Shown piece after piece: positions 1-64,000 of a stretch of 64,000 bases of DNA. How positions within the stretch are numbered: the stretch's first letter is position 1; the number at the start of each line of letters is the position of its first letter. The DNA is from Planotetraspora kaengkrachanensis (GTDB lineage Bacteria > Actinomycetota > Actinomycetes > Streptosporangiales > Streptosporangiaceae), in contig NZ_BONV01000037.1 of the NCBI RefSeq assembly GCF_016862895.1, forward strand, positions 1 through 64,000, written 5' to 3'. Position numbers and translations under genes: made by a program. The notes under the pieces were generated by a model. It made no database searches. It was not told where the DNA came from and saw only the letters and a program-made list of their open reading frames with translations.

Positions 1-1073
1 CCGCTGTTGGCAGCATTGGCGGGGTTGGCGGGGTGGTCGTCGGGCAGCGACTCGGCCGGGACCAACACCAGCAACTCGGTCGTCACCTTGCTGCCCAGCA
101 ACGCGATCAACGCATCCGCGTTCCGCACCCGCAACGGCCGATCATCACCCACCACCCCCGGCCGCGCATACGCATCCAACCACGCCCGCAACCGCGCCCC
201 CGCCTCCCGCGGCAACCGAAACTCCCCCTCCACCCCACCCGACCCCATCGGCCGCACCCGCAAAAACCGCCGCCCCTGATCAGCCTCAGACTCCCGATCC
301 GACACCCCCGGATCCAAAATCTCCCGCAAATACCGGCCCGCCCGCGCCACCTCCGCCGGGCCCGCCCGCTCCGCCAACTCCACCAAAATCGGCTCCGCCA
401 CCCGCACCTGCGCATCACTCAACCCACTGACCGCCACACAAATCGCCGCCACCACCCCCTCCGACAACTCCCCCGCAGCGAACCGTGCCGCCACCACCGG
501 CAACCGCGCCAACTCCACCGCCAACCCCAAAACCCGCCCCGCCGAACCCCCATCCAGCCCACACCCACCCCGCAACCACGACCGCGTACTCCCATGCCCC
601 CGCGCCTTGGCCTCACCACCCCGATGCACCACCCCCACCCGCGCCGCGATCGCCGCGACCAACCGATCCCGCGCCCCCACCAACACCTCAACCTCCGCCG
701 CACAATCAGCCGCCGACCCCGGCACCCCACCCCCCACCAACCCCGACACCGCCGCCTCCACCGCAACCACCAACCCCCACGACGACACCCCCGCACCATC
801 ACCGAAACCCGGCTCCGCAGACGACTCCGCAGACGCCCCGGCGGCCGAAGGCGAATCTTCCGGCCCGACACCCCCAGAACCGGCACCCACGGGGCCGTCC
901 GCATCGCCCGCGTCCCCGGCGAAGTCACCCTCACCACACGGCGGGGGCTTCAACGCCGACGAACCATCCGACGACCACACCCCCGCCCGGGCGGTCACCT
1001 CCGCCCACCACTGCGGCCCACACGGCAAGCCCCCCGCCCCAGACGAGGAACGCCGCACCCGCGAACCCGCCAC
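1..1073 (-). CDS. DUF222 (13E12-repeat family) protein, 5' part, cut by window edge
   Basis: An open frame runs on the minus strand from a GTG near 1073 (or 1076) off the left edge, about 357 codons without a stop. After a low-complexity N-terminal 100 residues it reads as a typical DUF222 domain (seen: ARDRLVAAIAARVGVVHRG, GEFRLPREAGARLRAWLDA, ALIALLGSKVTTELLVLVP). DUF222 proteins usually carry a C-terminal HNH nuclease domain, which would lie outside the window. They are repeated many times in some actinobacterial genomes. The start is uncertain: only a weak G-rich stretch precedes the GTG, and the frame stays open upstream. Codon use is odd: nearly every third base is G (TTG, GTG, CGG, GCG), whereas the other genes here favour C or a C/G mix. 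Family membership is firm; nuclease activity is unproven. Confidence 0.8.
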   Translation of the reverse strand, partial: MAGSRVRRSSSGAGGLPCGPQWWAEVTARAGVWSSDGSSALKPPPCGEGDFAGDAGDADGPVGAGSGGVGPEDSPSAAGASAESSAEPGFGDGAGVSSWGLVVAVEAAVSGLVGGGVPGSAADCAAEVEVLVGARDRLVAAIAARVGVVHRGGEAKARGHGSTRSWLRGGCGLDGGSAGRVLGLAVELARLPVVAARFAAGELSEGVVAAICVAVSGLSDAQVRVAEPILVELAERAGPAEVARAGRYLREILDPGVSDRESEADQGRRFLRVRPMGSGGVEGEFRLPREAGARLRAWLDAYARPGVVGDDRPLRVRNADALIALLGSKVTTELLVLVPAESLPDDHPANPANAANS

Positions 1074-1516
1074 CACACACCCCCAGATTCGAAAGCCTGT
1101 TTGAATTATGTCACACTCCGTAGTCGCGTCACCACGTCTATCGAGCGAAATTCGCAGCAGATTTCCGCTCATGACGGCCGGTCTGGATGGTTCATTAATG
1201 GGAAATAGATGAAGACAGGTCCATGCCGGAGAGAAATGCCCGAATGGCCAGACAGGCTGGATGTGGATGCGATGTGCAATTCGCCGACCGCATGTAGCCC
1301 AGGATGGCTATGCCTGTTTCGTACCAGCTCAGAGCACATGCGGCGCATGTGAAGATGCCCGGCTTATCCATCAATGGTGAGGATGCTGCCGTATTGTTCG
1401 CCCGCCGATCGTGACTGCCGAAAGATGCTGAGCGCCAATAACTGCGAAAGGGTCGGGGCTCCAACTGAATTCTGGGATCGTGTAACCCGTGAAGGCGGAG
1501 GAGAAAGGAAACGGCG
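1074..1516. other. Intergenic stretch, lower GC, no supported gene
   Basis: About 440 bases between the divergent DUF222 gene and the next gene. GC is clearly lower than in the flanks. A minus-strand frame at 1195-1464 has no family resemblance, no GC-rich third position and no good ribosome binding site. The stretch may be decayed sequence or hold the two divergent promoters; no convincing -35/-10 pair was found. Confidence 0.5.
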
Positions 1517-2269
1517 ATGCCTGCTGAGCGTTACGGTGCCGACACTGACGACGGCTACCGGATCGATGATCCCTCACCGGAAGCGATCGCCGTACTGATC
1601 GACGAACTGCATCCCGCCGACAACGCCTTCGTCGTCATCCGGCCGGACGGAGCCTCTCCCGCCTGGTGCGCAACGGTGTCCGTCGTCGACGACATCTACG
1701 CGATCGAATATCGAGTGCACGGAGAGGGGCGTCGCCTCTGTACGTACGCGGAGCGGGAAGAGGTTCTGAGCGCGGTCTTGCGTTGGCTGGACGTGCGCTG
1801 TGACCCCACTTTGGCGTCTGTGCCGTACGAGGGTGCCGGGCCCTGGGGGCTCCTGGACGAGGATTTCCCGTTGGAGGGAGAGGACGAGGACCTCGAGTGG
1901 CCAGACGAGGATCCCGGGTCGTCAGGGGATGGCGCTGCGTGGTGTGGTTCGCCGGGGGAGGGTCTCGGGTGGTCAGGGGACGGCGTTGCGGCGCGGGGTT
2001 GGCGGGGGGACGGACGCGCGTCGCCGGAGGAGATCGTTGCGTGGCGTCGTTCTCGGGGTGAGGATCTCGGGCCATCGGGGGATGGCGCTGTGTGGCGTGG
2101 TTCGCCGGGGGAGGGTCTCGGGTGGTCGGGGGATGGCGCTGTGTGGCGTGGCTCTCCAAGGGAGGGGCGCGCGTCGCCGGAGGAGATCGTTGCGTGGCGT
2201 CGTTCGCACCATGAGCGCTCCGCGTCGCCCAGTCCAGGAGGCGGCGACGTTGGCGACCAAACGGCCTAG
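1517..2269 (+). CDS. Hypothetical protein with duplicated acidic/Gly-Trp-rich C-terminal half
   Basis: This is a 250-residue protein I do not recognise. The ATG is well placed behind a strong ribosome binding site (GGAGGAGAAAGG, 1497-1508). Residues 1-100 look like a compact folded domain (FVVIRPDG, IYAIEYRVHGEGRRLCTYAE) with the feel of small actinobacterial immunity or hypothetical proteins, but I cannot place it. Residues 105-135 are acidic. The rest is a 51-residue repeat (153 bp), copies starting at 1922 and 2075, each holding SGDGA-W-GSPGEGLGWSGDG and ending in RASPEEIVAWRRS. The repeat half is probably disordered. No operon partner is evident: the downstream gene is on the other strand. 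Function unknown. Confidence 0.65.
   Translation: MPAERYGADTDDGYRIDDPSPEAIAVLIDELHPADNAFVVIRPDGASPAWCATVSVVDDIYAIEYRVHGEGRRLCTYAEREEVLSAVLRWLDVRCDPTLASVPYEGAGPWGLLDEDFPLEGEDEDLEWPDEDPGSSGDGAAWCGSPGEGLGWSGDGVAARGWRGDGRASPEEIVAWRRSRGEDLGPSGDGAVWRGSPGEGLGWSGDGAVWRGSPREGRASPEEIVAWRRSHHERSASPSPGGGDVGDQTA
1922..2209 (+). repeat. 153-bp in-frame tandem duplication in hypothetical gene
   Basis: Two copies (1922-2074 and 2075-2209, the second slightly shorter) encode the 51-residue unit described for the host gene. Inside each copy a 51-bp sub-period (SGDGA...GEGLGW then SGDG...) is visible. The reading frame is kept throughout. Confidence 0.85.
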
Positions 2270-2313
2270 GAGGAATTGATCAAGCGACAGGCGTGGTAGA
2301 CGGCCTCGCTGTA

Positions 2314-2736
2314 TCAGTCCTCGATGCGGCGCGTGCGTTTGAGATCGGAGCGCTGCTTCTTCGCCGTCAGGCGCCTCTCGACGGCTCCTCGTGAAGGCTT
2401 GGTCGGACGGCGCTTCCTGGGCGGCGGCGCGATGGCTTCACGGATCAGCTGAGCCAGCCGCATCTCGGCCGCCTCGCGATTGCGAAGCTGAGACCGGAAC
2501 TCGGACGCCGCGATGGTGATCACACCGTCGACGAGTCGGGAGCCGAGGCGTTCGATGGCCCGGGACTTCAACTCGGGTCCGAGCGCGGTCGTGGTCACGA
2601 CGTTGTAGCTGAGTTCGACCCGGCTGTCGGTCGTGTTGACGCCCTGGCCGCCCGGGCCTGAAGAGCGGGAGAACCGCCAGCCGAGCTCCGCCTCGGGTAC
2701 GACGACCGAGTCGCGGATGTGCAACGGGCCTGACAT
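2314..2736 (-). CDS. arfB: Alternative ribosome-rescue factor ArfB (YaeJ type peptidyl-tRNA hydrolase)
   Basis: A 140-residue release-factor homologue that hydrolyses peptidyl-tRNA on ribosomes stalled without a stop codon. The sequence shows the GGQ catalytic motif at residues 29-31 inside RSSGPGGQGVN. It also has the basic C-terminal tail (PPPRKRRPTKPSRGAVERRLTAKK in two blocks) that family members insert into the empty mRNA channel. Its length matches E. coli YaeJ (140 residues) and it lacks the codon-recognition domains of full release factors. The ATG sits behind GGAGAGAACACC. It is transcribed alone, convergent with the hypothetical gene and divergent from the hydrolase at 3062. Confidence 0.93.
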   Translation of the reverse strand: MSGPLHIRDSVVVPEAELGWRFSRSSGPGGQGVNTTDSRVELSYNVVTTTALGPELKSRAIERLGSRLVDGVITIAASEFRSQLRNREAAEMRLAQLIREAIAPPPRKRRPTKPSRGAVERRLTAKKQRSDLKRTRRIED

Positions 2737-3061
2737 GGTGTTCTCTCCTCTAAAACGAATTGCCGCCTACTCATGCGACGTGCCGCCGTGACTCGTCGCC
2801 GCGGTTCCGGGCGCCGCACGGTGGCGTCCATCAGCGACGAGACTTCCGTACCCCTTAAAGCGTAGCCATCGCCCCCGATTCCCGATCAACTGATTTATCG
2901 CCGCAAATCAGGCGCCTCCTTGTCACGATCCACCCCCTCATGCACAGTGTCTCGGGGAGTGGCCGCGGCCAACGACACTCTCACACAACGCCGGCCCGGG
3001 CCGCCGGGTCGCGCAGAGGGTCGTACAGGGGTTCTACCGAGTGGAGGCGGGCTATCCGGCC
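2737..3061. other. Divergent intergenic region with a 7-bp inverted repeat
   Basis: A 325-base spacer between arfB and the hydrolase gene. It contains a perfect inverted repeat CTGATTT-N8-AAATCAG at 2890-2911, which could be an operator for either gene. No U-run follows, so it is a poor terminator. Nothing else could be assigned. Confidence 0.35.
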
Positions 3062-3901
3062 ATGACGACGATCGTCGGAGTCCACGGCATCGGCAAGTAC
3101 CACTATTACGAGGAGTCCGGCGGCTCGCCCGGCCGCGCCGCGGAGACCATGCGGCTCAAGTGGAACGGCTACCTGCACAAGGGGCTGGCCGGCGCCGCGG
3201 CGCCTGGTGGCGTCCAGGACTACTTCGCCGAGATCGCCTACTACGCCCACCATCTGCACTCGGGGCCGCCACGGCCACCCAAGCAGATGGAGCCCCCGGC
3301 CAAGCTGGTGTTCGCCGACTGGGCGGCCCAACTCGACGGGCGCATTCGCAGCGCCGCGGGCGAGTCGCTGACGGGCATCGCCCATCGGCTCGCCGAATGG
3401 TTGCTGGCCAGGCTCGGCCCCAACGCCGTGAAGTTCGCGCAGGACTTCTGCCCCGAGGTCGCGACCTACCTCGGCGGAGGCGATCCGCGTGTCCGCGCCC
3501 GCGACACGGTGGCGGACGTGATCCGCAGGCGGCAGCCCCGTGTCGTGATCGCCCACTCCCTCGGCAGCGTGGTCGCCTATGAGGCGTTCTGGGCACATTC
3601 CGACCTGTCCACCGAGTTGCTCGTCACGCTCGGCAGCCCTCTCGGCATGCGGGACGTCGTGTTCGAACGGCTGTCGCCGGTTCCCGTCCACGGGCGCGGC
3701 GCGCGGCCGCCGGGCGTGAAGCGCTGGATCAACATCGCCGACAAGGACGACATCGCGGCGATTCCGCCCGATCTTCAAGCCTTCTTCGTGGGAATCGAGC
3801 GCGACGTCGCCTGCAACATCGACTGGCTCGACTTCCACACGGTCCGCAACTATCTGGGCTGTGGCGCGGCGAACGAGTACCTCAAGCCCTACCTCGCCTG
3901 A
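3062..3901 (+). CDS. Alpha/beta-fold serine hydrolase
   Basis: A 279-residue predicted cytoplasmic hydrolase. It begins MTTIVGVHGIGKY, giving the first beta strand and the HG oxyanion motif. It carries the nucleophile elbow AHSLGS with Ser166, followed by VTLGSPLG and a late DFHTV segment that may supply the acid and His. The substrate is unknown: PGAP1/lipase-like folds share this layout. I chose the ATG at 3062 because GGAGGCGG (3043-3050) lies about 11 bases before it. A GTG at 3041 in the same frame overlaps that binding site and would add seven residues. The next gene starts 35 bases downstream on the same strand, so the two may be co-transcribed. Confidence 0.8.
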   Translation: MTTIVGVHGIGKYHYYEESGGSPGRAAETMRLKWNGYLHKGLAGAAAPGGVQDYFAEIAYYAHHLHSGPPRPPKQMEPPAKLVFADWAAQLDGRIRSAAGESLTGIAHRLAEWLLARLGPNAVKFAQDFCPEVATYLGGGDPRVRARDTVADVIRRRQPRVVIAHSLGSVVAYEAFWAHSDLSTELLVTLGSPLGMRDVVFERLSPVPVHGRGARPPGVKRWINIADKDDIAAIPPDLQAFFVGIERDVACNIDWLDFHTVRNYLGCGAANEYLKPYLA

Positions 3902-3936
3902 CGTCCGTAACGAACATCCTCTATGCTCGTTCAATC

Positions 3937-4512
3937 ATGAGACATGTTCTTTTCGATTACGGCAACGTCATCTGCCTCCCCCAGTCCGACGCGGACGCCG
4001 CAAGGCTCGCCCAGGGCGTCCCCGGATTCGAGGAGCGGTACTGGGAGCTCCGCCTCGAGTACGACCGCGGCACGCTGGACGACACCGCGTACTGGTCGGC
4101 CGTGTACGGCAGGCCGATCGCCGGCGCCGAACTCGACCAGGCCCTCGCGCTCGACGTCGCCAGCTGGTCGCACCCCAACGAGGAGACGCTGGCGATCGTC
4201 GACGAGCTCGCGGCTCAGGGAGTCCCGATGGCGTTGTTGTCCAACGCCCCCGCGAGCATCGCCGACGGTGTCGACCTGCTGCCCTTCATGGCTCCGATCC
4301 GGCCGCGGTTCTTCAGCGGCCGCATGGGCCTGGTGAAGCCGGACCTCGAGATCTATCTCCGCACCGCCGACAGCATGGGCGTCGCTCCCGGCGACATGGT
4401 CTTCGTCGACGACCGGCTCGAGAACATCGAGGGGGCCGAGCGGGCGGGCATGACCGGCGTGCACTTCCGTGACGCCGCGACACTGCGCGATGATCTCAAG
4501 CTCGTCCTGTAA
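3937..4512 (+). CDS. HAD superfamily hydrolase (YihX-like phosphatase)
   Basis: A 191-residue HAD subfamily IA phosphatase. Motif I is FDYGNV with nucleophile Asp7, the variant seen in YihX-type sugar phosphatases, where Gly-Asn replaces the usual Asp-Gly. Motif II is LLSNAP, motif III the Lys of GLVKPD, and motif IV FVDDRLEN. A helical C1 cap fills residues about 15-80. A sugar phosphate such as glucose 1-phosphate is a plausible substrate from the family, not shown here. The last 21 bases, including the TAA, form the first copy of a 26-bp tandem repeat that continues past the gene. Confidence 0.88.
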   Translation: MRHVLFDYGNVICLPQSDADAARLAQGVPGFEERYWELRLEYDRGTLDDTAYWSAVYGRPIAGAELDQALALDVASWSHPNEETLAIVDELAAQGVPMALLSNAPASIADGVDLLPFMAPIRPRFFSGRMGLVKPDLEIYLRTADSMGVAPGDMVFVDDRLENIEGAERAGMTGVHFRDAATLRDDLKLVL

Positions 4513-4620
4513 ACGGCGATCCCAGGCCCGCCCTGTGAAAGGCGATCTCAAGTTCGTCCCGTGAACTGCGATCCCAAGCTCGTCCTCTGAACGGCGAACT
4601 GAAGCCCGTTCCGTGACGGC
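4492..4620 (+). repeat. 26-bp tandem repeat, five copies, starting inside the HAD gene and spanning its stop codon
   Basis: Units begin at 4492, 4518, 4544, 4570 and 4596 with the form GATC-CAAG-TCGTCC-TGAA-GGC. The first copy is the last six codons plus stop of the HAD gene. Each later copy keeps a stop triplet (TGA) at the matching place. Because 26 is not a multiple of three, copies do not extend the protein. No spacers, so not CRISPR. The remaining bases to 4787 hold nothing I can name. Confidence 0.9.
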
Positions 4621-4787
4621 CCGCGCCGGTCCTGATGCGGAGATGAACGGCGATTAACGCGTCCGAGCCCTCCGATTCAGGTGCCGTTCAGCAAAGTTGG
4701 GCAGTCAAAAGCACTGTTCATCATGGGTTTTTCCGCCCGCCACGGGTGTAAAGGACACGCGTTAACCGTGGCGGCTGGACTGGCGTC

Positions 4788-6344
4788 GTGCAGACGAATG
4801 CGTCCCGAAGAGTGTTCCTGTCCGCTGCGGTCGCCGGGGCGGGCGGCATGCTCCTGTCCGGGTCCGCCCTCCCGTCGCGGCTGCCGTACGGCGGGGCGCT
4901 CAAGAGGGACCCCTTCACCCTCGGCGTCGCCTCCGGCGACCCCACCGCCGACGGCATCGTGTTGTGGACCCGCCTCGCGCTCGAACCCACGGCGCCCGAC
5001 GGCCTCGGCGGGATGCCCAGCGGCTCGTTCGACGTCGACTGGCAGCTGGCCGCCGACGAACGCTTCTCGAAGATCGTCAAATCCGGTACGGCAACGGCCG
5101 GCGTCGCGCAGGGGCACAGCGTCCATGTCGAGGTGAACGGGCTCGAGCCGGGACGGGAGTACTTCTACCGGTTCCGCGTCGACGGCCACGTGTCCCCAGT
5201 GGGCCGTACCCGAACCGCCCCCACGGGACTGTCGCCGCTGACGTTCGCCATGGCCGCCTGCGCCCAGTGGGAGCACGGCTACTACACGGCCTACCGGCGG
5301 ATCTCCGAGCAGGACCCCGACCTCGTCGTGCACCTCGGGGACTACATCTACGAGTACGAGTCCGGCGGGTACACCGCCCCGACCGGGATCGTCCGCCGCC
5401 ACGCGGGCAGGAAGTGCCAGTCGCTGGGCGACTACCGGCTCAGGCTCGCCCAGTACAAGAGCGACCCCGACCTCCAGGCCGCCCACCAGGTCGCCCCGTG
5501 GCTCGTCGTCTTCGACGACCACGAGGTGGAGAACAACTGGGCCGGCCCGTTCTCGAGCACCGACGCCGCCGCGTTCGCCCAGCGGAAGGCCGCCGCGTTC
5601 CGGGCGTACTACGAGAACATGCCGTTGCGCCGGGGCACCCTGCAGAAGGGCGGCTCGATCCGGATCAACAGGCGGATCTCGTGGGGCACACTGGCGACCT
5701 TCCACCTGCTCGACACCCGCCAGTTCCGCGACGACCAGGCGTGCGACGACGGCGACCGCGCCGGCTGCGACGAGCGGCTCGACGCCGGGCGCACGATCCT
5801 CGGCGCGGACCAGCGCGGCTGGATCCTCGACGGGCTGAACAGGTCGCAGGCCCGGTGGAACCTGATCGGGCAGCAGATCATCATGGCGCAGCGGGACTTC
5901 AAGACCGGCCCAGGCGTGGACGTCAACATGGACACCTGGGACGGCTACGCGGCCGACCGGACCCGGCTCCTCGAGGGGATCAAGGCGTCCGGCGCGGCCA
6001 ACCCCGTCGTGCTGACCGGCGACGCCCACACCCACTACGCCGCCACCCTGAAGCCGGACTTCGCCGACCCCGACTCGCCCCACGTGGCCGTCGAGCTCGT
6101 CACGTCGTCGATCTCGAGCGACGGTGACGGGTACCGCGACGCGGCCGGCATCGCGGAGACCATGCGGGAGAACCCGCACTTCTCCTACATCGACCAGCGC
6201 CGCGGCTACATCGTCTGCTCGGTGTCACCGGAAGAGATGCGGGCCGAGTTCCGCACGCTCGACTACATCACCAGGCGCGGCGCGCCCGCCAAGACCTCGG
6301 CCCGCTTCACGATCCCCTCGGGCCACGCTCAGCTCAGCGCGTAG
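4788..6344 (+). CDS. phoD: Tat-exported alkaline phosphatase D (PhoD family)
   Basis: A 518-residue phosphodiesterase/phosphatase of the PhoD family that releases phosphate from phosphodiesters outside the cell. The N-terminus has a twin-arginine signal (SRRVFLSAAVAGAGG) and an Ala-rich cleavage region near residue 30. A small N-terminal beta domain (about 40-145: LGVASGDPTADGIVLWTRL) precedes the metallophosphatase core. Core motifs visible are HLGDYIYEYE, VVFDDHEVENNW, LIGQQIIMAQ and VVLTGDAHTHYAA, all typical metal-binding blocks. The start is the GTG at 4788 (VQTNASRRVFL). Its 3' end overlaps the convergent gene by 16 bases. PhoP control is common for this family, but I could not find a clear PHO box. 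Confidence 0.92.
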   Translation: MQTNASRRVFLSAAVAGAGGMLLSGSALPSRLPYGGALKRDPFTLGVASGDPTADGIVLWTRLALEPTAPDGLGGMPSGSFDVDWQLAADERFSKIVKSGTATAGVAQGHSVHVEVNGLEPGREYFYRFRVDGHVSPVGRTRTAPTGLSPLTFAMAACAQWEHGYYTAYRRISEQDPDLVVHLGDYIYEYESGGYTAPTGIVRRHAGRKCQSLGDYRLRLAQYKSDPDLQAAHQVAPWLVVFDDHEVENNWAGPFSSTDAAAFAQRKAAAFRAYYENMPLRRGTLQKGGSIRINRRISWGTLATFHLLDTRQFRDDQACDDGDRAGCDERLDAGRTILGADQRGWILDGLNRSQARWNLIGQQIIMAQRDFKTGPGVDVNMDTWDGYAADRTRLLEGIKASGAANPVVLTGDAHTHYAATLKPDFADPDSPHVAVELVTSSISSDGDGYRDAAGIAETMRENPHFSYIDQRRGYIVCSVSPEEMRAEFRTLDYITRRGAPAKTSARFTIPSGHAQLSA

Positions 6345-7915
6345 CCGTACAGGTCGTCAGGATCGCCCGTGCGCACCACGCGGGCGGTCCCGGGGACGGC
6401 TCCGGGGTAGGAGCCCTTCTTCACCTTCGTGCCCACCACGGTCAGCCGGCCGGATCCCGGGGACGCGACGAGCAGCTTCCCGCCCTCGGCCAGGACCGCG
6501 GACCCGAAGGCCCCCGTCCGGTCGCCGGTGAGCAGCAGATTGTGGTTGCGGGTGAGACCTCCGGTGCGGGTCCCCGCGATCACCTGTACGGCGCCCTCTC
6601 CCGGCGCACCCACAATCAGCTCGTCGTCCTTGTCGCCGTTGAGGTCTCCCGTGGCCAGCGACGCGCCGAAACGGTCGTAGTAGCGCGGCGTTCCGGCCAG
6701 GATCGACTGGGTCCACATCTCGCTGCGGGCGGTGGTCAGGCCGCCGGCCGAGCCGTACAGGACGTTGACCGCGCCGTCGCCGTAGTCCATCCCGCGGGTG
6801 AGCTTGGACGACACGTCCTCGCCCGGGACGCCGATCGCGAGGTCGTCGCGCCCGTCGGCGTTGAAGTCGCCGGTGGCGAGGGTGGCGCCGAAGTCGTCCC
6901 ACTTCTCCACCGCGCCGAGTACGCCGCCGGTGTTCTGCGTGTAGGCCTTGGCGTGCCGCTTGCGGAGATCGACGATCGTGACGACTCCCGAGGACGCCTT
7001 CTCCCCGCCGTCGCCCGGCGCCCCGATCGCGATCTCGGCCTTGCCGTCCCGGTTGAAGTCGCCCGTCGCCAGCGCCTCTCCGAACAGGTCGGTCTGTCCC
7101 TGGCCCTGGTGGACCCATTTCGTGGCCTGAGTGATCAGCGTGCCCGTGCCGTACGGCGAACGGCGGCTCATGCCGAAGACGCCGACGCCACCGCCGCCCT
7201 TCATTCCCGGGGCTCCGACGATCAGTTCGTCGTCGCCGTCCCCGTCGAGGTCGCCGGCGGCGAGGGCCGCTCCGAACCTGTCGGTGCCGTGCCTGCGGCC
7301 CAGGTGGGTGACGTCGACCGACCTGACCGTGGTCAGGCCGCCGGGCGACCCGAAGAGGATGTGGACCACGCCGTGCCCGTCGGCGTCGAGGACCCGGGCC
7401 CCGAAGAACTCCTCGGAGACTCCGATGGCCAGATCGCCGCAGCCGTCCCCGTTGAAGTCGCCCCTGGCGACAGCCGATCCGAACGAGTCGTTGACCTCGG
7501 GAGCCCCGCCGATGCCGTCTGCGCCCTGGTGCAGCGTCTTCACCGGCTTGAGACCGTTTCGCGCGCTCCCGTAGAGGGTGACCGACCCCGCGCGCGCCTT
7601 CCCGTTCACCGTCGCGTACGGCGAGGCCACGGCGACGAACGACGGGCAGCCCTTCGCCGCCCCAGGAACCGCCCCAGGAACCGCTCCGGGAACCGCTCCG
7701 GGAACCGCCCCAGGAACCGCCCCAGGAACCGCTCCGGGAACCGCCCCAGGAACCGCTCCGGGAACCGCCGCGGGGACCGCTCCGGGAACCGTGCCGGGCG
7801 CGGTTCCCGGTACGGCGACGGCGGAGGCGGGGGAGGGAGCCAGAAGGGAGGCGAACGCCACCACGGGAGTGGCCACAGCCACCGCGAGCAGGGCGGACGT
7901 GCGTGAAACACTCAT
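6329..7915 (-). CDS. Secreted FG-GAP (integrin-alpha type) beta-propeller protein
   Basis: A 528-residue exported protein. A Sec signal peptide (about residues 1-33, ending SPASA) is followed by a low-complexity AVPG linker (roughly 35-90) and then a propeller. I count six FG-GAP blades. Five carry Ca-binding loops of the DFNGDGCGDLAIG type (DFNGDG, DLDGDGDDE, DFNRDGKAE, DFNADGRDD, DLNGDKDDE); the sixth is degenerate. Such propellers bind ligands or surface partners, but no enzymatic residues are apparent. I chose the ATG at 7915 behind GGAGAC rather than an upstream in-frame GTG at 7972, which would put 19 residues before the signal peptide. The tail overlaps phoD convergently. Confidence 0.85.
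   Translation of the reverse strand: MSVSRTSALLAVAVATPVVAFASLLAPSPASAVAVPGTAPGTVPGAVPAAVPGAVPGAVPGAVPGAVPGAVPGAVPGAVPGAVPGAAKGCPSFVAVASPYATVNGKARAGSVTLYGSARNGLKPVKTLHQGADGIGGAPEVNDSFGSAVARGDFNGDGCGDLAIGVSEEFFGARVLDADGHGVVHILFGSPGGLTTVRSVDVTHLGRRHGTDRFGAALAAGDLDGDGDDELIVGAPGMKGGGGVGVFGMSRRSPYGTGTLITQATKWVHQGQGQTDLFGEALATGDFNRDGKAEIAIGAPGDGGEKASSGVVTIVDLRKRHAKAYTQNTGGVLGAVEKWDDFGATLATGDFNADGRDDLAIGVPGEDVSSKLTRGMDYGDGAVNVLYGSAGGLTTARSEMWTQSILAGTPRYYDRFGASLATGDLNGDKDDELIVGAPGEGAVQVIAGTRTGGLTRNHNLLLTGDRTGAFGSAVLAEGGKLLVASPGSGRLTVVGTKVKKGSYPGAVPGTARVVRTGDPDDLYGYALS
7659..7790 (-). repeat. 12-bp tandem repeat (11 units) encoding AVPG
   Basis: Eleven exact-length 12-bp units of two alternating types (GCCCCAGGAACC and GCTCCGGGAACC on the plus strand; the tenth is a variant) encode an AVPG tetrapeptide array between the signal peptide and the propeller. 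Diverged units continue to about 7813. The array resembles elastin-like or wall-spanning linkers. Confidence 0.9.
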
Positions 7916-8009
7916 GGCCGGATCGTCTCCGGCTATCTGGACATGAGGCCCACCAGCACATGAACCGCCCACGTCGGCTGCCTAAACTCGGCACTGTCAG
8001 CCTCACGGT

Positions 8010-9506
8010 TCAGGCCTCATGGGTGACGTCACCCTCGATGGGCGGCGCGTCGAGCGAGCAGTGGACCTTGCGCTCCGGCTCGGGGGCCTCGACCAGCACG
8101 TTGGTCCTGATCGTGAAGAAGGCGACGAGAGCCGACACGGCGAGCATGGCGGCGCTGACCAGCATCGCCGTGTGGAACCCGTGGGTGAACGCGGCCGGCG
8201 AGTTGTACGCCTCGCCGGTGAGGCCCGCGAGAGGCGGGACGGCGGCGACGGCGAGCAGGCTGCCGGTCCTGGCGAGGGCGTTGTTGACCCCGCTCGCCAC
8301 CCCCGCGTAGCGCTCCTCCGCCGTGGCCAGCACCGTCGCCGTCAGAGGGGCGACGGCGGTGCTCAGGCCCAGGCCGAAGACGACCGCCGCGGGCAGGACG
8401 TCGACGACGTAGGAGGCGCCGGGCCCGATCCTGCTCATGAGGACGAGGCCGGCCGCGCAGCCGAGGATCCCGCCTGTCATGGGGATCCTGGGGCCGATGC
8501 GTTTGGCGAGCTCTCCCGCCCGGGCCGACAGCAGCAGCATCAGGATCGTCACCGGGAGCATCGCCGAGCCGGCGGCGATCGGGGAGAACCCGGCCGACAC
8601 CTGGAGTTGGACGACGAGCAGGAAGAACACGACGCCCATCGCCGCATACATGATCAGCGTCACGACGTTGACCGCGGTGAAGACCCGGGACGAGAAGATC
8701 CCCACGGGCACGAGCGCGTCGGGGGAGCGCCGTATCTCGACGGCGACGAAGGACGCGGCCAGCACCAGGCCCGCGACGAGGGGGAAGACCCCGGCGCCCC
8801 CGAGGATCAGGCCGTACGTGACGCCGGCCAGAGCGAGCGCGGCCAGTGCGGACCCGAGCACGTCGAACCTGCCGTGCACCGAGGTGTCCCTGGTCTCCGG
8901 CACATGCCGTGCGGCCACCGCGAGGACGACGACCGCGAGGGGGAGGTTGAGCAGGAAGACCCAGCGCCAGCCCGCCGTCTCCACCAGCCATCCGCCCAGC
9001 AGAGGCCCGATCGCCGACGCGACGCCGCCGAGCCCCGACCAGGCGCCCACGGCGCGGGGACGGTCGTCGTGGGCGAAGCTCGCCTGGATGATCGCCAGCG
9101 ATCCTGGGGTGAGCAGCGCCCCGCCGATGCCCTGCAGTGCGCGGGCGAGGATGAGGACCTCGATGTTCGGGGCGAGACCGCACAGCGCGGAGGCGGACGC
9201 GAACCACACGACGCCGATCATGAAGATCTTGCGCCTGCCGTAGCGGTCGCCGAGCGAACCCCCGAGCAGGATCAGCCCGGCGAGCGTCAGCGTGTACGCG
9301 TTGATCGTCCACTGCAGTCCCGACATGCCGGTGTGGAGATCGCGGGCGAGGGCGGGCAACGCCACGTTGACCACGGTGCTGTCCAGCATCGCCATGCCGG
9401 ACCCGAGGACCGTCGTGACGAGGACCCAGCGGCCCGGGGCCGAGCTGAGCCTGATCTGGCCTGATTCCATACGGGCCATCATGGTCCGTGGCCTCCGGCG
9501 TGGCAT
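8010..9506 (-). CDS. MFS transporter, DHA2 (EmrB/QacA) family
   Basis: A 498-residue drug:proton antiporter-type membrane protein with about 14 hydrophobic segments. Motif A (GGSLGDRYGRRK, loop 2-3) and motif C-like GLGGVASAIGPLLGGWL are clear, as is MLDSTVVNVALPALARDL in TM1, the signature of the DHA2 branch. The C-terminal 25 residues are hydrophilic. The exact start is open, because MARMESGQIRL a few codons in is also possible. It is monocistronic, 94 bases upstream of the FG-GAP gene and divergent from the STM4015-type gene. The substrate cannot be told from sequence. Confidence 0.9.
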   Translation of the reverse strand: MPRRRPRTMMARMESGQIRLSSAPGRWVLVTTVLGSGMAMLDSTVVNVALPALARDLHTGMSGLQWTINAYTLTLAGLILLGGSLGDRYGRRKIFMIGVVWFASASALCGLAPNIEVLILARALQGIGGALLTPGSLAIIQASFAHDDRPRAVGAWSGLGGVASAIGPLLGGWLVETAGWRWVFLLNLPLAVVVLAVAARHVPETRDTSVHGRFDVLGSALAALALAGVTYGLILGGAGVFPLVAGLVLAASFVAVEIRRSPDALVPVGIFSSRVFTAVNVVTLIMYAAMGVVFFLLVVQLQVSAGFSPIAAGSAMLPVTILMLLLSARAGELAKRIGPRIPMTGGILGCAAGLVLMSRIGPGASYVVDVLPAAVVFGLGLSTAVAPLTATVLATAEERYAGVASGVNNALARTGSLLAVAAVPPLAGLTGEAYNSPAAFTHGFHTAMLVSAAMLAVSALVAFFTIRTNVLVEAPEPERKVHCSLDAPPIEGDVTHEA

Positions 9507-9595
9507 CGGTAGGTCGACTGAACGGACGCCATCGAAGCGTCGCCTGTCTCTGGTAAGACATGATCCGCCAGTCCCCCCAGGCGAGGAGCACGTCA

Positions 9596-10555
9596 GTGAC
9601 CGAGCACGAGAATCCGCGCAGACACGTCTGCGGCTACCGGGATCGCTACGCCGATCTTCCCGTCGCCGAGTTCACCGGCGAAGGCGACCCCGGGAAACTG
9701 CCCGAGGCCGGCTCGGTGGCCTGGCGGCTGTCGGCGGAGCCGTACGACGCGGCGGAGGGAGCCTTCGCGGCGCTGTTCGCCCGCTTCCTGGAGCAGGTGG
9801 ACACCTCGGCGGTCCGGGCGATCGTCGTGGGCGGCTGGGAGAACCCCTACGAGGTGGGCTCGGAGGTGGCGATCGGGCCCCTGGTGGATAACGCAGGGCG
9901 TTTCCCCGGCCTGCGCGCCCTCTTCGTCGCAGCCCTGCAGTCCGAGGAATGCGAGATCTCCTGGATCCAGCAGTCGGACGTGACCCCGCTGCTCAAGGCC
10001 TTCCCGCGGCTGGAGCGGCTGGAGGTCCGGGGAGGAACAGAACTGGAGTTCACCGCCGTCCGGCACGACGCCCTGCGGATCCTCCGCTTCGAGTCCGGCG
10101 GCCTGCCCGCCGACGTCGTCCGCGCGGTCGGGCAGTGCGATCTTCCCGCCCTGGAGGAGCTGGACCTCTGGCTCGGCGTCGAGAACTACGGCGGCAACAC
10201 CGCGGTGGCCGACCTGGACGCGATCATGTCCGGTGAGCGGTTCCCGGCGCTGCGGCACCTGGGCGTGCAGGACAGCGAGATTCAGGACGAGATCGCCGCC
10301 GCCGTCGCCTCGGCCCCGGTCGTCGCCCGGCTCGAGACGCTGAGCCTGTCCATGGGCACCCTCACCGACCTGGGGGCGGAGGCGCTGCTGAGCGGGCAGC
10401 CGCTCACCCATCTGCGTGAGCTCGACCTCCATCATCACTTCCTGACGGACCCGATGATCAAGCGCATCCAGGACGCGCTGCCGGGAGTCCAGGTCGACCT
10501 GTCCGAGCAGGAGGACGAGGAAGACGAGTGGCGCTACGTCGCCGTCGACGAGTGA
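9596..10555 (+). CDS. STM4015 family leucine-rich-repeat protein
   Basis: A 319-residue protein of the uncharacterised STM4015 family. The middle and C-terminal parts show irregular leucine-rich repeats (FPRLERLEVRGG, LPALEELDLWLG, FPALRHLGVQDS, LTHLRELDLHHH), so it is likely a solenoid that binds a protein or peptide. The tail is acidic (EQEDEEDEW). I chose the GTG at 9596 because GAGGAG lies 7-9 bases before it; an upstream ATG at 9560 lacks a site. It is the first gene of the five-gene STM4015-4011 cluster, and its stop overlaps the next start. No function is known to me for the family. Confidence 0.85.
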   Translation: MTEHENPRRHVCGYRDRYADLPVAEFTGEGDPGKLPEAGSVAWRLSAEPYDAAEGAFAALFARFLEQVDTSAVRAIVVGGWENPYEVGSEVAIGPLVDNAGRFPGLRALFVAALQSEECEISWIQQSDVTPLLKAFPRLERLEVRGGTELEFTAVRHDALRILRFESGGLPADVVRAVGQCDLPALEELDLWLGVENYGGNTAVADLDAIMSGERFPALRHLGVQDSEIQDEIAAAVASAPVVARLETLSLSMGTLTDLGAEALLSGQPLTHLRELDLHHHFLTDPMIKRIQDALPGVQVDLSEQEDEEDEWRYVAVDE

Positions 10556-11748
10556 CCACGACGAACACGCGGTTCGCCGTCGTCGGCGTCCCGGGCAACC
10601 GGCGGGTCGCCCTCTTCCGCGCGGCGGCGGCCCGGGCCGGCCTGCCCGACCCGCACGTGATCTCCTGGCGTGACGTGCTGGCCGGCGGCGCGCCGATCCC
10701 GCCGGGCAGTGCCGTACGGGTCGACTCTCCCGGTGAGGACGCCGAGGTGGACGCCCTGCTCCGGGGACTAGGCGATCCGGCACGGGCAGGGGGCGGCGCG
10801 GCCTGGCACGCGGCCTTCCGCGGCGGGCTGCGGAATCTCGCCGATGCCGTCGAGGCCTCACCGGGCACGGTGCTGCTCGGCGATGTCGACGAGATCGCCG
10901 TGATGTTCGACAAGCGGGTGTGTCATGAGCGGCTGCGTGCGGCCGGCGTCCCCGTGCCGCCGGCGCTCCAGGGGCCGGTCGCCTCCTATCGGGAGTTGCG
11001 GGAGCTGATGGCCGGCCACGGCTGGCCCCGCGTGTTCGTCAAGCCCGCCCACGGATCGTCCGCTTCGGGAGTGATCGCCTTCCAGGCGCTGGGCGCCCGC
11101 GTGAGGGCGGTGACGTCGGCCGCGTTGCCGGACGGCCACGCTGAGGCTGACCACGACGCGGGTGGTGGTCGACCGGGCGGGGAGGGCAGCGCCGCGATGT
11201 ACAACTCGCTGCGGGTGCGGACCTACGAGAACGAGGCGGACGTGGCGGCGGTCGTCGACGCGCTCGCGCCCGACGGGTTGCACGTCGAGCGGTGGTTTCC
11301 CAAGGCGTCCATGGACGGCCGGGCCTTCGACCTGCGCGTCGTCGTCGTCGCGGGGGTGCCCACCCACGTCGTCGTCAGAGTCGGCCGCACGCCGATGACG
11401 AACCTGCACCTCGGAGGCGTTCGCGGTGATCTCGGCCGGGTGCGGCGGCGCCTCGGGACGGTGGGATGGCAGGGCGCGCTCGACGTGTGCGCCCGCGCTG
11501 CGGCGTGCTTCCCGGGAAGCCTGGCGATCGGAGTCGACCTGATGATCGGCGCGGACTGGCGATCCACCGCGGTCGCGGAGGTCAACGCCTTCGGCGACCT
11601 GCTCCCCGGCCTGACCGGCCTGCCCGCGGGCCCGGGCGAGGGCCTGGACACCTATGCCGCACAGATCGCGGCGGTGTCGCGGGGATGGCGGCAGGGCATG
11701 CAGTCCCGGGACATCCGAGGCGAGGGAGACACGTCGTGCGTGACATGA
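10552..11748 (+). CDS. STM4014 family ATP-grasp-like protein
   Basis: About 398 residues. The first 130 form a Rossmann-like pre-ATP-grasp domain (FAVVGVPGNRRVALFRAAAA). The rest resembles an ATP-grasp ligase: FDKRVCHERLRAAGVPVPPAL, VFVKPAHGSSASGV (phosphate-binding loop and Lys), then RAFDLRVVVVAGVPTHVVVR and AVAEVNAFGDLLPGL with the metal-binding E-x-N. ATP-grasp enzymes join a carboxylate to an amine or thiol, so an amide- or peptide-bond-forming role is the family inference. Start: GTG 10552 gives a GTGA overlap with the previous stop. GTG 10528, behind GAGGAAGACGAG, is an alternative that adds eight residues. Confidence 0.82.
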   Translation: MTTTNTRFAVVGVPGNRRVALFRAAAARAGLPDPHVISWRDVLAGGAPIPPGSAVRVDSPGEDAEVDALLRGLGDPARAGGGAAWHAAFRGGLRNLADAVEASPGTVLLGDVDEIAVMFDKRVCHERLRAAGVPVPPALQGPVASYRELRELMAGHGWPRVFVKPAHGSSASGVIAFQALGARVRAVTSAALPDGHAEADHDAGGGRPGGEGSAAMYNSLRVRTYENEADVAAVVDALAPDGLHVERWFPKASMDGRAFDLRVVVVAGVPTHVVVRVGRTPMTNLHLGGVRGDLGRVRRRLGTVGWQGALDVCARAAACFPGSLAIGVDLMIGADWRSTAVAEVNAFGDLLPGLTGLPAGPGEGLDTYAAQIAAVSRGWRQGMQSRDIRGEGDTSCVT

Positions 11749-12599
11749 ACACCGTCGTGGGCAGCCACGACATCCTGCTGGTGACGCTGGACACGTTGCG
11801 TTACGACGTGGCCGCCCGGCTCGTGGCGGCCGGAAGGCTGCCGAACCTGGCCCGCGTGTTGCCGCAGGGGAGATGGGAGCGCCGGCACAGCCCCGGGAGT
11901 TTCACCTACGCGGCCCACGCGGCGATGTTCGCGGGCTTCCTCCCCACCCCCGCCGAACCCGGTGTGCACGCGCGGCCGTTCGCGGCCAGGTTCCCGGGAA
12001 GCGAGACGACCGGCGACGGCACCTGGGTGTTCGACGCGCCGGACCTGCCCACCGGTCTCGCGAAGGCGGGGTACCACACCGTCTGCGTGGGAGGCGTCGG
12101 CTTCTTCAACAAGCAGAGCCCGCTCGGATCCGCCCTGCCGGGCCTGTTCGCGGAGAGCCACTGGGCGCCCGAGTTCGGCGTCACCTCTCGGCATTCCCTG
12201 GAACGGCAGATCGACCGGGCCGAACTGGCGCTGCGCGACCGGGATGAGCCGGTCTTCCTGTTCGTCAACGTCTCGGCCCTCCACCAGCCCAACTGGTTCC
12301 ACCTGGCGGACGCCGCGCAGGAGGACGGCGACACGCTGGAGAGCCACGCGGCCGCCCTGGAGTACGTCGACAGGCGCATCGACCGCCTGTTCGCCCTCAT
12401 GACCAGGAACAGGCCGTGCTTCACGATCATCTGCTCCGACCACGGCACGGCGTACGGGGAGAGCGGCCACACCGGTCACCGGATCGGCCACGAGGTGGTC
12501 TGGACGGTGCCGTACGCCGAGTTCGTGCTGGAGCGGACGCCGGCCAGGCCACGCCCACAGTGGGGGCGTGCGCGCGCATGGGATCGGATCAGGGGATGA
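11736..12599 (+). CDS. STM4013 family alkaline-phosphatase-superfamily (sulfatase-like) hydrolase
   Basis: A 287-residue member of the alkaline phosphatase/sulfatase fold. Visible features are the first metal site in LLVTLDTLRYD, a possible Ser/Thr nucleophile in SPGSFTYAAHAAM (no Cys-x-Pro-Ser-Arg, so not a formylglycine sulfatase) and the second metal site SDHGTAYGESGHTGHRIGH. No signal peptide, so it acts in the cytoplasm, unlike secreted sulfatases. The GTG at 11736 follows GGGAGAC and overlaps the previous gene by 13 bases; an ATG at 11745 would give an ATGA overlap. Its own stop overlaps the next start (ATGA). The substrate is unknown. Confidence 0.83.
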   Translation: MRDMNTVVGSHDILLVTLDTLRYDVAARLVAAGRLPNLARVLPQGRWERRHSPGSFTYAAHAAMFAGFLPTPAEPGVHARPFAARFPGSETTGDGTWVFDAPDLPTGLAKAGYHTVCVGGVGFFNKQSPLGSALPGLFAESHWAPEFGVTSRHSLERQIDRAELALRDRDEPVFLFVNVSALHQPNWFHLADAAQEDGDTLESHAAALEYVDRRIDRLFALMTRNRPCFTIICSDHGTAYGESGHTGHRIGHEVVWTVPYAEFVLERTPARPRPQWGRARAWDRIRG

Positions 12600-13906
12600 C
12601 AGAGACCGACACCGCAATCAGCCCGTACAACGGCTATATCTATGCCTATCCGCATAAGACGGCTTATCGGCCGTTAGAGCCACGTCCTGCTCTGCGTGAC
12701 GTCTGGTCGGGTGAACGGACCGACGCGCTCTTCCTGTACCTGCACATCCCCTTCTGTGAGATGCGCTGCGGCTTCTGCAACCTGTTCACGCGGACGGGCG
12801 CCCCGGAGGAACTGGTCGGCGCCTACCTCGACGCACTGGAGCGGCAGGCCGTCGCCCTGCGGGAGGCCCTGCCGGATCCGCGCTTCGCGACGGCCGCGGT
12901 CGGCGGCGGCACGCCGACCTACCTGAGCCCGGCGGAGCTGAACCGGCTCTTCGACCTCGCGGAGGACGTTCTCGGAGCCGACCTTCGCGCGATCCCGCTG
13001 TCCGTGGAGACGTCGCCCGCGACGGCGACGGCGGACCGCCTCGCCGTGCTCGCCGGCCGGCGCGCGACCCGCGTCTCCATCGGCGTGCAGAGCTTCGTCG
13101 ACGCCGAGGCCCGGGCCGCCGTGCGGCCGCAGCGGCGGTCGGAGGTCGAGGCGGCACTCGGCCGGATCAGGGACGCCGCCTTCGAGGTCCTCAACATCGA
13201 CCTGATCTACGGCATCGACGGCCAGACGCCGCGGTCCTGGGTGTACTCCCTGGACTCCGCGCTCGCATGGCGTCCGGAGGAGTTGTACCTCTATCCGCTG
13301 TACGTGCGGCCGCTCACCGGCCTGGGCCGCAGGGACCGCGAGTGGGACGACCAGCGGCTCGACCTCTACCGCGTGGGCCGCGACCATCTGCTCGAGGCGG
13401 GCTACGAGCAGGTGTCGATGCGGATGTTCCGCCTGCCGGGCTCGGGCGGGGCGACCGAGTACTGCTGCCAGACCGACGGGATGGTCGGTCTGGGTTGCGG
13501 CGCCCGGTCGTACACGGAGACCCTGCACTACTCCTACGAGTACGCCGTGGCGGCGAGGCACGTGCGGGCGATCATCGATGAGTTCGTCCGCCTGCCTGCC
13601 GGCGAGTTCGCGGTGGCGAACGTGGGCTTCCGCCTCGACGACGAGGACAGGAGGCGCCGTCATCTGATCCAGTCCCTGCTGCAGGCTTGCGGAATGGCGC
13701 GCGCGGGCTACCGCGAACGCTTCGGCGCCGACGTCATGGACGACTTCGCCGCGGAACTGTCCCGGTACGCCGCGCTGGGGTGGCTGGAGAGCGACCGCGA
13801 CCTGGTACGGCTGACCGCGGAGGGACTGGCCTACTCCGACGCCATCGGCCCGGCCCTGTTCTCCAGCCGGGTGGAGGCACTGATGCAGGCGTACGAGGAG
13901 CGTTGA
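12596..13906 (+). CDS. STM4012 family radical SAM protein (HemN-like)
   Basis: A 436-residue radical SAM enzyme related to coproporphyrinogen dehydrogenases. The [4Fe-4S] motif CEMRCGFC gives Cys54, Cys58 and Cys61. VGGGTPTYLSPAEL, VSIGVQSF and LNIDLIYGIDGQ follow the HemN pattern, and the last 100 residues match the HemN C-terminal fold. It is unlikely to be the haem enzyme itself, because it belongs to the STM4011-4015 set and a second radical SAM gene follows. The ATG overlaps the preceding stop (ATGA). Its last seven codons and stop have been duplicated downstream in a 45-bp tandem repeat, which separates it from STM4011. Confidence 0.88.
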   Translation: MTETDTAISPYNGYIYAYPHKTAYRPLEPRPALRDVWSGERTDALFLYLHIPFCEMRCGFCNLFTRTGAPEELVGAYLDALERQAVALREALPDPRFATAAVGGGTPTYLSPAELNRLFDLAEDVLGADLRAIPLSVETSPATATADRLAVLAGRRATRVSIGVQSFVDAEARAAVRPQRRSEVEAALGRIRDAAFEVLNIDLIYGIDGQTPRSWVYSLDSALAWRPEELYLYPLYVRPLTGLGRRDREWDDQRLDLYRVGRDHLLEAGYEQVSMRMFRLPGSGGATEYCCQTDGMVGLGCGARSYTETLHYSYEYAVAARHVRAIIDEFVRLPAGEFAVANVGFRLDDEDRRRRHLIQSLLQACGMARAGYRERFGADVMDDFAAELSRYAALGWLESDRDLVRLTAEGLAYSDAIGPALFSSRVEALMQAYEER

Positions 13907-13996
13907 GCGGGCGTGCGAGGAGCACTGATGCAGGCGTGCAAGGAGCGTTGAGCGGGCGTGCGAGGAGCACTGATGCGGGCGTACGAGGAGCGTTGA
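13879..13996 (+). repeat. 45-bp tandem repeat (2.6 copies) duplicating the 3' end, stop and ribosome binding site of the STM4012 gene
   Basis: Copies start at 13879, 13924 and 13969. Each holds the final codons M-Q-A-Y-E-E-R plus TGA and a GAGGAG binding site. Copies two and three form complete short frames: 13928-13951 (MQACKER) and 13973-13996 (MRAYEER), each 6 bases behind GAGGAG. The last TGA overlaps the STM4011 ATG (TGATG), which suggests that the two genes originally overlapped directly. Confidence 0.9.
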
Positions 13997-14886
13997 TGAC
14001 AGCGGACGGGCACCTGTCGATCCTCTACCGCGGTCCGCTGGCGAGTTGCGACTACGACTGCGCCTACTGCCCGTTCGCCAAGCGGCGGGACGACCCCGAC
14101 CGGCTGCGCGCCGACCGGGCCGCGCTGAAGCGATTCACCACGTGGGTCGCGGAGCAGGACCACCCGATCTCGGTGTTGTTCACGCCGTGGGGTGAGGGGC
14201 TCGTGCGCTCGTGGTACCGCGAGGCGATGATCGGGCTCAGCCGCCTCGGTCACGTCCGCACGGTGGCGATCCAGACGAACCTGAGCTGCCGCACCGGCTG
14301 GCTCGCCGAGGCCGATCTGGGCAGCCTCGCGTTGTGGTGTACGTACCACCCGAGTCAGGTCGCTTACGACCGCTTTCTCGCCAAATGCCGCGATCTGGAC
14401 CGGTTAGGCGTACGGCACAGCGTCGGCATCGTGGGCCATCCGGACCACCTCGCCCCTGCCCGCCGGCTTCGGGCGGACCTCCCCGAGCCGACCTACCTGT
14501 GGGTGAACGCCGAGGAGGGGCGCCGCTACACCGACGCGGAAGCGGCCGAGTGGACCGCGATCGATCCGCTCTTCGGGTACAGCCGCCGCCCGCATCTGAG
14601 CGCCGGCCTGCCGTGCCGTACGGGTGAGACGGTGATCTCGGTGAACGGCGACGGCATGGTCAGGCGGTGTCATTTCATCCCCGCCGAACTCGGCAATCTC
14701 TACGACGGGTCCTTCCGCGAGGCCCTGCGACCCCGGCCGTGCCCGGCGGCGGCCTGCGACTGCCACATCGGGTACGTGCACCTGGAGCCGCTGGGCCTCT
14801 ACGACGTCTTCGCCGGGGGAATCCTCGAGCGTGTGCCGGCCCGGCCCGCCGATCCTCCCGGTCAGGTCTCCTTCTCGGGGCGGTAG
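13996..14886 (+). CDS. STM4011 family radical SAM protein
   Basis: A 296-residue radical SAM enzyme with the cluster motif CDYDCAYC (Cys18, Cys22, Cys25). A C-terminal Cys-rich region (CRTGE, RRCHF, CPAAACDCH) probably binds an auxiliary iron-sulfur cluster, as in SPASM/Twitch enzymes that modify peptides or proteins. The ATG lies 5-6 bases after GAGGAG and overlaps the stop of the preceding mini-frame. It is the fifth and last gene of the cluster. Its 3' end overlaps the convergent DUF6745 gene by 25 bases. The substrate is unknown; pairing with an ATP-grasp and a leucine-rich repeat protein hints at peptide or protein modification. Confidence 0.88.
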   Translation: MTADGHLSILYRGPLASCDYDCAYCPFAKRRDDPDRLRADRAALKRFTTWVAEQDHPISVLFTPWGEGLVRSWYREAMIGLSRLGHVRTVAIQTNLSCRTGWLAEADLGSLALWCTYHPSQVAYDRFLAKCRDLDRLGVRHSVGIVGHPDHLAPARRLRADLPEPTYLWVNAEEGRRYTDAEAAEWTAIDPLFGYSRRPHLSAGLPCRTGETVISVNGDGMVRRCHFIPAELGNLYDGSFREALRPRPCPAAACDCHIGYVHLEPLGLYDVFAGGILERVPARPADPPGQVSFSGR

Positions 14887-16118
14887 TCGGCCTCGGGCAC
14901 CCCGAAGGTCCAGGCGACTCCCTCCCGTGCTCGCGAGGTCGACGGCGGCACCCGGAGGAAGTAGGTGCGGCGGCTGCCGTCGGGCTCCGGCGTGGAGTTG
15001 ACGACCTGGACCATCACGAGATCCTCGTCGCCGGGCAGGGCGAGGCGCCACAACGTGCCCGTCTCGTCCCGGTGCATGGGAGACGCGTTGGACTCTTTGA
15101 GGTAACGCTCGAAGCCGTAGTGCTCCAGCATCACCCGGCGCAGCTCGGCGTTCTCCTCGGCCCGGATCCGCTCGGCGTCGACCGAGGCCATCGTGGCGCC
15201 GAACCCGTCGGGCACCGGCATGCCGTGCCAGGCGTGGAGCGCGAACCCGTCGGGGAAGGACATCGCCGGCCCGTCGGCCCGATGGAGCCGCCCGGCCTCG
15301 TCGCGGTGCGCCTCCATCGGGCGCTCGCAGATGAGTGCGATCCGCTCGAACGGCCACCACCAGCCTGCCGTTCGCGCGACCGCGGCCAGACCTCCGAGGG
15401 CCGCGCGCTGTGCCTCGGCGACGCCCGCCCGTACCCCGGAGGCCGGGTCGAAGACGCACAACCAGGCGGCGTCGTGCTGACCGAGGACCGCGTCGAGCGT
15501 CGCCCCACGCAGAAGCTCGCCCGCGGTCTCGCCTCCCATCTCCGCCATCCGGCGCCGTATGTCGGAGACCGTCCTGTTCACCGGCTGCCAGAGCCGCCCG
15601 CCGCTGCCCGCCCACGCGTCGGCCCAGCCTGCCGGGCCGAGCGAGGCGTGGACGGCGGCCCTCGCCCGCTCCCACGGAAGTGTGCGGATAGCCGTGCGCA
15701 CCGACGCGCCTGCTGCGCCCGTCGCCCCGTCGGCCGGCGAGTTCACCGCCGGGCCGTCATCAGGCCTCGGCGCCCGGCCGGCCACCGGGTCCACAGCCGG
15801 GCCCGTCGGTGAGTCCGGTGCCTCAAGCTGGAGCAGCACCTCCTCGGCGAGCCCGCCGAGACCCGCCCGCTCGAGCGTCTCCGCGCTCGCGGGGTCAGCG
15901 AGCAGCAGGGCCGCGACGGCGCCGCGTAAGGGGGAGCCGAGCCAGACGATCCGCTCCGGCATGGTCAGGCCGGCGTCCCAGTAGGCCTGCCGCACCCCCT
16001 CTTCGGCCGCGGCGCGGTCGGCGGGGCCCGTGGCGAGCGCCGTCTCCTGCCAGGAACCGGGATCCGAGCCCAGCGGCAGGGTGCCGGGCCCGGGCGGAGA
16101 GCTCAGTGTGGCGGTCAT
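14862..16118 (-). CDS. DUF6745 domain protein
   Basis: A 418-residue protein of unknown function. The C-terminal two thirds match my memory of the DUF6745 family: LHRADGPAMSFPDGFALHAW, then HGMPVPDG, IRAEENAELRRVMLEHYG and RYLKESNASPMHRDETGTLW. An Ala/Pro-rich insertion occupies residues about 105-135. No catalytic signature, signal peptide or membrane segment. Its ATG overlaps the stop of the small upstream gene (TGATG), so the two are translationally coupled. In other genomes DUF6745 genes often carry a similar small partner, as far as I recall. It converges on the STM4011 gene, and a link to that cluster is possible but not shown. Confidence 0.78.
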   Translation of the reverse strand: MTATLSSPPGPGTLPLGSDPGSWQETALATGPADRAAAEEGVRQAYWDAGLTMPERIVWLGSPLRGAVAALLLADPASAETLERAGLGGLAEEVLLQLEAPDSPTGPAVDPVAGRAPRPDDGPAVNSPADGATGAAGASVRTAIRTLPWERARAAVHASLGPAGWADAWAGSGGRLWQPVNRTVSDIRRRMAEMGGETAGELLRGATLDAVLGQHDAAWLCVFDPASGVRAGVAEAQRAALGGLAAVARTAGWWWPFERIALICERPMEAHRDEAGRLHRADGPAMSFPDGFALHAWHGMPVPDGFGATMASVDAERIRAEENAELRRVMLEHYGFERYLKESNASPMHRDETGTLWRLALPGDEDLVMVQVVNSTPEPDGSRRTYFLRVPPSTSRAREGVAWTFGVPEADYRPEKET

Positions 16119-16444
16119 CAGTCGGCCACCACCCGGAAGGCGCCGGGAACGTACTCACGCTGGCGGACCACCCGATACCACCCCTTCGGCAGCGAGATCG
16201 CGGCGTGCTCCTCGTGGACCAGGCGCCCGCCGGACGGCAGGTGCAGGAAGCCCGGGCGGCTCGGATCCCGATCGAGCAGCAGCGTCCCCGGGCCGGCGAT
16301 CGCATGGGCGTGACCGGTGGCCTCTCCCAGGGCCAGCACGAGGCGGCCCCGCGCGTCACGCGGCTCCGGCGGGCCCGTCCGAGCGGCCGCGGGCACACTC
16401 TCTTCCGGCACCGGCACGATCAGGATGTCTCCCTGGCGGTACAT
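16118..16444 (-). CDS. Small conserved protein, partner of DUF6745
   Basis: A 108-residue protein starting MYRQGDILIVPVPEE at an ATG just behind GAGGAGTGCG. It has a compact beta-rich look: LALGEATGHAHAIAGPGTLL, GFLHLPSGGRLVHEEHAAI, LPKGWYRVVRQREYVPGAF. Several His residues (GHAHAI, HEEHA) could bind metal, but this is speculative. Ends one base into the DUF6745 start codon, so both proteins are probably made together. An upstream extension of the frame toward 16825 is not supported by a binding site or conservation. Function unknown. Confidence 0.72.
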   Translation of the reverse strand: MYRQGDILIVPVPEESVPAAARTGPPEPRDARGRLVLALGEATGHAHAIAGPGTLLLDRDPSRPGFLHLPSGGRLVHEEHAAISLPKGWYRVVRQREYVPGAFRVVAD

Positions 16445-16679
16445 CGCACTCCTCTCCGACCTGATCGGGAAGTTATCGGCCGCCACCGACATTTCCCGGA
16501 GTGCGCCTGCGACCGCAGGGGCCGGTTCCGCGGCGAAGCCGGGAGGTTCCTCACGCGGCCGCCGCGCGGAGGCTCCTTCGTTCCGTGCACGAGCCAAGGC
16601 TCTGATCAGCCTGATTACAGAATTACGATCGCTCGCAGCGAACACGCGCAAATGTGGGAACACACTCGGGCTCCTGTTA

Positions 16680-16700
16680 GTTGAGTCGGCATAACTCAAC
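16680..16700. promoter_or_regulatory. HAIR operator (HspR-binding inverted repeat) of lon
   Basis: GTTGAGT-N7-ACTCAAC, a perfect 7-bp inverted repeat with the 7-base spacer of the HAIR consensus (CTTGAGT-N7-ACTCAAG), ends 13 bases before the lon ATG. HspR is known to repress dnaK, clpB and lon in Streptomyces by binding such sites. The position, over the probable start of transcription, fits repression relieved by heat or protein damage. Confidence 0.88.
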
Positions 16701-16713
16701 CTTGGGAGTGCGC

Positions 16714-19077
<2,364 letters not shown>

Positions 19078-19084
19078 CCCACCA

Positions 19085-19126
19085 CGTACGGCTCGCGCCC
19101 TCGTTTCCCGAGGCGCGAGCCGTACG
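19085..19126 (+). terminator. Hairpin terminator after lon
   Basis: A perfect 15-bp inverted repeat (arms 19085-19099 and 19112-19126, CGTACGGCTCGCGCC and its complement) with a 12-base loop starts 8 bases after the lon stop. There is no U-run, as is usual for high-GC actinomycete hairpins. The rest of the spacer to 19240 carries no assignable signal. Confidence 0.8.
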
Positions 19127-19240
19127 CGTTCCCGGGCCGGCCTTTCGGGCCGCAGGCGTTCGCAAGGCCCGCGCACCGGCCGGGCGGAGGCGGCCGGGAA
19201 GATCTTTCGCCGGGCGCGAGCGCCCGAGTAATGTTCTGTC

Positions 19241-20776
19241 ATGCATCCGGGAGCCATCGCGGCCGAGACGCCAGACAAGCCGGCGGTGATCATGGCGGGC
19301 TCCGGCCGCGTGGTCACGTATCGGGAACTCGACGAGGAGTCCAACCGCCTGGCCCAACTGTTCCGGGCCACCGGGCTCCAGCCGGGCGACCACGTCGCCT
19401 TCATGCTGGAGAACCATCCGCACTTCCTGACCATCGCCTGGGCCGCCCACCGCGCCGGCCTCTACTACACCGCGATCAGCTCCCGCCTCCAGTCGGAGGA
19501 ACTCGCCTACGTCCTGAACAACTGCGGCGCCCGGGTGTTCATCTCCTCGGCGAAGCTGGCCGCCGTCGCCACCTCCGTGACCGGTGATACGCCCGGCGTC
19601 GAGGTGCGGCTGATGCTCGACGGCACGGCGCCCGGCTTCACGTCCTACGAGGAGGCGACGGCCGCGCAGCCGGTGACGCCCATCGCGGACGAGTGCCAGG
19701 GCGTCGACATGCTCTACTCGTCGGGCACCACCGGGCGGCCGAAGGGGGTCAAGCCCACGCTGAGCAAGATGCCGCTCGACTCTGCGGGGCCGCTCCTGCA
19801 GCTGATCCAGTTCCTGTTCGCCCCCACCCCCGGCAGCGTCTACCTGTCGCCGGCCCCGCTCTATCACGCGGCCCCCCTGCGGTACTGCATGAACTTCCAG
19901 CGGGCCGGGGCGACCATCGTCGTGATGGAGAGGTTCGACCCCGAGGAGGCGCTCCAGCTCATCGAGAGGTACGGCGTCACGCATTCCCAGTGGGTGCCGA
20001 CGATGTTCATCAAGATGCTGAAGCTGCCGCCCGAGGTCCGGGAGCGCTACGACCTGTCCTCGCTGACGTGCGCCATCCACGCCGCCGCCCCCTGCCCCGT
20101 CCCCGTCAAGGAGCAGATGATCGAGTGGTGGGGCCCGATCATCCACGAGTACTACGCGGGCACCGAGGGCAACGGCTTCCTCTACGTCGGCTCGCAGGAC
20201 TGGCTGAAGCACCGGGGAACGGTAGGCAGGCCGCTGCTCGGCGTCGTCCACATCTGCGACGAGCAGGGCGCCGAGCTGCCCGCGGGCGAGCACGGGACGG
20301 TCTACTTCGCCGACGGCCCCCGGTTCGTCTATCACGGAGACCCGGACAAGACCCGTTCGGCGCAGGACCCGCTCGGCAGGGGCTGGACGACGCTCGGTGA
20401 CATCGGATACGTCGACGAGGAGGGCTTCCTCTACCTCACCGACCGCCGCTCCTACATGATCATCTCTGGTGGGGTGAACGTCTATCCCCAGGAGGCCGAG
20501 AACGTGTTGTCCGTCCACCCCAAGGTGGCCGACGTCGCCGTCTTCGGCGTCCCGGACGAGGAGATGGGCGAGCAGGTTAAGGCCGTCGTCCAGCCGGTCG
20601 ACCCGGAGGAGGCCGGGCCGGCGCTCGCCGACGAGCTCATGGAGTACTGCCGGGCGCGGCTGGCCCACTACAAGTGCCCGAAGTCGGTGGATTTCCGCGA
20701 CGAACTTCCGAGACATCCGACGGGCAAGTTGTACAAGCGCCTGCTGCGCGATGAATACTGGCCCGCGACGTCGTGA
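19241..20776 (+). CDS. Acyl-CoA synthetase (AMP-forming, FadD type)
   Basis: A 511-residue member of the adenylate-forming superfamily that activates a carboxylic acid with ATP and couples it to CoA. Motifs: P-loop YSSGTTGRPKGVKPT, A4-like QWVPTMF, A5 YYAGTEGNGF, A7/A8 GDIGYVDEEGFLYLTDR, and the C-terminal catalytic Lys in PTGKLYKRLL. Chain length is not predictable; the best guess is fatty or aromatic acyl substrates, as in mycobacterial FadD proteins. It is separate from lon (hairpin between them) and is followed 134 bases later by the HtrA-like gene. Confidence 0.9.
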   Translation: MHPGAIAAETPDKPAVIMAGSGRVVTYRELDEESNRLAQLFRATGLQPGDHVAFMLENHPHFLTIAWAAHRAGLYYTAISSRLQSEELAYVLNNCGARVFISSAKLAAVATSVTGDTPGVEVRLMLDGTAPGFTSYEEATAAQPVTPIADECQGVDMLYSSGTTGRPKGVKPTLSKMPLDSAGPLLQLIQFLFAPTPGSVYLSPAPLYHAAPLRYCMNFQRAGATIVVMERFDPEEALQLIERYGVTHSQWVPTMFIKMLKLPPEVRERYDLSSLTCAIHAAAPCPVPVKEQMIEWWGPIIHEYYAGTEGNGFLYVGSQDWLKHRGTVGRPLLGVVHICDEQGAELPAGEHGTVYFADGPRFVYHGDPDKTRSAQDPLGRGWTTLGDIGYVDEEGFLYLTDRRSYMIISGGVNVYPQEAENVLSVHPKVADVAVFGVPDEEMGEQVKAVVQPVDPEEAGPALADELMEYCRARLAHYKCPKSVDFRDELPRHPTGKLYKRLLRDEYWPATS

Positions 20777-20910
20777 TATAAGAGCCGCGTGCGGCATCCG
20801 CCGGTGGGAACCGCTGATCGCTTAGCGTGACCTTATCGAGGATTTGCCATCGTAGTGGTTGTACCGGCGGAGAGCCGGATCACCGGCAGATCCAAATGAG
20901 GGGGATGGCG

Positions 20911-22200
20911 ATGAGCTCGGAGGAGCAGGGTCGCGGCAACGACACCGAGGTACTCCCCGGTCACGGCTGGAGCCAGTTCGGCAGGACTCCGCCCCAGCAG
21001 GGCCAGTACGGCGCCTACGGCGCCTACGGCGGCCCGGGGCCGTACGACACCGCGCCGTACGGAGGGCCGGTGCCGCCGCCGAGGCAGAAGACCGGCATGA
21101 CCGGCAGGCAGAAGGTGTTCACCGGTCTCGCGCTCGCCGCCGTGGCGATCGGCGGTGGGGTCACGGGGGCCCTCGTCGCCAACGCCACGAGCGACGGCCA
21201 GACCGTGATCTCCAGCCCGCTCGTGAATCCCGCGTCGAACACCACGGTCAACACCATCGCCGAGGTGGCCAAGGCCATCCAGCCTTCGGTGGTGTCGATC
21301 AGGATCACGACGCAGAACGGCGGCGGGGAGGGATCGGGTGTGATCCTCTCGGCCGACGGCCTGATCCTGACCAACAATCACGTGGTCGCGGAGCTGGGCC
21401 AGGGCGGCGGAGACGTCACCGTCAAGTTCAGCGACGGCAAGACGGCCTCGGCCACGGTCAAGGGCACGGACCCGACGACCGACCTCGCCGTGATCCAGGC
21501 GCAGGGCGTGTCCGGCCTGACGCCGGCCTCGCTCGGCGACAGCGACAAGCTCCAGGTCGGCGACGCGGTGCTCGCGATCGGCAGCCCGCTGGGCCTGGAG
21601 GGCTCGGTCACGTCCGGCATCGTGAGCGCGCTCGACCGCACCCTCACCGAGGGCGGGGACGAGCCGCAGCAGCCCTTCCCGTTCGGGCAGCAGCGGCAGC
21701 AGGAGCCGGGAACGACGATCGGCGGCATGGTCCAGACGGACGCGGCGATCAACCCGGGCAACTCGGGCGGCGCCCTCGTCAACGCGGCCGGCCAGGTCAT
21801 CGGCATCAACACCGCCATCGCGACCTCCGGGCAGAGCTCGGGCAACATCGGCGTGGGCTTCGCGATCCCGATCAACACCGCCCGTCAGGTCGCCGACCAG
21901 CTCATCAAGACGGGCAAGGCGACCCACGCCTTCCTCGGGGTGAGCCTGGCCGACGCCACCGGTGACGCGGAAGGCGCCGTGATCAGCTCGATCACGGCCG
22001 GGAGCCCGGCCGCCAAGGCCGGCCTCCAGGACGGCGACCTGGTCACCAAGGTGAACGAGAAGGTGGTCGACAGCGCGGAGACGCTCGTCGGCGAGATCCG
22101 CAGCTCCCGTCCCGGCGACAAGGTCACCATCACCTACTCGCGCAACGGCAAGGTGTCCACGGTTTCGATCACGCTCGCGGAGCAGTCGGCGACGAGCTGA
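20911..22200 (+). CDS. HtrA/DegP-like membrane-anchored serine protease
   Basis: A 429-residue trypsin-like protease with the actinobacterial layout. A Gly/Tyr/Pro-rich cytoplasmic N-terminus (QGQYGAYGAYGGPGPY) leads to one membrane segment (about residues 68-90), then an extracytoplasmic protease domain with triad His157 (LTNNHVV), Asp191 (TTDLAVI) and Ser285 (NPGNSGGAL). A C-terminal PDZ domain (about 340-425) follows. It degrades or refolds damaged envelope proteins. The ATG at 20911 follows GAGGGGG with a 6-base gap; two nearby upstream ATGs (20896, 20905) are less well placed. A GGAAC-N14-CGT element upstream loosely resembles an ECF sigma promoter but the spacing is short. Confidence 0.92.
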   Translation: MSSEEQGRGNDTEVLPGHGWSQFGRTPPQQGQYGAYGAYGGPGPYDTAPYGGPVPPPRQKTGMTGRQKVFTGLALAAVAIGGGVTGALVANATSDGQTVISSPLVNPASNTTVNTIAEVAKAIQPSVVSIRITTQNGGGEGSGVILSADGLILTNNHVVAELGQGGGDVTVKFSDGKTASATVKGTDPTTDLAVIQAQGVSGLTPASLGDSDKLQVGDAVLAIGSPLGLEGSVTSGIVSALDRTLTEGGDEPQQPFPFGQQRQQEPGTTIGGMVQTDAAINPGNSGGALVNAAGQVIGINTAIATSGQSSGNIGVGFAIPINTARQVADQLIKTGKATHAFLGVSLADATGDAEGAVISSITAGSPAAKAGLQDGDLVTKVNEKVVDSAETLVGEIRSSRPGDKVTITYSRNGKVSTVSITLAEQSATS

Positions 22201-22210
22201 CGTCACCACC

Positions 22211-22273
22211 GGCACGTCCCAGGAAGTCCCCGGCACGTCCCAGGAAGTCCCCGGCACGTCCCAGGAACTCCCC
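22211..22273 (+). repeat. 21-bp tandem repeat, three copies, just after the HtrA-like gene
   Basis: The unit GGCACGTCCCAGGAAGTCCCC begins at 22211, 22232 and 22253 (one base differs in the third), with degenerate traces to about 22305. It starts 10 bases after the stop codon, in the gap before the convergent cydC. No hairpin is formed by a unit alone. The remaining gap to 22395 has no gene I can support. Confidence 0.85.
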
Positions 22274-22395
22274 GGAACACCCCCGGCAGGCCCCAGGAAG
22301 CGTCCTCGCGACCGTCCCCGGCCGGCGGCCCTCAGCGGCCGTCGGCCCGTCGCCGTTTCGAGCGCCGTTCGAGCCACCGGAGTGTGGGAGCCGTG

Positions 22396-24096
22396 TCAGC
22401 GGCGGGTGAGCGCCTCGGACTCCCACAGGTCCCGGTAGTAGCCGGGCACGGAGACCAGGGCGTGGTGCGGGCCGCGCTGCACGACCCGCCCGTCCTCCAG
22501 CACGACGATCTCGTCCACCTGCTCCAGCCCGCGCAGCCGGTGGGTGACCAGCAGCGTCGTACGGCCCCGCGTGGCGTCGAGCAGGTCGGCGAGCAGGGCG
22601 TCCGCCGTCTCCTCGTCGACGGCCTCAGCGGGCTCGTCAAGCAGGAGCACCTGAGGGTCGTACAGCAGGGCGCGGGCCAGGGCGAGACGCTGGAGTTGCC
22701 CGCCGGACACCGTCCGCCCGTCCTCCCCGAGCGTCGTGTCCCATCCGGTGCGGCCCGTCCAGTCGTCCAGGCGGGCCTGCCGTACGGCACGGGCGAGGTC
22801 GTCGTCGGAGGCGTCGGGGCCGGCGAGCCGGAGGTTGTCGCGCAGGGTGGCCTGGAAGACGTAGGGGTCCTGGATGAGCCCGGTCATCCGGGTGCGGACG
22901 TCGTCGGAGGCGAACCGCCGGATGTCCACCCCGTTGAGCATGATGTTTCCGGACTCGATGTCCACGGTCCGCATGAGCGCGGCCAGCAGGGTGCTCTTCC
23001 CCGCGCCGCTCGGCCCGACGATCGCGACCCTGTCGCCGGGCGCGATGCTCAGGCTGACGCCGTTGAGCGCGGGCGCCCGGTCCCCATGGCGGACCACCAG
23101 ATCCTCGATCTCAAGGGCCGGCGGCTCGTCCGGCAACGGCAGGGGAGTTCCGGGCTCGGTCACCGCCGCTGGCGTCGCGCCGATCTCCCGCAGCCTCCGC
23201 AGGGCGGCCAGCACGCCGGCGAGGCGTTCGCCCGCCGCGCCGAGCGGCAGCACGGGCTCGAAGGAGACCAGCGCGGTCAGGGCGAGCACGGCGGTCGCGA
23301 CGCCGTCCAGGTCGGCTGAGCTGGCCGCGAGCACGACGGCCACCACCGTCAGCCCCTGAACGAGCACGCCCAGCCCCAGCGCCGCGGCGTCGACCCGTGA
23401 CCGGCCGCGCTCGAGCAGCGCGAGGCGTGCGTCCGCCTCCATTCCGGCCGACAGGGCCCGGTCGCGGGCGCCGTACGCCGCGAGGTCGGCCGCGCCGTGG
23501 ACGAGGTCGGCCACGCGCGCCGCGAGTTCGGCCCTGGCCGGGGCGATCCGCGCCGACCGCCTCCGGGCGGCCACGGCCGTGGCGGCCGGCAGGGCCACGC
23601 CCGCCACCAGCAGGCCGGCGGCGAGCAGGAGCGCCGCGGCGGGCAGGACGAACGCGGCGAGGACCACGGCGGCGGTCCCGGCGAGCAGCGCGGCGACGGC
23701 GGGCAGCAGGCAGCGGACGAGCAGATCCTGCACGGCGTCGGTGTCGTCGACCATCCGGCTGAGCAGGTCGGCGCCGCGGCGCGGCAGCGGTCCTGCGGGG
23801 ACGAGCGCCTGGTACAGGCGTTCGCGCGTGCCCGCCTGGGCGCGGAGGGCGACGTCGTGCCCGGCGAGACGCTCGCCGTACCGGAAGAGCCCGCGGGTGG
23901 TGGCGAAGGCCCGCACCGCCACGATGGCGACGGACAGTGCGGCGAGGGGAGGCTGCTCGGCCGCCCTCGTGATCATCCAGGCGGCCGCCGCGATCAGTGC
24001 GATTCCGGCGAGGTCGGCGGCCGCCCCGGCGAGCGTCGCGAGCACGAGCCTGCGCGGCATCCCGGGCGTGAGAAGCCGGAGCGGCGTGCCGGTCAT
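22396..24096 (-). CDS. cydC: Thiol reductant ABC exporter subunit CydC
   Basis: A 566-residue half-transporter: six membrane segments (about 1-300), then an ABC ATPase with Walker A GPSGAGKST, signature VSGGQLQRLALARAL and Walker B VLLLDEPAEAVD. Together with CydD it exports glutathione or cysteine-type thiols (another low-molecular-weight thiol in actinomycetes) needed to assemble cytochrome bd. Its ATG overlaps the cydD stop (ATGA). It is the last gene of a cydABDC operon. Confidence 0.92.
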   Translation of the reverse strand: MTGTPLRLLTPGMPRRLVLATLAGAAADLAGIALIAAAAWMITRAAEQPPLAALSVAIVAVRAFATTRGLFRYGERLAGHDVALRAQAGTRERLYQALVPAGPLPRRGADLLSRMVDDTDAVQDLLVRCLLPAVAALLAGTAAVVLAAFVLPAAALLLAAGLLVAGVALPAATAVAARRRSARIAPARAELAARVADLVHGAADLAAYGARDRALSAGMEADARLALLERGRSRVDAAALGLGVLVQGLTVVAVVLAASSADLDGVATAVLALTALVSFEPVLPLGAAGERLAGVLAALRRLREIGATPAAVTEPGTPLPLPDEPPALEIEDLVVRHGDRAPALNGVSLSIAPGDRVAIVGPSGAGKSTLLAALMRTVDIESGNIMLNGVDIRRFASDDVRTRMTGLIQDPYVFQATLRDNLRLAGPDASDDDLARAVRQARLDDWTGRTGWDTTLGEDGRTVSGGQLQRLALARALLYDPQVLLLDEPAEAVDEETADALLADLLDATRGRTTLLVTHRLRGLEQVDEIVVLEDGRVVQRGPHHALVSVPGYYRDLWESEALTRR

Positions 24097-25811
24097 GCGG
24101 CCCCCCTCTCGGCGTGGTCACCCAGGCGGATGACGCGGTCGGCCAGTTCGATCATGGCGGGGCGGTGGGCGACGATGATCGCGGTCCTGCCCTCGGCGAG
24201 CGTGCGCGTGGCCGCGACGACCGCGGCCTCGCTCCGGCCGTCAAGGCGCGCCGTCGGCTCGTCGAGCAGGAGCACCTCCGCCGACGGCCGGCAGAACGCC
24301 CGGGCGAGCGCCACCCGCTGACGCTGGCCCGCCGACAGGTTCGCCCCGCGCTCGCCGAGTTCCGTCTCGTAGCCGTACGGCAGGGCCTCCACGAACTCGG
24401 CCGCCTGCGCGGCGGCGGCAGCCGTACGGACCTCGTCCGGCGACACGTCCGCTCCCAGGGAGATGTTGTCCGCGACGGTCGCGGCGAACAGATGGGGGCG
24501 CTGGGGCACGAAGGCGAGCCGTCGTCGCCACTCCTCGAGGTCCAGACCGGCGAGGTCGGCGCCGTCGATCAGGACCCGGCCACGGGACGGGGTGACGAAC
24601 CCGAGCAGGACGTGGAGCAGCGTGCTCTTGCCCGCGCCGCTGGGGCCGATGACGGCCACCTTCTCGCCCGGCGCGATCTCCAGCGTGACGTCGTCGAGCG
24701 CGTCCTCGCCGCGGCCGGGGTACCGGACGGTGACACCTTCGAGCCGGATCGCCGGCGGTGCATGATCACGGCCGGATATTCGCAGGTCAGCGGCTTGAAT
24801 CCGAATCTGTGCATGATCACGGGGAGGAGTGGGCTGGTCAGGGGCGTGCACGCGAATCTGTGCATGATCACGCCCAGGGTCACGTCCAGGGGTGGGGGTG
24901 ATGAGGGAGAAGGCCTGGTCGGCGGCGGCGACTCCTTCCATGGCGGCATGGAAGGTGGTGCCCATCGCCCGGAGGGGGAGGTAGGCCTCGGGGGCCAGGA
25001 GGAGCACCAGCAACGCCGTGTGCAGGTCGAGCGAGCCCGACAGCAGGCGCAGGCCGACGGGGACGGCGACCAGGGCGAGGGACAGCGAGGCCACGAGTTC
25101 CAGCACGAGCGACGACAGGAACGCGACCCGCAGCGTCCGCATCGTCGCGGTCCGATGGGCCGCGGCGACCTGCTCGATCACCGAGGCCTGGTGACGGGCG
25201 CGGCCGAAGGCCCGCAGGGTCGGAAGGCCGCGGACGACGTCGAGGAAGTGGCCGCCCAGCCGGGTGAGGGCCTCCAGTTGCTGCCGCGTCACCGCCCGGG
25301 TGGTCCAGCCGACCAGTGCCCCGAAGATCGGGATGAGCGGCAGGGTGAGCAGAACGATGACGGCGGTCCCGAGGTCGGCGGCGAAGAGCCGTACGACGAC
25401 CGCGATCGGGATGACGCCGGCAACGGCCACGGCGGGCAGGTAGCCGGTGAGGTAGGCGTCCAGCGCGTCGAGGCCGCGCCCGGCGAGCGTGACGAGTTCG
25501 CCGGACCGCGCGGATCCCGCGTCCTGCTCCTGGAAACGTGACAGCAGCCGCCGGCGCAGCTGCGACTTCACCGCGACGGCCGTGCGGCCGGCGAAGACGC
25601 CGCGTGCCCAGCCGAGCAGTCCGCGCGCCGCGACGACGAGTGCGAGCGGAATCAGGACGGCCGTGGTGAACCGGCCGGAGAGCACGCCCGCCAGCAGTTC
25701 CGCCTGCACGAGGACGAGGAGGCCCGCCGCCACGGCCGCGGCCAGGCAGGCGGCGAGGTGCGGCCGCACGGTCGGTTCGGATCGTGCGAGCCGCAGAAGA
25801 TCCTTGTGCAA
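24093..25811 (-). CDS. cydD: Thiol reductant ABC exporter subunit CydD
   Basis: A 572-residue partner of CydC with an N-terminal transmembrane domain (about 1-320) and an ATPase: Walker A GPSGAGKST, signature LSAGQRQRVALARAF, Walker B VLLLDEPTARLDG. The linker between the two domains contains an unusual insert of about 50 residues made of a 17-residue repeat (RDHAQIRVHAPDQPTPP, RDHAQIRIQAADLRISG, RDHA). The start is a poor one: TTG at 25811 lies just after an in-frame stop, with no clear binding site, so translation probably depends on coupling to cydB 30 bases upstream. Confidence 0.9.
   Translation of the reverse strand: MHKDLLRLARSEPTVRPHLAACLAAAVAAGLLVLVQAELLAGVLSGRFTTAVLIPLALVVAARGLLGWARGVFAGRTAVAVKSQLRRRLLSRFQEQDAGSARSGELVTLAGRGLDALDAYLTGYLPAVAVAGVIPIAVVVRLFAADLGTAVIVLLTLPLIPIFGALVGWTTRAVTRQQLEALTRLGGHFLDVVRGLPTLRAFGRARHQASVIEQVAAAHRTATMRTLRVAFLSSLVLELVASLSLALVAVPVGLRLLSGSLDLHTALLVLLLAPEAYLPLRAMGTTFHAAMEGVAAADQAFSLITPTPGRDPGRDHAQIRVHAPDQPTPPRDHAQIRIQAADLRISGRDHAPPAIRLEGVTVRYPGRGEDALDDVTLEIAPGEKVAVIGPSGAGKSTLLHVLLGFVTPSRGRVLIDGADLAGLDLEEWRRRLAFVPQRPHLFAATVADNISLGADVSPDEVRTAAAAAQAAEFVEALPYGYETELGERGANLSAGQRQRVALARAFCRPSAEVLLLDEPTARLDGRSEAAVVAATRTLAEGRTAIIVAHRPAMIELADRVIRLGDHAERGAA
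24759..24872 (-). repeat. 51-bp in-frame tandem repeat in the cydD linker
   Basis: TGCATGATCACG recurs at 24759, 24810 and 24861, exactly 51 bases apart. The preceding CGAATCTG is shared by the last two. The frame is kept, giving the 17-residue repeat in the CydD interdomain linker. Each core contains a palindromic TGATCA. Confidence 0.85.
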
Positions 25812-25843
25812 CGCGGGCCCAATCGGACGTGGTCAGCAGGCGG

Positions 25844-26605
25844 TCAGAAGAACGTGGGCAGTGGGCCCCTGCTGAAGGTGCGCCACACCCACGCCTGCGC
25901 GCCGATGAGGATCGGGACGCACGGCAACACGATCGCACCCATGGTGGTCAGTGTCTCGGGCGGGGCGGCGTGCTCGATGAGAGCGGAGGCCACGACGGCG
26001 ACGGTGAGCCCGGCGGGGATCGCGGCAGCGAGAGCCGTCAGCGCCAGGCCTCGCCCGGTGCGCCGCGCGCCGCGGACCACGGGGTCGCCGGGCAGCCGCC
26101 ACGCCGCGAAGGTCCAGCCGTGGAGGCAGAACGCCAGCGCGACCACGATCCCGCCGCCGACGCCCTCCAGGGTGAGCAGGGGAGCCGAGAGCCCGCGCGC
26201 CAGCGCCACCAGCGACATGCCCCAGGTGAGGGCCAGCCCGGCCGAGCCGAGGCTGATGGCGCCGTCCCACACCCTCCGCCAGGCGGCGCCGTCGGCGCGA
26301 CGGCGGAACCACAGGCCGGCGTCGCGTGTGATCCACGTCAGGAGGAGCGCGACCACCAGGGGATAGAGGCCGCTGAGCACCTCGCCTTCCAGGGTGGAGA
26401 AGGCGCCGAACAGGACGCCGACCAGCGCGACGAGCCAGACCTCGCCCGCGAGCACGAACGGCGCCATGGCCCCGACGAGCCGGTCCCGGTCGCCCTGAGA
26501 CCTGCCGAGTACGGGCAGCAGAATGCCGAGTCCGATGTCGAAGCCCTCCAGGGCGAAGTAGCCGAGTAAGAGGACGGCGAGGGCGCCGAACCAGATGATC
26601 TCCAT
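25844..26605 (-). CDS. cydB: Cytochrome bd ubiquinol/menaquinol oxidase subunit II, short form
   Basis: CydB pairs with CydA in a high-affinity terminal oxidase of the plasma membrane. The N-terminus is typical (MEIIWFGALAVLLLGYFALEGFDIGLG), followed by FVLAGEVWLVALVG. I count about seven hydrophobic segments. At 253 residues it is much shorter than the usual 330-380, with the later loops reduced; the reading frame shows no obvious disruption. It starts 12 bases after the cydA stop with ATG at 26605. An upstream extension of the same frame only runs antisense to sense in cydA and is not real. Confidence 0.88.
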   Translation of the reverse strand: MEIIWFGALAVLLLGYFALEGFDIGLGILLPVLGRSQGDRDRLVGAMAPFVLAGEVWLVALVGVLFGAFSTLEGEVLSGLYPLVVALLLTWITRDAGLWFRRRADGAAWRRVWDGAISLGSAGLALTWGMSLVALARGLSAPLLTLEGVGGGIVVALAFCLHGWTFAAWRLPGDPVVRGARRTGRGLALTALAAAIPAGLTVAVVASALIEHAAPPETLTTMGAIVLPCVPILIGAQAWVWRTFSRGPLPTFF

Positions 26606-26616
26606 GGTCGTGGTCC

Positions 26617-27801
26617 TCAGAGCGAGTGGGCGGGCTGGGGAACGGGGTCGGCCGGCCGGTCCGGCATGCCGAGGGACACCTGACCGGGACCACGGCGTAC
26701 GGCACGGGCGATCAGCAGGTAGTCGATGAGGGCGAGCAGTCCGAGCACGCCGGCGAAGCCGATGAACGACCCGGTGATCGCGGCCTTGGAGAGTCCCGGC
26801 GTCATGGCGTCGGCGACGGAGAGCTTTCCGTACACCAGCCACGGCTGGCGGCCCATCTCGCGCACGAGCCATCCGGCGATCGCCGCGACGAACGGCAGAG
26901 GCGTGATGAGCATCAGGAGCGGATGCAGCCACCGCCACCGGGCGAGCAGGTTCCTGATCAGCAGGGGCAACAGGACGAACATCACCCCGAACTGGAGAAG
27001 TTGCCCGATCCCGATCATGAGACCGAGCGCGGACTCCGGGGCGGCGTCGAACTTGCCGGGCTGGGTGGCCTCGATCACGCCGAACTGGGCGTATCCGAAC
27101 CCGACGGTGAGCGCGGAGCCGATGGTCGCGGTGACCACGCCGATCCGGAGCGACCGGGTGAAGAACTCACGCTCGGCCGTGCGCCGGAACAGGTGGTAGG
27201 CGCTGGCTCCCATGAGGACGAACCCGCCGGTCCACAGACCGGCGCTGATCACATGGGGGAGTGCGAAGACGAGGTTCGGATTGGTGAGCAGCGCTCCGAA
27301 GTCGCGCAGCACCAGGCGGCCGCCCTGTTCGACGGAGCCGACGGGGTGCTGGAGGAACGAGTTCGCCACCATGATCCAGAAGGCCGATGCATAGGCGGTC
27401 AGCGTCACCAGCCAGATGCAGGTCACGTGAAGTGCCCGGGGCAGCCGATGCCAGCCGAAGATCCACAAGCCGAGGAACGTGGACTCGAGGAAGAAGGCCA
27501 CGAGCGTCTCGATGGCGAGCGGCGCGCCGAAGACGTCGCCCGCGTATCGCGACAGGCCGCTCCAGCTCAGCCCGAACTGGAACTCCATGACCAGCCCGGT
27601 GAAGATGCCGAGCGCGTAGTTGATCACATAGATCTGCCCCCAGAAGCGGGTCATCCGCTCGTGGAGGGGATCGCCGGTGACCGCGTAGCGCGTATGCATG
27701 ATCGCCACGAGCGGGGCGAGGCCGAGGGTCAGCACGACGAACAGGAAGTGCAGGCTGCCGGTCACGGCGAACTGCGTCCGCGCGAGGTCGACGACGTCCA
27801 C
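26617..27801 (-). CDS. cydA: Cytochrome bd oxidase subunit I
   Basis: A 394-residue haem-bearing subunit that oxidises quinol and reduces oxygen. His18 (TGSLHFLFV) matches the haem b595 ligand region. ETLVAFFLESTFLG carries the conserved glutamates, and LVREMGRQPWLVYG is the GRQPW block. The quinol (Q) loop is of the short type, in keeping with Gram-positive enzymes. The GTG start at 27801 follows GAGGAGCCCCCC. It heads cydABDC. The divergent padR gene and a repeated operator lie directly upstream, so control by that regulator is likely. Confidence 0.94.
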   Translation of the reverse strand: MDVVDLARTQFAVTGSLHFLFVVLTLGLAPLVAIMHTRYAVTGDPLHERMTRFWGQIYVINYALGIFTGLVMEFQFGLSWSGLSRYAGDVFGAPLAIETLVAFFLESTFLGLWIFGWHRLPRALHVTCIWLVTLTAYASAFWIMVANSFLQHPVGSVEQGGRLVLRDFGALLTNPNLVFALPHVISAGLWTGGFVLMGASAYHLFRRTAEREFFTRSLRIGVVTATIGSALTVGFGYAQFGVIEATQPGKFDAAPESALGLMIGIGQLLQFGVMFVLLPLLIRNLLARWRWLHPLLMLITPLPFVAAIAGWLVREMGRQPWLVYGKLSVADAMTPGLSKAAITGSFIGFAGVLGLLALIDYLLIARAVRRGPGQVSLGMPDRPADPVPQPAHSL

Positions 27802-27812
27802 GGGGGGCTCCT

Positions 27813-27872
27813 CAATAAATAGACCGTCTACATATAGACAGGCTACATGTAGACTCGCTACATGTGGAACCG
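27813..27872. promoter_or_regulatory. 15-bp-period operator array between cydA and padR
   Basis: Direct repeats with an exact 15-bp step: CTACAT at 27828, 27843 and 27858, and TAGAC at 27820, 27835 and 27850. They also build palindromes: TAGAC-C-GTCTA (27820-27830), GTCTA-CATA-TAGAC (27826-27839) and CTACATGTAG (27843-27852). The array begins 12 bases before the cydA start and ends 15 bases before padR. It is the likely binding site of the PadR protein, controlling both directions; this is inference from position. Confidence 0.78.
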
Positions 27873-27887
27873 GGATAAGCTGCGGCC

Positions 27888-28211
27888 GTGAACCCCGACA
27901 CGCTGCGAGGGCACATGGACGCCCTGCTGCTCTCCGTGGTGGAGCGCGAGCCCCTGCACGGATACGCCATCATCGAGGCGCTGCGCGAGCGCAGCGACGG
28001 CGCGCTCGACGTTCCGACGGGGACGGTCTATCCGGCGCTGCGCAGGCTGGAGCGGGCCGGCTACCTGGCGGGGGAGTGGGCCGTGGCCGGCGGGCGCAAG
28101 CGGCGCACCTACCGCCTGACGGACTCGGGCCGCGCGGCGCTCGCGGGGGAGCGGTCGGCGTGGAAGTCGTTCACGACGGCCATCGGGAGCGTGCTCGACC
28201 CGTCGCGGTGA
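27888..28211 (+). CDS. PadR family transcriptional regulator
   Basis: A 107-residue winged-helix regulator: LRGHMDALLLSVVEREPLHGYAI opens the PadR domain, VPTGTVYPALRRLERAGYL is the recognition helix and start of the wing, and RRTYRLTDSGRAAL completes it. Short PadR proteins of this sort dimerise through the C-terminal helix. It starts at GTG 27888, divergent from cydA. Its 3' end overlaps the convergent HAAS gene by 103 bases. PadR-HAAS pairs are common in actinomycetes; control of cydABDC through the 15-bp array is inferred. Confidence 0.9.
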   Translation: MNPDTLRGHMDALLLSVVEREPLHGYAIIEALRERSDGALDVPTGTVYPALRRLERAGYLAGEWAVAGGRKRRTYRLTDSGRAALAGERSAWKSFTTAIGSVLDPSR

Positions 28212-28885
28212 ACGGGGCTGTGGGGGACGCGGCTGTGAAGGAGGCAGAGGGCCGCGCTGAGCAGCTGCCACGCGCCCAGCACATAGGTGATGACGGAGAC
28301 GGCCACGCCCGGCGTGAAGTCCTCGAACCCCGGGGGGCCGTCGGCGCCCCGCACGAGGGCGATGCCCATCACGATCCTCACCGGGATCTGGAGCAGCACG
28401 AGCAGGCCGAGTGCGCGAGCGAGGGGCAGGGGCCGCCGCACCACCCGCAACCCCCGGCCGAAGGCGACCAGGGCGAAGCCTCCCGCGACCCCGGTCGCGA
28501 GCTGTATGTAGTCGAGAAGCCTGCTGACCGTCCAGAACCACTCGGGCGGAGTGGCAGCCGAGGCCGGCAGCGGATAGAACCGCCAGATCACGCTCCACAT
28601 CAGCGTGGTGAGCGGCACGCTCACGAACAGCAGCGCGGCGGTCCTGCGGGCCTGGCCCACCGCCAGTTCCTCCTGGTAGCCCGGGGCGATCTCCGCCGGA
28701 TGTCCGAAGTCCTCGATCGCCAGGCGCTCGGCCTCGGCTCTGGTGTGTCCCTCGGCCTCGTACGCCTCGGCCGCGTCGAGCAGCCCGTCCCGCGCCTCGG
28801 CGAGCAGGTCCCGCCTGGCCCGGACCGGGCCGTGGAGAAGTCGGCGGAGCCCGGCCACGTAGTCGTCGATCGGACTCGTCGGCAC
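28109..28885 (-). CDS. HAAS/permease-prefix domain membrane protein
   Basis: A 258-residue protein with an N-terminal helical HAAS (DUF1700-like) domain, residues 1-75 (DDYVAGLRRLLHGPVRARRDLLAEARDGL, quoted in part; EDFGHPAEIAPGYQEEL). Four to five membrane segments follow between about 80 and 225. Such proteins usually sit beside a PadR regulator, as here. The last 35 residues are hydrophilic and encoded opposite the end of padR, so the tail may be a non-essential run-through. Role unknown. Confidence 0.8.
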   Translation of the reverse strand: MPTSPIDDYVAGLRRLLHGPVRARRDLLAEARDGLLDAAEAYEAEGHTRAEAERLAIEDFGHPAEIAPGYQEELAVGQARRTAALLFVSVPLTTLMWSVIWRFYPLPASAATPPEWFWTVSRLLDYIQLATGVAGGFALVAFGRGLRVVRRPLPLARALGLLVLLQIPVRIVMGIALVRGADGPPGFEDFTPGVAVSVITYVLGAWQLLSAALCLLHSRVPHSPVHRDGSSTLPMAVVNDFHADRSPASAARPESVRR

Positions 28886-29088
28886 CGTCGGCCCTCCCCG
28901 CGTGGATTTCCGGACATGACAGGATCGCCGCCAGGGTATTGGCCGTTCTCATGACTCGCCATCAGGGGGAACCCTGACCCGACCCCGGAGCTCTTTCCGT
29001 CGACGATTTTGTCTTTCTGACGTTTCGCGCCAGCAACACCTGATTAATCCTGGTAGGAGATACTTCGGGGGGAGAGCGAGGCGGGACA

Positions 29089-29562
29089 GTGCATCAGGCG
29101 AAGATCGTGGTTGGTATCAACGGCTCGGCGGCCTCGTCGGCCGCACTGCGCTGGGCGGCGGCGGAGGGCCGCCTGCGCGGCGCCGACGTCGAGGCGGTGT
29201 ACGCCTGGGAGTGGTCCGGCGGGCTGCACGCCCCCTACGCGCCGCTGGCCGGCCGGAGTTCGCGTGACGACGAGCGTCGTGCCGCGGCCGAACTGGCCAT
29301 GCGGGCCGTGGACGAGCTCGGCGAGGACCATGTGGAGTCGGCCGTCGTGGAGGGGCCGCCCGCACGGGTCCTGCTGGAGGCGGCCGCCGACGCCGACCTG
29401 CTGGTGCTCGGAGCCGACGACGCCGACGCGGAGCGGTACCCGGTGATCAATCCCGTCGTGGCCGCCTGCCTGCTCCGGGCGAACTGCCCGGTCGTGGTCG
29501 TGCTGCCGGGGATGCTGCACGGCCGTTCCACGGGGGAGATGCTCGCAGGGAGCGTTTCCTAG
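29089..29562 (+). CDS. Universal stress protein, UspA family, ATP motif lost
   Basis: A 157-residue single-domain USP fold: KIVVGINGSAASSAALRWAA at the start and NCPVVVVLPG at the end. The usual aspartate of VVGVDGS is replaced by Asn. The ATP-binding G-x2-G-x9-G-S/T motif before the last strand is absent (GADDADAERYPVINPVVAA instead). It therefore probably belongs to the non-ATP-binding class. GTG start at 29089 behind GAGGCGGGACA. It stands alone. The 215 bases after it have no assignable signal until the hairpin at 29746. Confidence 0.85.
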   Translation: MHQAKIVVGINGSAASSAALRWAAAEGRLRGADVEAVYAWEWSGGLHAPYAPLAGRSSRDDERRAAAELAMRAVDELGEDHVESAVVEGPPARVLLEAAADADLLVLGADDADAERYPVINPVVAACLLRANCPVVVVLPGMLHGRSTGEMLAGSVS

Positions 29563-29745
29563 TCCCGGACGACGATTTCCGCCGGGGATTTTTCCCGGTC
29601 GCGTGCGCCTTTCCGTTTGCCGGGTGCCGTCGGAAGATCACGTCGGAAATCGGAACGGAACGCAACGGCAGGACCCGTACGGCCTGAGACTTCACTGATT
29701 GGCAAGTTCATACGATTTCATTCTGTAGTCACCTATAGGACCGAC

Positions 29746-29778
29746 TGACCCGGTCATATCCTCATAAAGTCCGGGTCA
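29746..29778 (+). promoter_or_regulatory. Inverted repeat abutting the nuclease start codon
   Basis: TGACCCGG and CCGGGTCA (29746-29753 and 29771-29778), a perfect 8-bp inverted repeat with a 17-base AT-rich loop, whose right arm includes the A of the start ATG. It could be a repressor operator or an mRNA hairpin that hides the start. No ribosome binding site is visible. Confidence 0.45.
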
Positions 29779-32219
29779 TGCTCCCTTTATCCCGTGCTTA
29801 TGACCATGTCCGTGGTCGTCTCAGGTCCACGCCGAGAAAGGCCGTGCGTGCCGCCGCCGCATTCGTGGCCGTCGGCGTCGTGGTGGCCGGCGTCACCACA
29901 CTGTCGTTGACCCCGGCATCGGCGGAGCCCGGCACCGTGGTGATCAGCCAGGTGTACGGCGGAGGAGGCAACACCGGCGCCCCGCTGACCAACGACTACG
30001 TCGAGCTGTTCAACCGCAGCGCCGCGACGGTCTCCCTGGACGGCTGGTCGGTCCAGTACGCCAGCGCCACCGGCACCGGCCCCTTCTCCTCCAACAAGGT
30101 GGACCTCGCGGGCTCCCTGGCTCCGGGGCGCTACCACCTCGTCCAGCTCGGGGCGGGCACCACTCCGAGTGGAGCGCTCCCGGCCCCTGACACCACGGGG
30201 AACCTCGCCCTGAGCGGCACGGCGGGAAAGGTCGCGCTGGTCCGGTCCGCCACGGGCCTGGCCTGCAACGGCGGCTCCATCCCGTGCACCCCCGAGCAGG
30301 CCGCCGACATCGCCGACCTCGTCGGCTACGGCTCGGCCAACTACTTCGAGGGCGCCGCAGCGCCGGCGCTGACCAACACCACCGCCGCGATCCGCAAGGA
30401 CGGCGGCTGCGCCGACACCGACAGCAACGCCGCGGACTTCGACGCCGGCGCCCCCGCGCCGCGCAACAGCGCGACGGCCGCCGCGCCGTGCGGGGGGACC
30501 ACTCCGAGCCCAACCCCCTCGGACACTCCGACGCCGACCCCCACTCCGTCGGACACGCCGACCCCGACTCCCACCCCGACCCCCACGGCTCCCTCCTCGT
30601 GCGCCGTGCCGGTGACCCACCAGATCGCCGACGTCCAGGGCGCGGGCGACGCCTCGCCCCTCGTCGGCCAGGCGGTCCGCATCGAGGGTGTGGTGACCGC
30701 GGACTTCCAGGGCACGAACCAGCTGAGCGGCTTCTACGTCCAGGACCCGACGCCGGACGCGAACCCGGCCACCTCCGACGCGGTGTTCGTGTTCACCCCG
30801 AGGCCCGCCGCCATCGGTGACCGGGTGCGGGTCACCGGCACCGTCGTCGAGTTCAACGGCCTCACGGAGCTGTCCCCGGTCTCCGCCGTGGACGTCTGCG
30901 GCACCGGGAAGGTCAAGACCGCCACGGTGAGGCTGCCGCTCGCCTCCGACAGGACCCTCGAATCGCTGGAAGGCGTGCTCGTCACCTTCCCCCAGGAGCT
31001 CACCGTCTCCGAGGTCTACAACCTGGGCCGCTTCGGTGAGGTCACCCTGTCCGCGAACGGCCGGCTCTTCCAGCCGACCGACCGCGACAACGTCGACCCC
31101 GCCGCCAACCAGGCCCGCCGGATCCTGCTGGACGACGCGTCCAACGTGCAGAACCCCCCGGTCCTGCCATACCACACGAACGGCCTGAACACGGTACGCG
31201 TGGGTGACGGGACCACCGGGCTGACCGGCATCCTGACCTACGGCTTCGACCTCTACCGGGTGGAGCCGACCACGCCGGTGGTCTTCGCCGCCGACAACCC
31301 CCGTCCGGCCAAGCCGGCCAAGGTGGGCGGCGACGTCCAGGTGGCGAGCCTCAACACGCTCAACTGGTTCACGACGCTGAACAAGCGCGGCGCCAACACC
31401 GACGAGGAGCGGCAGCGCCAGCTCGCCAAGCTGGTCGCGACGCTGAAGGGCCTGGACCCGGACGTGGCCGGCCTCATGGAGGTCGAGAACAACGGCGCCA
31501 CCGCGCTGAACGCCCTGGTGGACGCGCTCAACGCCGAGGTCGGCGCGGGCACGTACAAGGGCATCACCTCCCCGGTTCCCGGAACCGACGAGATCCAGGT
31601 GGCCCTGATCTACAAGCCTGCCGTGGTGAAGCCCGTGGGAGCCCCGCAGTCCTCCACCGACCCGGTGTTCCGCCGCCCGCCGCTGATCCAGATGTTCCAG
31701 CGCACCAGGGACGACGACGACGGCCGGATCTTCACCATGATCGTCAACCACTTCAAGTCGAAGGGCTGCGACGGCGCGACCGGAGCCGACCTCGACCAGG
31801 GCGACGGCCAGAGCTGCTTCAACGCCGAGCGCGTCCGCCAGGCGCAGGCCGTGCTCGGGTTGATCGACACCTTCCACCTGCCCAACCCCGTCGTGGCCGG
31901 CGACCTCAACGCCTACGGCGAGGAGGACCCGATCCACACGCTGGAGGCCGGGAAGCTCACGAGCCTGAGCAAGAAGTTCATCGACAAGCAGGACCGCTAC
32001 AGCTACGTCTTCGACAGCCTGTCGGGCGAGCTGGACCACGTGATGGTCGGCAAGCAGCTGCTCAAGCGGGTGACCGGGGCGACGATCTGGCACATCAACG
32101 CCGACGAAGGCCGGTTCATGGACTACAACACCGAGTTCAACCCGCCGTCGCTGTACTCGCCGGGCGCGTTCCGCTCGTCGGACCACGATCCGCTTCTGTT
32201 CGGGCTCGACCTGGGCTGA
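29778..32219 (+). CDS. Secreted ExeM/NucH family endonuclease with lamin-tail domain
   Basis: An 813-residue exported nuclease. The order is: signal peptide (about 1-50, ending TPASA), lamin-tail/LTD beta-sandwich (51-235: VVISQVYGGGGNTGAPLTNDYVELFN), a Thr-Pro-rich PTPTPTPSDTP linker, an OB-like domain (about 280-520), then an endonuclease/exonuclease/phosphatase domain. The last carries VASLNTLNWF, GLMEVENNG, IVNHFKSKG, VVAGDLNAYGEEDP and a terminal SSDHDP, the standard Mg2+ catalytic set. It degrades extracellular DNA, perhaps for phosphate. Start uncertain: ATG 29778 lacks a binding site; GTG 29842 would give a shorter signal peptide. Confidence 0.92.
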   Translation: MLPLSRAYDHVRGRLRSTPRKAVRAAAAFVAVGVVVAGVTTLSLTPASAEPGTVVISQVYGGGGNTGAPLTNDYVELFNRSAATVSLDGWSVQYASATGTGPFSSNKVDLAGSLAPGRYHLVQLGAGTTPSGALPAPDTTGNLALSGTAGKVALVRSATGLACNGGSIPCTPEQAADIADLVGYGSANYFEGAAAPALTNTTAAIRKDGGCADTDSNAADFDAGAPAPRNSATAAAPCGGTTPSPTPSDTPTPTPTPSDTPTPTPTPTPTAPSSCAVPVTHQIADVQGAGDASPLVGQAVRIEGVVTADFQGTNQLSGFYVQDPTPDANPATSDAVFVFTPRPAAIGDRVRVTGTVVEFNGLTELSPVSAVDVCGTGKVKTATVRLPLASDRTLESLEGVLVTFPQELTVSEVYNLGRFGEVTLSANGRLFQPTDRDNVDPAANQARRILLDDASNVQNPPVLPYHTNGLNTVRVGDGTTGLTGILTYGFDLYRVEPTTPVVFAADNPRPAKPAKVGGDVQVASLNTLNWFTTLNKRGANTDEERQRQLAKLVATLKGLDPDVAGLMEVENNGATALNALVDALNAEVGAGTYKGITSPVPGTDEIQVALIYKPAVVKPVGAPQSSTDPVFRRPPLIQMFQRTRDDDDGRIFTMIVNHFKSKGCDGATGADLDQGDGQSCFNAERVRQAQAVLGLIDTFHLPNPVVAGDLNAYGEEDPIHTLEAGKLTSLSKKFIDKQDRYSYVFDSLSGELDHVMVGKQLLKRVTGATIWHINADEGRFMDYNTEFNPPSLYSPGAFRSSDHDPLLFGLDLG

Positions 32220-32229
32220 GGCAGGTCTG

Positions 32230-33912
32230 CTAGCCCCCCGCCGGGTCGATCGCGTCGCGCTTCCCGGCGGGGGGCTCTCCCGGCATCCCCCCGGTTTTCG
32301 GATAGCGCAGGTCGAAGGCCGGCCGTTCCGACCTGATCGGCGGGAGATGAGTGAAGTTGTGGCGCGGCGGCGGGCACGTGGTGACCCACTCCAGCGAATT
32401 GCCAGAGCCCCAGGGGTCGTTGACGGTGACCCGCTCGCCGCGCCTCCACGTGCGCCAGACGTTGTACATGAACGGCAGCGTCGAGGCGCCCAGCAGGAAC
32501 GCCCCCGCGCTGGAGATCACGTTGAATTCCGTGAAGCCATCGGCGGCGGAGTAGTCGCCGTAGCGCCGCGGCATCCCGATCACGCCGATCCAGTGCTGAA
32601 TCAGGAACGTCAGGTGGAACCCGATGAAGAGCATCCAGAAGTGGATCTTCCCGAGGGTCTCGTTCAGCATCGTGCCGGTGAACTTGGGCCACCAGAAGTA
32701 GAACCCGCCGAACATCGCGAACACCACGGTGCCGAACACCACGTAATGGAAGTGCGCGACGACGAAGTAGCTGTCGGTCACGTGGAAGTCGAGCGGCGGC
32801 GACGCGAGGATCACGCCGGTGAGTCCGCCGAGCAGGAACGTGACGAGGAACCCGACCGCCCACAACATGGGAGTCTCGAAGCTGAGGTGGCCTCGCCACA
32901 TCGTGCCGGTCCAGTTGAAGAACTTCACCCCGGTCGGCACCGCGATCAGGAACGTCATGACCGAGAAGAACGGCAGGAGCACCTGGCCGGTGGCGAACAT
33001 GTGGTGCGCCCACACGGTCGCCGACAGCGCGGTGATGGCGATCGTCGCGCCGACCATGCCGATGTAGCCGAACAGCGGCTTGCGGCTGAACACCGGGATG
33101 ATCTCGGTGATGATGCCGAAGAACGGCACCGCGATGATGTAGACCTCGGGATGCCCGAAGAACCAGAACAGGTGCTGCCAGATCATCGCCCCGCCGGTCT
33201 CGGCGTCGAAGACGCGCGCACCGAGCTTTCGGTCAGCCTCCAGCACCAGCAGCGCCGCCGCCAGCACGGGGAAGGCCAGCAGCACCAGGATCGACGTGAA
33301 CAGAACGTTCCACGTGAAGATCGGCATCCGGAACATGTGCATGCCCGGCGCCCGCATCGTGATGATCGTGGTGATGAAGTTGACGGACCCGAGGATCGTG
33401 CCGAGGCCGGACAGCGCCAGGCCCATGATCCACAGGTCGCCGCCCGGTGAGGGGCTGAACTCCCGCCCGGACAGGGGGGAGTAGGCCGTCCAGCCGAAGG
33501 CGGGCGCGCCCCCCACCACGAAGCTGCCGAGCACCATGAGACCGCCGAACAGGAACATCCAGTAGCTGACCATGTTGAGCCGGGGGAACGCCACGTCGGG
33601 CGCGCCGATCTGGAGCGGCATGATCTCGTTGGCGAACCCGGCGAACAGTGGCGTGGCGAACAGCAGCAGCATGATCGTGCCGTGGAGGGTGAACATCTCG
33701 TTGTAGCGCTGCAGGCTGACGAACTGCAGGCCCGGCTCGAGCAGCTCGGCCCTGATCACCATCGCCATGAGGCCGCCGACCAGGAAGAAGCCGAACGTGG
33801 TGATCAGATAGAGGTGCCCGATGACCTTGTGGTCGGTGCTCGACAACCAGGCGGCCAGGACCGTGCCCAGCCGCCGTTGTTCGGGAACGGGTCTCACGAC
33901 TTCAGTGGTCAT
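32230..33912 (-). CDS. ctaD: Cytochrome c oxidase subunit I (aa3 type)
   Basis: A 560-residue catalytic subunit of the haem-copper oxidase with 12 membrane segments. Visible blocks: [12 protein letters not shown], the haem a ligand in [12 protein letters not shown], the Cu-B His and cross-linked Tyr in [10 protein letters not shown], the two Cu-B His of [10 protein letters not shown], and haem ligands in [11 protein letters not shown]. The ATG at 33912 follows AAGGAG. Subunits II and III are not beside it; actinomycete genomes often hold extra lone ctaD copies. Together with cydAB the window encodes parts of two terminal oxidases. It converges with the nuclease gene, 10 bases apart. Confidence 0.95.
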
Positions 33913-34030
33913 GCGGTTACTCCTTTTCGAGAAGGAGGTCCCGTGTGCTGATACCCGGTGCCGTGCGGTGGAATGCTGAGATCGCAGGTGTGGTTGTGCA
34001 AGTGACGGAACGGATGAAAGGAGTCGCCCC

Positions 34031-34399
34031 GTGGCGACCATTGAGGTGACCGAGCAGAACTTCAACGAAATCGCCGACAGCGGCATCGTCCTGCTGGACT
34101 TCTGGGCGTCGTGGTGCGGCCCCTGCCGCACGTTCGCGCCGATTTTCGAGAAGGCGTCCCAGGAGCACGGCGACATCACGTTCGGCAAGATCGACACCGA
34201 GGCTCAGCCGGCGCTGTCCCAGGGATTCGAGATCACGGCGATCCCCACGATCATGGCCATCCGGGACGGCATCGTGGTGTTCTCGCAGCCCGGCGCGCTC
34301 CCCGCGCCCGCACTGACGGACCTGATCACCCAGCTGCGCGCGCTCGACATGGACGCCATCCGCGCCGAGATCGCGGCGGAGGCCGGCCAGCAGAACTGA
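34031..34399 (+). CDS. trxA: Thioredoxin
   Basis: A 122-residue thioredoxin with the active site WCGPC (Cys29 and Cys32) and the cis-Pro loop AIPTIM. It reduces protein disulfides using thioredoxin reductase, which is not in the window. The C-terminal helix is about 12 residues longer than in E. coli TrxA. GTG start at 34031 behind AAAGGAG, divergent from ctaD (118 bases). Confidence 0.93.
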
Positions 34400-34433
34400 C
34401 GCGGGACGGGCGGCCCGCCCCGCGCCGGGGGGT

Positions 34434-35228
34434 TCAGGGTTTGCGGCCGACGGCGCTGAAACCGGCCGAGGGCGCCTGCTCGAGCCGGGGCTCGTCGGGG
34501 TCGGGTCGCCAGTCCTCCGGGTAGACGAGCCCCGGCTCCAGCAGCTCGTATCCCTCGAAGAACCGGGTGATCTCCTCGTGCGTCCGCAGCGCGAGCGACG
34601 CCGTCGCCCGGTTGTAGATCTCCAGGGCCTCGGGCGTGAGCTCGGGGCGCGCGTCGCGCGCATGGGAGATCGCCAGGTAGCTCCCCGGGGCGCTCAGATC
34701 GCGCAGCCGCCCCACCACCTCGTACGGCTTCGCCGAGTCGGGGATGAAATGGAGTATGGCGAACATCAGGAAGGCGACCGGCCGGTCGAAGTCGACCAGC
34801 CCCTCGAGCCGGCGGATCAGGTCGTCCGGCTCACGGAAGTCCGCCCGCACGACGGACACGTGTGGGTCGCCGCCGAGCAGGGCCCGGGCGTGCGAGCACA
34901 CCACCGGGTCGTAGTCGACGTAGGTCACCCGCGTGTCCGGCGCCGTCACGTGCGCGATCTCGTGCACGTTGCCCTGCGTGGGCAGGCCGGAGCCGATGTC
35001 GACGATCTGGCGGACGCCGGCGTCCACGAGCGTCCGCACGGCCCTGGCCAGGAAGGCACGGCCCTCGATGGCCGACGACCGGGTGTCGGGGAACGTCGCC
35101 AGGATGCTCTCGGCGGCCGCCCTGTCCGCGGCGAAGTTGTTCTTCCCGCCCAGGAAGTAGTCGTACATCCGGGCGACGTTGGGGGTGTTCGGGTCCACGC
35201 CCTCGGGGGCGGGCCGGGGATCCGTCAT
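34434..35228 (-). CDS. SAM-dependent methyltransferase, DUF574 family
   Basis: A 264-residue protein of the actinomycete DUF574/Methyltransf_19 family. It shows the family opening NVARMYDYFLGGKNNFAADR, the SAM-binding motif I QIVDIGSGLPTQGN, the acidic loop VTYVDYDPVVCSHARALL, and FREPDDLIRRL. Substrates for this large family are unknown to me. It has its own start near GAAAGAGACGAAG and is separate from the neighbours: thioredoxin converges from the left and DAHP synthase lies 59 bases upstream on the same strand. Confidence 0.9.
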   Translation of the reverse strand: MTDPRPAPEGVDPNTPNVARMYDYFLGGKNNFAADRAAAESILATFPDTRSSAIEGRAFLARAVRTLVDAGVRQIVDIGSGLPTQGNVHEIAHVTAPDTRVTYVDYDPVVCSHARALLGGDPHVSVVRADFREPDDLIRRLEGLVDFDRPVAFLMFAILHFIPDSAKPYEVVGRLRDLSAPGSYLAISHARDARPELTPEALEIYNRATASLALRTHEEITRFFEGYELLEPGLVYPEDWRPDPDEPRLEQAPSAGFSAVGRKP

Positions 35229-35287
35229 CTTCGTCTCTTTCAGGGCTCGCGGGCGTCGCGTGGGGGGGTAGCGCGGCGTTCTGCGCG

Positions 35288-36622
35288 TCAGGTGGAACGG
35301 TAGAGCTCGGCCACCCGGAACGCCAGATCCAGGGACTGACCGCGGTTGAGGCGTGGATCACACGCCGTCTCGTAGCGCAGCGCGAGATCCTCTTCCGCGA
35401 TCTCGTGCCCGCCGCCGACGCACTCGGTGACGTCGTCGCCGGTGAACTCGATGTGGACCCCGCCCGGGTGCGTCCCCAGGGCGTGATGGACCTCGAAGAA
35501 GCCCGCCACCTCGTCGAGCACGTCGTCGACCCGGCGGGTCTTGTGCCCGCTCGGCGCCTCGAAGGTGTTGCCGTGCATGGGGTCGCAGATCCACGCCACC
35601 GTGGCGCCGCTCGCCCGCACCTTCTCGACGAGCGTCGGAAGCGCGTCGCGGACCCGGCCAGCGCCCATGCGGCTGATGAACGTCAGCCGGCCCGGCTCGT
35701 TGTCCGGGTTGAGCTTGTCGATCAGCGCGATCGCCTCTTCGGGCGTCGTGGTCGGGCCGAGCTTCACGCCGATGGGATTGCGGATCTTGCTGAAGAACTC
35801 CACGTGCGCGCCGTCGAGCTGCCGCGTGCGCTCGCCGATCCAGACCATGTGGGCCGACACGTCGTACGGCTGGCCGGTCCGGGAGTCGATCCGCGTGAGC
35901 GCCCGGTCGTAGTCGAGGATCAGCGCCTCGTGCGAGGAGTAGAACTCGACGGTGTGGAACTCCTCGGGCTCGGCCCCGCAGGCGCGCATGAAGGCGAGCG
36001 CCTGGTCGATCTCCCTGGCCAGCTTCTCGTAACGGCGGCCCGCCGGCGACTCGGCGACGAAGTCCTGGTTCCAGGCGTGCACCTGCCGCAGGTCGGCGTA
36101 GCCGCCCTTGGTGAAGGCCCGGGCGAGGTTCAGCGTGACCGCCGATGAGTGGTAGGCCCGCAGCAGGCGGGCGGGGTCGGGGCGGCGCGCCTCGGGGGTG
36201 AAGTCGAACCCGTTGACCATGTCACCGCGGTAGGCGGGCAACTCCACGCCGTCGCGGGTCTCGGTGTCCTTGGAGCGGGGCTTGGCGAACTGGCCGGCGA
36301 CCCGGCCGATCTTGACCACGGGGACGCGGCCGGCATAGGTGAGCACGATCGCCATCTGCAGCAGCGTCTTCAGCTTGTTGCGGACGTTCTCCGCCGTCGC
36401 GCCCGCGAAGGTCTCCGCGCAGTCGCCGCCCTGGAGCACGAAGGCCTCGCCCCTGGCGACGGCCGCGAGGCTCTGCTTCAGCTGGTCGCACTCGCCCGCG
36501 AAGACCAGGGGCGGCAGGCCCTTGAGCTCGTCGACGACCCGCACGAGCTCGCCGCGGTCGGGCCAGTCCGGCTGCTGGGCCACGGGCAGGTCACGCCACG
36601 TATCGAGGTGATTAGCGCTCAC
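35288..36622 (-). CDS. aroG: 3-deoxy-7-phosphoheptulonate (DAHP) synthase, class II
   Basis: A 444-residue class II (plant-type) DAHP synthase, which condenses phosphoenolpyruvate with erythrose 4-phosphate in the first step of the shikimate pathway. Typical blocks: FVLQGGDCAETFAGA with the metal-binding Cys, RVPVVKIGRVAGQFAKPRS, VWIGERTRQLDGAHVEF, ITRMG-like FISRMGAGRVRDALP, WICDPMHGNT and HIEFTGDDVTECVGG. The GTG start (MSANHLDTW) has no binding site, but a TAACCT hexamer lies 8 bases before it, so a leaderless message is possible. Confidence 0.95.
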   Translation of the reverse strand: MSANHLDTWRDLPVAQQPDWPDRGELVRVVDELKGLPPLVFAGECDQLKQSLAAVARGEAFVLQGGDCAETFAGATAENVRNKLKTLLQMAIVLTYAGRVPVVKIGRVAGQFAKPRSKDTETRDGVELPAYRGDMVNGFDFTPEARRPDPARLLRAYHSSAVTLNLARAFTKGGYADLRQVHAWNQDFVAESPAGRRYEKLAREIDQALAFMRACGAEPEEFHTVEFYSSHEALILDYDRALTRIDSRTGQPYDVSAHMVWIGERTRQLDGAHVEFFSKIRNPIGVKLGPTTTPEEAIALIDKLNPDNEPGRLTFISRMGAGRVRDALPTLVEKVRASGATVAWICDPMHGNTFEAPSGHKTRRVDDVLDEVAGFFEVHHALGTHPGGVHIEFTGDDVTECVGGGHEIAEEDLALRYETACDPRLNRGQSLDLAFRVAELYRST

Positions 36623-36681
36623 GACACACTAGGTTATGCCACCCGGTGGGCTGCGACCTGTTCGGCGTCCGCCCATTGAGA

Positions 36682-37890
36682 TCACTTTTGGCCGCTCGTT
36701 GGCGACAGCCGTACGTGCTCGGGAAGGACGCCGAGGCCGATGAAGCGGCGGGCGAGCCCGCCGAGGACCGGCAGACGGGACAGGCCGCGGGGCATGGAGA
36801 CGGGCCTGGCGGCCAGCGTGGGGCCGATGAGGCGGTTCTGCACCGTCCGCTGGGCGGCCTGGGTGATCACGGTGGGGATCCTCCTGCGGCGCTCCACCCT
36901 GGCCAGCAGCGCCCGCGGCGCCTCCCCGCGGAGCAGGGCCGGACCCACGATGTTGGCCGTGGCCACGGCGTCCTGGACGGCGAGGTTGATCCCCACGCCG
37001 AAGACCGGGGACATGGCGTGGGCCGCGTCGCCGATGAACAGCAGCCCGGGCAGATGCCACCGGCGCAGCCGGTTCAGCGCCACCCGCAGGACGCTCACCT
37101 CGTCGAAGCCGCCGAGCCCCGCCACCCGCCCGGCGAGGTACGGCAGGAGCCGCGCGACGGTGGCGCGCAGGGACTCGACGCCCTCGGACTTCAGCTCGTC
37201 GAAGCCGCCCTTCGGGATCACATAGGCGAGCTGCCAGTACGTCCCCCGGTTGATCGACACCATGAGATGGCCCGCCGACGCGCGCAGGAAGGGCTCGCCG
37301 GGGTCGCCCTCCTCCCGCGGCAGGCGGAACCAGACGACGTCCATCGGCGCGCCGAACTCCCGGGGGGCCAGGCCCGCGGCCCGGCGGACGTCGGAGCCCC
37401 GCCCGTCCGCGCCCACGGTCAGCGTCGCGTGGATCTCGTGCTCCCGGCCCGCCTCGTCGCGGTAGCGGAGCCCGCGGATCGCGCCGTCCCCCCGGATGAG
37501 GTCGGTGACCGTGGAGTCCATCAGCAGGTGGAAGTTCGGGTGCTTGGAAGCCTCCGCCGTGATGAGGTTGAGGAAGTCCCACTGCGGCACGAAGGCGATG
37601 TACTTGTACCTGCCGGGCAGCCGGCTCAGGTCCGCCATGGGCACGGCGCCGTCGTCGGTGACCATCGACAGGGAGTGCACCTTGCGATGGGGGAGCCGGT
37701 GGAACTTCTCGGCGAGACCGAGCTCGTCGAGGATCTGGAGGGTCGACGGGTGGATGGTGTCCCCGCGGAAGTCGCGGAGGAAGTCGCCGTGCTTTTCGAG
37801 CAGTGTGACGTCGACGCCCGCTCGGGCCAGGAGGAGGGCGAGTACGGCCCCCGCCGGGCCCCCGCCTGCGATCGCACATGTCGTCCGCAT
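36682..37890 (-). CDS. FAD-dependent oxidoreductase (PHBH-fold monooxygenase)
   Basis: A 402-residue flavoprotein of the p-hydroxybenzoate hydroxylase fold. FAD-binding GGGPAGAVLALLLARAG at residues 9-25, the DG motif TVGADGRGSDVRRAAGL, and the ribityl-binding FIGDAAHAMSPVFGVGINLA. Family members hydroxylate aromatic or polyketide substrates, or oxidise lipids; the substrate is unknown. It follows the upstream gene after a 60-base gap to the DAHP synthase start, same strand, with its own ATG at 37890. Confidence 0.85.
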   Translation of the reverse strand: MRTTCAIAGGGPAGAVLALLLARAGVDVTLLEKHGDFLRDFRGDTIHPSTLQILDELGLAEKFHRLPHRKVHSLSMVTDDGAVPMADLSRLPGRYKYIAFVPQWDFLNLITAEASKHPNFHLLMDSTVTDLIRGDGAIRGLRYRDEAGREHEIHATLTVGADGRGSDVRRAAGLAPREFGAPMDVVWFRLPREEGDPGEPFLRASAGHLMVSINRGTYWQLAYVIPKGGFDELKSEGVESLRATVARLLPYLAGRVAGLGGFDEVSVLRVALNRLRRWHLPGLLFIGDAAHAMSPVFGVGINLAVQDAVATANIVGPALLRGEAPRALLARVERRRRIPTVITQAAQRTVQNRLIGPTLAARPVSMPRGLSRLPVLGGLARRFIGLGVLPEHVRLSPTSGQK

Positions 37891-37967
37891 AATTCATCAC
37901 CCCATGAAATTGTCGCACGGCACCCGGGCCCGGCTCCAGTCGTCGGGGTTCCCGGTGAGCCCCGGGG

Positions 37968-38960
37968 CTACAGGACGCGCAGCGCGTCCAGGCTCCGCCC
38001 GAGGGAAGAGGTGGCGAGGTCGCGAAGCCGTGCGTAGGCCTCCTCGGGATACTGCCGGGGACCGTTCTCCACGAGGAGGATCAGGTACAGGTACGTGCGG
38101 TAGAGGTCGGCGCGCACCCGTGCGGCCGGGGTCAGCAGGATCGCCCCGCCGGCCTCGCGGTAGCCGGCGACCAGCGGGTCGTCCTCCCTGATCTCGCCGA
38201 AGATGGTCGGCGTGATGAAGTCGGCCAGCGGGTCGCCCCAGAAGGCCCGCTCGTGGTCGATCAGCGCCTGGATCCGCCTGCCCGGGCCCTCTCCGGTCAG
38301 GAACACGTTGCCCGGCCAGATGTCGAAGTGGACGAGCGAGGGCGTGACGACTTCGTCCAGGGTGTGCGCGGCGGCGCCGACCAGCGCGGAGATCTCCGCG
38401 ACCGGCGCAGGCAGCGGGGTCCCGTAGTGGACCGCGTCGTCGAGCAGCGCGCCGACGATGACGAGGAACGCCTCCCGCCAGCCGTCCCCGGTGAGCCCGG
38501 CGAAGGGATAGCCGAAGACACCGGTGCCGGGGATCGTGTGCAGACGGGCCAGGTGGCGGCCGAGTTCGTGCCTGAGCGAGGCGTCCTCGCCGGGACCGAG
38601 CGCGGCCTGGTTCCACGGCACGCCGTCGAGAGCCGACAGGACGAGGTAGTCCCCGCCGAGGGCGGGATCGTCGAACGCCGCGTGCAGCAGGGAAGGCAGC
38701 GGGAGCCCCGCCGGCTCGGCCAGCCGGTACACCATGGCCTCGGTGCGCAGCAGGTGCCGTTCGTAGGTCAGCAGCCGCAGGCCGGGGGGAGGGCCGACCT
38801 TGAGTACGACCCGGCGGCCGTCCTCGAGGCCGAGCCGGTACACGGCGTTGGCGAAGCCGTCCTCCAGCTCCTCCGCCGACAGGACGCCCGCGCCCAGCGC
38901 GCCCCGGAGGGTCGCGTCGAGCTGGGCGTCCGACAACCGCCGCTTGGTCCGGCTGTCCAC
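37968..38960 (-). CDS. Aminoglycoside phosphotransferase (APH) family kinase
   Basis: A 330-residue protein of the APH/choline kinase fold. VVLKVGPPPG holds the ATP-binding Lys, SLVHFDIWPGNVFL the Brenner-type catalytic motif (HFDxxxxN), and LIDHERAFWGDPLADF the DFG-like metal site. Small-molecule (sugar or amino sugar) phosphorylation is the family role; antibiotic resistance is possible but unsupported. The GTG at 38960 lies 5 bases after the epimerase stop behind AGGGGTAGGG, so the two are one operon. That points to a sugar substrate. Confidence 0.83.
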   Translation of the reverse strand: MDSRTKRRLSDAQLDATLRGALGAGVLSAEELEDGFANAVYRLGLEDGRRVVLKVGPPPGLRLLTYERHLLRTEAMVYRLAEPAGLPLPSLLHAAFDDPALGGDYLVLSALDGVPWNQAALGPGEDASLRHELGRHLARLHTIPGTGVFGYPFAGLTGDGWREAFLVIVGALLDDAVHYGTPLPAPVAEISALVGAAAHTLDEVVTPSLVHFDIWPGNVFLTGEGPGRRIQALIDHERAFWGDPLADFITPTIFGEIREDDPLVAGYREAGGAILLTPAARVRADLYRTYLYLILLVENGPRQYPEEAYARLRDLATSSLGRSLDALRVL

Positions 38961-38965
38961 CGGCC

Positions 38966-39856
38966 CTACCCCTGCGGGCCCGAGGCGGCGATGGTCCAGC
39001 TCGCCTCGTGGGTGTCTCCCGGCTTCAGCACGATCAGGTCGGTGCCCGAGTTGAACGCGTCGGGCGGGCAGGTCATCGGCTCGATCGCCAGCCCGTGGTG
39101 GTCGAGCGCCGAGCCGGTGCAGATCTGGACCCAGGGCATCGCGGCCGGGTCCCAGGAGACGTCCACCCCGCCGTCGGGCCCGCGCAGGCGTACCCGCCCC
39201 TCGGTGAGGCCGGTGAAGGCGTGGTCGATCGCGGTGTCCTCCACCACGCGGGGCGTCCTGAAGTCGTACGGCGTCGCGGCCACGTCCTCCAGGGCGCGGG
39301 GGGCGAGCACCTCGTCGGTGAGCAGGACCTGGCCGGCGGGCAGGTCCAGCTCGTACTCCTGAACCCGGGGTCCGGCGAGCAGCCACGGGTGCGGTCCGCA
39401 GCCGTAGGGGGCGGCCTCCTCACCCGTGTTGCGGGCGGTCAGCGTCGTCGTGAGGCCCCGGCCGGACACGGCGTGGCGGACCTCGAGCGCGATCCTGAAC
39501 GGGTAGCCGTCGGTCGGCTCGATCGTGTGCGTCAGCCGGACGAGGCCGTGGTCGCCGTCCACGTCGGGATCCTCGGCGCGGGTCCAGAGCTGGTCGCTGA
39601 CCAGGCCGTGCAGGGCGTGCCCGCGGGCGGGCTCGGTGATGGGCAGATCGTGGCGGACGCCTTCGAAGGTGTAGACGCTCCCGACGACCCGGTTAGGCCA
39701 GGGGGCGAGGACGGTCCCGCTGAAGTAGGGGATCGGCCCCTCGGCGGGCCAGCTCGTCACGAGGTCGCGGCCCTGGTGGCGCAGGACGCGGACCGCCCCG
39801 CCCCTTTCGCTGATCACCGCTTCGTAGCCGCCGCCGATGATGGTGTACTCGGGCAC
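38966..39856 (-). CDS. Aldose 1-epimerase family protein
   Basis: A 296-residue beta-sandwich sugar mutarotase. Typical elements are VLAPWPNRV near residue 50, the catalytic His in PARGHALHGLV, GCGPHPWLLAGP, and the terminal Glu-containing GLAIEPMTCPPDAFNSG. It interconverts anomers of glucose or galactose, consistent with the neighbouring beta-glucosidase, whose product is beta-glucose. The GTG at 39856 follows GAGAGGA; an upstream in-frame start at 39922 lacks a binding site. Same strand as the GH1 gene 123 bases upstream. Confidence 0.88.
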   Translation of the reverse strand: MPEYTIIGGGYEAVISERGGAVRVLRHQGRDLVTSWPAEGPIPYFSGTVLAPWPNRVVGSVYTFEGVRHDLPITEPARGHALHGLVSDQLWTRAEDPDVDGDHGLVRLTHTIEPTDGYPFRIALEVRHAVSGRGLTTTLTARNTGEEAAPYGCGPHPWLLAGPRVQEYELDLPAGQVLLTDEVLAPRALEDVAATPYDFRTPRVVEDTAIDHAFTGLTEGRVRLRGPDGGVDVSWDPAAMPWVQICTGSALDHHGLAIEPMTCPPDAFNSGTDLIVLKPGDTHEASWTIAASGPQG

Positions 39857-39979
39857 GGGGAGTCCTCTCGCTGACGCCACGTCAACATCAACCTGGTCAC
39901 GTAATCGTATGCTGGCAATCATCCCAGTTCGGAAGGCTTGATCCAGAATCGGGGGGAGCGGAGGGGCGCCCCGCCCGGG

Positions 39980-41299
39980 TCAGCGCAGCTCGCCGTTCTT
40001 GATGACGTCGCGGTACCAGAGCGCGCTGTCCTTGGGATGCCTGCGCAGGGTCGGGTAGTCGACGTACACGATGCCGAAGCGCTGGCCGTATCCCTCGGCC
40101 CACTCGAAGTTGTCGAGCAGCGACCAGACGTGGTAGCCCTCGACGCGGGCCCCCTCCTCGATCGCGCGGTGCATGGCGGCGAGATGGTCGCGCAGGAAGG
40201 CGATGCGGTCGTCGTCGCGGACCCGCCCGCCGGGGCCGGGCTGGCCGAGGGCCGGCATCCCGTTCTCGGTGACGACCAGGGGCACGCCGGGGATGTCGTC
40301 CCTCAGCCGCACGAGGATGTCGTGGAAGCCCTCCGGGTAGATCTCCAGCCACTCGGCCTGCGCCCTGGAATGCAGGAACACCCGCTCTCCCGCGCCGTCC
40401 ACGAAGACGGGCGTGTAGTACTGCACGCCGAGCAGGTCGACGGGCGTGCTGATGATCGCGAGGTCGCCGTCGAGGATGTGGTCCCTGATCGGCCCGCGCG
40501 CGGCCAGCCAGTCCAGGGTGTCCTCCGGGTAGCGGCCCTTGAAGATCGGGTCGAGGTAGAGGCGGTTCTCCAGGCCGTCGCGGTGCCGGGCGGCCTCCCG
40601 TGCCTCGGCGGTGTCGTCCGCGGGGTAGGTGGGGTGCAGGTTCAGGGCGGGGCCGATCCGCGCGTCCGGGCGCAGGGCGCGCAGGGCCCGGGTGGCCATG
40701 CCGTGGGCGAGCAGCAGGTGGTGGCAGGCGACGTAGGCGCGCGCGTCGTCCTTGATGCCCGGCGCGTGCACCCCGTATCGGTAGCCGCTCTCGACCACCG
40801 TCTTCGGTTCGTTGATCGTCAGCCAGTCGCCGATCTCGAGGGCCTCGAAGACGATCGAGGCGTAGTCGGCGAACCGCGACGCGGTGTCCCTGTTCTCCCA
40901 GCCGCCCCGGTCCTGGAGGTCCTGGGGCAGGTCCCAGTGGAACAGCGTGGCCATCGGGCGGATGCCGCGCTCGGCCAGGCCCTCGATCAGACGGCGGTAG
41001 AAGTCGAGGCCCCTCTGGTCGGGCGCGCCCGATCCTGACGGCTGGATCCGCGGCCAGGCGATCGAGAAGCGGTAGCTGTGCAGCCCGAGGTCGGCCATCA
41101 GGTCGAGGTCCTCGACGTAGCGGTGGTAGTGGCCGGCGCCGGGATCGCCGGTCTCGCCGAACTCGACGTTTCCGGGGACGGCGGCGAAGGTGTCCCAGAC
41201 GGATCTGCCCCGCCCGTCCTCCGTGGTCGCCCCCTCCACCTGGTAGGCCGAGGTGGCCGCCCCCCACACGAAACCGTCAGGGAACCGCAGGCCGTCCAT
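39980..41299 (-). CDS. GH1 beta-glucosidase, CebR-regulated
   Basis: A 439-residue family 1 glycoside hydrolase that cleaves cellobiose or other beta-glucosides in the cytoplasm (no signal peptide). The opening FPDGFVWGAATSAYQVEG is canonical. The acid/base is Glu in LTINEPK, the nucleophile Glu in VVTENGMP, and NFEWAEGYGQRFGIVYVDY binds glucose. The ATG at 41299 sits behind GAGGAGAGAC. A promoter (TTGACG-N17-TACGCT) and a perfect CebR operator lie 45-90 bases upstream. It is the second GH1 gene of the regulon, separate from the ceb operon. Confidence 0.93.
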   Translation of the reverse strand: MDGLRFPDGFVWGAATSAYQVEGATTEDGRGRSVWDTFAAVPGNVEFGETGDPGAGHYHRYVEDLDLMADLGLHSYRFSIAWPRIQPSGSGAPDQRGLDFYRRLIEGLAERGIRPMATLFHWDLPQDLQDRGGWENRDTASRFADYASIVFEALEIGDWLTINEPKTVVESGYRYGVHAPGIKDDARAYVACHHLLLAHGMATRALRALRPDARIGPALNLHPTYPADDTAEAREAARHRDGLENRLYLDPIFKGRYPEDTLDWLAARGPIRDHILDGDLAIISTPVDLLGVQYYTPVFVDGAGERVFLHSRAQAEWLEIYPEGFHDILVRLRDDIPGVPLVVTENGMPALGQPGPGGRVRDDDRIAFLRDHLAAMHRAIEEGARVEGYHVWSLLDNFEWAEGYGQRFGIVYVDYPTLRRHPKDSALWYRDVIKNGELR

Positions 41300-41345
41300 G
41301 TCTCTCCTCGTCGAGGCCGCCCCCTTGGGCCTCGGGACCATCTGA

Positions 41346-41359
41346 TGGGAGCGCTCCCA
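41346..41359. promoter_or_regulatory. CebR operator 1 (upstream of GH1 gene)
   Basis: TGGGAGCGCTCCCA, a perfect palindrome identical to the CebR consensus of Streptomyces. It starts 2 bases downstream of the -10 of the GH1 promoter, so the repressor would cover the transcription start. Confidence 0.92.
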
Positions 41360-41361
41360 GG

Positions 41362-41390
41362 AGCGTACAGAATTCACCCGCAATCGTCAA
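41362..41390 (-). promoter_or_regulatory. Predicted sigma-70 type promoter of the GH1 gene
   Basis: On the minus strand TTGACG (41390-41385), a 17-base spacer, then TACGCT (41367-41362). Direction and position relative to the CebR site and the ATG at 41299 are all consistent. Confidence 0.7.
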
Positions 41391-41791
41391 TGGCGCGACC
41401 GGCGGAAGAGTATTGGAGGCATTTTCGAAAATGGCGATCCGCAAAGTCGTATATGTCAGGAGAATAAGCTGAATATCTTGACGCCAACCAGTCATAATCC
41501 TTAGCCTGATCGCGCATGAACCGCCCATCCGGCCGGCGTCCACGGGCCCGCCGGGCCGTACCACCTCGGTGTTTCCTCATCGGTCATGGGATGTCGCGCG
41601 GCAGGGGACGCGGCGCGGCCGGCCGGTGAGATACGCGCGAGATACGCGGCGGATGGACGTCGATCACGAATCATCGCCTGACGGGGAGTTATCGGACGAA
41701 TGGCTCACGACGACTCGGCATCTGTGCGGCCTACTCATACCATCCGGGCGCGAGAGCGCTTTCGCGGGCGGGACGCCGGCCGGGGGGCGCG
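41391..41791. other. Intergenic region, lower GC, before the condensation-domain gene
   Basis: About 400 bases. AT-rich at 41400-41520. A possible plus-strand promoter TTGACG-N18-TAGCCT occupies 41477-41506 and would leave a leader of about 280 bases. I see no gene in it. Confidence 0.35.
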
Positions 41792-43087
41792 ATGATCCAG
41801 GTGGCGTTCCGCGCGGCCGATCGCGAGTGGACGGGTCCCCTCGCCTGGGGACAGCGGTCCATCTGGGAGGCGATGCGGCTCGTCGGCGCTCCCGGCGACC
41901 GCTACTTCAACTTCACGCGGACGGTCACCGTGCCCCGCGGCGCGAGATCACCCGGCCCGGAGCGGGTCGCCCGCGCGCTGGCCATGGTCGTGGAACGGCA
42001 CGACTCGCTGCGCACCCGGGTCAGGGTCGGCGCGGACGGCGAGCCGTACCAGGTCGTGGGGGTCGGCGGCGGCATCGAGGCCCGGATGGGCGCGGATCTC
42101 GACGCGCGGACCGTGGCGGAGAAGAGGTTCGACCCGGCGGAGGACTGGCCGGTCCGCGCGGGTCTGGTCACCCGCGACGGCGTCGTGGAGCAGGTGATCC
42201 TCGCGTTCTGCCACACGGCAGCGGACGGCTACGCGGGCGACGTCGTCGCGCGCGATCTGCGCGTGGCCCTGCTCAGAGGCACGCTGCCCGGCAGGTCCGA
42301 GCAACTGCGGGATCTCGTCGGCAGGCAGGAGGGCCACGACGCCGCCCGCGGTGCGCGCTCGGTCGCGTTCTGGGAACGCGGCATGGCCGAGCTCGGGGGA
42401 CCCGTGTTCGAGCCGACGCGGCGGGAGCCGTCCGCCGCCCCTCGCTACCAGCGGCTCACGATGGTCTCGCCGGCGCTCGACCGGGCCGGCCAGGTCCTTT
42501 CCGCACGGTACGGCGTGAGCACCTCGACCGTGCTGCTCGCCGCCGCCTGCGTGGAGGCCGCGCGCATCGCGGGACGGCCGTCCGCCGCGATGACCCCGCT
42601 GGTCAACAACCGGTTCCGCCGGAAGGACCAGGACGTGGTGACCTCGCTCGCGCAGCTCGGCCTGTTCGCGCTCCCGCCCGGGCACGAGCGCGGAGAGGGC
42701 GGGCGCGCCGGTTTCCACGAGCTCATGGTGGCCGCGCGGGCGGCGGCACTGCGCGCCTACCGGCACGCGTACTACGACCAGGCCGAGCTGAACCGGCGGC
42801 TGGCCGGGGCCGATCCGCTCTGCTGCTTCAACGACCAGCGGCCGGTGGAGGCCGTCACACCGGTGGGGGAGGTGCCGGGCGGCGCCGAGATCAGCGCGGC
42901 CCTCCCGCGCACGGAGATCGTCCCCCAGAGCGGGCTCGACGAGCTCAACTGCAGGTTCTGCGTCCACGTGACCGGGGAGCCCGACCGGCTCAGCGTCATG
43001 GTCACGGCGGACTCCCGGCATGTCGCCCCCCGCGACCTGGAGACGTTCCTCCTGGGGATGGAGTCCCTGGTCGTCGGGGGAGTGTGA
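41792..43087 (+). CDS. Stand-alone condensation-domain protein
   Basis: A 431-residue protein of the NRPS condensation/acyltransferase (CoA-dependent acyltransferase) fold. The opening PLAWGQRSIWEAMRL resembles C-domain core C1. VVERHDSLRTRV is core C2. The catalytic HHxxxDG appears as CHTAADG, with the key second His kept and the first replaced by Cys. No adenylation or carrier domain is near. It could transfer an amino-acyl or fatty acyl group (as in PapA or lone C domains) or be a relic. ATG at 41792 behind GGGGGCG. Its 3' end is part of a 33-bp tandem duplication that includes the stop. Confidence 0.78.
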   Translation: MIQVAFRAADREWTGPLAWGQRSIWEAMRLVGAPGDRYFNFTRTVTVPRGARSPGPERVARALAMVVERHDSLRTRVRVGADGEPYQVVGVGGGIEARMGADLDARTVAEKRFDPAEDWPVRAGLVTRDGVVEQVILAFCHTAADGYAGDVVARDLRVALLRGTLPGRSEQLRDLVGRQEGHDAARGARSVAFWERGMAELGGPVFEPTRREPSAAPRYQRLTMVSPALDRAGQVLSARYGVSTSTVLLAAACVEAARIAGRPSAAMTPLVNNRFRRKDQDVVTSLAQLGLFALPPGHERGEGGRAGFHELMVAARAAALRAYRHAYYDQAELNRRLAGADPLCCFNDQRPVEAVTPVGEVPGGAEISAALPRTEIVPQSGLDELNCRFCVHVTGEPDRLSVMVTADSRHVAPRDLETFLLGMESLVVGGV

Positions 43088-43122
43088 GCGATGGAGTCCC
43101 TGGTCGACCCGTCGTGAGCGCC
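43057..43122 (+). repeat. 33-bp tandem duplication spanning the stop of the condensation-domain gene
   Basis: GATGGAGTCCCTGGTCG recurs at 43057 and 43090. The first copy is the end of the gene (MESLVVGGV, stop 43085-43087); the second repeats it after the stop as ATG-GAG-TCC-CTG-GTC and closes with another TGA. The trailing halves have diverged. Confidence 0.75.
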
Positions 43123-43135
43123 GGGCCGGGGCTGC

Positions 43136-44155
43136 TCAGGCGGAGGCGCGGAGCACCAGGTGCGTGTCGAGGATGACGACGGGCTGCTCCAGGGCCTCTC
43201 CGTTGATCCGGGCGATCAGCAGCTTCACCATCTGCCTGCCCATGGCCTCCGTCGGCTGGTGCACGCTCGTGAGCGGCGGATCGGTGTGCAGAGCGACCTT
43301 CGAGTCCTCGAATCCGATGATCGCCACGTCTCCCGGGACCGACCTGCCGCGCTCGCGCAACACCCGCAGCGCCCCGGCGGCCATCGGATCCGAGGCGGTG
43401 AAGACGGCGTCGAGACCGGGATGCCGCTCCAGCAGTTCCCGCATCGCCGCCTCGCCGCTCTCCTCGGAGAAGTCGCCGTAGGAGACCAGTTCCGGCATGC
43501 CGGTGGCGAGCAGCGCGTCACGGTAGCCGGCCAGCCTGTCCACGCCCACGCCCATGTCCTGGGGGCCGGCGATGGTGGCGATGTCGGTCCTCCCGTTGGA
43601 GACCAGGTACTTCACCGCCTGCCTGGCACCGGCCCGGTTGTCCATGTCGACGTAGCTGTACGGGTTCAGCCCCACCGGGCGGCCGCCGAGTACGGTCGGC
43701 ACGCCCAGCTCCTCCAGCCGGCCAGGTAACGGATCGGCCCCGTGAACCGACGTCAGCAGGACGCCGTCGACGTGCTGCCCGGTCAGGTAGCCCTCCAGCC
43801 GGTCGTGCTCCTGCCGGTTCTGCGCCATCGTGAGGATCAGCTGCAGCCCGGTCTCCGACAGGGCCGATCCGATCCCGCGGATCAGCCCCGCGAAGTAGGG
43901 CTCGTCGAAGACGCGCTGCTCCGACTCCGACACCACGAGGGCGATGGTGTCGGTCCGGTTGGTCACGAGGGTGCGGGCCGCGCGGTTGGGCACGTACCCG
44001 AGCTCTTCGATCGCGAGCAGGACGGCGTCCCTGGCCTTGTCGCTCACCTTCGACGAGCCGTTGACGACCCGCGAGACGGTGCCCCTGCCCACGCCGGCGC
44101 GAGCGGCGACGGCCTCCAGGGTTGGGCGCCCTCCCACGCGACGGTCCCCGTTCAT
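43136..44155 (-). CDS. cebR: LacI family repressor CebR
   Basis: A 339-residue LacI-type repressor. Residues 1-60 form the helix-turn-helix and hinge (TLEAVAARAGVGRGTVSRVVN, quoted in part; SKVSDKARDAVLLAIEELGY), the rest a periplasmic-binding-protein-like effector domain. By location behind the ceb operon and by the three perfect TGGGAGCGCTCCCA sites nearby, it is CebR, which in Streptomyces releases DNA on binding cellobiose or cello-oligosaccharides. It is encoded 45 bases after bglC, same strand. No CebR site lies directly before it, so it is either read through from the operon or has a weak promoter. Confidence 0.88.
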   Translation of the reverse strand: MNGDRRVGGRPTLEAVAARAGVGRGTVSRVVNGSSKVSDKARDAVLLAIEELGYVPNRAARTLVTNRTDTIALVVSESEQRVFDEPYFAGLIRGIGSALSETGLQLILTMAQNRQEHDRLEGYLTGQHVDGVLLTSVHGADPLPGRLEELGVPTVLGGRPVGLNPYSYVDMDNRAGARQAVKYLVSNGRTDIATIAGPQDMGVGVDRLAGYRDALLATGMPELVSYGDFSEESGEAAMRELLERHPGLDAVFTASDPMAAGALRVLRERGRSVPGDVAIIGFEDSKVALHTDPPLTSVHQPTEAMGRQMVKLLIARINGEALEQPVVILDTHLVLRASA

Positions 44156-44200
44156 CTCCGGCGCCCCCTCATCTGCACGTACCGCTGATCGCGAACGCGT

Positions 44201-45634
44201 TTATTCTGCCGGACTCGGCAGACCACCGCGCCTGATGGTGTCGGCATACCACAACGCGCTGGACTTGGGCGTCCTGACCTGGGTCTCGTAGTCCACGTGC
44301 ACGAGCCCGAACCGCTTGCCGTACCCCCACGCCCACTCGAAGTTGTCCATCAGCGACCACGCGAAGTATCCCTGGAGTGGCAGCCCCGCCTCGATCGCGG
44401 CGTGGCAGACCCGCAGGTGCGCCTCGATGTAGGCCGTCCGCTCGGGGTCGTGGACCGAGCCGTCGACGACCACGTCGTCGAAGGCGGCGCCGTTCTCCGA
44501 GATCACCATCGGGATCGCCGGATACTCCTCGTGCACCCGGGTGAGGATCTCGTACAGCCCGGCGTCGTCGATCTCCCAGCCCATGCCGGTGACGGGGCGG
44601 CCCCCGTTCACGAACCCCACGTGCTCGCTGCCCACCCACGGGGAGCCCGAGTCGGTCGGAGCCGCGGCGGCCGACGTCGCGCCTCCGGGCGCCCCGGACA
44701 CGGTGAACCGGCTGTAGTAGTTGATCAGCAGCATGTCCAGCGGCGCGGAGATCGTGGCCAGGTCGCCGTCCTCGACGAACCCGCCATCGGTCAGGTGGGC
44801 GACGTCGGCCAGCACGTCCTCCGGGTAGGCGCCCTTCAGCAGCGCGTCGAGGAAGAACCGGTTCTGCAGGCCGTCGATGCGGCGGGCCGCGTCCAGGTCG
44901 GCCTCGCTCCCGGTGGCCGGGGAGATCGCGTAGAGGTTCACGCATCCGCCGATCCGCGAGGCCGGGTTCTGGGCCCGCATCGCCCGCGTGGCCAGGCCGT
45001 GCGCGAGGTTCAGGTGGTGCGCGGCCCGGATCGCGGCCGCCGGGTCGCGGCGCCCGGGGGCGTGCTCGCCCGAGGCGTAACCCAGGAAGGCCGCGCACCA
45101 GGGCTCGTTGACTGTGCTCCAGTTCCGAACCCGGTCGCTCAACGCGGCGTGCACGGCGGCCGCGTAGTCGGCGAAGCGCTTCGACGTGTCACGCGCGGGC
45201 CAGCCTCCCGCGTCCTCGAGGGCCTGGGGGAGGTCCCAGTGGTAGAGCGTGAGCCAGGGGTCGATGCCGCGGCCGAGCAGTTCGTCGACCAGTCGCTTGT
45301 AGAAGTCGAGGCCCCTGGCGTTGATCGCGCCCGCGCCGTCCGGCTGGACGCGCGGCCACGAGACGGAGAAGCGGTACGCCGTGAGGCCGAGGCCGGCCAT
45401 CAGCGCGACGTCCTCCTGGTGGCGGTTGTAGTGGTCGATCGCGATGTCGGCGTTCTGGCCTCCCACGATGCTGCCCGGCCGGCGGCAGAAGGTGTCCCAG
45501 ACGGAGGGCCCGCGCCCGTCGGCGGTGACCGAGCCCTCGATCTGGTAGGCCGAGGTCGCGGCGCCCCAGACGAACCCGGTGGGGAACGTCAGCCCTGCCG
45601 CCTCGGCTTCTGCTCGTGTACCTTGCGTGGTCAC
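44201..45634 (-). CDS. bglC: GH1 beta-glucosidase of the ceb operon
   Basis: A 477-residue cytoplasmic family 1 enzyme: FPTGFVWGAATSAYQIEGS at the start, acid/base Glu in STVNEPWCAAF, nucleophile Glu in VISENGAAF, and NFEWAWGYGKRFGLVHVDY at the end. It hydrolyses imported cellobiose to glucose. Its GTG at 45634 overlaps the cebG stop (GTGA), the same gene order as cebEFG-bglC in Streptomyces. A Gly-Ala-Ser-rich insert lies around residue 320 (GAPGGATSAAAAPTDSGS). It differs enough from the other GH1 that they are not a recent duplication. Confidence 0.93.
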   Translation of the reverse strand: MTTQGTRAEAEAAGLTFPTGFVWGAATSAYQIEGSVTADGRGPSVWDTFCRRPGSIVGGQNADIAIDHYNRHQEDVALMAGLGLTAYRFSVSWPRVQPDGAGAINARGLDFYKRLVDELLGRGIDPWLTLYHWDLPQALEDAGGWPARDTSKRFADYAAAVHAALSDRVRNWSTVNEPWCAAFLGYASGEHAPGRRDPAAAIRAAHHLNLAHGLATRAMRAQNPASRIGGCVNLYAISPATGSEADLDAARRIDGLQNRFFLDALLKGAYPEDVLADVAHLTDGGFVEDGDLATISAPLDMLLINYYSRFTVSGAPGGATSAAAAPTDSGSPWVGSEHVGFVNGGRPVTGMGWEIDDAGLYEILTRVHEEYPAIPMVISENGAAFDDVVVDGSVHDPERTAYIEAHLRVCHAAIEAGLPLQGYFAWSLMDNFEWAWGYGKRFGLVHVDYETQVRTPKSSALWYADTIRRGGLPSPAE

Positions 45635-46521
45635 GCTTTGACTGCACCTTCCATGAGTCCGCCGATGATCTGTCGGCCGAACACGACGAAAACGACGATG
45701 AGGGGGAGGACGGACATCGCGGTCCCGCTGAAGATGAGGACGTAGTCCGTGCCGTACTTGGCGTTGAGGGAGTTGATGGCGACCTGGACCGTCGGGTTGT
45801 CCGGAGTCAGCACGATCAGCGGCCACAGGAAGTCGTTCCACGTCAGCATGAACGTGTTGATCCCCAGCACCGCCATGCCCGGCCGTACGGCGGGCAGGAT
45901 GACGTTCCACCAGATCCGCAGGGTCGACGCGCCGTCGACGCGGGCGGCCTCGACCAGTTCGTTCGGCACCGCCTGCTCGGTGTACTGCGTCATGAGGAAG
46001 ACGCCGAAGCCGTTCAGCAGGTACGGCAGGATCACGGCCTTGAGCGTGCCGATCCATTCGAGGCTGACCATCATCCGGTAGAGCGGGACCATGCCCATCT
46101 GCTGCAGCGGGACCATCATCGTCACCAGCACGAGCAGCAGGAGGATCCGGCCGCCCTTGAAGCGCAGCCGGGCGAAGGCGAAGCCCGCGAAGGTGGAGAT
46201 CAGCACCACGGAGATCGTCACGGTCGACGCGATGATCACCGAGTTGGTCAGGCCGGCCAGGTAGTGGGCGTCCTCGTTGGTGAGCACCCGCTGGATGTTC
46301 TGGCCGAGGTTGCCGCCGGGCAGGAAGGGCGGCGGGATGTCGGTGGCCTCTCGGTTGGACCGCGAGGCGATGACGACCATCCAGTACAGCGGGAAGGCCG
46401 AGATGACGATCGTGACGATCAGCACGATCCTCGTGAGCGGCGTGGCCTTCCAGAGGTCGGAGCCGCCGGTCCGCTTCACCCGGGGCTTCCGAGTCTCGGC
46501 CGGCGCTGAGAGCGTGGTCAC
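45631..46521 (-). CDS. cebG: Cellobiose ABC transporter permease CebG
   Basis: A 296-residue inner-membrane permease with six segments and the EAA loop (ELVEAARVDGASTLRIWWNV) that contacts the ATPase. The N-terminal 25 residues are basic and cytoplasmic. Its ATG overlaps the cebF stop (ATGA). It forms the channel with CebF; the ATPase is expected to be a shared MsiK-type protein encoded elsewhere. Confidence 0.92.
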   Translation of the reverse strand: MTTLSAPAETRKPRVKRTGGSDLWKATPLTRIVLIVTIVISAFPLYWMVVIASRSNREATDIPPPFLPGGNLGQNIQRVLTNEDAHYLAGLTNSVIIASTVTISVVLISTFAGFAFARLRFKGGRILLLLVLVTMMVPLQQMGMVPLYRMMVSLEWIGTLKAVILPYLLNGFGVFLMTQYTEQAVPNELVEAARVDGASTLRIWWNVILPAVRPGMAVLGINTFMLTWNDFLWPLIVLTPDNPTVQVAINSLNAKYGTDYVLIFSGTAMSVLPLIVVFVVFGRQIIGGLMEGAVKA

Positions 46522-47492
46522 TTTCTACCCCCGATCCGGCGGATGAGCAGGAAGTTGATGAGAGATCCAATGAGGATCATGAGGAAGAGCAGCCACGCCG
46601 CACCCGCCGCGTAGCCGTAGTCGAACTCCCGGAAGCCCTGTTCGACGATGAACATCGACACGGTCTGGAACTGGCTGTTGCTGCCGCCGTGGACGTTGCC
46701 TCCGTAGAAGGTGGTGGGCTCCGCGAACAGCGTCAGGCCGCCGATCGTGGAGTTCAGCACCACGAAGATCATGGTCGGCCGCAACATCGGGATGGTGATC
46801 TGCCAGAACTGCCGGCGGCGTGAGGCGCCGTCGATGGCGGCGGCCTCATAGAGGTCCTTCGGGATCGTCTGCATCGCGGCCAGGAAGATGATCGCGTTGT
46901 AGCCGGTCCACCGCCAGTCGATCATGGTGGAGATCGCCAGCCAGGACGGCAGCCGCTCGGCCTTCCAGTCGACCGGATCGACGCCCACTGATCCCAGGAT
47001 CCAGTTGAAAAGTCCCCAGTCGCGTCCGTACAGCTGGGTGAACACCACGGCCACCGCGACGACCGAGGTGACCAGGGGGAGCAGGACGCCCAGCCGGACG
47101 AACAACCGGCCCCTGATCCGCTTGTTCAGCGCGTTGGCGAGGAGCAGCGCCAGGAGGATCTGCGGGACGGTCGCGATGACGAACATCCCGAGCGTGTTGA
47201 CGACCGCGTTCCAGAACGCCGAGTCGGCCAGGAGCGCGGTGTAGTTCCCCAGCCCGGTCCACTCCACCGTCCCCGCGAGGTCGTAGTCGTAGAGCGAGTA
47301 CCACAGGGTGAAGCCGAGCGGGAAGATCCCGAACAGGAGGAACAGCAGATAGTACGGCGAGATGAGGAGGTACGGAGCGGCCTTCAGATCCAGCCAGGAC
47401 AGGAAGGTCCGCCCCGGCCGCGGTCGCCCGTGCCTTCTCGAAGGCGGGACCGGCGCCCGAGTGGACGGTCCCGAGTCGACGTGCAGGCTCAT
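46518..47492 (-). CDS. cebF: Cellobiose ABC transporter permease CebF
   Basis: A 324-residue permease: Arg/Pro-rich cytoplasmic N-terminus (about 35 residues), six membrane segments, EAA loop LYEAAAIDGASRRRQFWQI. It pairs with CebG. It starts 87 bases after cebE, so both are in the same operon, with the gap perhaps lowering permease expression relative to the binding protein. Confidence 0.92.
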   Translation of the reverse strand: MSLHVDSGPSTRAPVPPSRRHGRPRPGRTFLSWLDLKAAPYLLISPYYLLFLLFGIFPLGFTLWYSLYDYDLAGTVEWTGLGNYTALLADSAFWNAVVNTLGMFVIATVPQILLALLLANALNKRIRGRLFVRLGVLLPLVTSVVAVAVVFTQLYGRDWGLFNWILGSVGVDPVDWKAERLPSWLAISTMIDWRWTGYNAIIFLAAMQTIPKDLYEAAAIDGASRRRQFWQITIPMLRPTMIFVVLNSTIGGLTLFAEPTTFYGGNVHGGSNSQFQTVSMFIVEQGFREFDYGYAAGAAWLLFLMILIGSLINFLLIRRIGGRK

Positions 47493-47579
47493 GGGTCACC
47501 TTTCAGCGGAAGCAGGCGACCGGCCCGCCCTGCGGTGTGCCTCCGGGGCGGGCCGGTGCTCATTTGACGGGCGGGTGGA

Positions 47580-48920
47580 TCAGCCCGCTGCCTTGACCGC
47601 GTCGTCGAGCAGCTTCTGCCACGCCTGGTCGTACGGCACCGAGCCGTCGTCCAGCGCCGAGATGACCGACTCCACCGCGTTCTTCACCTGAGCGTGCTTG
47701 ACTCCGAGGAAGACGGGCTGGAGCGCGGACGCCGACTTGGCGAAGATGTCGCCGACCGGGGCGTCGTTGAAGTACTCGTTCTTGGCGCCCTGAACGGCCG
47801 GGTCCTGCTGGGCCTGCGTATTGCTCGGCATGTTCCCGCTGTAGGTGAACACGCTGATCTCGCCTTCCTTGCCCGTCAGGTAGTCGGCGACCGCGGCCGC
47901 CTCCTTCGGGTGTTTCGACTGCTTGGGCACCGCGAGCCAGGAGCCGCCCCAGTTGCCGCCGCCGCCCGGCACCGCCGCGACGTCCCACTTGCCGGAGAAC
48001 TCCGGTCCCGCGCCGTCGTCACCGCTGACCGCGCCGAGCATCCACGAGGGGCAGCCGAGCGTCGCGAACTGCGACTTCTTCATGCCGGTGTTCCACTCGG
48101 GGGTGAAGTTGCGAAGCTTGGCCGTCAGGCCGTCCTGGCTGATCTTCACTGCGAAGTCGTAGGCGGTCTTGATCGCGGGGTTCTTGTCGACGATGAGGTT
48201 GTTGCTCTTGTCGAAGTAGGACACGCCCCCGTTCTTGGCGGCCTCCTGCACCAGGACCACGTTGTAGAGCGTGTTGGTGCCGTCGACGAACTTGGTGTCC
48301 TTCACCTTCGACTGGAACTCCTGGCCGACCTTGATGAAGTCGTCCCAGGTGGGCCAGAGCTTGCCGACCTCGTCGCGGTCGGCGGGCAGGCCCGCCTTCT
48401 CGAACAGGTCGCGCCGGTAACACAGGCTCATGCCGCCGAGGTCGGTGCCCAGGCCGAAGAGCTTGCCGTCCGCCGTGAGCCCGCCGTCCCACTTCCACGG
48501 GGCGAAGTCGCCCTGGCGGCTCGACAGGCCGTACTCGCCGAGGTCGGCCCACCACTCGGGGTGCGCCTTGGCCAGGCCCATGCCGCCCTCGTCGATGCCG
48601 ACGACGTCACCTGCTCCTGAGCCGGACTGCAGCCACTGGATCATCTGCGGCCAGTAGACCTGCTCGAACTGGTCGGTGAGGTGCTCTTCCTGGATCTTGA
48701 TGTCGGTGTGGGAGGCGTTCCACTTGTCGATCGCCTCCTTGTACCCGAAGTTCTTGCCGCCGCCGAACGTCTGGACCTTGATGGTGACCGGCGCCGCAGC
48801 CGAGGAACCGCCCGACGGCGCCTCGTCGGCGTCACCGCCGCACGCCGCCGTGACGCTGAGGGCGAGGGCCGTGGCCGTTGCGACCGCGAGCATCCTGCCG
48901 CGGCGCGATCTGTCAATCAT
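47580..48920 (-). CDS. cebE: Cellobiose/cello-oligosaccharide-binding lipoprotein CebE
   Basis: A 446-residue family 1 solute-binding protein. A lipoprotein signal ends in LSVTAAC with lipidated Cys27. The mature part begins with an acidic/Gly-Ser linker, then TIKVQTFGGGKNFGY. It captures cellobiose or cellotriose at the cell surface and delivers it to CebFG. First gene of cebEFG-bglC, with CebR operator 2 and a promoter just upstream. Confidence 0.92.
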   Translation of the reverse strand: MIDRSRRGRMLAVATATALALSVTAACGGDADEAPSGGSSAAAPVTIKVQTFGGGKNFGYKEAIDKWNASHTDIKIQEEHLTDQFEQVYWPQMIQWLQSGSGAGDVVGIDEGGMGLAKAHPEWWADLGEYGLSSRQGDFAPWKWDGGLTADGKLFGLGTDLGGMSLCYRRDLFEKAGLPADRDEVGKLWPTWDDFIKVGQEFQSKVKDTKFVDGTNTLYNVVLVQEAAKNGGVSYFDKSNNLIVDKNPAIKTAYDFAVKISQDGLTAKLRNFTPEWNTGMKKSQFATLGCPSWMLGAVSGDDGAGPEFSGKWDVAAVPGGGGNWGGSWLAVPKQSKHPKEAAAVADYLTGKEGEISVFTYSGNMPSNTQAQQDPAVQGAKNEYFNDAPVGDIFAKSASALQPVFLGVKHAQVKNAVESVISALDDGSVPYDQAWQKLLDDAVKAAG

Positions 48921-48996
48921 TCCGGACCCCTCTCAGGTGGTATCCCGAATCTCGTGGGAGGTGGCATCCCATGGCCGATCCCCGACCACAGCACTA

Positions 48997-49010
48997 TGGG
49001 AGCGCTCCCA
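48997..49010. promoter_or_regulatory. CebR operator 2 (ceb operon)
   Basis: A second perfect TGGGAGCGCTCCCA, 77 bases before the cebE start. It begins 3 bases after the predicted -10, the same geometry as at operator 1. Confidence 0.92.
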
Positions 49011-49013
49011 CGA

Positions 49014-49043
49014 AGAGTCGTCCATCAGCGACGTCAGCGTCAA
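49014..49043 (-). promoter_or_regulatory. Predicted promoter of cebEFG-bglC
   Basis: Minus strand TTGACG (49043-49038), 18-base spacer, GACTCT (49019-49014). The -10 is weak (only the A and final T match), but the -35 is identical to that of the GH1 promoter and the operator spacing agrees. Confidence 0.55.
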
Positions 49044-49117
49044 TATGCCGAAACATAACCGTTACACCGAGCCGAAGTTGATCATCTCAAATGCGTATAT
49101 CCAGGCATAATGGGGAG

Positions 49118-49131
49118 TGGGAGCGCTCCCA
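49118..49131. promoter_or_regulatory. CebR operator 3, orphan site
   Basis: A third perfect TGGGAGCGCTCCCA, 121 bases upstream of operator 2. A plus-strand CATAAT hexamer (49106-49111) stands 6 bases before it, as a -10 would, but no gene follows on that strand for 2 kb. It may assist repression of cebE by looping, or belong to a lost or non-coding transcript. Confidence 0.85.
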
Positions 49132-49449
49132 GTCTCATCTGGGCGAAAACCATGAGAGAAGGCGTACGGTGTCCCTCTGGGCACGCGTAGTCACCCCTGA
49201 GGCGGGCTGTGCCGTCCGACGGGGGAGGTCGCGGGGCGGGGTGCCCGCCCGCGGGGCCGGGCGATGCGACCGGGGTGGTCGTCGGGTGATGCGGTCACGG
49301 AGGCGAGCCCATGCGACCGCGGAGACCATGAGCGGGTGCACAGACGGTGAGCGGCCACCGCCCGCGCGGGCGATGGCCGCTGATGCCGTGTTCAGACGGA
49401 CTGGTCGCGGACGGTCACGGACTGGTCGCGCGGATGCTCTCGCGGCCGG
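49132..49449. other. Intergenic region downstream of operator 3
   Basis: About 320 bases with repeated GC-rich words (ATGCGACCG, GACTGGTCGCG) and frames with no protein character. It contains the sulfatase terminator hairpin described separately. No gene supported. Confidence 0.4.
49350..49381 (-). terminator. Hairpin terminator downstream of the sulfatase gene
   Basis: AGCGGCCA (49350-49357) pairs with TGGCCGCT (49374-49381). The inner CGCCCGCGCGGGCG is self-complementary, giving an almost continuous 32-base hairpin about 70 bases past the sulfatase stop. Confidence 0.65.
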
Positions 49450-50958
49450 TCAAGCGAAGGGCGGGGCGCCCCCGCCCCTCGCGGGGGGCGCCCTCGCCAG
49501 GCGTACCTCGGACGGAAGAGTGGAGTCGGCTATGCGGCAGCTCGCCCCGCTGCACGCGTGCAGCGCGGCCAGTCGTGCCGACAGGGTGGCGACCAGTTGC
49601 GGATCGGCGGTCGCCGCGATGTTGTGCATCTCGTTCGGGTCGGCGTACAGGTCGTAGAGCTGTCGCTCCCCGGTCTCGTACTCCACGTAGGCGTACTGCG
49701 CGGTCCGCAGCGCGTTGTAGGTGGGCGGGCACAGCGGCGAGTAGGCCGCGTGCACGAACTCGATCAGCGCGGCGTCGCGCCACGGGACCTTGCGGCCCTG
49801 CAGCAGCGGGACGAGCGAACGGCCCTCCGTGAACCCCGGGGTGGAGGCGCGCCCCAACTCGGCGAACGTGGGGGAGAGGTCGACGGTCGACGAGATCTGG
49901 TCGATCGTGCTGCCGGGAGCGATGCCCGGACCCCTGACGATCATGGGGATCCGGATGTCCTCCTCGAACGGCGTCGTCTTGCCGGGCTCCAGCCGATGCT
50001 GGCCGAGATGGAAGCCGTTGTCCGAGGCGAAGAAGATGTAGGTGTTGTCGAGCTGTCCCGACTGCTGGAGCGACGAGACGAGCCTGCCGACCATGTCGTC
50101 CACACCGAGCATGGCGCGTGCGCGGTTCTGGTAGATGGTGTCGATCCGGCGCACGGCCCTGGCGGTGAGCGGCGGCCGCTGCTGCAGCCACATCGGCTCG
50201 GCCGACAGATCCTGCTGGTCGAACGAGAGCGTCCGGGGCGCGGGTTCGCCGGCGAATGCGAACTCGTGCCTGGGCGAGTGGTTGGCCGGCAGGTGGGGGG
50301 CGACCGGCGCGAGGTACAGGAAGAAGGGATCAGTGCCGCGCTGCGAGACGAACCTGTCCGCCTTCGCGCTGATCACGTCTTCCAGGTAGTCCTCGGCGGT
50401 GTTGCCGTACTGGAAGATCGTCCCGTTCTCGTTGAGGGCGTAGCCGTACTCCTGGTAGAGACGGGTGACCGGCACCGCCCACTGGTCCCAGCCGGGCGGG
50501 ACGTACGACCAGGCGGCGCCCATCGGATATTGGTTGAGGTACTTGCCCATCAGGCCGGTGCGATATCCCGCGTCGTGCATCCAGGTGCCGAGCGTGGATT
50601 CCTCCATCGGCCGGAACCTGGGAAAGCCGCCCGTCGGCGGCCGGTTGCTCACCACTCCGTGGCTGTGCACGTATTGCGAGCGGAGAATCGAGGACCGCGA
50701 CGGGCAGCACCACGGGTTGGTGACGAAGAAGTGCGAGAACGACGCCCCCTGCCGGGCGAGCAGATTCCAGATGTTGGGAAATCTCTGCAGATCGGTGGTG
50801 TTCAGGTCATCGGTCAGAATGAAGACGATGTTCGGCCTCTGGGCCGGTGCTGGTTCGCCGTGCGCCGCGCTGGAGAACGCCGTGCACAAGACGAGTGCAC
50901 CGGCGAGCCAGGGCCACCATCCTCTGGATCTCTTCGATAGGGGCACGGCGTAGAACAT
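49450..50958 (-). CDS. Exported type I sulfatase
   Basis: A 502-residue arylsulfatase-type enzyme with a signal peptide (about 1-35) and the formylglycine motif CCPSR, Cys84 being the residue converted for catalysis. Metal site: FILTDDLNTTD. Other blocks: GYRTGLMGKYLNQY, FFASDNGFHLGQH and SSTVDLSPTFAELG. It removes sulfate esters from an extracellular glycan or small molecule. The ATG at 50958 precedes the signal peptide directly; a start at 51030 would add 24 unlikely residues. The last 20 residues are encoded by a GC hairpin-like stretch. It adjoins a surface-glycan locus. Confidence 0.9.
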   Translation of the reverse strand: MFYAVPLSKRSRGWWPWLAGALVLCTAFSSAAHGEPAPAQRPNIVFILTDDLNTTDLQRFPNIWNLLARQGASFSHFFVTNPWCCPSRSSILRSQYVHSHGVVSNRPPTGGFPRFRPMEESTLGTWMHDAGYRTGLMGKYLNQYPMGAAWSYVPPGWDQWAVPVTRLYQEYGYALNENGTIFQYGNTAEDYLEDVISAKADRFVSQRGTDPFFLYLAPVAPHLPANHSPRHEFAFAGEPAPRTLSFDQQDLSAEPMWLQQRPPLTARAVRRIDTIYQNRARAMLGVDDMVGRLVSSLQQSGQLDNTYIFFASDNGFHLGQHRLEPGKTTPFEEDIRIPMIVRGPGIAPGSTIDQISSTVDLSPTFAELGRASTPGFTEGRSLVPLLQGRKVPWRDAALIEFVHAAYSPLCPPTYNALRTAQYAYVEYETGERQLYDLYADPNEMHNIAATADPQLVATLSARLAALHACSGASCRIADSTLPSEVRLARAPPARGGGAPPFA

Positions 50959-51180
50959 TGCCAACCGCTCACCAGGAAAAACACACGGCCTGTAATCGAA
51001 TGAGTACACAAGGTTCGCATATACGGACAAACCGTATTATTCGGAATGCGGCGCGACGAGGGAGGGGCGGCGGCGAGTCATGCCCACCGGGTATGGCCTG
51101 CGAGGAACGAAGATCCTTTCAACCTGTGTTCACCGCATGTTCCTGCCGCTGTAGCCTTAGCTGGCTATTCTGGACAGGTC

Positions 51181-52344
51181 GTGAATGGGTCATTACGGGG
51201 CGTGGATATCGAGGGTCGCAACCACGTCGATGAACAAGGGTCGGCCGTCGCGTGGGTGGAGTCCCCACTGCAGCTCCTGTGCGTGGTGGAAGCCCACCAC
51301 GCGGGGCTCCTCGGGGCTGAGACCCGGGTCGTGCCGCGCGCCGGGCTGCCCGCGCTGAGGCTCACCCGTAAGGCTCTCAACGGCCTGCGCCTCCCCGCAG
51401 GGCTCTCCTTCGAGGAGCCGTCAGGGCGCATGCCGCGCCCGGGCCGCACCTGGGCGGTGGGCGACGCCTTCTCCGGGCGGGTCCAGTTCGCGCTCGTCAC
51501 CTCGATCCCCGGCCGCACGATCCTGGTCGACGACGGCCTCGCCACCATTCATCTGCTGCAGTTGCTCAGCTCCCGCCGTCCGCTCCTGCGGGCCAGGGGC
51601 AAGCCGGGCTTCGGCCGGTCGGTGCTCGGCGCGACCGCCGGCTTCCGCCTCCGCGGCCGCAGGCTCACCGTCTTCACCGCGTTACCCGTGCCCGAGGACC
51701 TCGCCGCAGGCGTGCGGAAGACCGGCACCCGGCTCGTCATGCACGACTTCGCCTGGTTGCGGTCCCAACCCAGCGAGCGTCCGCCGCAGGAGCGCACGAT
51801 CGTGCTCGGCACCTCCCTCGTCAGGAACGGCCTGGTCCACCGGGACCGTTACCTGAACTGGCTGGAGGGCCTCGGAGAGCCGGTGGCCTACTACCCGCAC
51901 CGGCGTGAGGACCCCCGTGACCTCGAGCGGGTCAGCGAAATCCCCGGTCTCACCATCAACGACGTCGGCATCCCCGTTGAGATGACTTTGCGGGACCTCC
52001 GCCCCGACCAGCGCGTGCTGAGCATGCCCTCCACCGCGGTGACCTCCTTGCGCGTGCTGCTCGCCGCCCGCGGCGTCCCCGTCGAGACCGTCGAGGTCCC
52101 CGACGACTGGTGGACCGCCTCGGCCGGACCCTCGCTGCGCACTCACCTGCAGCAGTTCGCCCACCACACCTCGCCGGAAGCCGAGCCGGGCTCCGGCGCA
52201 GGCCGGACCGGGGCGACCCCCGGCGCCGGCAGTGTTCATCCGGGGGCGATCTCGAACCCCGGCAGTGTTCATCCGGGGGCGACCACGGACCCCGGCAGTG
52301 TTCATCCGGGGACGACCCCGGACCCCGGAAAGGTTGCTTCTTGA
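51181..52344 (+). CDS. Putative glycosyltransferase of the nonulosonate glycan locus
   Basis: About 387 residues; start uncertain (GTG 51181, or 51202). The conserved-looking opening AWVESPLQLLCVVEAH and later GRTILVDDGLATI, ERTIVLGTSLVRNGL and VLSMPSTAVTSLRVLLAARG recall sialyltransferase-like (GT52/GT-B) proteins, where a KPHP-like position here reads YYPHRRED. I cannot name the family firmly. No signal peptide. The C-terminus is a 33-bp (11-residue) repeat GSVHPGATTDP. Its stop overlaps the TTG of the next gene. Likely role: transfer of a nonulosonic acid or other sugar onto a wall glycan (inference). Confidence 0.62.
   Translation: MNGSLRGVDIEGRNHVDEQGSAVAWVESPLQLLCVVEAHHAGLLGAETRVVPRAGLPALRLTRKALNGLRLPAGLSFEEPSGRMPRPGRTWAVGDAFSGRVQFALVTSIPGRTILVDDGLATIHLLQLLSSRRPLLRARGKPGFGRSVLGATAGFRLRGRRLTVFTALPVPEDLAAGVRKTGTRLVMHDFAWLRSQPSERPPQERTIVLGTSLVRNGLVHRDRYLNWLEGLGEPVAYYPHRREDPRDLERVSEIPGLTINDVGIPVEMTLRDLRPDQRVLSMPSTAVTSLRVLLAARGVPVETVEVPDDWWTASAGPSLRTHLQQFAHHTSPEAEPGSGAGRTGATPGAGSVHPGAISNPGSVHPGATTDPGSVHPGTTPDPGKVAS
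52228..52326 (+). repeat. 33-bp in-frame tandem repeat at the C-terminus of the glycosyltransferase-like gene
   Basis: GGCAGTGTTCATCCGGG begins copies at 52228, 52261 and 52294. Each encodes G-S-V-H-P-G-(A/T)-x-x-(N/D)-P, and the array ends 18 bases before the stop. Confidence 0.9.
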
Positions 52345-53561
52345 CCCGCGTGCTCGCCGTCGCCGACGCTGATTCCTATCTGAAGTGGGCCGCGGGCCTG
52401 CTCGACACGCTCCCGGCGTCATGGCCGACGGAAATGGCGGTCGTCCGGACGCCCATCGCCCCCTCGGAGAGCCAGATCGCCGCCGCCGTGAGCGGCACCA
52501 GAATCGCCGGCGCCGGACATGACCGGCTCCCCGCGGTCATGTCGTCCAGGCAGTTGCGCAAGACCGCCGAACGGTTCCGCCCCGACGTCATCCTGCTCGC
52601 CTGCACCGGCCCCGTCGTCGACGTCCTCGCCGCGGAGATCCTCGCCGACCTGCGGCCCCGGCCGGTGTTCGTGTCGGGACTGCCCGGCATCTCGGTCCCC
52701 GCCACGGAGAAGGCCTGGCTGTTCCGCAGCGGCTGCGACCTGTTCGTCGTCCACAGCGGCCGCGAGGTCGCCGAGTTCTCCGCGATCGGCCGTGAGCTCG
52801 GCGGAGGCGGCGGAGTCGCGCTGGCGCGCCTGCCGTACCTCGACCTCGGCGCCCCCGCACCGCAGGGGGCCCGCGATCGCGTGATCTTCGCGACCCAGGC
52901 CAAGGTGCCGCGGCGCCGCGAGGAGCGCGAGCAGGTGCTGCTCGCCCTCGCCGAACTCGCCGCGAACCGGCCCGACCTCGACGTCGTGGTGAAGTTGCGG
53001 GCCCGCGACTCGGAGCGTCAGACGCACAACGAGCGCCATCACTACGAGCGGCTCTGGACGGCGATGGCGGCGGAGGGCCGGGTGCGCGAGGATGCCGTGC
53101 GCTTCGCCGCGGGCCCGATGCACGAGCACCTCACCCACGCCGCGGGCTTCGTCACCGTCAGCTCGACGGCCGCGCTCGAGGCGATCGCCCAGCGGGTGCC
53201 GCTGCTCGTGCTGTCCGACTTCGGGGTCAGCGCGGAGATGATCAACCTCGTCTTCGAGGGCAGCGGCTGCCTCGGCACGATGGAGGAACTGGCCAAGGCC
53301 GACTTCCGCATGCCGACGGAAGCGTGGTGCCAGGCCAACTACTTCCACGACGCCTCGGCCAGCGACTGGGTCGACCGGGTGTCGGGGCTCGTGGCGGCGG
53401 CCCAGGCGGGCGCCCTCGTCGCGGCCCGCTCCGTCCTCGACGGGCCCGAACACGCCACGGCCCGCCGCCGGGCCCGGCTCCGTCTCGAGGTCCCGCCCAA
53501 GGTGCTCAAGTACGGCTATCGCGCCAAGCGCCGGATGCGCCGCTACCTCAAGGCGTTCTGA
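52341..53561 (+). CDS. DUF6716-type putative glycosyltransferase
   Basis: A 406-residue protein resembling the DUF6716 putative glycosyltransferases found beside polysialyltransferase-like genes in actinomycetes. It reads TRVLAVADADSYLKWAAGLL at the start, PVFVSGLPGISVPATEKAW and DLFVVHSGREVAEF in the middle, and a GT-B-like C-terminal half: DVVVKLRARDSERQTHNE, TVSSTAALEAIAQRVPLLVL. The TTG start at 52341 overlaps the previous stop (TTGA) behind GGAAAGG. A bidirectional terminator follows. Family assignment is from memory of the sequence pattern. Confidence 0.75.
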   Translation: MTRVLAVADADSYLKWAAGLLDTLPASWPTEMAVVRTPIAPSESQIAAAVSGTRIAGAGHDRLPAVMSSRQLRKTAERFRPDVILLACTGPVVDVLAAEILADLRPRPVFVSGLPGISVPATEKAWLFRSGCDLFVVHSGREVAEFSAIGRELGGGGGVALARLPYLDLGAPAPQGARDRVIFATQAKVPRRREEREQVLLALAELAANRPDLDVVVKLRARDSERQTHNERHHYERLWTAMAAEGRVREDAVRFAAGPMHEHLTHAAGFVTVSSTAALEAIAQRVPLLVLSDFGVSAEMINLVFEGSGCLGTMEELAKADFRMPTEAWCQANYFHDASASDWVDRVSGLVAAAQAGALVAARSVLDGPEHATARRRARLRLEVPPKVLKYGYRAKRRMRRYLKAF

Positions 53562-53578
53562 CGGACTGAAGAACGCGA

Positions 53579-53612
53579 ATGCCCGCCGCATGGGCAGCGG
53601 CGGGCATTTTTT
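53579..53612. terminator. Intrinsic terminator between convergent glycan genes
   Basis: ATGCCCGCCGC (53579-53589) and its exact complement (53597-53607) with a 7-base loop, followed by six T. It starts 18 bases after the DUF6716 gene and can also serve the convergent gene ending at 53659. Confidence 0.93.
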
Positions 53613-53658
53613 GTTCTCCAGGGTTGCTTTCCGGGATTCTTTCAGCGCCTTCCGGGGT

Positions 53659-54957
53659 CTACCGCCCGATGAGGCGGCGCAGCCGTGACGCAGGCGCCGG
53701 CGCCGCCGCGGGCTCAGGCTCCGGCTCGCGTTCGGGGACGGGCTCAGGCTCCGGCAGCAGGTCCAGCACCTCCAGCCTGCGCTTCTTGAAGTACCGCGCA
53801 TGCCCGTTCGCCTCGACGTACGCCCGCGCGGTCTCGCGCAGCTCCGGGTGACGGTCACTCTGCATGCAGTACGCGACCGCGCCGACCAGTCCGCCGAGGT
53901 CGACGGGCGGAGGCTCGGACAGGGACCCGTCCGCCGCCAGCCTGGGAACACTCGCGTCGACGATGGTGACCGGGATCCTGTTGCTGTTCTCGAACGGCTT
54001 GAGCCGCTCCAGCAGCAGATCGGTGCCCGTCGACGCCACGGGCAGGCCGAAGAACTTCCGCGCCGTCATCAGCGCCGTGGAGAAGCAGCTGACGACGAGC
54101 GCCGGGCGAACCCTGGCGAACAGGACCTCGGCGGGGGTGTGCTCACCCGCGAGGACCAGGTGCGCGCCGACGTCCGCCGCGATCCGCTTGAGCTGCATGC
54201 TCTGCCGCCGCCCCGCGGCCGGGTGCGGTTTGAACACGATCCGCTCGTGTCCCCTGGCGACCAGTGCCCGCAACATGGAGGCGTGCAGTTCGGCCTCCTC
54301 CTGCGGGGTGACGATGCCGAGGGCCGCCAGATACTGCCCGAGCACGACCGCGTCGCCCTGGAGTTCGTCGGGCTCCGCCGCCGCGACCTGGGCGACGACC
54401 TGCCGGAAGGCCTCGACCGGCAGCGCCTGGGACGGCACGCCGTGCTCGGTGAGCAGCAGCGGAGTCAGCCCGGGAACCAGGTCGAGGTGGACGAGCCTGG
54501 CGATCCTCGCGGAGATCTCCGCAGGAAGCGGGTCCCTGGTCGGGCTGTGGGCCATCAGGCCGTCGGAGTAGACCGTCAGCCGGCAGTCCTTGAACAACCC
54601 GGGCAGCGTGCGGGCCGGCGAGACGATGACCGACTCCAGGACCAGCTCGTCCACGCTGTCGACGCCCAGGTGGGATTCCAGCAGCCGCGCGAACAGAGGA
54701 GCCTCGACCGCGCGGGCCTTCCACTCGGACGGGTGCAGCGGCGCGATGATCTCGTTCCACGAACGTATCTCGTCGAACCTGTCCCGCAGCGCGGCGAAAC
54801 CAGGCGTCTCGTCCAGAGACTGGGCGACCTCGGGGATGTCCGCGTTGTTGGTGACGAGCAGCACCCGCCGGTCCGCGGTGCCGAACGCGCCCGCGTCGAT
54901 CGCGGCCGCGATGGTCATCGCCCCGAAGAACCGCGAGGCGTGGAACACCTGGTTCAT
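53659..54957 (-). CDS. Polysialyltransferase-family glycosyltransferase
   Basis: A 432-residue member of the bacterial POLYST family. It starts NQVFHASRFFGAMTIAAAID, carries the CMP-binding motif FKPHPAAGRR and the late LVVSCFSTALMTARKF, as in polysialyl- and related transferases that use CMP-activated sugars. The C-terminal 30 residues are a Pro-Glu tail (PEPEPVPEREPEPEP) and a basic end. It has no membrane segment. Its ATG overlaps the stop of the GT2 gene. With the CMP-sugar synthetase fusion in the same operon, it most likely polymerises or adds a nonulosonic acid such as Kdn. Confidence 0.85.
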   Translation of the reverse strand: MNQVFHASRFFGAMTIAAAIDAGAFGTADRRVLLVTNNADIPEVAQSLDETPGFAALRDRFDEIRSWNEIIAPLHPSEWKARAVEAPLFARLLESHLGVDSVDELVLESVIVSPARTLPGLFKDCRLTVYSDGLMAHSPTRDPLPAEISARIARLVHLDLVPGLTPLLLTEHGVPSQALPVEAFRQVVAQVAAAEPDELQGDAVVLGQYLAALGIVTPQEEAELHASMLRALVARGHERIVFKPHPAAGRRQSMQLKRIAADVGAHLVLAGEHTPAEVLFARVRPALVVSCFSTALMTARKFFGLPVASTGTDLLLERLKPFENSNRIPVTIVDASVPRLAADGSLSEPPPVDLGGLVGAVAYCMQSDRHPELRETARAYVEANGHARYFKKRRLEVLDLLPEPEPVPEREPEPEPAAAPAPASRLRRLIGR

Positions 54958-55895
54958 GAGCCCTCCTTCAGGCGCAGCAGCGTAGCCTGCCGCTCGGGCT
55001 CGTTTGTCGCGATGGCCTCGGCGAGGAGGTTCTCCGGGAGGGTGGCGAGCACCTCCGTGGCCCGGGCCGAGAAGCGGGCCGCCGTCTCCGGGGTGAACCG
55101 TTGCCCCGCCTCGAGATGGTTGACGAGCAACGCGCAGAACGTCCGGATCGCCTTCGGCCGGAACCTGTCCTCGACCTCAGCGAAGACCTGCTCGAAAGCA
55201 TCGAAGAAGTGCAGTTGCCGGTCGTCGCCCACCTGGGTGAGGGAGCCGGGCAACCCCCGGCGGTAGAACACCCCCGCGAGCGACACCATCGCGAACGACC
55301 GCGTCCGCTGGTGCAGCCGCCAGATCCACGGACGGTCCTCGGCCGTGTGCAGGCCGCTCGGGAAGGTGAGCAGCTCGCCCAACTCGCGGCGGTAGATGCC
55401 GGCCCACGCGAAGGGATAGTCGACCAGCGTCTTGGCGCCCGCGGGCAGGATGGACTCCCGCGGGTCGAGGACGACGTTCCTGCGGGCCTCCGGCGCGCGG
55501 AAGATCTCCCGCTTGCGGCCCTCCGCCCGGATGTGGTCCACCCGGACGAAGTCGCAGCCGAATCCCTCGATGGCCGACACCAGCTGGGCCAGGTAGCCCG
55601 GCGCGAGCCAGTCGTCGCCGTCAAGGAACGTCACATACCTGCCGGTGGCGAGCTGCAGCCCCCGGTTCCTGGCGTCGGCGAGGCCGACAGGAGCCGGGTT
55701 CCTGATGACCGCCAGCCCCGGCAGGTCGCCCCGGAAGTCCTCGATGACCTCCGGGGTGGCGTCGGCCGACCCGTCGTCGACGACGATGACCTCGGTCCTG
55801 AACGTGCTCGACACGTTGCGGACCAGGGAGGTCAGTGCGTCGGCGAGGTAAGGTTCCCCGTCACGGACCGGCACGACGACCGAAAGTGTGATCAC
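54954..55895 (-). CDS. Glycosyltransferase family 2
   Basis: A 313-residue GT-A enzyme. LSVVVPVRDGEPYLADALTS and VIVVDDGSADAT give the nucleotide-sugar site, and TFLDGDDWLAPGYL is the DxD-type metal motif. It lies between the CMP-nonulosonate fusion gene (13 bases upstream) and the polysialyltransferase-like gene (ATGA overlap), so all three form one operon. Acceptor and donor unknown. Confidence 0.9.
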   Translation of the reverse strand: MITLSVVVPVRDGEPYLADALTSLVRNVSSTFRTEVIVVDDGSADATPEVIEDFRGDLPGLAVIRNPAPVGLADARNRGLQLATGRYVTFLDGDDWLAPGYLAQLVSAIEGFGCDFVRVDHIRAEGRKREIFRAPEARRNVVLDPRESILPAGAKTLVDYPFAWAGIYRRELGELLTFPSGLHTAEDRPWIWRLHQRTRSFAMVSLAGVFYRRGLPGSLTQVGDDRQLHFFDAFEQVFAEVEDRFRPKAIRTFCALLVNHLEAGQRFTPETAARFSARATEVLATLPENLLAEAIATNEPERQATLLRLKEGS

Positions 55896-55908
55896 CAGCC
55901 CTCCGTGA

Positions 55909-57981
55909 TCACGCGGTGGTGCGGCGCAGGCGGGCGCGAGGGGCCTCCTCGCCCGGGAAGACGCGCTTGACGCCGTCGCCGAGCGCGCTCTCGATGATGC
56001 GGATGTCCCGGACCAGGTGCTCCAGGCCGCTCGGCTCGAGGGAGGCGGCGTGGTCCGAACCCCACATGGTCCGGTCGAGCGTGATGTGCCGCTCGACGGT
56101 GACCGCGCCGAGCGTGACCGCCGCGAGCGAGATCTGCAGGCCGCGCTCGTGACCCGAGTAACCGACCGGCACGCCGTACCTCTCCTGGAGGGTGACGATC
56201 GTGCGGAGGTTGGCCTCCTCAGGAGGCAGCGGGTAGGTCGAGGTGGCGTGCATCATCACGAGCTTGGAGGTCCCGAGGATCTCCACCGCCTTGTCGATCT
56301 CCTCGAGCGTCGACATGCCGGTCGACAGGATGATCGGCTTGCCGGTGCTCGCGAGCGCCCGGAGCAGCTCGTGGTCGGTGATCGACGCGGACGCGACCTT
56401 GTGCGTGGGAACGTCCATCGCCTCGAGGAACTCGACCGAGGGCACGTCCCAGGGGGAGGCGAACCAGGCGAGCCCGCGCTCCTCGGAGTGCTTGGCGATC
56501 TGCGAGTACTCGTCGTAGCCGAACTCGGTCCGGATCTTGTACTCCATGTAGGTCATCTCGCCCCACGGAGTCTGCCGGATCTGGCTGCGCTGCTCCATCG
56601 GCACGCAGATCTCGGGAGTCCGCTTCTGGAACTTGACGGCCTGGCAGCCGGCGTCGGCCGCGACGTCGATCAGCCTGCGGGCGATGTCGACGTCGCCGTT
56701 GTGGTTGATTCCGATCTCGGCGATCATGTAGACCGGCTGGCCGGCGCCGACCAGCGCGTCGCCGATCTGGACCGGCGCGGGCTGGGGCCGCGACGCGACC
56801 GAGGAGACGGTGACGGTCGGCCTGGCGGCAGGGGCGGCGGCGTCGCCCTCGGGCCGGGCGGCGAGCACGCGGTCCGACAGCTCGCGGACGGCTCCGGCCC
56901 CACCGGGGGTCGACAACACGACGCGCGCGGCGGCACGGGCGCGGGGGTGGGCGTCGGGAACCGTGACCGGCCAGCCGACGAGGGACATCGCGGCGAGGTC
57001 GTTGACGTCGTTGCCGATGTAGGCGACCCGCTCGGGGTCGATGCCCTCGGCCGCGATCCACTCGCTGAGCGCCTCGTGCTTGGTGGTCAGGCCCTGGACG
57101 ACCGGTACGCCGAGCTTGGCGGCGCGGGCGGCGACCACGGGGTTCTGCTCGGACGAAAGCACCAGCACCTTGACGCCGGCCCGCTTGAGGAGCGAGACGC
57201 CCATGCCGTCGGCGCGGCTGACGGCGACGAGCTCGCGGCCCTCGGAGTCGACGAACGCGCGGTCGTCGGTGTGCACGCCGTCGAAGTCGGTCACCACGGC
57301 GTCGACGTCGATCGGCAGCGGCCTGTCCACGACGGGGGCGAGGGCCCGGACGATCTTCAGGTCCTCGGGGGTGTCCACCTCGACCGCGTGCTCCGCGGGG
57401 ACCTGCTGCACGGCGATCCGGCCGAAGAAGCGGTGGCCGTGCTCACGCAGGCCCGCGGTGCGCATGACGTAGAACGCGCCGGTCTCGCGGAACTGGGCCT
57501 CGCGGTCCTGGCGGCGGGGACGGATCGCGGGGTCGTGGTTGACGCCGTGGCCGTCGCCGGTCCAGACGAACTCGTAGGTCTCGGTGCCGGAGAACACCGA
57601 GTCCGCCTCGCCCGCGACGACCTTCGCGATGGCCGCGTCGAGGTCCGCCGGGTCGATGAAGGCGCTGGTGCACTGCACCAGGAGCACGATCTCCGGGTCC
57701 TCGTCGACGCCCTCCGACAGGGCGTGCAGTACGGCCGACTCGCTGGAGGCGGTCGACCCGCTGATCTCGGCCGGGCGGCGGACCACGCGCGCCCCGGCGT
57801 TCTCGGCCACTTCGGCGATGCGGTCGTGGTCGGTGCTGACGACGACCTCGTCGATGAGCTCGGCCTGCACACACGCGGCGACCGCTCGCGCGACCAGTGG
57901 TGTGCCTCCCACCTTCTCCAGGTTCTTCAGCGGGACGCCCACCGAACCACCACGGGCGGGGACAACAGCCAGCACTCGCAC
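55909..57981 (-). CDS. Trifunctional CMP-nonulosonate synthetase / KdsC-type phosphatase / NeuB-type synthase
   Basis: A 690-residue fusion. Residues about 1-225: NeuA-like cytidylyltransferase (VLAVVPARGGSVGVPLKNLEKV). About 235-385: HAD phosphatase of the KdsC/NeuA-C type (AVVTDFDGVHTDDRAF, IGNDVNDLAAM). About 425-670: NeuB TIM barrel (MIAEIGINHNGDVDIARRL, KPIILSTGMSTLEEI, GVPVGYSGHERG). The usual C-terminal SAF (antifreeze-like) domain is missing. One protein could thus make a 9-phosphate nonulosonate from a hexose 6-phosphate, dephosphorylate it and activate it with CTP; a phosphatase step points to Kdn rather than free-sugar Neu5Ac synthesis. I chose GTG 57981 behind AAGGAG over ATG 57999. 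Confidence 0.88.
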   Translation of the reverse strand: MRVLAVVPARGGSVGVPLKNLEKVGGTPLVARAVAACVQAELIDEVVVSTDHDRIAEVAENAGARVVRRPAEISGSTASSESAVLHALSEGVDEDPEIVLLVQCTSAFIDPADLDAAIAKVVAGEADSVFSGTETYEFVWTGDGHGVNHDPAIRPRRQDREAQFRETGAFYVMRTAGLREHGHRFFGRIAVQQVPAEHAVEVDTPEDLKIVRALAPVVDRPLPIDVDAVVTDFDGVHTDDRAFVDSEGRELVAVSRADGMGVSLLKRAGVKVLVLSSEQNPVVAARAAKLGVPVVQGLTTKHEALSEWIAAEGIDPERVAYIGNDVNDLAAMSLVGWPVTVPDAHPRARAAARVVLSTPGGAGAVRELSDRVLAARPEGDAAAPAARPTVTVSSVASRPQPAPVQIGDALVGAGQPVYMIAEIGINHNGDVDIARRLIDVAADAGCQAVKFQKRTPEICVPMEQRSQIRQTPWGEMTYMEYKIRTEFGYDEYSQIAKHSEERGLAWFASPWDVPSVEFLEAMDVPTHKVASASITDHELLRALASTGKPIILSTGMSTLEEIDKAVEILGTSKLVMMHATSTYPLPPEEANLRTIVTLQERYGVPVGYSGHERGLQISLAAVTLGAVTVERHITLDRTMWGSDHAASLEPSGLEHLVRDIRIIESALGDGVKRVFPGEEAPRARLRRTTA

Positions 57982-58147
57982 GAGTGACTCCTTCTGCATG
58001 CGACGACAGTTCCCCCAGATTGGGGGTGCCCCGAAACCTAGCCAGTGGGAGGGCTGGTTGGGCGTGAGTCAGCTGAACAGGTATAGGCCGCATGTTTAAC
58101 TTTGGATGACGTCCGAGCGGGCGATCACGGCGAGGGGAGGTGCGGGA

Positions 58148-59086
58148 ATGCGCCGGATCTTCGCTGGTCTGGTCGTGTTGGCCGCCCTGGCGGGGTGCTC
58201 GGTTGCGCCGGGCACGACGCCGGAGGGCGGGGGCGCGACCGGGACGCGGGGAGCGCGGGTCACCGCCGTCGAGGTGCTGAGCAGCAGGATCGACCGCCTG
58301 TCGATCCGGTCGCCCGCGCTCGGCCGGGAGGGCTCGGTGTGGGTGCTCAAGCCCGAGGGCTGGACTCAGGGGTCCACCGGATGGCCGGTTCTGTACCTGC
58401 TGCACGGCTGCTGCGTCAGCAGAGGAGACGCCTGGCTGGCGTACGGCGACGCCGAGCGGGTTACGGCCGGCCTGAAAGCCGTCGTGGTGGTCCCCGAGGG
58501 CGGCGCGATGAGCTGGTACTCGGACTGGCTCGACGGACCGGCCTGGGAGACGTTCCACATGAAAGAGGTGGTGCCGCTCGTGGAGGCGCGGTACCGCACG
58601 GGTGACCGCCGTGCGATCGCGGGCGCATCCATGGGCGGGTTCGGCGCGCTCGCGTACGCGGCCAGGCATCCGGGCGTGTTCGAGGCGGCGGCGTCCTTCT
58701 CCGGGGTGATCGACACCCGATACGACCCCGGAGGGCTCGAGGGGCTCATGCGCGAATACGGCGTGGACCCGCGGGATCTGTGGGGGGACGCCCGCGAGCG
58801 GCCGGAGGTCTGGAAGGCGCACAACCCGGCGGATCTGGCCGGGCGCCTCGGGAAGGTGCGCGTCTACCTCGCGTGCGGTGACGGCGGGCCCGGCCCGTTC
58901 GACAGTCCGGGTCAGTCCGTGGACGAGGGGGAGCGGTCCATCCTCGAGCGGAACCGGCGTTTCGTCACCGCGGCGAAGGCCGCCGGCGTGGCCGTCACCA
59001 CGGACTTCTACGGCGCCGGCACTCACGACTGGCGGTACTGGACCCGTGAGCTCGAAGACGTGTTGCCCGCGCTGCTTCCCGCCTGA
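58148..59086 (+). CDS. Esterase D/antigen-85-like lipoprotein hydrolase
   Basis: A 312-residue surface-anchored alpha/beta hydrolase. The signal peptide ends in LAALAGC (Cys17, lipidated). The domain shows VLYLLHGCCVSRGDAW, VVVVPEGGAMSWYSDW, the nucleophile elbow GASMGGFGALAYAARHPGVF (in part) and a terminal His in GTHDWRYWTREL, the typical esterase D/mycolyltransferase set. It may deacylate or acylate wall glycans. ATG at 58148 behind GGGGAGG. Divergent from the nonulosonate operon (166 bases), so a role in that glycan is possible. Confidence 0.85.
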   Translation: MRRIFAGLVVLAALAGCSVAPGTTPEGGGATGTRGARVTAVEVLSSRIDRLSIRSPALGREGSVWVLKPEGWTQGSTGWPVLYLLHGCCVSRGDAWLAYGDAERVTAGLKAVVVVPEGGAMSWYSDWLDGPAWETFHMKEVVPLVEARYRTGDRRAIAGASMGGFGALAYAARHPGVFEAAASFSGVIDTRYDPGGLEGLMREYGVDPRDLWGDARERPEVWKAHNPADLAGRLGKVRVYLACGDGGPGPFDSPGQSVDEGERSILERNRRFVTAAKAAGVAVTTDFYGAGTHDWRYWTRELEDVLPALLPA

Positions 59087-59113
59087 GGGGTTCCGGGGTG
59101 CCGCCGGACGATC

Positions 59114-60496
59114 TCAGCGGGCCGGAGGAGGCGCGTCGTCGGCGGGCGGTTCCTGCGGAGCCCGCGGGAGGCGGACGACGAACCTGACTCCCTGGGCGAC
59201 GTCCTCGACGGTGATGGTGCCGTGGTGGGCCTCGGCGATCTCGCGCGCGATGGCCAGGCCGAGCCCCGTCCCGCCGTCCCGCCTGCTCCGCGCGGTGTCC
59301 CTGCGGTAGAAACGTTCGAAGATCCGTTCCCGGTCCTCCTCGGGGATGGGATCGCCGTCGTTGACCACCGACAACATCACGCGTTCGTCGTCGGCGCGCA
59401 CGTCCACGCTGATGCCGGTGGCCGCATGCCGTTCGGCGTTGTCGAGCAGGTTCGTCACGACGCGGGCGATCTGGGCGGGCAGCGCGCTCACGATCACGTC
59501 CGGCTCGAGCTGTAGCCGGATGGGCAGGCGCCCCGACCTGCGCTTCACCTCGCCGGAGACCAGCCGTCCGAGATCCACACGCTCGCGTGCGGTGTGCGGG
59601 GCGGTCCCGATGCTGGTGAGCAGGAGCAGGTCGGAGACGATCGCCTCCAGCCTGCCCGTGTCGCGAAGCGCCGCGTCGATGGCCACGGCGGTGTCCTGCG
59701 GGTGCAACCGCGCGTCCTCCAGCTGGGCCCGGATCCCGGCGATGGGCGTGCGCAGTTCGTGAGAGGCGTCGGCGGCGAGTTGCCGCTGTTGCCGGATCGA
59801 CTTGTCGAGCCGGGCGAGCGCGTCGTTCGCCGTGCGGGCGAGGCGCGCGATCTCGTCGTCGCCCGGCGGCTCGGGCACGCGGGATCCCGGGTTGTCGGCC
59901 GAGACCTCCTCGAACTCCGAGCTGATGGCCTCGACCGGGCGTAACGCGCGGCCGGAGACGCACCACGCCATCAGCCCCGCGCCGCCGCCGAGGACGACGA
60001 CCAGCAGGAGCAGCTCCAGTTCCGGGAATCGGCTGTCCAAGATCGCGGGCGCCGAGCGCCCCGCGTAGACGATCAGGGAGTCGTCGGTGTCCGAGACCCG
60101 TACGGCGGTCAGGTAAACGCAGTCGCGGTTGGGGAGCTCGCACGTGGTGGTCTGGGCGACCCGGGTGTCGACGGACGGCCGGATCGACGTGAAGGCCTGG
60201 AGCCCCTTGGCCGCGGCGCTGGTGGTGATCACGGCCCCGTTCGCGCCGGTCACCGCGATCAGGTCGATGCCGCCCTCCGCCGTGGTGATGTCCGCGGGCG
60301 TCCGCCCGTCGCGGATCTCGGCGGCGATCCTGCTCGCCGCGTCGAGGCTGTCGTTCCAGATGTGCGCGGCGACGGCATGCCGGACGCCCACGTCCGCCGC
60401 GATGGAGACGGGGATGAGGACTAGGGCGGCGGCAGCGGTGGCGATGAAGGTCAGCCGTGCGCGCAGAGATCGCGAACGCGGCCAGGGGAGGGGCAT
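59114..60496 (-). CDS. Orphan sensor histidine kinase
   Basis: A 460-residue membrane kinase with membrane segments at about 13-35 and 160-183 flanking an extracellular sensor of about 125 residues. That sensor has a Cys pair, TTTCELPNRDCVY, which may form a disulfide. Then come HAMP, HisKA with phospho-acceptor His246 in DASHELRTPIAG, and a HATPase with NLLDNAERHA and GTGLGLAIAREI. No response regulator gene is on either side, which is unusual for this class. Proline-rich tail. It converges on the lipoprotein gene. Confidence 0.88.
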   Translation of the reverse strand: MPLPWPRSRSLRARLTFIATAAAALVLIPVSIAADVGVRHAVAAHIWNDSLDAASRIAAEIRDGRTPADITTAEGGIDLIAVTGANGAVITTSAAAKGLQAFTSIRPSVDTRVAQTTTCELPNRDCVYLTAVRVSDTDDSLIVYAGRSAPAILDSRFPELELLLLVVVLGGGAGLMAWCVSGRALRPVEAISSEFEEVSADNPGSRVPEPPGDDEIARLARTANDALARLDKSIRQQRQLAADASHELRTPIAGIRAQLEDARLHPQDTAVAIDAALRDTGRLEAIVSDLLLLTSIGTAPHTARERVDLGRLVSGEVKRRSGRLPIRLQLEPDVIVSALPAQIARVVTNLLDNAERHAATGISVDVRADDERVMLSVVNDGDPIPEEDRERIFERFYRRDTARSRRDGGTGLGLAIAREIAEAHHGTITVEDVAQGVRFVVRLPRAPQEPPADDAPPPAR

Positions 60497-60727
60497 CCCC
60501 CGAGGTTACTCATGGTCATCGCGCGGTATTTCGCGACATCCTCAAGCCATTGCCAAAGTTGGTCAAAGTTCTCAATGGTCCCGCCTGAGGTGGGGAGGTC
60601 TTCCACCCCGTGGCCTACGGCGGTACGGGTGGCGGCGGGAATCGGGAGGCAATGGCATGACCCATTGCCGTAATGCACCTGAAACCTGGGTCGGACACTG
60701 TTGTTGTCGCACAAGGAGGTGACGCGG

Positions 60728-61348
60728 ATGTTGCTGCGGCTACGGGTCTCGCTCCCCGACCGGCCGGGGGTCCTCGGTCAGGTGGCCCGGGCGTTCGGCG
60801 TGATGGGGGCCGACATCCTGCAGGTGACCGTCCTCGAACGGCAGGCCGGCAGGGCCGTCGACGACTTCACCGTTTCCTGGTCGGGGGTGTTCGAGCCCGG
60901 CGAACTGCGCGAGCGGATCGGCGTGGTGCCGGGCACCCGGGTGGAGGCGGTCTGGCCGACCCGGGAGGCGCCGGGTACGAGCCCGGACTACGACCTGCTC
61001 GGCCATGTCGCCGGCGAGCCCGACCGGGCCGTCGTCACGCTGGTCGACGCGGTTCCCGACGTCGTCAGCGCCGACTGGGCGGTGGCCGTCGACTCGGGGA
61101 ACGGCAAGGTCGTGCACGGCAGCTGGCAGGCTCCGGAGGTGGTGCCGGTGTCCGAGCTGACGCCGCTTCGGCCGTCCGCCGTGAGTGAGGGGTCCCTGCA
61201 CCTGGCGTGCGTGCCCATGGACGACGCCCATCTCGTGGTGGCCCGCTCGCAGGGGCCGGCCTTCCACCGGGCGGAGCTCGACAAGATCGCTCGTCTCGCC
61301 GGCATCGTCGCCGTGCTCGCCCGTTCGGGCGTCAGCCGTACGGTCTAG
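60728..61348 (+). CDS. ACT-domain protein
   Basis: A 206-residue cytoplasmic protein with an N-terminal ACT domain (LRLRVSLPDRPGVLGQVARA, ILQVTVLERQ), the fold that binds amino acids and regulates enzymes. The second half (about 95-200) has no clear domain. The ribosome binding site is the full anti-Shine-Dalgarno complement AAGGAGGTGA (60713-60722), five bases before the ATG, so translation should be strong. It stands alone between two minus-strand genes. Regulatory target unknown. Confidence 0.82.
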   Translation: MLLRLRVSLPDRPGVLGQVARAFGVMGADILQVTVLERQAGRAVDDFTVSWSGVFEPGELRERIGVVPGTRVEAVWPTREAPGTSPDYDLLGHVAGEPDRAVVTLVDAVPDVVSADWAVAVDSGNGKVVHGSWQAPEVVPVSELTPLRPSAVSEGSLHLACVPMDDAHLVVARSQGPAFHRAELDKIARLAGIVAVLARSGVSRTV

Positions 61349-61393
61349 GACGGCAGTAGGACCGCAGTAGGACGACAGGGGCGGGCCGCGGGG

Positions 61394-62671
61394 TCAGCGG
61401 CGCGGGGGATCGATGCGGTCGCCGCCCTGGGTGAACAGCATGAGCCGGGAGACGTCGACGGCCACTCGCCCGAGTTCTCCGGCTCTCCACACGGGCCGGC
61501 TGCCGAGGCGGACGATCAGGTCGGCGCGGCGGTGGGTGCCGCTGCCGGTGCTCACGGGAGGCGCTTCCCGCTGGTCGTCCTGCGCGTCGTTGCCGAGGAG
61601 GCGGCGCATGACCGATCGTGATCTGGCGCCCTGCTGGCCGCCGCCGCTCGCGTGCCGCCTGTCGGGAGGCTCGGGCACGACGACCGAGGGGATGCCCGCC
61701 TCCAGGTAGGCCAGCCATTCGTGACCGTGGTACTCCAGGGTGCGGACTCGCCCGAAGAAGGTCGGGCCCTCGGTGTGCTCGGGCACGGCCACGAGCGCGT
61801 CCGGCCGGATGCCGACGATGATCTGCGTCCCCGCGTGCCTCGACACCGCGTACGCCCGTGGATCGGTCCACTGCATCGTGATCTGGTGCGGGCCGAAGTC
61901 GAGGAGGATGTACTGGTTCTGCGGCGTGCGCACGTTGGCGGCCAGCAGGTTGAGCTGCTGGGAGCTCAGGAACGCCGCGGTGAACGCCGTGGCGGGATCG
62001 TTGTACACCTGCCCGGGAGTGCCGATGTCCTGCAGCACGCCCCTGTTCATGATGGCGATGTGATCGGCCAGCGTCAGCGCCTCGACCTGGTCGTGTGTCA
62101 CGTAGATCGTCGTCACGCCGAGCGAGCGGACCAGTGAGGAGATCTCCATCCGCAGTTCCGTCCGCATGCCCGCGTCCAGGTTCGACAGGGGCTCGTCCAT
62201 GAGGAACAGGGACGGCCGGCGCACGATCGCCCGGCCCATCGCGACGCGCTGGCGCTGCCCGCCTGACAGGGTCGCCGGCCGCCGGTCCAGGGTCTCGTCG
62301 ATGTGCAGGGCGCGGGACAACTCGACCACCCGCTCCTTCACCGTCGCCGGGTCCTCCTTGGCGATCTCGAGCGGGAACGCGATGTTGCCGCGCACGGTGC
62401 GGTGCGGGTAGAGGGCGCCGTTCTGGAAGACCATCGCCACGTCGCGGTCGCGTGGCGCGAGGTGGTTGGCGAGCTTGCCGCCCAGCCACAGGTCGCCCTT
62501 GGTGATCTCCTCGAGTCCCGCGATCATGCGCAGCAGCGTCGACTTCCCGCAGCCCGACGGCCCCAGCAGGACGAGCAGCTCACCTTCGGCGGCCCGGAGG
62601 TTCATGCGGTCGACCGCGAGATGCCCACCCGGGTAGACCTTGGTCACGTTGTCGAGGACGACGGTGCTCAT
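61394..62671 (-). CDS. Sugar ABC transporter ATPase, MsiK/UgpC-like
   Basis: A 425-residue ATPase of the carbohydrate-uptake (CUT1) type: Walker A GPSGCGKST, Q-loop VFQNGALYPH, signature LSGGQRQRVAMGRA, Walker B LFLMDEPLSNLD, and a C-terminal TOBE/regulatory domain (about 235-425) with GIRPDALVAVPEH. It is about 45 residues longer than MsiK, with an insert rich in Gly, Gln and Arg near residue 345. It lies divergent from a sugar-binding lipoprotein gene and may energise that importer. CebEFG also lacks its own ATPase and could share it (inference). ATG at 62671 behind GGAGGAACGA. Confidence 0.88.
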   Translation of the reverse strand: MSTVVLDNVTKVYPGGHLAVDRMNLRAAEGELLVLLGPSGCGKSTLLRMIAGLEEITKGDLWLGGKLANHLAPRDRDVAMVFQNGALYPHRTVRGNIAFPLEIAKEDPATVKERVVELSRALHIDETLDRRPATLSGGQRQRVAMGRAIVRRPSLFLMDEPLSNLDAGMRTELRMEISSLVRSLGVTTIYVTHDQVEALTLADHIAIMNRGVLQDIGTPGQVYNDPATAFTAAFLSSQQLNLLAANVRTPQNQYILLDFGPHQITMQWTDPRAYAVSRHAGTQIIVGIRPDALVAVPEHTEGPTFFGRVRTLEYHGHEWLAYLEAGIPSVVVPEPPDRRHASGGGQQGARSRSVMRRLLGNDAQDDQREAPPVSTGSGTHRRADLIVRLGSRPVWRAGELGRVAVDVSRLMLFTQGGDRIDPPRR

Positions 62672-62983
62672 GAAAGCTCGTTCCTCCCGGGCACACGAGC
62701 CCGGATCCCCAGCCATCAGTGTGATTGATGAGGTAGTACATCGCGTCTGACGTCTTGTGTCCATACATGTTGTGAGAAATCCAGCATCACTGTGAAACCT
62801 GGCGTTACTGATACGTTTCCCGTCGTTAAGGCCGTTTGTCAGGGCTTGTTAATGACCTGGGGCGACCGCCGGCCCGCGGCGAAATGTAACAACTTTGCTG
62901 AAAGTTTCAGCAAGGCCTTTCAGGGGTGTGCCGACCCTGTTACGTTCCGGGCAAATCCCCCTGAGCCCGAGGAGTACGACATC
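62672..62983. other. Divergent regulatory region between sugar ATPase and binding-protein genes
   Basis: A 312-base spacer, AT-richer than the genes, holding the LacI-type palindrome at 62895-62913. A possible plus-strand -10 (TACGTT, 62941-62946) stands before the lipoprotein gene, but no good -35 accompanies it. No gene. Confidence 0.5.
62895..62913. promoter_or_regulatory. LacI-type operator upstream of sugar-binding lipoprotein gene
   Basis: TTGCTGAAAGTTTCAGCAA, a perfect 19-base palindrome around a central G, about 70 bases before the start. The GAAAGTTTC core and TTGC/GCAA arms resemble MalR/AglR-type sites of actinomycete alpha-glucoside systems. The regulator is not in the window. 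Confidence 0.78.
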
Positions 62984-64000
62984 ATGCGGCGAGTCATCTC
63001 CGCCGTGGCGGTAGTCGCGTCACTCGCCCTGGCGGCCTCCGCCTGCGGTGGCACCGGCACCGGCACCCCCCAGCAAAGCGTCGCCCCGGCCGACGTGTCC
63101 GGCGAGGTCACCTGGTGGGACACCTCCGACGCCACAACGGAGGCCCCCGCGTTCCAGGAGCTCATCAAGAACTTCGAGGCCAAGTACCCGAAGATCAAGG
63201 TCAACTACGTGAACGTGCCGTTCGCCGAGGCGCGGGACAAGTTCAAGACCGCCGCCCAGTCCGGTGCCGGCGCCCCCGACGTGCTCCGCACCGACGTCGG
63301 CTGGGTCGCCGAGTTCGCCTCCCTGGGCTACCTCGCGCCGCTCGACGGCACGCCCGCGCTGGTGAGTCCGGAGGAGTTCCTCCCGTCCCCGGCGGCCAGC
63401 GGCAAGTACGGCGGCAAGACGTACGGCGTCCCGCAGGTCACCGACACCCTCGGACTCCTCTACAACAAGGAGCTGCTGAAGAAGGCGGGCTACGACGCCC
63501 CTCCGGCGACGATGGCCGACCTGAAGAAGGTCGCGCTCGACGTCAAGTCCAAGGCCGGCGCCGACGGCCTCGCGCTGAACGTCGACGCGTACTTCCTGCT
63601 GCCGTTCATCTACGGCGAGGGCGGTGACTTCGTCGACGTGCCGAACAAGAAGATCACCATCTCCTCGCCGCAGACGACCGCGGGCGTGAAGATCGTCGAG
63701 GACCTGATCGCGTCCGGCGCGACCGCCAAGCCCGCTCTCCAGGACAGCTACACCAACGCCGAGACCGCCTTCAAGGAAGGCAAGGTCGCGATGATCTTCA
63801 ACGGGCCGTGGTCGAACGCCGACAACCTCGGCGGCAAGGTCTTCAAGGACGACCCGGACAACTTCGGCGTCGCCCCCGTCCCGGCCGGAACGGTGAAGGC
63901 GGGTTCGCCCGTGGGCGGTCACGACTACACGGTCTACGCGGGATCCAAGAACCTGGCCGCGTCGTACCTGTTCATCCAATTCATGGCCGCCACCGAGAGC
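62984..64000 (+). CDS. Sugar-binding lipoprotein of an ABC importer (partial, right edge)
   Basis: The first 339 codons of a family 1 solute-binding protein, running off the window without a stop. A lipoprotein signal ends ALAASAC (Cys21); then GEVTWWDTSDATTEAPAFQE, APDVLRTDVGWVAEFASLGY and KYGGKTYGVPQVTDTLGLLY (in part), the pattern of maltose/maltodextrin-type binding proteins. ATG at 62984 behind GAGGAG. Permease genes probably follow outside the window. The palindrome upstream suggests control by a LacI-family repressor distinct from CebR. Confidence 0.9.
   Translation, partial: MRRVISAVAVVASLALAASACGGTGTGTPQQSVAPADVSGEVTWWDTSDATTEAPAFQELIKNFEAKYPKIKVNYVNVPFAEARDKFKTAAQSGAGAPDVLRTDVGWVAEFASLGYLAPLDGTPALVSPEEFLPSPAASGKYGGKTYGVPQVTDTLGLLYNKELLKKAGYDAPPATMADLKKVALDVKSKAGADGLALNVDAYFLLPFIYGEGGDFVDVPNKKITISSPQTTAGVKIVEDLIASGATAKPALQDSYTNAETAFKEGKVAMIFNGPWSNADNLGGKVFKDDPDNFGVAPVPAGTVKAGSPVGGHDYTVYAGSKNLAASYLFIQFMAATES

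Follow-up and report, generated by a model that had tools for sequence, protein, structure and literature searches.

What are the five protein families STM4015 to STM4011 for, and what is the part of a leucine-rich-repeat (LRR) protein encoded together with four enzymes? We approached this question in Planotetraspora kaengkrachanensis, where the five genes lie in a window of 64,000 nucleotides (the whole stretch of DNA that was analyzed). In the literature searched, no function was found for the families, in agreement with the preliminary description of this DNA (earlier mention is possible); in the excerpts available, each of STM4015 and STM4013 has a single mention, in tables of positive selection and of sigma-54 sites, and neither is given a function. 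The NCBI family names and the terms DUF6745, PF20530, 2RA8, Q64V53, NF038076, and NF038074 had no mention in the literature searched, and no literature was found there combining LRR, radical SAM, and ATP-grasp with RiPP, or with C-terminal or protein modification or an amino-group carrier. A graspetide survey (PMC8939145) contains none of leucine, LRR, and STM40, and a CDC123 paper (PMC4431377) contains neither leucine-rich nor LRR. What is new here is that STM4015 is probably a substrate and that its C-terminal glutamate is the likely site of the chemistry, which makes five unexplained families testable as a protein modification system.

Organization and co-occurrence of the five genes

All five window open reading frames (ORFs) exceeded their NCBIfam cut-offs in profile searches (Table 1). 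They lie on the same strand in the fixed order originally described, with overlapping starts and stops at GTGA (10552-10555), ATGA (11745-11748), and ATGA (12596-12599); the 13-bp overlap between STM4014 and STM4013 that had also been claimed requires an alternative GTG start of STM4013 at position 11736. In the near relative Planotetraspora phitsanulokensis (locus L043), the 45-bp repeat is absent and STM4012 and STM4011 are joined by a direct TGATG, which supports the suggestion that TGATG is the ancestral junction. The lon gene begins about 1.8 kb past the STM4011 end in the window.

Table 1. Features of the STM4015-STM4011 locus (positions in the window)
Feature	Position	Strand	Evidence and remarks
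STM4015-family leucine-rich-repeat protein, 319 aa	9596-10555	+	NF038076 388 bits, cut-off 275; proposed substrate/carrier
STM4015 acidic hypervariable linker, residues 297-312	10484-10531	+	Column entropy and paralog identity
STM4015 conserved C-terminal tail RYVAVDE	10532-10552	+	Terminal Glu319 = GAG 10550-10552
STM4014 ATP-grasp ligase, RimK/LysX-like predicted structure	10552-11748	+	NF038074 418 bits, cut-off 175
STM4013 alkaline-phosphatase-superfamily hydrolase (predicted)	11745-12599	+	NF038075 410 bits, cut-off 250; ATG start
STM4012 HemN-like radical SAM enzyme	12596-13906	+	NF006067 639 bits, cut-off 380
45-bp tandem repeat, 2.7 copies	about 13877-13998	+	Resembles STM4012 3' end; separates STM4012 from STM4011
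STM4011 radical SAM enzyme, SPASM/Twitch-like C-terminus	13996-14886	+	NF038073 394 bits, cut-off 200
DUF6745 protein (PF20530)	14862-16118	-	337.6 bits; convergent with STM4011; associated component
108-aa protein, VLAxGExTGHxH...HEEH, C-terminal VAD	16118-16444	-	Stop overlaps DUF6745 start by one base

Profile searches of 148 same-class genomes detected each of the five families in the identical 15 genomes, including the window's own; one identical set would have a probability of 7.6e-21 on the assumption of independent genomes, which these genomes are not. The 133 sampled genomes without STM4014 yielded no STM4015 either. We also compared 80 related loci (the 80 best among at least 433 confirmed ones, all actinobacterial), in which the genes present were always ordered 15-14-13-12-11 on one strand, with an additional STM4015 on the opposite strand in L076. 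All five are separate ORFs in 73 of these loci; of the remaining ones, L065, L091, L104, and L119 are interrupted by contig ends. The strict co-occurrence holds even where the genes have separated in the genome: L046 and L077 are missing STM4014 between STM4015 and STM4013 but encode it elsewhere in both genomes (432 and 401 bits), and in L086 STM4014 and STM4012 form a single 829-aa ORF, with STM4013 elsewhere (402 bits). The families span Actinomycetota, Deinococcus, Salmonella, Escherichia coli, Paenibacillus, Methylobacterium, and Bacteroides, and Calothrix has STM4015 alone within the stretch shown. Matching DNA occurs in 154 of 5,426 complete E. coli genomes, and in 94 of these it covers 80% or more of the query.

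The count of five genes given initially is incomplete, since the system is larger and is often accompanied by DUF6745 and a small protein or by a HAD phosphatase. DUF6745 was found in 70 of the 80 loci and the 108-aa protein in 69, with both together in 69, a rate that overstates the general one because only these top-ranking loci, all of them actinobacterial, were compared; DUF6745 exceeded 300 bits in 7 of the 15 cluster genomes and in 0 of the 133 others. The HAD phosphatase adjoins the cluster in enterobacteria and is fused to STM4011 in Bacteroides. The 108-aa protein matches phrog_27831 (55 bits), and its predicted structure (AF2 pLDDT 85) gave no PDB fold match (best E value, 0.79). The search for a conserved small ORF or sixth gene, which the preliminary description had proposed, clustered 1,467 called genes of at least 60 aa from the window and the 80 loci. 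Seven families occur in 66 to 81 loci, and the next largest clusters, in 30, 24, 21, 21, and 20 loci, may reflect synteny common to Actinomadura, from which a large part of the loci come. The search recovered DUF6745 and the 108-aa protein, and apart from the latter no separate conserved precursor ORF recurred among the called genes of that size. No peptidase was recognized by eye among the recurring gene clusters of the related loci, and no Lon family among clusters spanning at least six loci. A cluster of DHA2-type MFS genes, present in 14 loci, was judged not special. A role in anti-phage defense was rejected: among the PADLOC models, the only match was a weak one of STM4012 to PDC-M51A (21.7 bits).

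A near-invariant C-terminal tail on STM4015

STM4015 is the sole match to its family in its own genome at an E value of 0.001, and a relative with a solved structure is B. fragilis 2ra8 (269 bits). Many LRR strand residues are conserved, and the C-terminus forms an island of conservation, [YF]xAVxE-COOH, after a hypervariable acidic linker (mean column entropy, 2.21 bits for linker residues 297-311 versus 1.17 bits for the LRR core). The tail was counted in the 155 STM4015 ORFs above 50 bits, leaving out any that scored under set limits or ran off a contig end; the ORFs have 154 distinct ends, because two E. coli records have one C-terminus in common. Of the 155, 153 end in Glu, the two exceptions being fragments, and none was seen to end in Asp. 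Upstream of the last residue, position -3 is Val in 140, position -4 Ala in 129, and position -6 Tyr or Phe in 148, while positions -9 to -12 are variable; position -2 is Ser (74), Ala (40), or Gly (27), and the tail has one conserved acidic residue. The placement of Tyr varies, with Tyr at -8 and Asn or Ser at -6 in Salmonella/E. coli, Methylobacterium, and Prescottella.

In gene-caller output, which may miss copies counted among the 155 ORFs, all 136 STM4015 genes end in Glu, compared with 23 of 877 other genes of the same loci, and the tail pattern is present in 135 of 136 versus 1 of the 877 control genes. The whole own genome contained a single forward match to the pattern (reverse, 0; control, 0/0), and viral contigs contained 18, with no STM4015 relative among them. 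Terminal Glu is also found in Deinococcus, Methylobacterium, Paenibacillus, Salmonella, E. coli, Bacteroides, Calothrix, and B. fragilis 2ra8, and copies remote from the cluster keep the tail (4/4, besides 1/1 in S. cadmiisoli). STM4015 is the only component seen in tandem copies, and no enzyme gene was seen intact in tandem (L088 has two partial STM4014 matches, and one sampled genome has a second STM4013 elsewhere). Across 89 pairs of within-locus paralogs, identity was 0.70 in the tail and 0.72 in the LRR core but 0.13 in the linker (residues -20 to -9).

With its near-invariant Glu tail, its tandem copies, and its copies in trans, STM4015 behaves as a substrate or carrier and is probably a substrate beyond a mere recognition partner. 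The role of recognition partner first assigned to it is therefore probably incomplete.

The four enzymes

The predicted structure of STM4014 (AF2 pLDDT 90.8, pTM 0.90, from an alignment of 60 exclusively actinobacterial sequences) had LysX 3vpd, ArgX-LysW 3vpb (two chains), and LysX/ArgX with LysW-gamma-AAA 5k2m (two chains) as its first five Foldseek matches, followed by PsnB and RimK-RpsF. Structural Z scores were 22.8 for ArgX, 22.7 for LysX, and 22.5 for RimK; an N5-CAIR synthase of the PurK type (21.9) counts as a tie with the best match under the tool's own criterion, and GshB (21.3) and Ddl (20.9) follow closely. D329 (88/88), E343 (87/88), and N345 (88/88) are conserved, and in an alignment STM4014 and E. 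coli RimK have the NLHxGG, GVD, and ExN motifs in common. At the sequence level, the match to RimK is weak (17.5 bits for RimK versus the STM4014 profile in a one-target search), and those to LysX and S6-modification chains have E values of 0.05 to 0.1, with better matches to D-Ala ligase (0.012), cyanophycin synthase (0.014), and biotin carboxylase (0.001). STM4014 scored 26.5 against Pfam ATPgrasp_ST (cut-off, 31.4) and 20.2 bits against the RimK-related TIGR02291 (cut-off, 314.2), and the window's NCBIfam matches included no LysW/LysX models. By predicted structure, STM4014 is nearest to LysX, ArgX-LysW, and RimK, all of which work on the C-terminal Glu of a protein, with other ATP-grasp enzymes scoring close behind.

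STM4013 had been described as sulfatase-like without the formylglycine motif, and indeed the formylglycine Cys/Ser is absent and the nucleophile position is occupied by Thr54. T54, H180, D209, D232, H233, and H245 are invariant in 33 sequences, and PF00884 (43.8 bits) and PF01663 (29.9 bits) both exceed their cut-offs (NPP 2gsn, 35 bits). Both the profiles and the metal and nucleophile residues match the alkaline-phosphatase superfamily, to which STM4013 is predicted to belong. The other two enzymes are likewise confirmed as a HemN-like radical SAM protein and a radical SAM protein with a Cys-rich C-terminus. STM4012 contains CX3CX2C (Cys54, 58, and 61) and matches HemN 1olt (203 bits) and NocN, a radical SAM methyltransferase (138 bits), but it falls below the NCBIfam cut-offs of HemN (125.1 versus 324.95), HemW (125.2 versus 205.4), and HutW (118.5 versus 400). 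In STM4011, CX3CX2C (Cys18, 22, and 25) and the C-terminal Cys207, 225, 249, 254, and 256 are invariant in 31 sequences; it weakly matches the auxiliary-cluster part of SkfB (6efn; E value, 0.0036) and scores 16.8 bits against Pfam SPASM (gathering cut-off, 21.5). The earlier idea of peptide or protein modification by ATP-grasp and radical SAM enzymes is supported by the predicted structure of STM4014, the weak STM4011-SkfB match, and the matches of STM4012 to HemN and NocN.

A proposed modification pathway and its alternatives

We consider it fairly probable that STM4015-STM4011 constitute a protein modification pathway in which the LRR protein itself is the substrate, its tail being modified or built upon by a RimK/LysX-like ligase together with two radical SAM enzymes. 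We infer the following order of chemistry on the glutamate. STM4014 would activate the C-terminal Glu of the tail and attach an amine, after which SPASM-like STM4011 and HemN/NocN-like STM4012 would change the tail, the attached group, or both. STM4013, as a putative Thr-nucleophile phosphohydrolase, would remove or transfer phosphate during assembly, a role that the HAD phosphatase may share in some lineages. The LRR domain would act as a large "leader" recognized by the enzymes, and one enzyme set would serve several LRR paralogs, some in trans. The attached group could be set free, as happens with amino-group carrier proteins, but we favor its retention on the LRR protein, because no peptidase was recognized among the recurring genes and the LRR copies are multiplied. 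More tentatively, these widespread LRR proteins might bear a prosthetic group, built on the C-terminal Glu by the ligase, the two radical SAM enzymes, and the phosphohydrolase and permanently displayed at the tip of the flexible acidic arm. Such a group would be a new type of cofactor or chemical warhead carried by a protein, and a cellular partner would read the LRR domain after the enzymes have done so. If the proposed modification is true, the C-terminal-Glu chemistry known from LysW and S6 also operates on a large protein scaffold, where it is combined with tailoring by radical SAM enzymes.

Amino-group carrier systems (LysW with LysX/ArgX; Vzb22) are similar in that a Glu-ending protein with an acidic C-terminal region is the attachment point for a RimK/LysX-type ATP-grasp ligase; according to PMC9303977, ligation to AmCPs takes place at the gamma-carboxylate of a C-terminal Glu. 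LysX and ArgX are also the nearest structural neighbors of the STM4014 model, on a par with RimK and one N5-CAIR synthase. Unlike LysW systems, STM4015 is an LRR protein of about 300 residues, often in several copies, that matches only STM4015 and LRR models, and it is accompanied by two radical SAM enzymes and a phosphohydrolase, with no carboxypeptidase recognized among the recurring genes. RimK likewise is an ATP-grasp enzyme acting on a protein C-terminus, but on S6 instead of the LRR protein proposed for STM4014, which has radical SAM partners and is not of the RimK family by sequence. Pearlins resemble the proposed pathway in that a gene-encoded carrier, the TglA peptide, undergoes chemistry at its C-terminus, and in the radical SAM enzyme of the 3-thiahomoleucine pathway (PMC9303977). 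PEARLs are reported to load in an ATP- and tRNA-dependent manner, whereas STM4014 is a predicted ATP-grasp ligase with a proposed LRR carrier.

An unlikely alternative is that the unmodified tail anchors STM4015 to a partner such as STM4014 or STM4011, in which case the enzymes would have a small-molecule substrate and the LRR protein would be a scaffold or regulator. Extreme C-terminal motifs often serve binding, and the many conserved LRR strand residues are as expected for a fixed partner. However, Glu in 153 of 155 ORFs, Asp never in last position, and a ligase nearest to C-terminal-Glu enzymes are more than docking requires, and the LRR gene occurs in tandem, whereas no enzyme gene was seen to do so intact.

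Somewhat less likely still is a RiPP with a giant leader, in which the last ~7 residues of STM4015 would be a core that is modified, cleaved, and exported, as in graspetide or grasp-with-spasm systems. These also combine an ATP-grasp enzyme and a SPASM radical SAM enzyme with a gene-encoded substrate; the graspetide ligase PsnB is among the top Foldseek matches of STM4014, STM4011 is SPASM-like, and tandem STM4015 copies are consistent with such a system. The cores of peptide weapons vary, whereas those of the STM4015 paralogs differ little (0.70 identity). Unlike graspetides, the loci have no separate short precursor among their called genes of at least 60 aa. The NCBIfam matches at an E value of 0.001 include no grasp-with-spasm model, and beyond the seven families no recurring cluster occupies more than 30 loci and none was recognized by eye as a peptidase. 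In graspetide cores, acidic residues are paired to Thr, Ser, or Lys; the STM4015 tail has a single conserved acidic residue, and the acidic linker might take part in such pairing.

It is very improbable that the C-terminus is a degron or stability tag governing turnover of the LRR protein, with the enzymes belonging to another pathway. The proximity of lon in the window (~1.8 kb beyond STM4011) fits this, but no Lon family was recognized among the clusters of at least six loci, the ligase is left unexplained, and the strict five-family co-occurrence connects the LRR protein with the enzymes.

Finally, the idea that GAG is kept merely because GAG-TGA includes the GTG start of STM4014, as suggested by the exact GTGA overlap in the window, can be dismissed almost entirely: the terminal Glu is encoded by both GAG (87 of 151) and GAA (63), followed by TGA, TAG, or TAA, which places the constraint on the amino acid; Paenibacillus, Salmonella, and E. 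coli records have no STM4015/STM4014 overlap; and orphan copies without an adjacent STM4014, as well as L046 and L077, retain the terminal Glu.

Anatomy and co-occurrence of the STM4015-STM4011 cluster

The window derives from an actinobacterial genome of 8.77 Mb, a near relative of which is Planotetraspora phitsanulokensis, with 96% identity in STM4011. The preliminary description had reported five overlapping genes on one strand, and this was borne out; all five products pass the NCBIfam cut-offs of their families, namely, STM4015 (a leucine-rich repeat [LRR] protein), STM4014 (an ATP-grasp ligase), STM4013 (a hydrolase of the alkaline phosphatase superfamily), and STM4012 and STM4011 (radical SAM enzymes). 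The gap between STM4012 and STM4011 measures 89 bp, and the tandem repeat that fills it is missing from P. phitsanulokensis, in which the two genes meet in a direct TGATG junction.

Features of the cluster region in the window
Feature	Position	Strand	Remark
Protein in which FG-GAP-like repeats follow a long tract of AVPG repeats	6329-7972		recognized by eye
STM4015-STM4011 five-gene cluster	9596-14886	+	overlapping genes
45-bp tandem repeat, 2.7 copies	13877-13998		fills the STM4012/STM4011 gap; resembles the 3' end of STM4012
DUF6745 protein	14862-16118	-	follows the cluster
108-aa protein	16118-16444	-	next to the DUF6745 protein

Co-occurrence of the five genes, proposed earlier as a check, was found in a sample of 148 genomes of the same class: each family is present in 15 genomes, among them the window's own, and these are the identical 15 for all five. 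Gene order was compared in the best 80 loci from named genomes, drawn from at least 433 confirmed STM4011 relatives. All five genes are separate open reading frames (ORFs) in 73 of the 80 loci, the order of the genes present is constant, and 4 of the 7 incomplete loci (L065, L091, L104, and L119) end at contig ends. STM4014 is absent between STM4015 and STM4013 in loci from Thermocatellispora (L046, 7733-7870) and Sinosporangium (L077, 7723-7797) and is found elsewhere in both genomes (432 and 401 bits, respectively); in Streptosporangium subroseum (L086, 7278-9764), STM4014 and STM4012 form a single ORF of 829 amino acids, and STM4013 is located elsewhere in the genome (402 bits). The gene set is thus retained jointly even when its members are not adjacent. 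The five genes form one unit.

Matching DNA was detected in 154 of 5,426 complete Escherichia coli genomes, with at least 80% of the query covered in 94 of these 154. In the two E. coli records examined, the cluster lies between sugar genes or between ompL and typA, and a Salmonella plasmid record carries it between ompL and typA. Individual loci showed further variation. An opposite-strand, TnpB-like transposon ORF (recognized by eye) sits between STM4013 and STM4012 in L135 (7848-8795), where both genes are still present. On a Bacteroides finegoldii plasmid (L144, 11845-12210), a deletion has left the beginning of STM4013 fused to the last part of STM4012, with STM4015, STM4014, and STM4011 still open. 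One genome has a second STM4013 (338 bits) distant from the cluster (G161, contig C52, 2609-3379). Plasmids of Rhizobium tropici (L041, 9950-12267) and Cupriavidus taiwanensis (L042, 9890-12225) have a divergent gene for an STM4012-like radical SAM enzyme, with a class I methyltransferase gene after it; in R. tropici, it adjoins pseudoazurin and cbb3 oxidase genes. None of the other four cluster genes is annotated in these two stretches.

The C-terminal tail of STM4015

C termini were compared for all 155 STM4015 ORFs that scored above 50 bits, whether from the window or from the searched loci. The last residue (Glu319 in the window) is Glu in 153 of them, and the two exceptions are fragments of 104 and 189 amino acids (L099 at 6100 and L052 at 4703), apparently broken frames. 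This Glu closes a tail with the pattern [YF]xAVxE (positions -6 to -1), in which Y or F at -6 is found in 148, A at -4 in 129, and V at -3 in 140 of the 155 ORFs. The linker upstream of the tail is acidic, with sequences otherwise unlike each other, and the column entropy averages 1.17 bits over the LRR core, 2.21 bits over the linker, and 1.11 bits over the tail. Among the called genes of the window and the 80 loci, a terminal Glu was found in 136/136 STM4015 proteins versus 23/877 other proteins, and the tail pattern in 135/136 versus 1/877. The pattern occurs once in the window's own genome, in STM4015 (reverse, 0; controls, 0 and 0). No conserved C terminus was found in STM4014, STM4013, or STM4011. 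The ends of STM4012 (Y at -4 in 81/88 and M at -7 in 82/88 sequences), the DUF6745 protein (last residue T in 74/76), and the 108-aa protein (last residue D in 73/74) are also conserved, so that conserved ends are not peculiar to STM4015; the unusual feature of STM4015 is that its conserved C-terminal island follows a linker that is hypervariable. As the cause of the terminal Glu, the GTGA overlap between STM4015 and STM4014 was ruled out, since both Glu codons (of 151 cases, 87 with GAG and 63 with GAA) and all three stop codons are used.

The terminal Glu of STM4015 extends across phyla, being present in Deinococcus (five proteins), Methylobacterium, Paenibacillus, Salmonella, E. coli, B. 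finegoldii, and Calothrix. In Bacteroides fragilis Q64V53 (structure 2ra8), the match reaches the profile end, and residue 354 is a Glu aligned to the last profile column; the 2ra8 chain has 362 residues, the last eight of which we take to be an affinity tag, as in the usual construct. The STM4015 proteins of enterobacteria, Methylobacterium, and Prescottella have the aromatic residue at -8 and N or S at -6, so that what all STM4015 proteins have in common is a final Glu, preceded by a small residue at -2 and, in most, by a hydrophobic one at -3. A Bacteroides STM4015 (L144, 9758-10831) carries an N-terminal WGR domain (PF05406, 65 bits). A 424-aa relative on a Calothrix plasmid (L145, 2014-3288) has a different N terminus and the tail RYCSVAE, and profile searches of the 13 kb around it detected none of the enzyme genes of the cluster.

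The window's own genome has one STM4015. Among the 80 loci, 36 have one copy, 32 have two, 3 have three, 2 have four, 2 have five, and 1 has six, counts in which two fragments of a broken copy may score as two (e.g., in L099); no STM4015 above threshold was found in L065, L091, L104, and L119, because these loci are cut by contig ends. Paralogs from the same locus (89 pairs) have identities of 0.72 in the LRR core, 0.70 in the tail, and 0.13 in the linker. The tail (RYVAAGE, YYTAAAE, and twice RFPSATE) is preserved in four copies that lie ∼100 kb away from the cluster or on separate contigs, and a copy ∼25 kb from the cluster in S. cadmiisoli ends in RRFVAVSE.

The enzymes and a proposed modification of STM4015

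The idea that STM4015 is a carrier arose from the tail, prior to structure prediction for STM4014. STM4014 accompanies STM4015 in 15/15 sampled cluster genomes, and its residues D329 (88/88 sequences), E343 (87/88), and N345 (88/88) would, following from the superfamily, be the ATP-grasp metal residues. Foldseek searches with the AF2 model of STM4014 (pLDDT, 90.8; pTM, 0.90) ranked LysX (3vpd), ArgX with LysW (3vpb), and LysX/ArgX with LysW-gamma-AAA (5k2m) first, followed by the graspetide ligase PsnB and RimK with S6. The VIA-align Z values were 22.8 for ArgX, 22.7 for LysX, and 22.5 for RimK, and those of N5-CAIR synthase (21.9), GshB (21.3), and Ddl (20.9) are so close that the ranking is suggestive, not decisive. 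The likeness to LysX and RimK is weaker by sequence alone than by predicted structure: the top profile matches were D-Ala ligase (E, 0.012) and cyanophycin synthase (E, 0.014), with LysX at an E value of 0.054, and a single-sequence search gave biotin carboxylase (E, 0.001). When a profile of 88 STM4014 sequences was aligned to RimK of E. coli, the score was 17.5 bits, and the motifs NLHxGG, GVD, and E-x-N were in register. As modeled, STM4014 resembles enzymes acting on a protein C-terminal Glu. Amino-group carrier proteins (AmCPs) are loaded on the gamma-carboxylate of their C-terminal Glu (PMC9303977), and RimK adds Glu residues to the C terminus of S6 (PMC10092738).

STM4011 has a CX3CX2C motif and five more invariant Cys residues, and SkfB is a weak match to its C-terminal part (E, 0.0036). 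STM4012, which stays under the NCBIfam cut-offs of HemN, HemW, and HutW, has matches to HemN and to NocN, a methyltransferase. STM4013 has Thr54 at the formylglycine position of sulfatases and invariant H180, D209, D232, H233, and H245; its superfamily thus makes phosphohydrolase or phosphotransferase activity likely.

Starting from the direct observations (tail anatomy, conservation, co-occurrence, and predicted structure), we propose that the LRR protein STM4015 is marked as a substrate by its tail and that STM4014 would ligate a group onto Glu319. STM4011 and STM4012 might tailor it afterwards and STM4013 perform a phosphate step, so that two radical SAM enzymes and a phosphohydrolase would complete the modification line. 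It is favored that the attached group would stay on STM4015 rather than being released, because the LRR copies have multiplied and no peptidase was recognized among the genes recurring at cluster loci. The AmCP and RimK systems are the nearest known kinds; the STM4011-STM4015 system falls outside both, differing in substrate protein or sequence models. No function for STM4011-STM4015 was found in the literature searched (locus and family names, 2RA8, DUF6745, and the combination of LRR, radical SAM, and ATP-grasp), mostly papers available without subscription.

Components associated with the cluster

The preliminary description of a five-gene system holds for the five genes but not for completeness, as the DUF6745 and 108-aa proteins are both present in 69/80 loci and a HAD phosphatase (PF08282) in some lineages. 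The DUF6745/108-aa pair also flanks the cluster in three Deinococcus, one Methylobacterium, and two Streptomyces plasmid records and was not found in the Paenibacillus, Salmonella, and E. coli cluster stretches examined. DUF6745 was detected in 7 of the 15 cluster genomes of the class sample (>300 bits), always adjoining the cluster by coordinates; matches in 4 of the other 133 genomes scored 84 to 107 bits and apparently belong to a different subfamily. In the stretches examined, the pair occurs without the cluster in Skermanella and Deinococcus ficus (L126, 9998-11746; L127, 7989-9325), and Microcystis phage LMM01 (L125, 4968-6499) has the 108-aa protein paired with a DUF6745-like protein, close to the genes for DNA polymerase and uracil-DNA glycosylase. 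Nine phage records, all from Microcystis phages or a cyanophage, contain matches to the 108-aa protein. As the pair is also found without the cluster, it is an associated module and not a core part.

The PF08282 gene of Salmonella and E. coli shares an overlap with the end of STM4011. In B. finegoldii, the domain is fused to STM4011, with just 20% identity to the E. coli protein. In Deinococcus taeanensis, a PF08282 gene follows that of the 108-aa protein.
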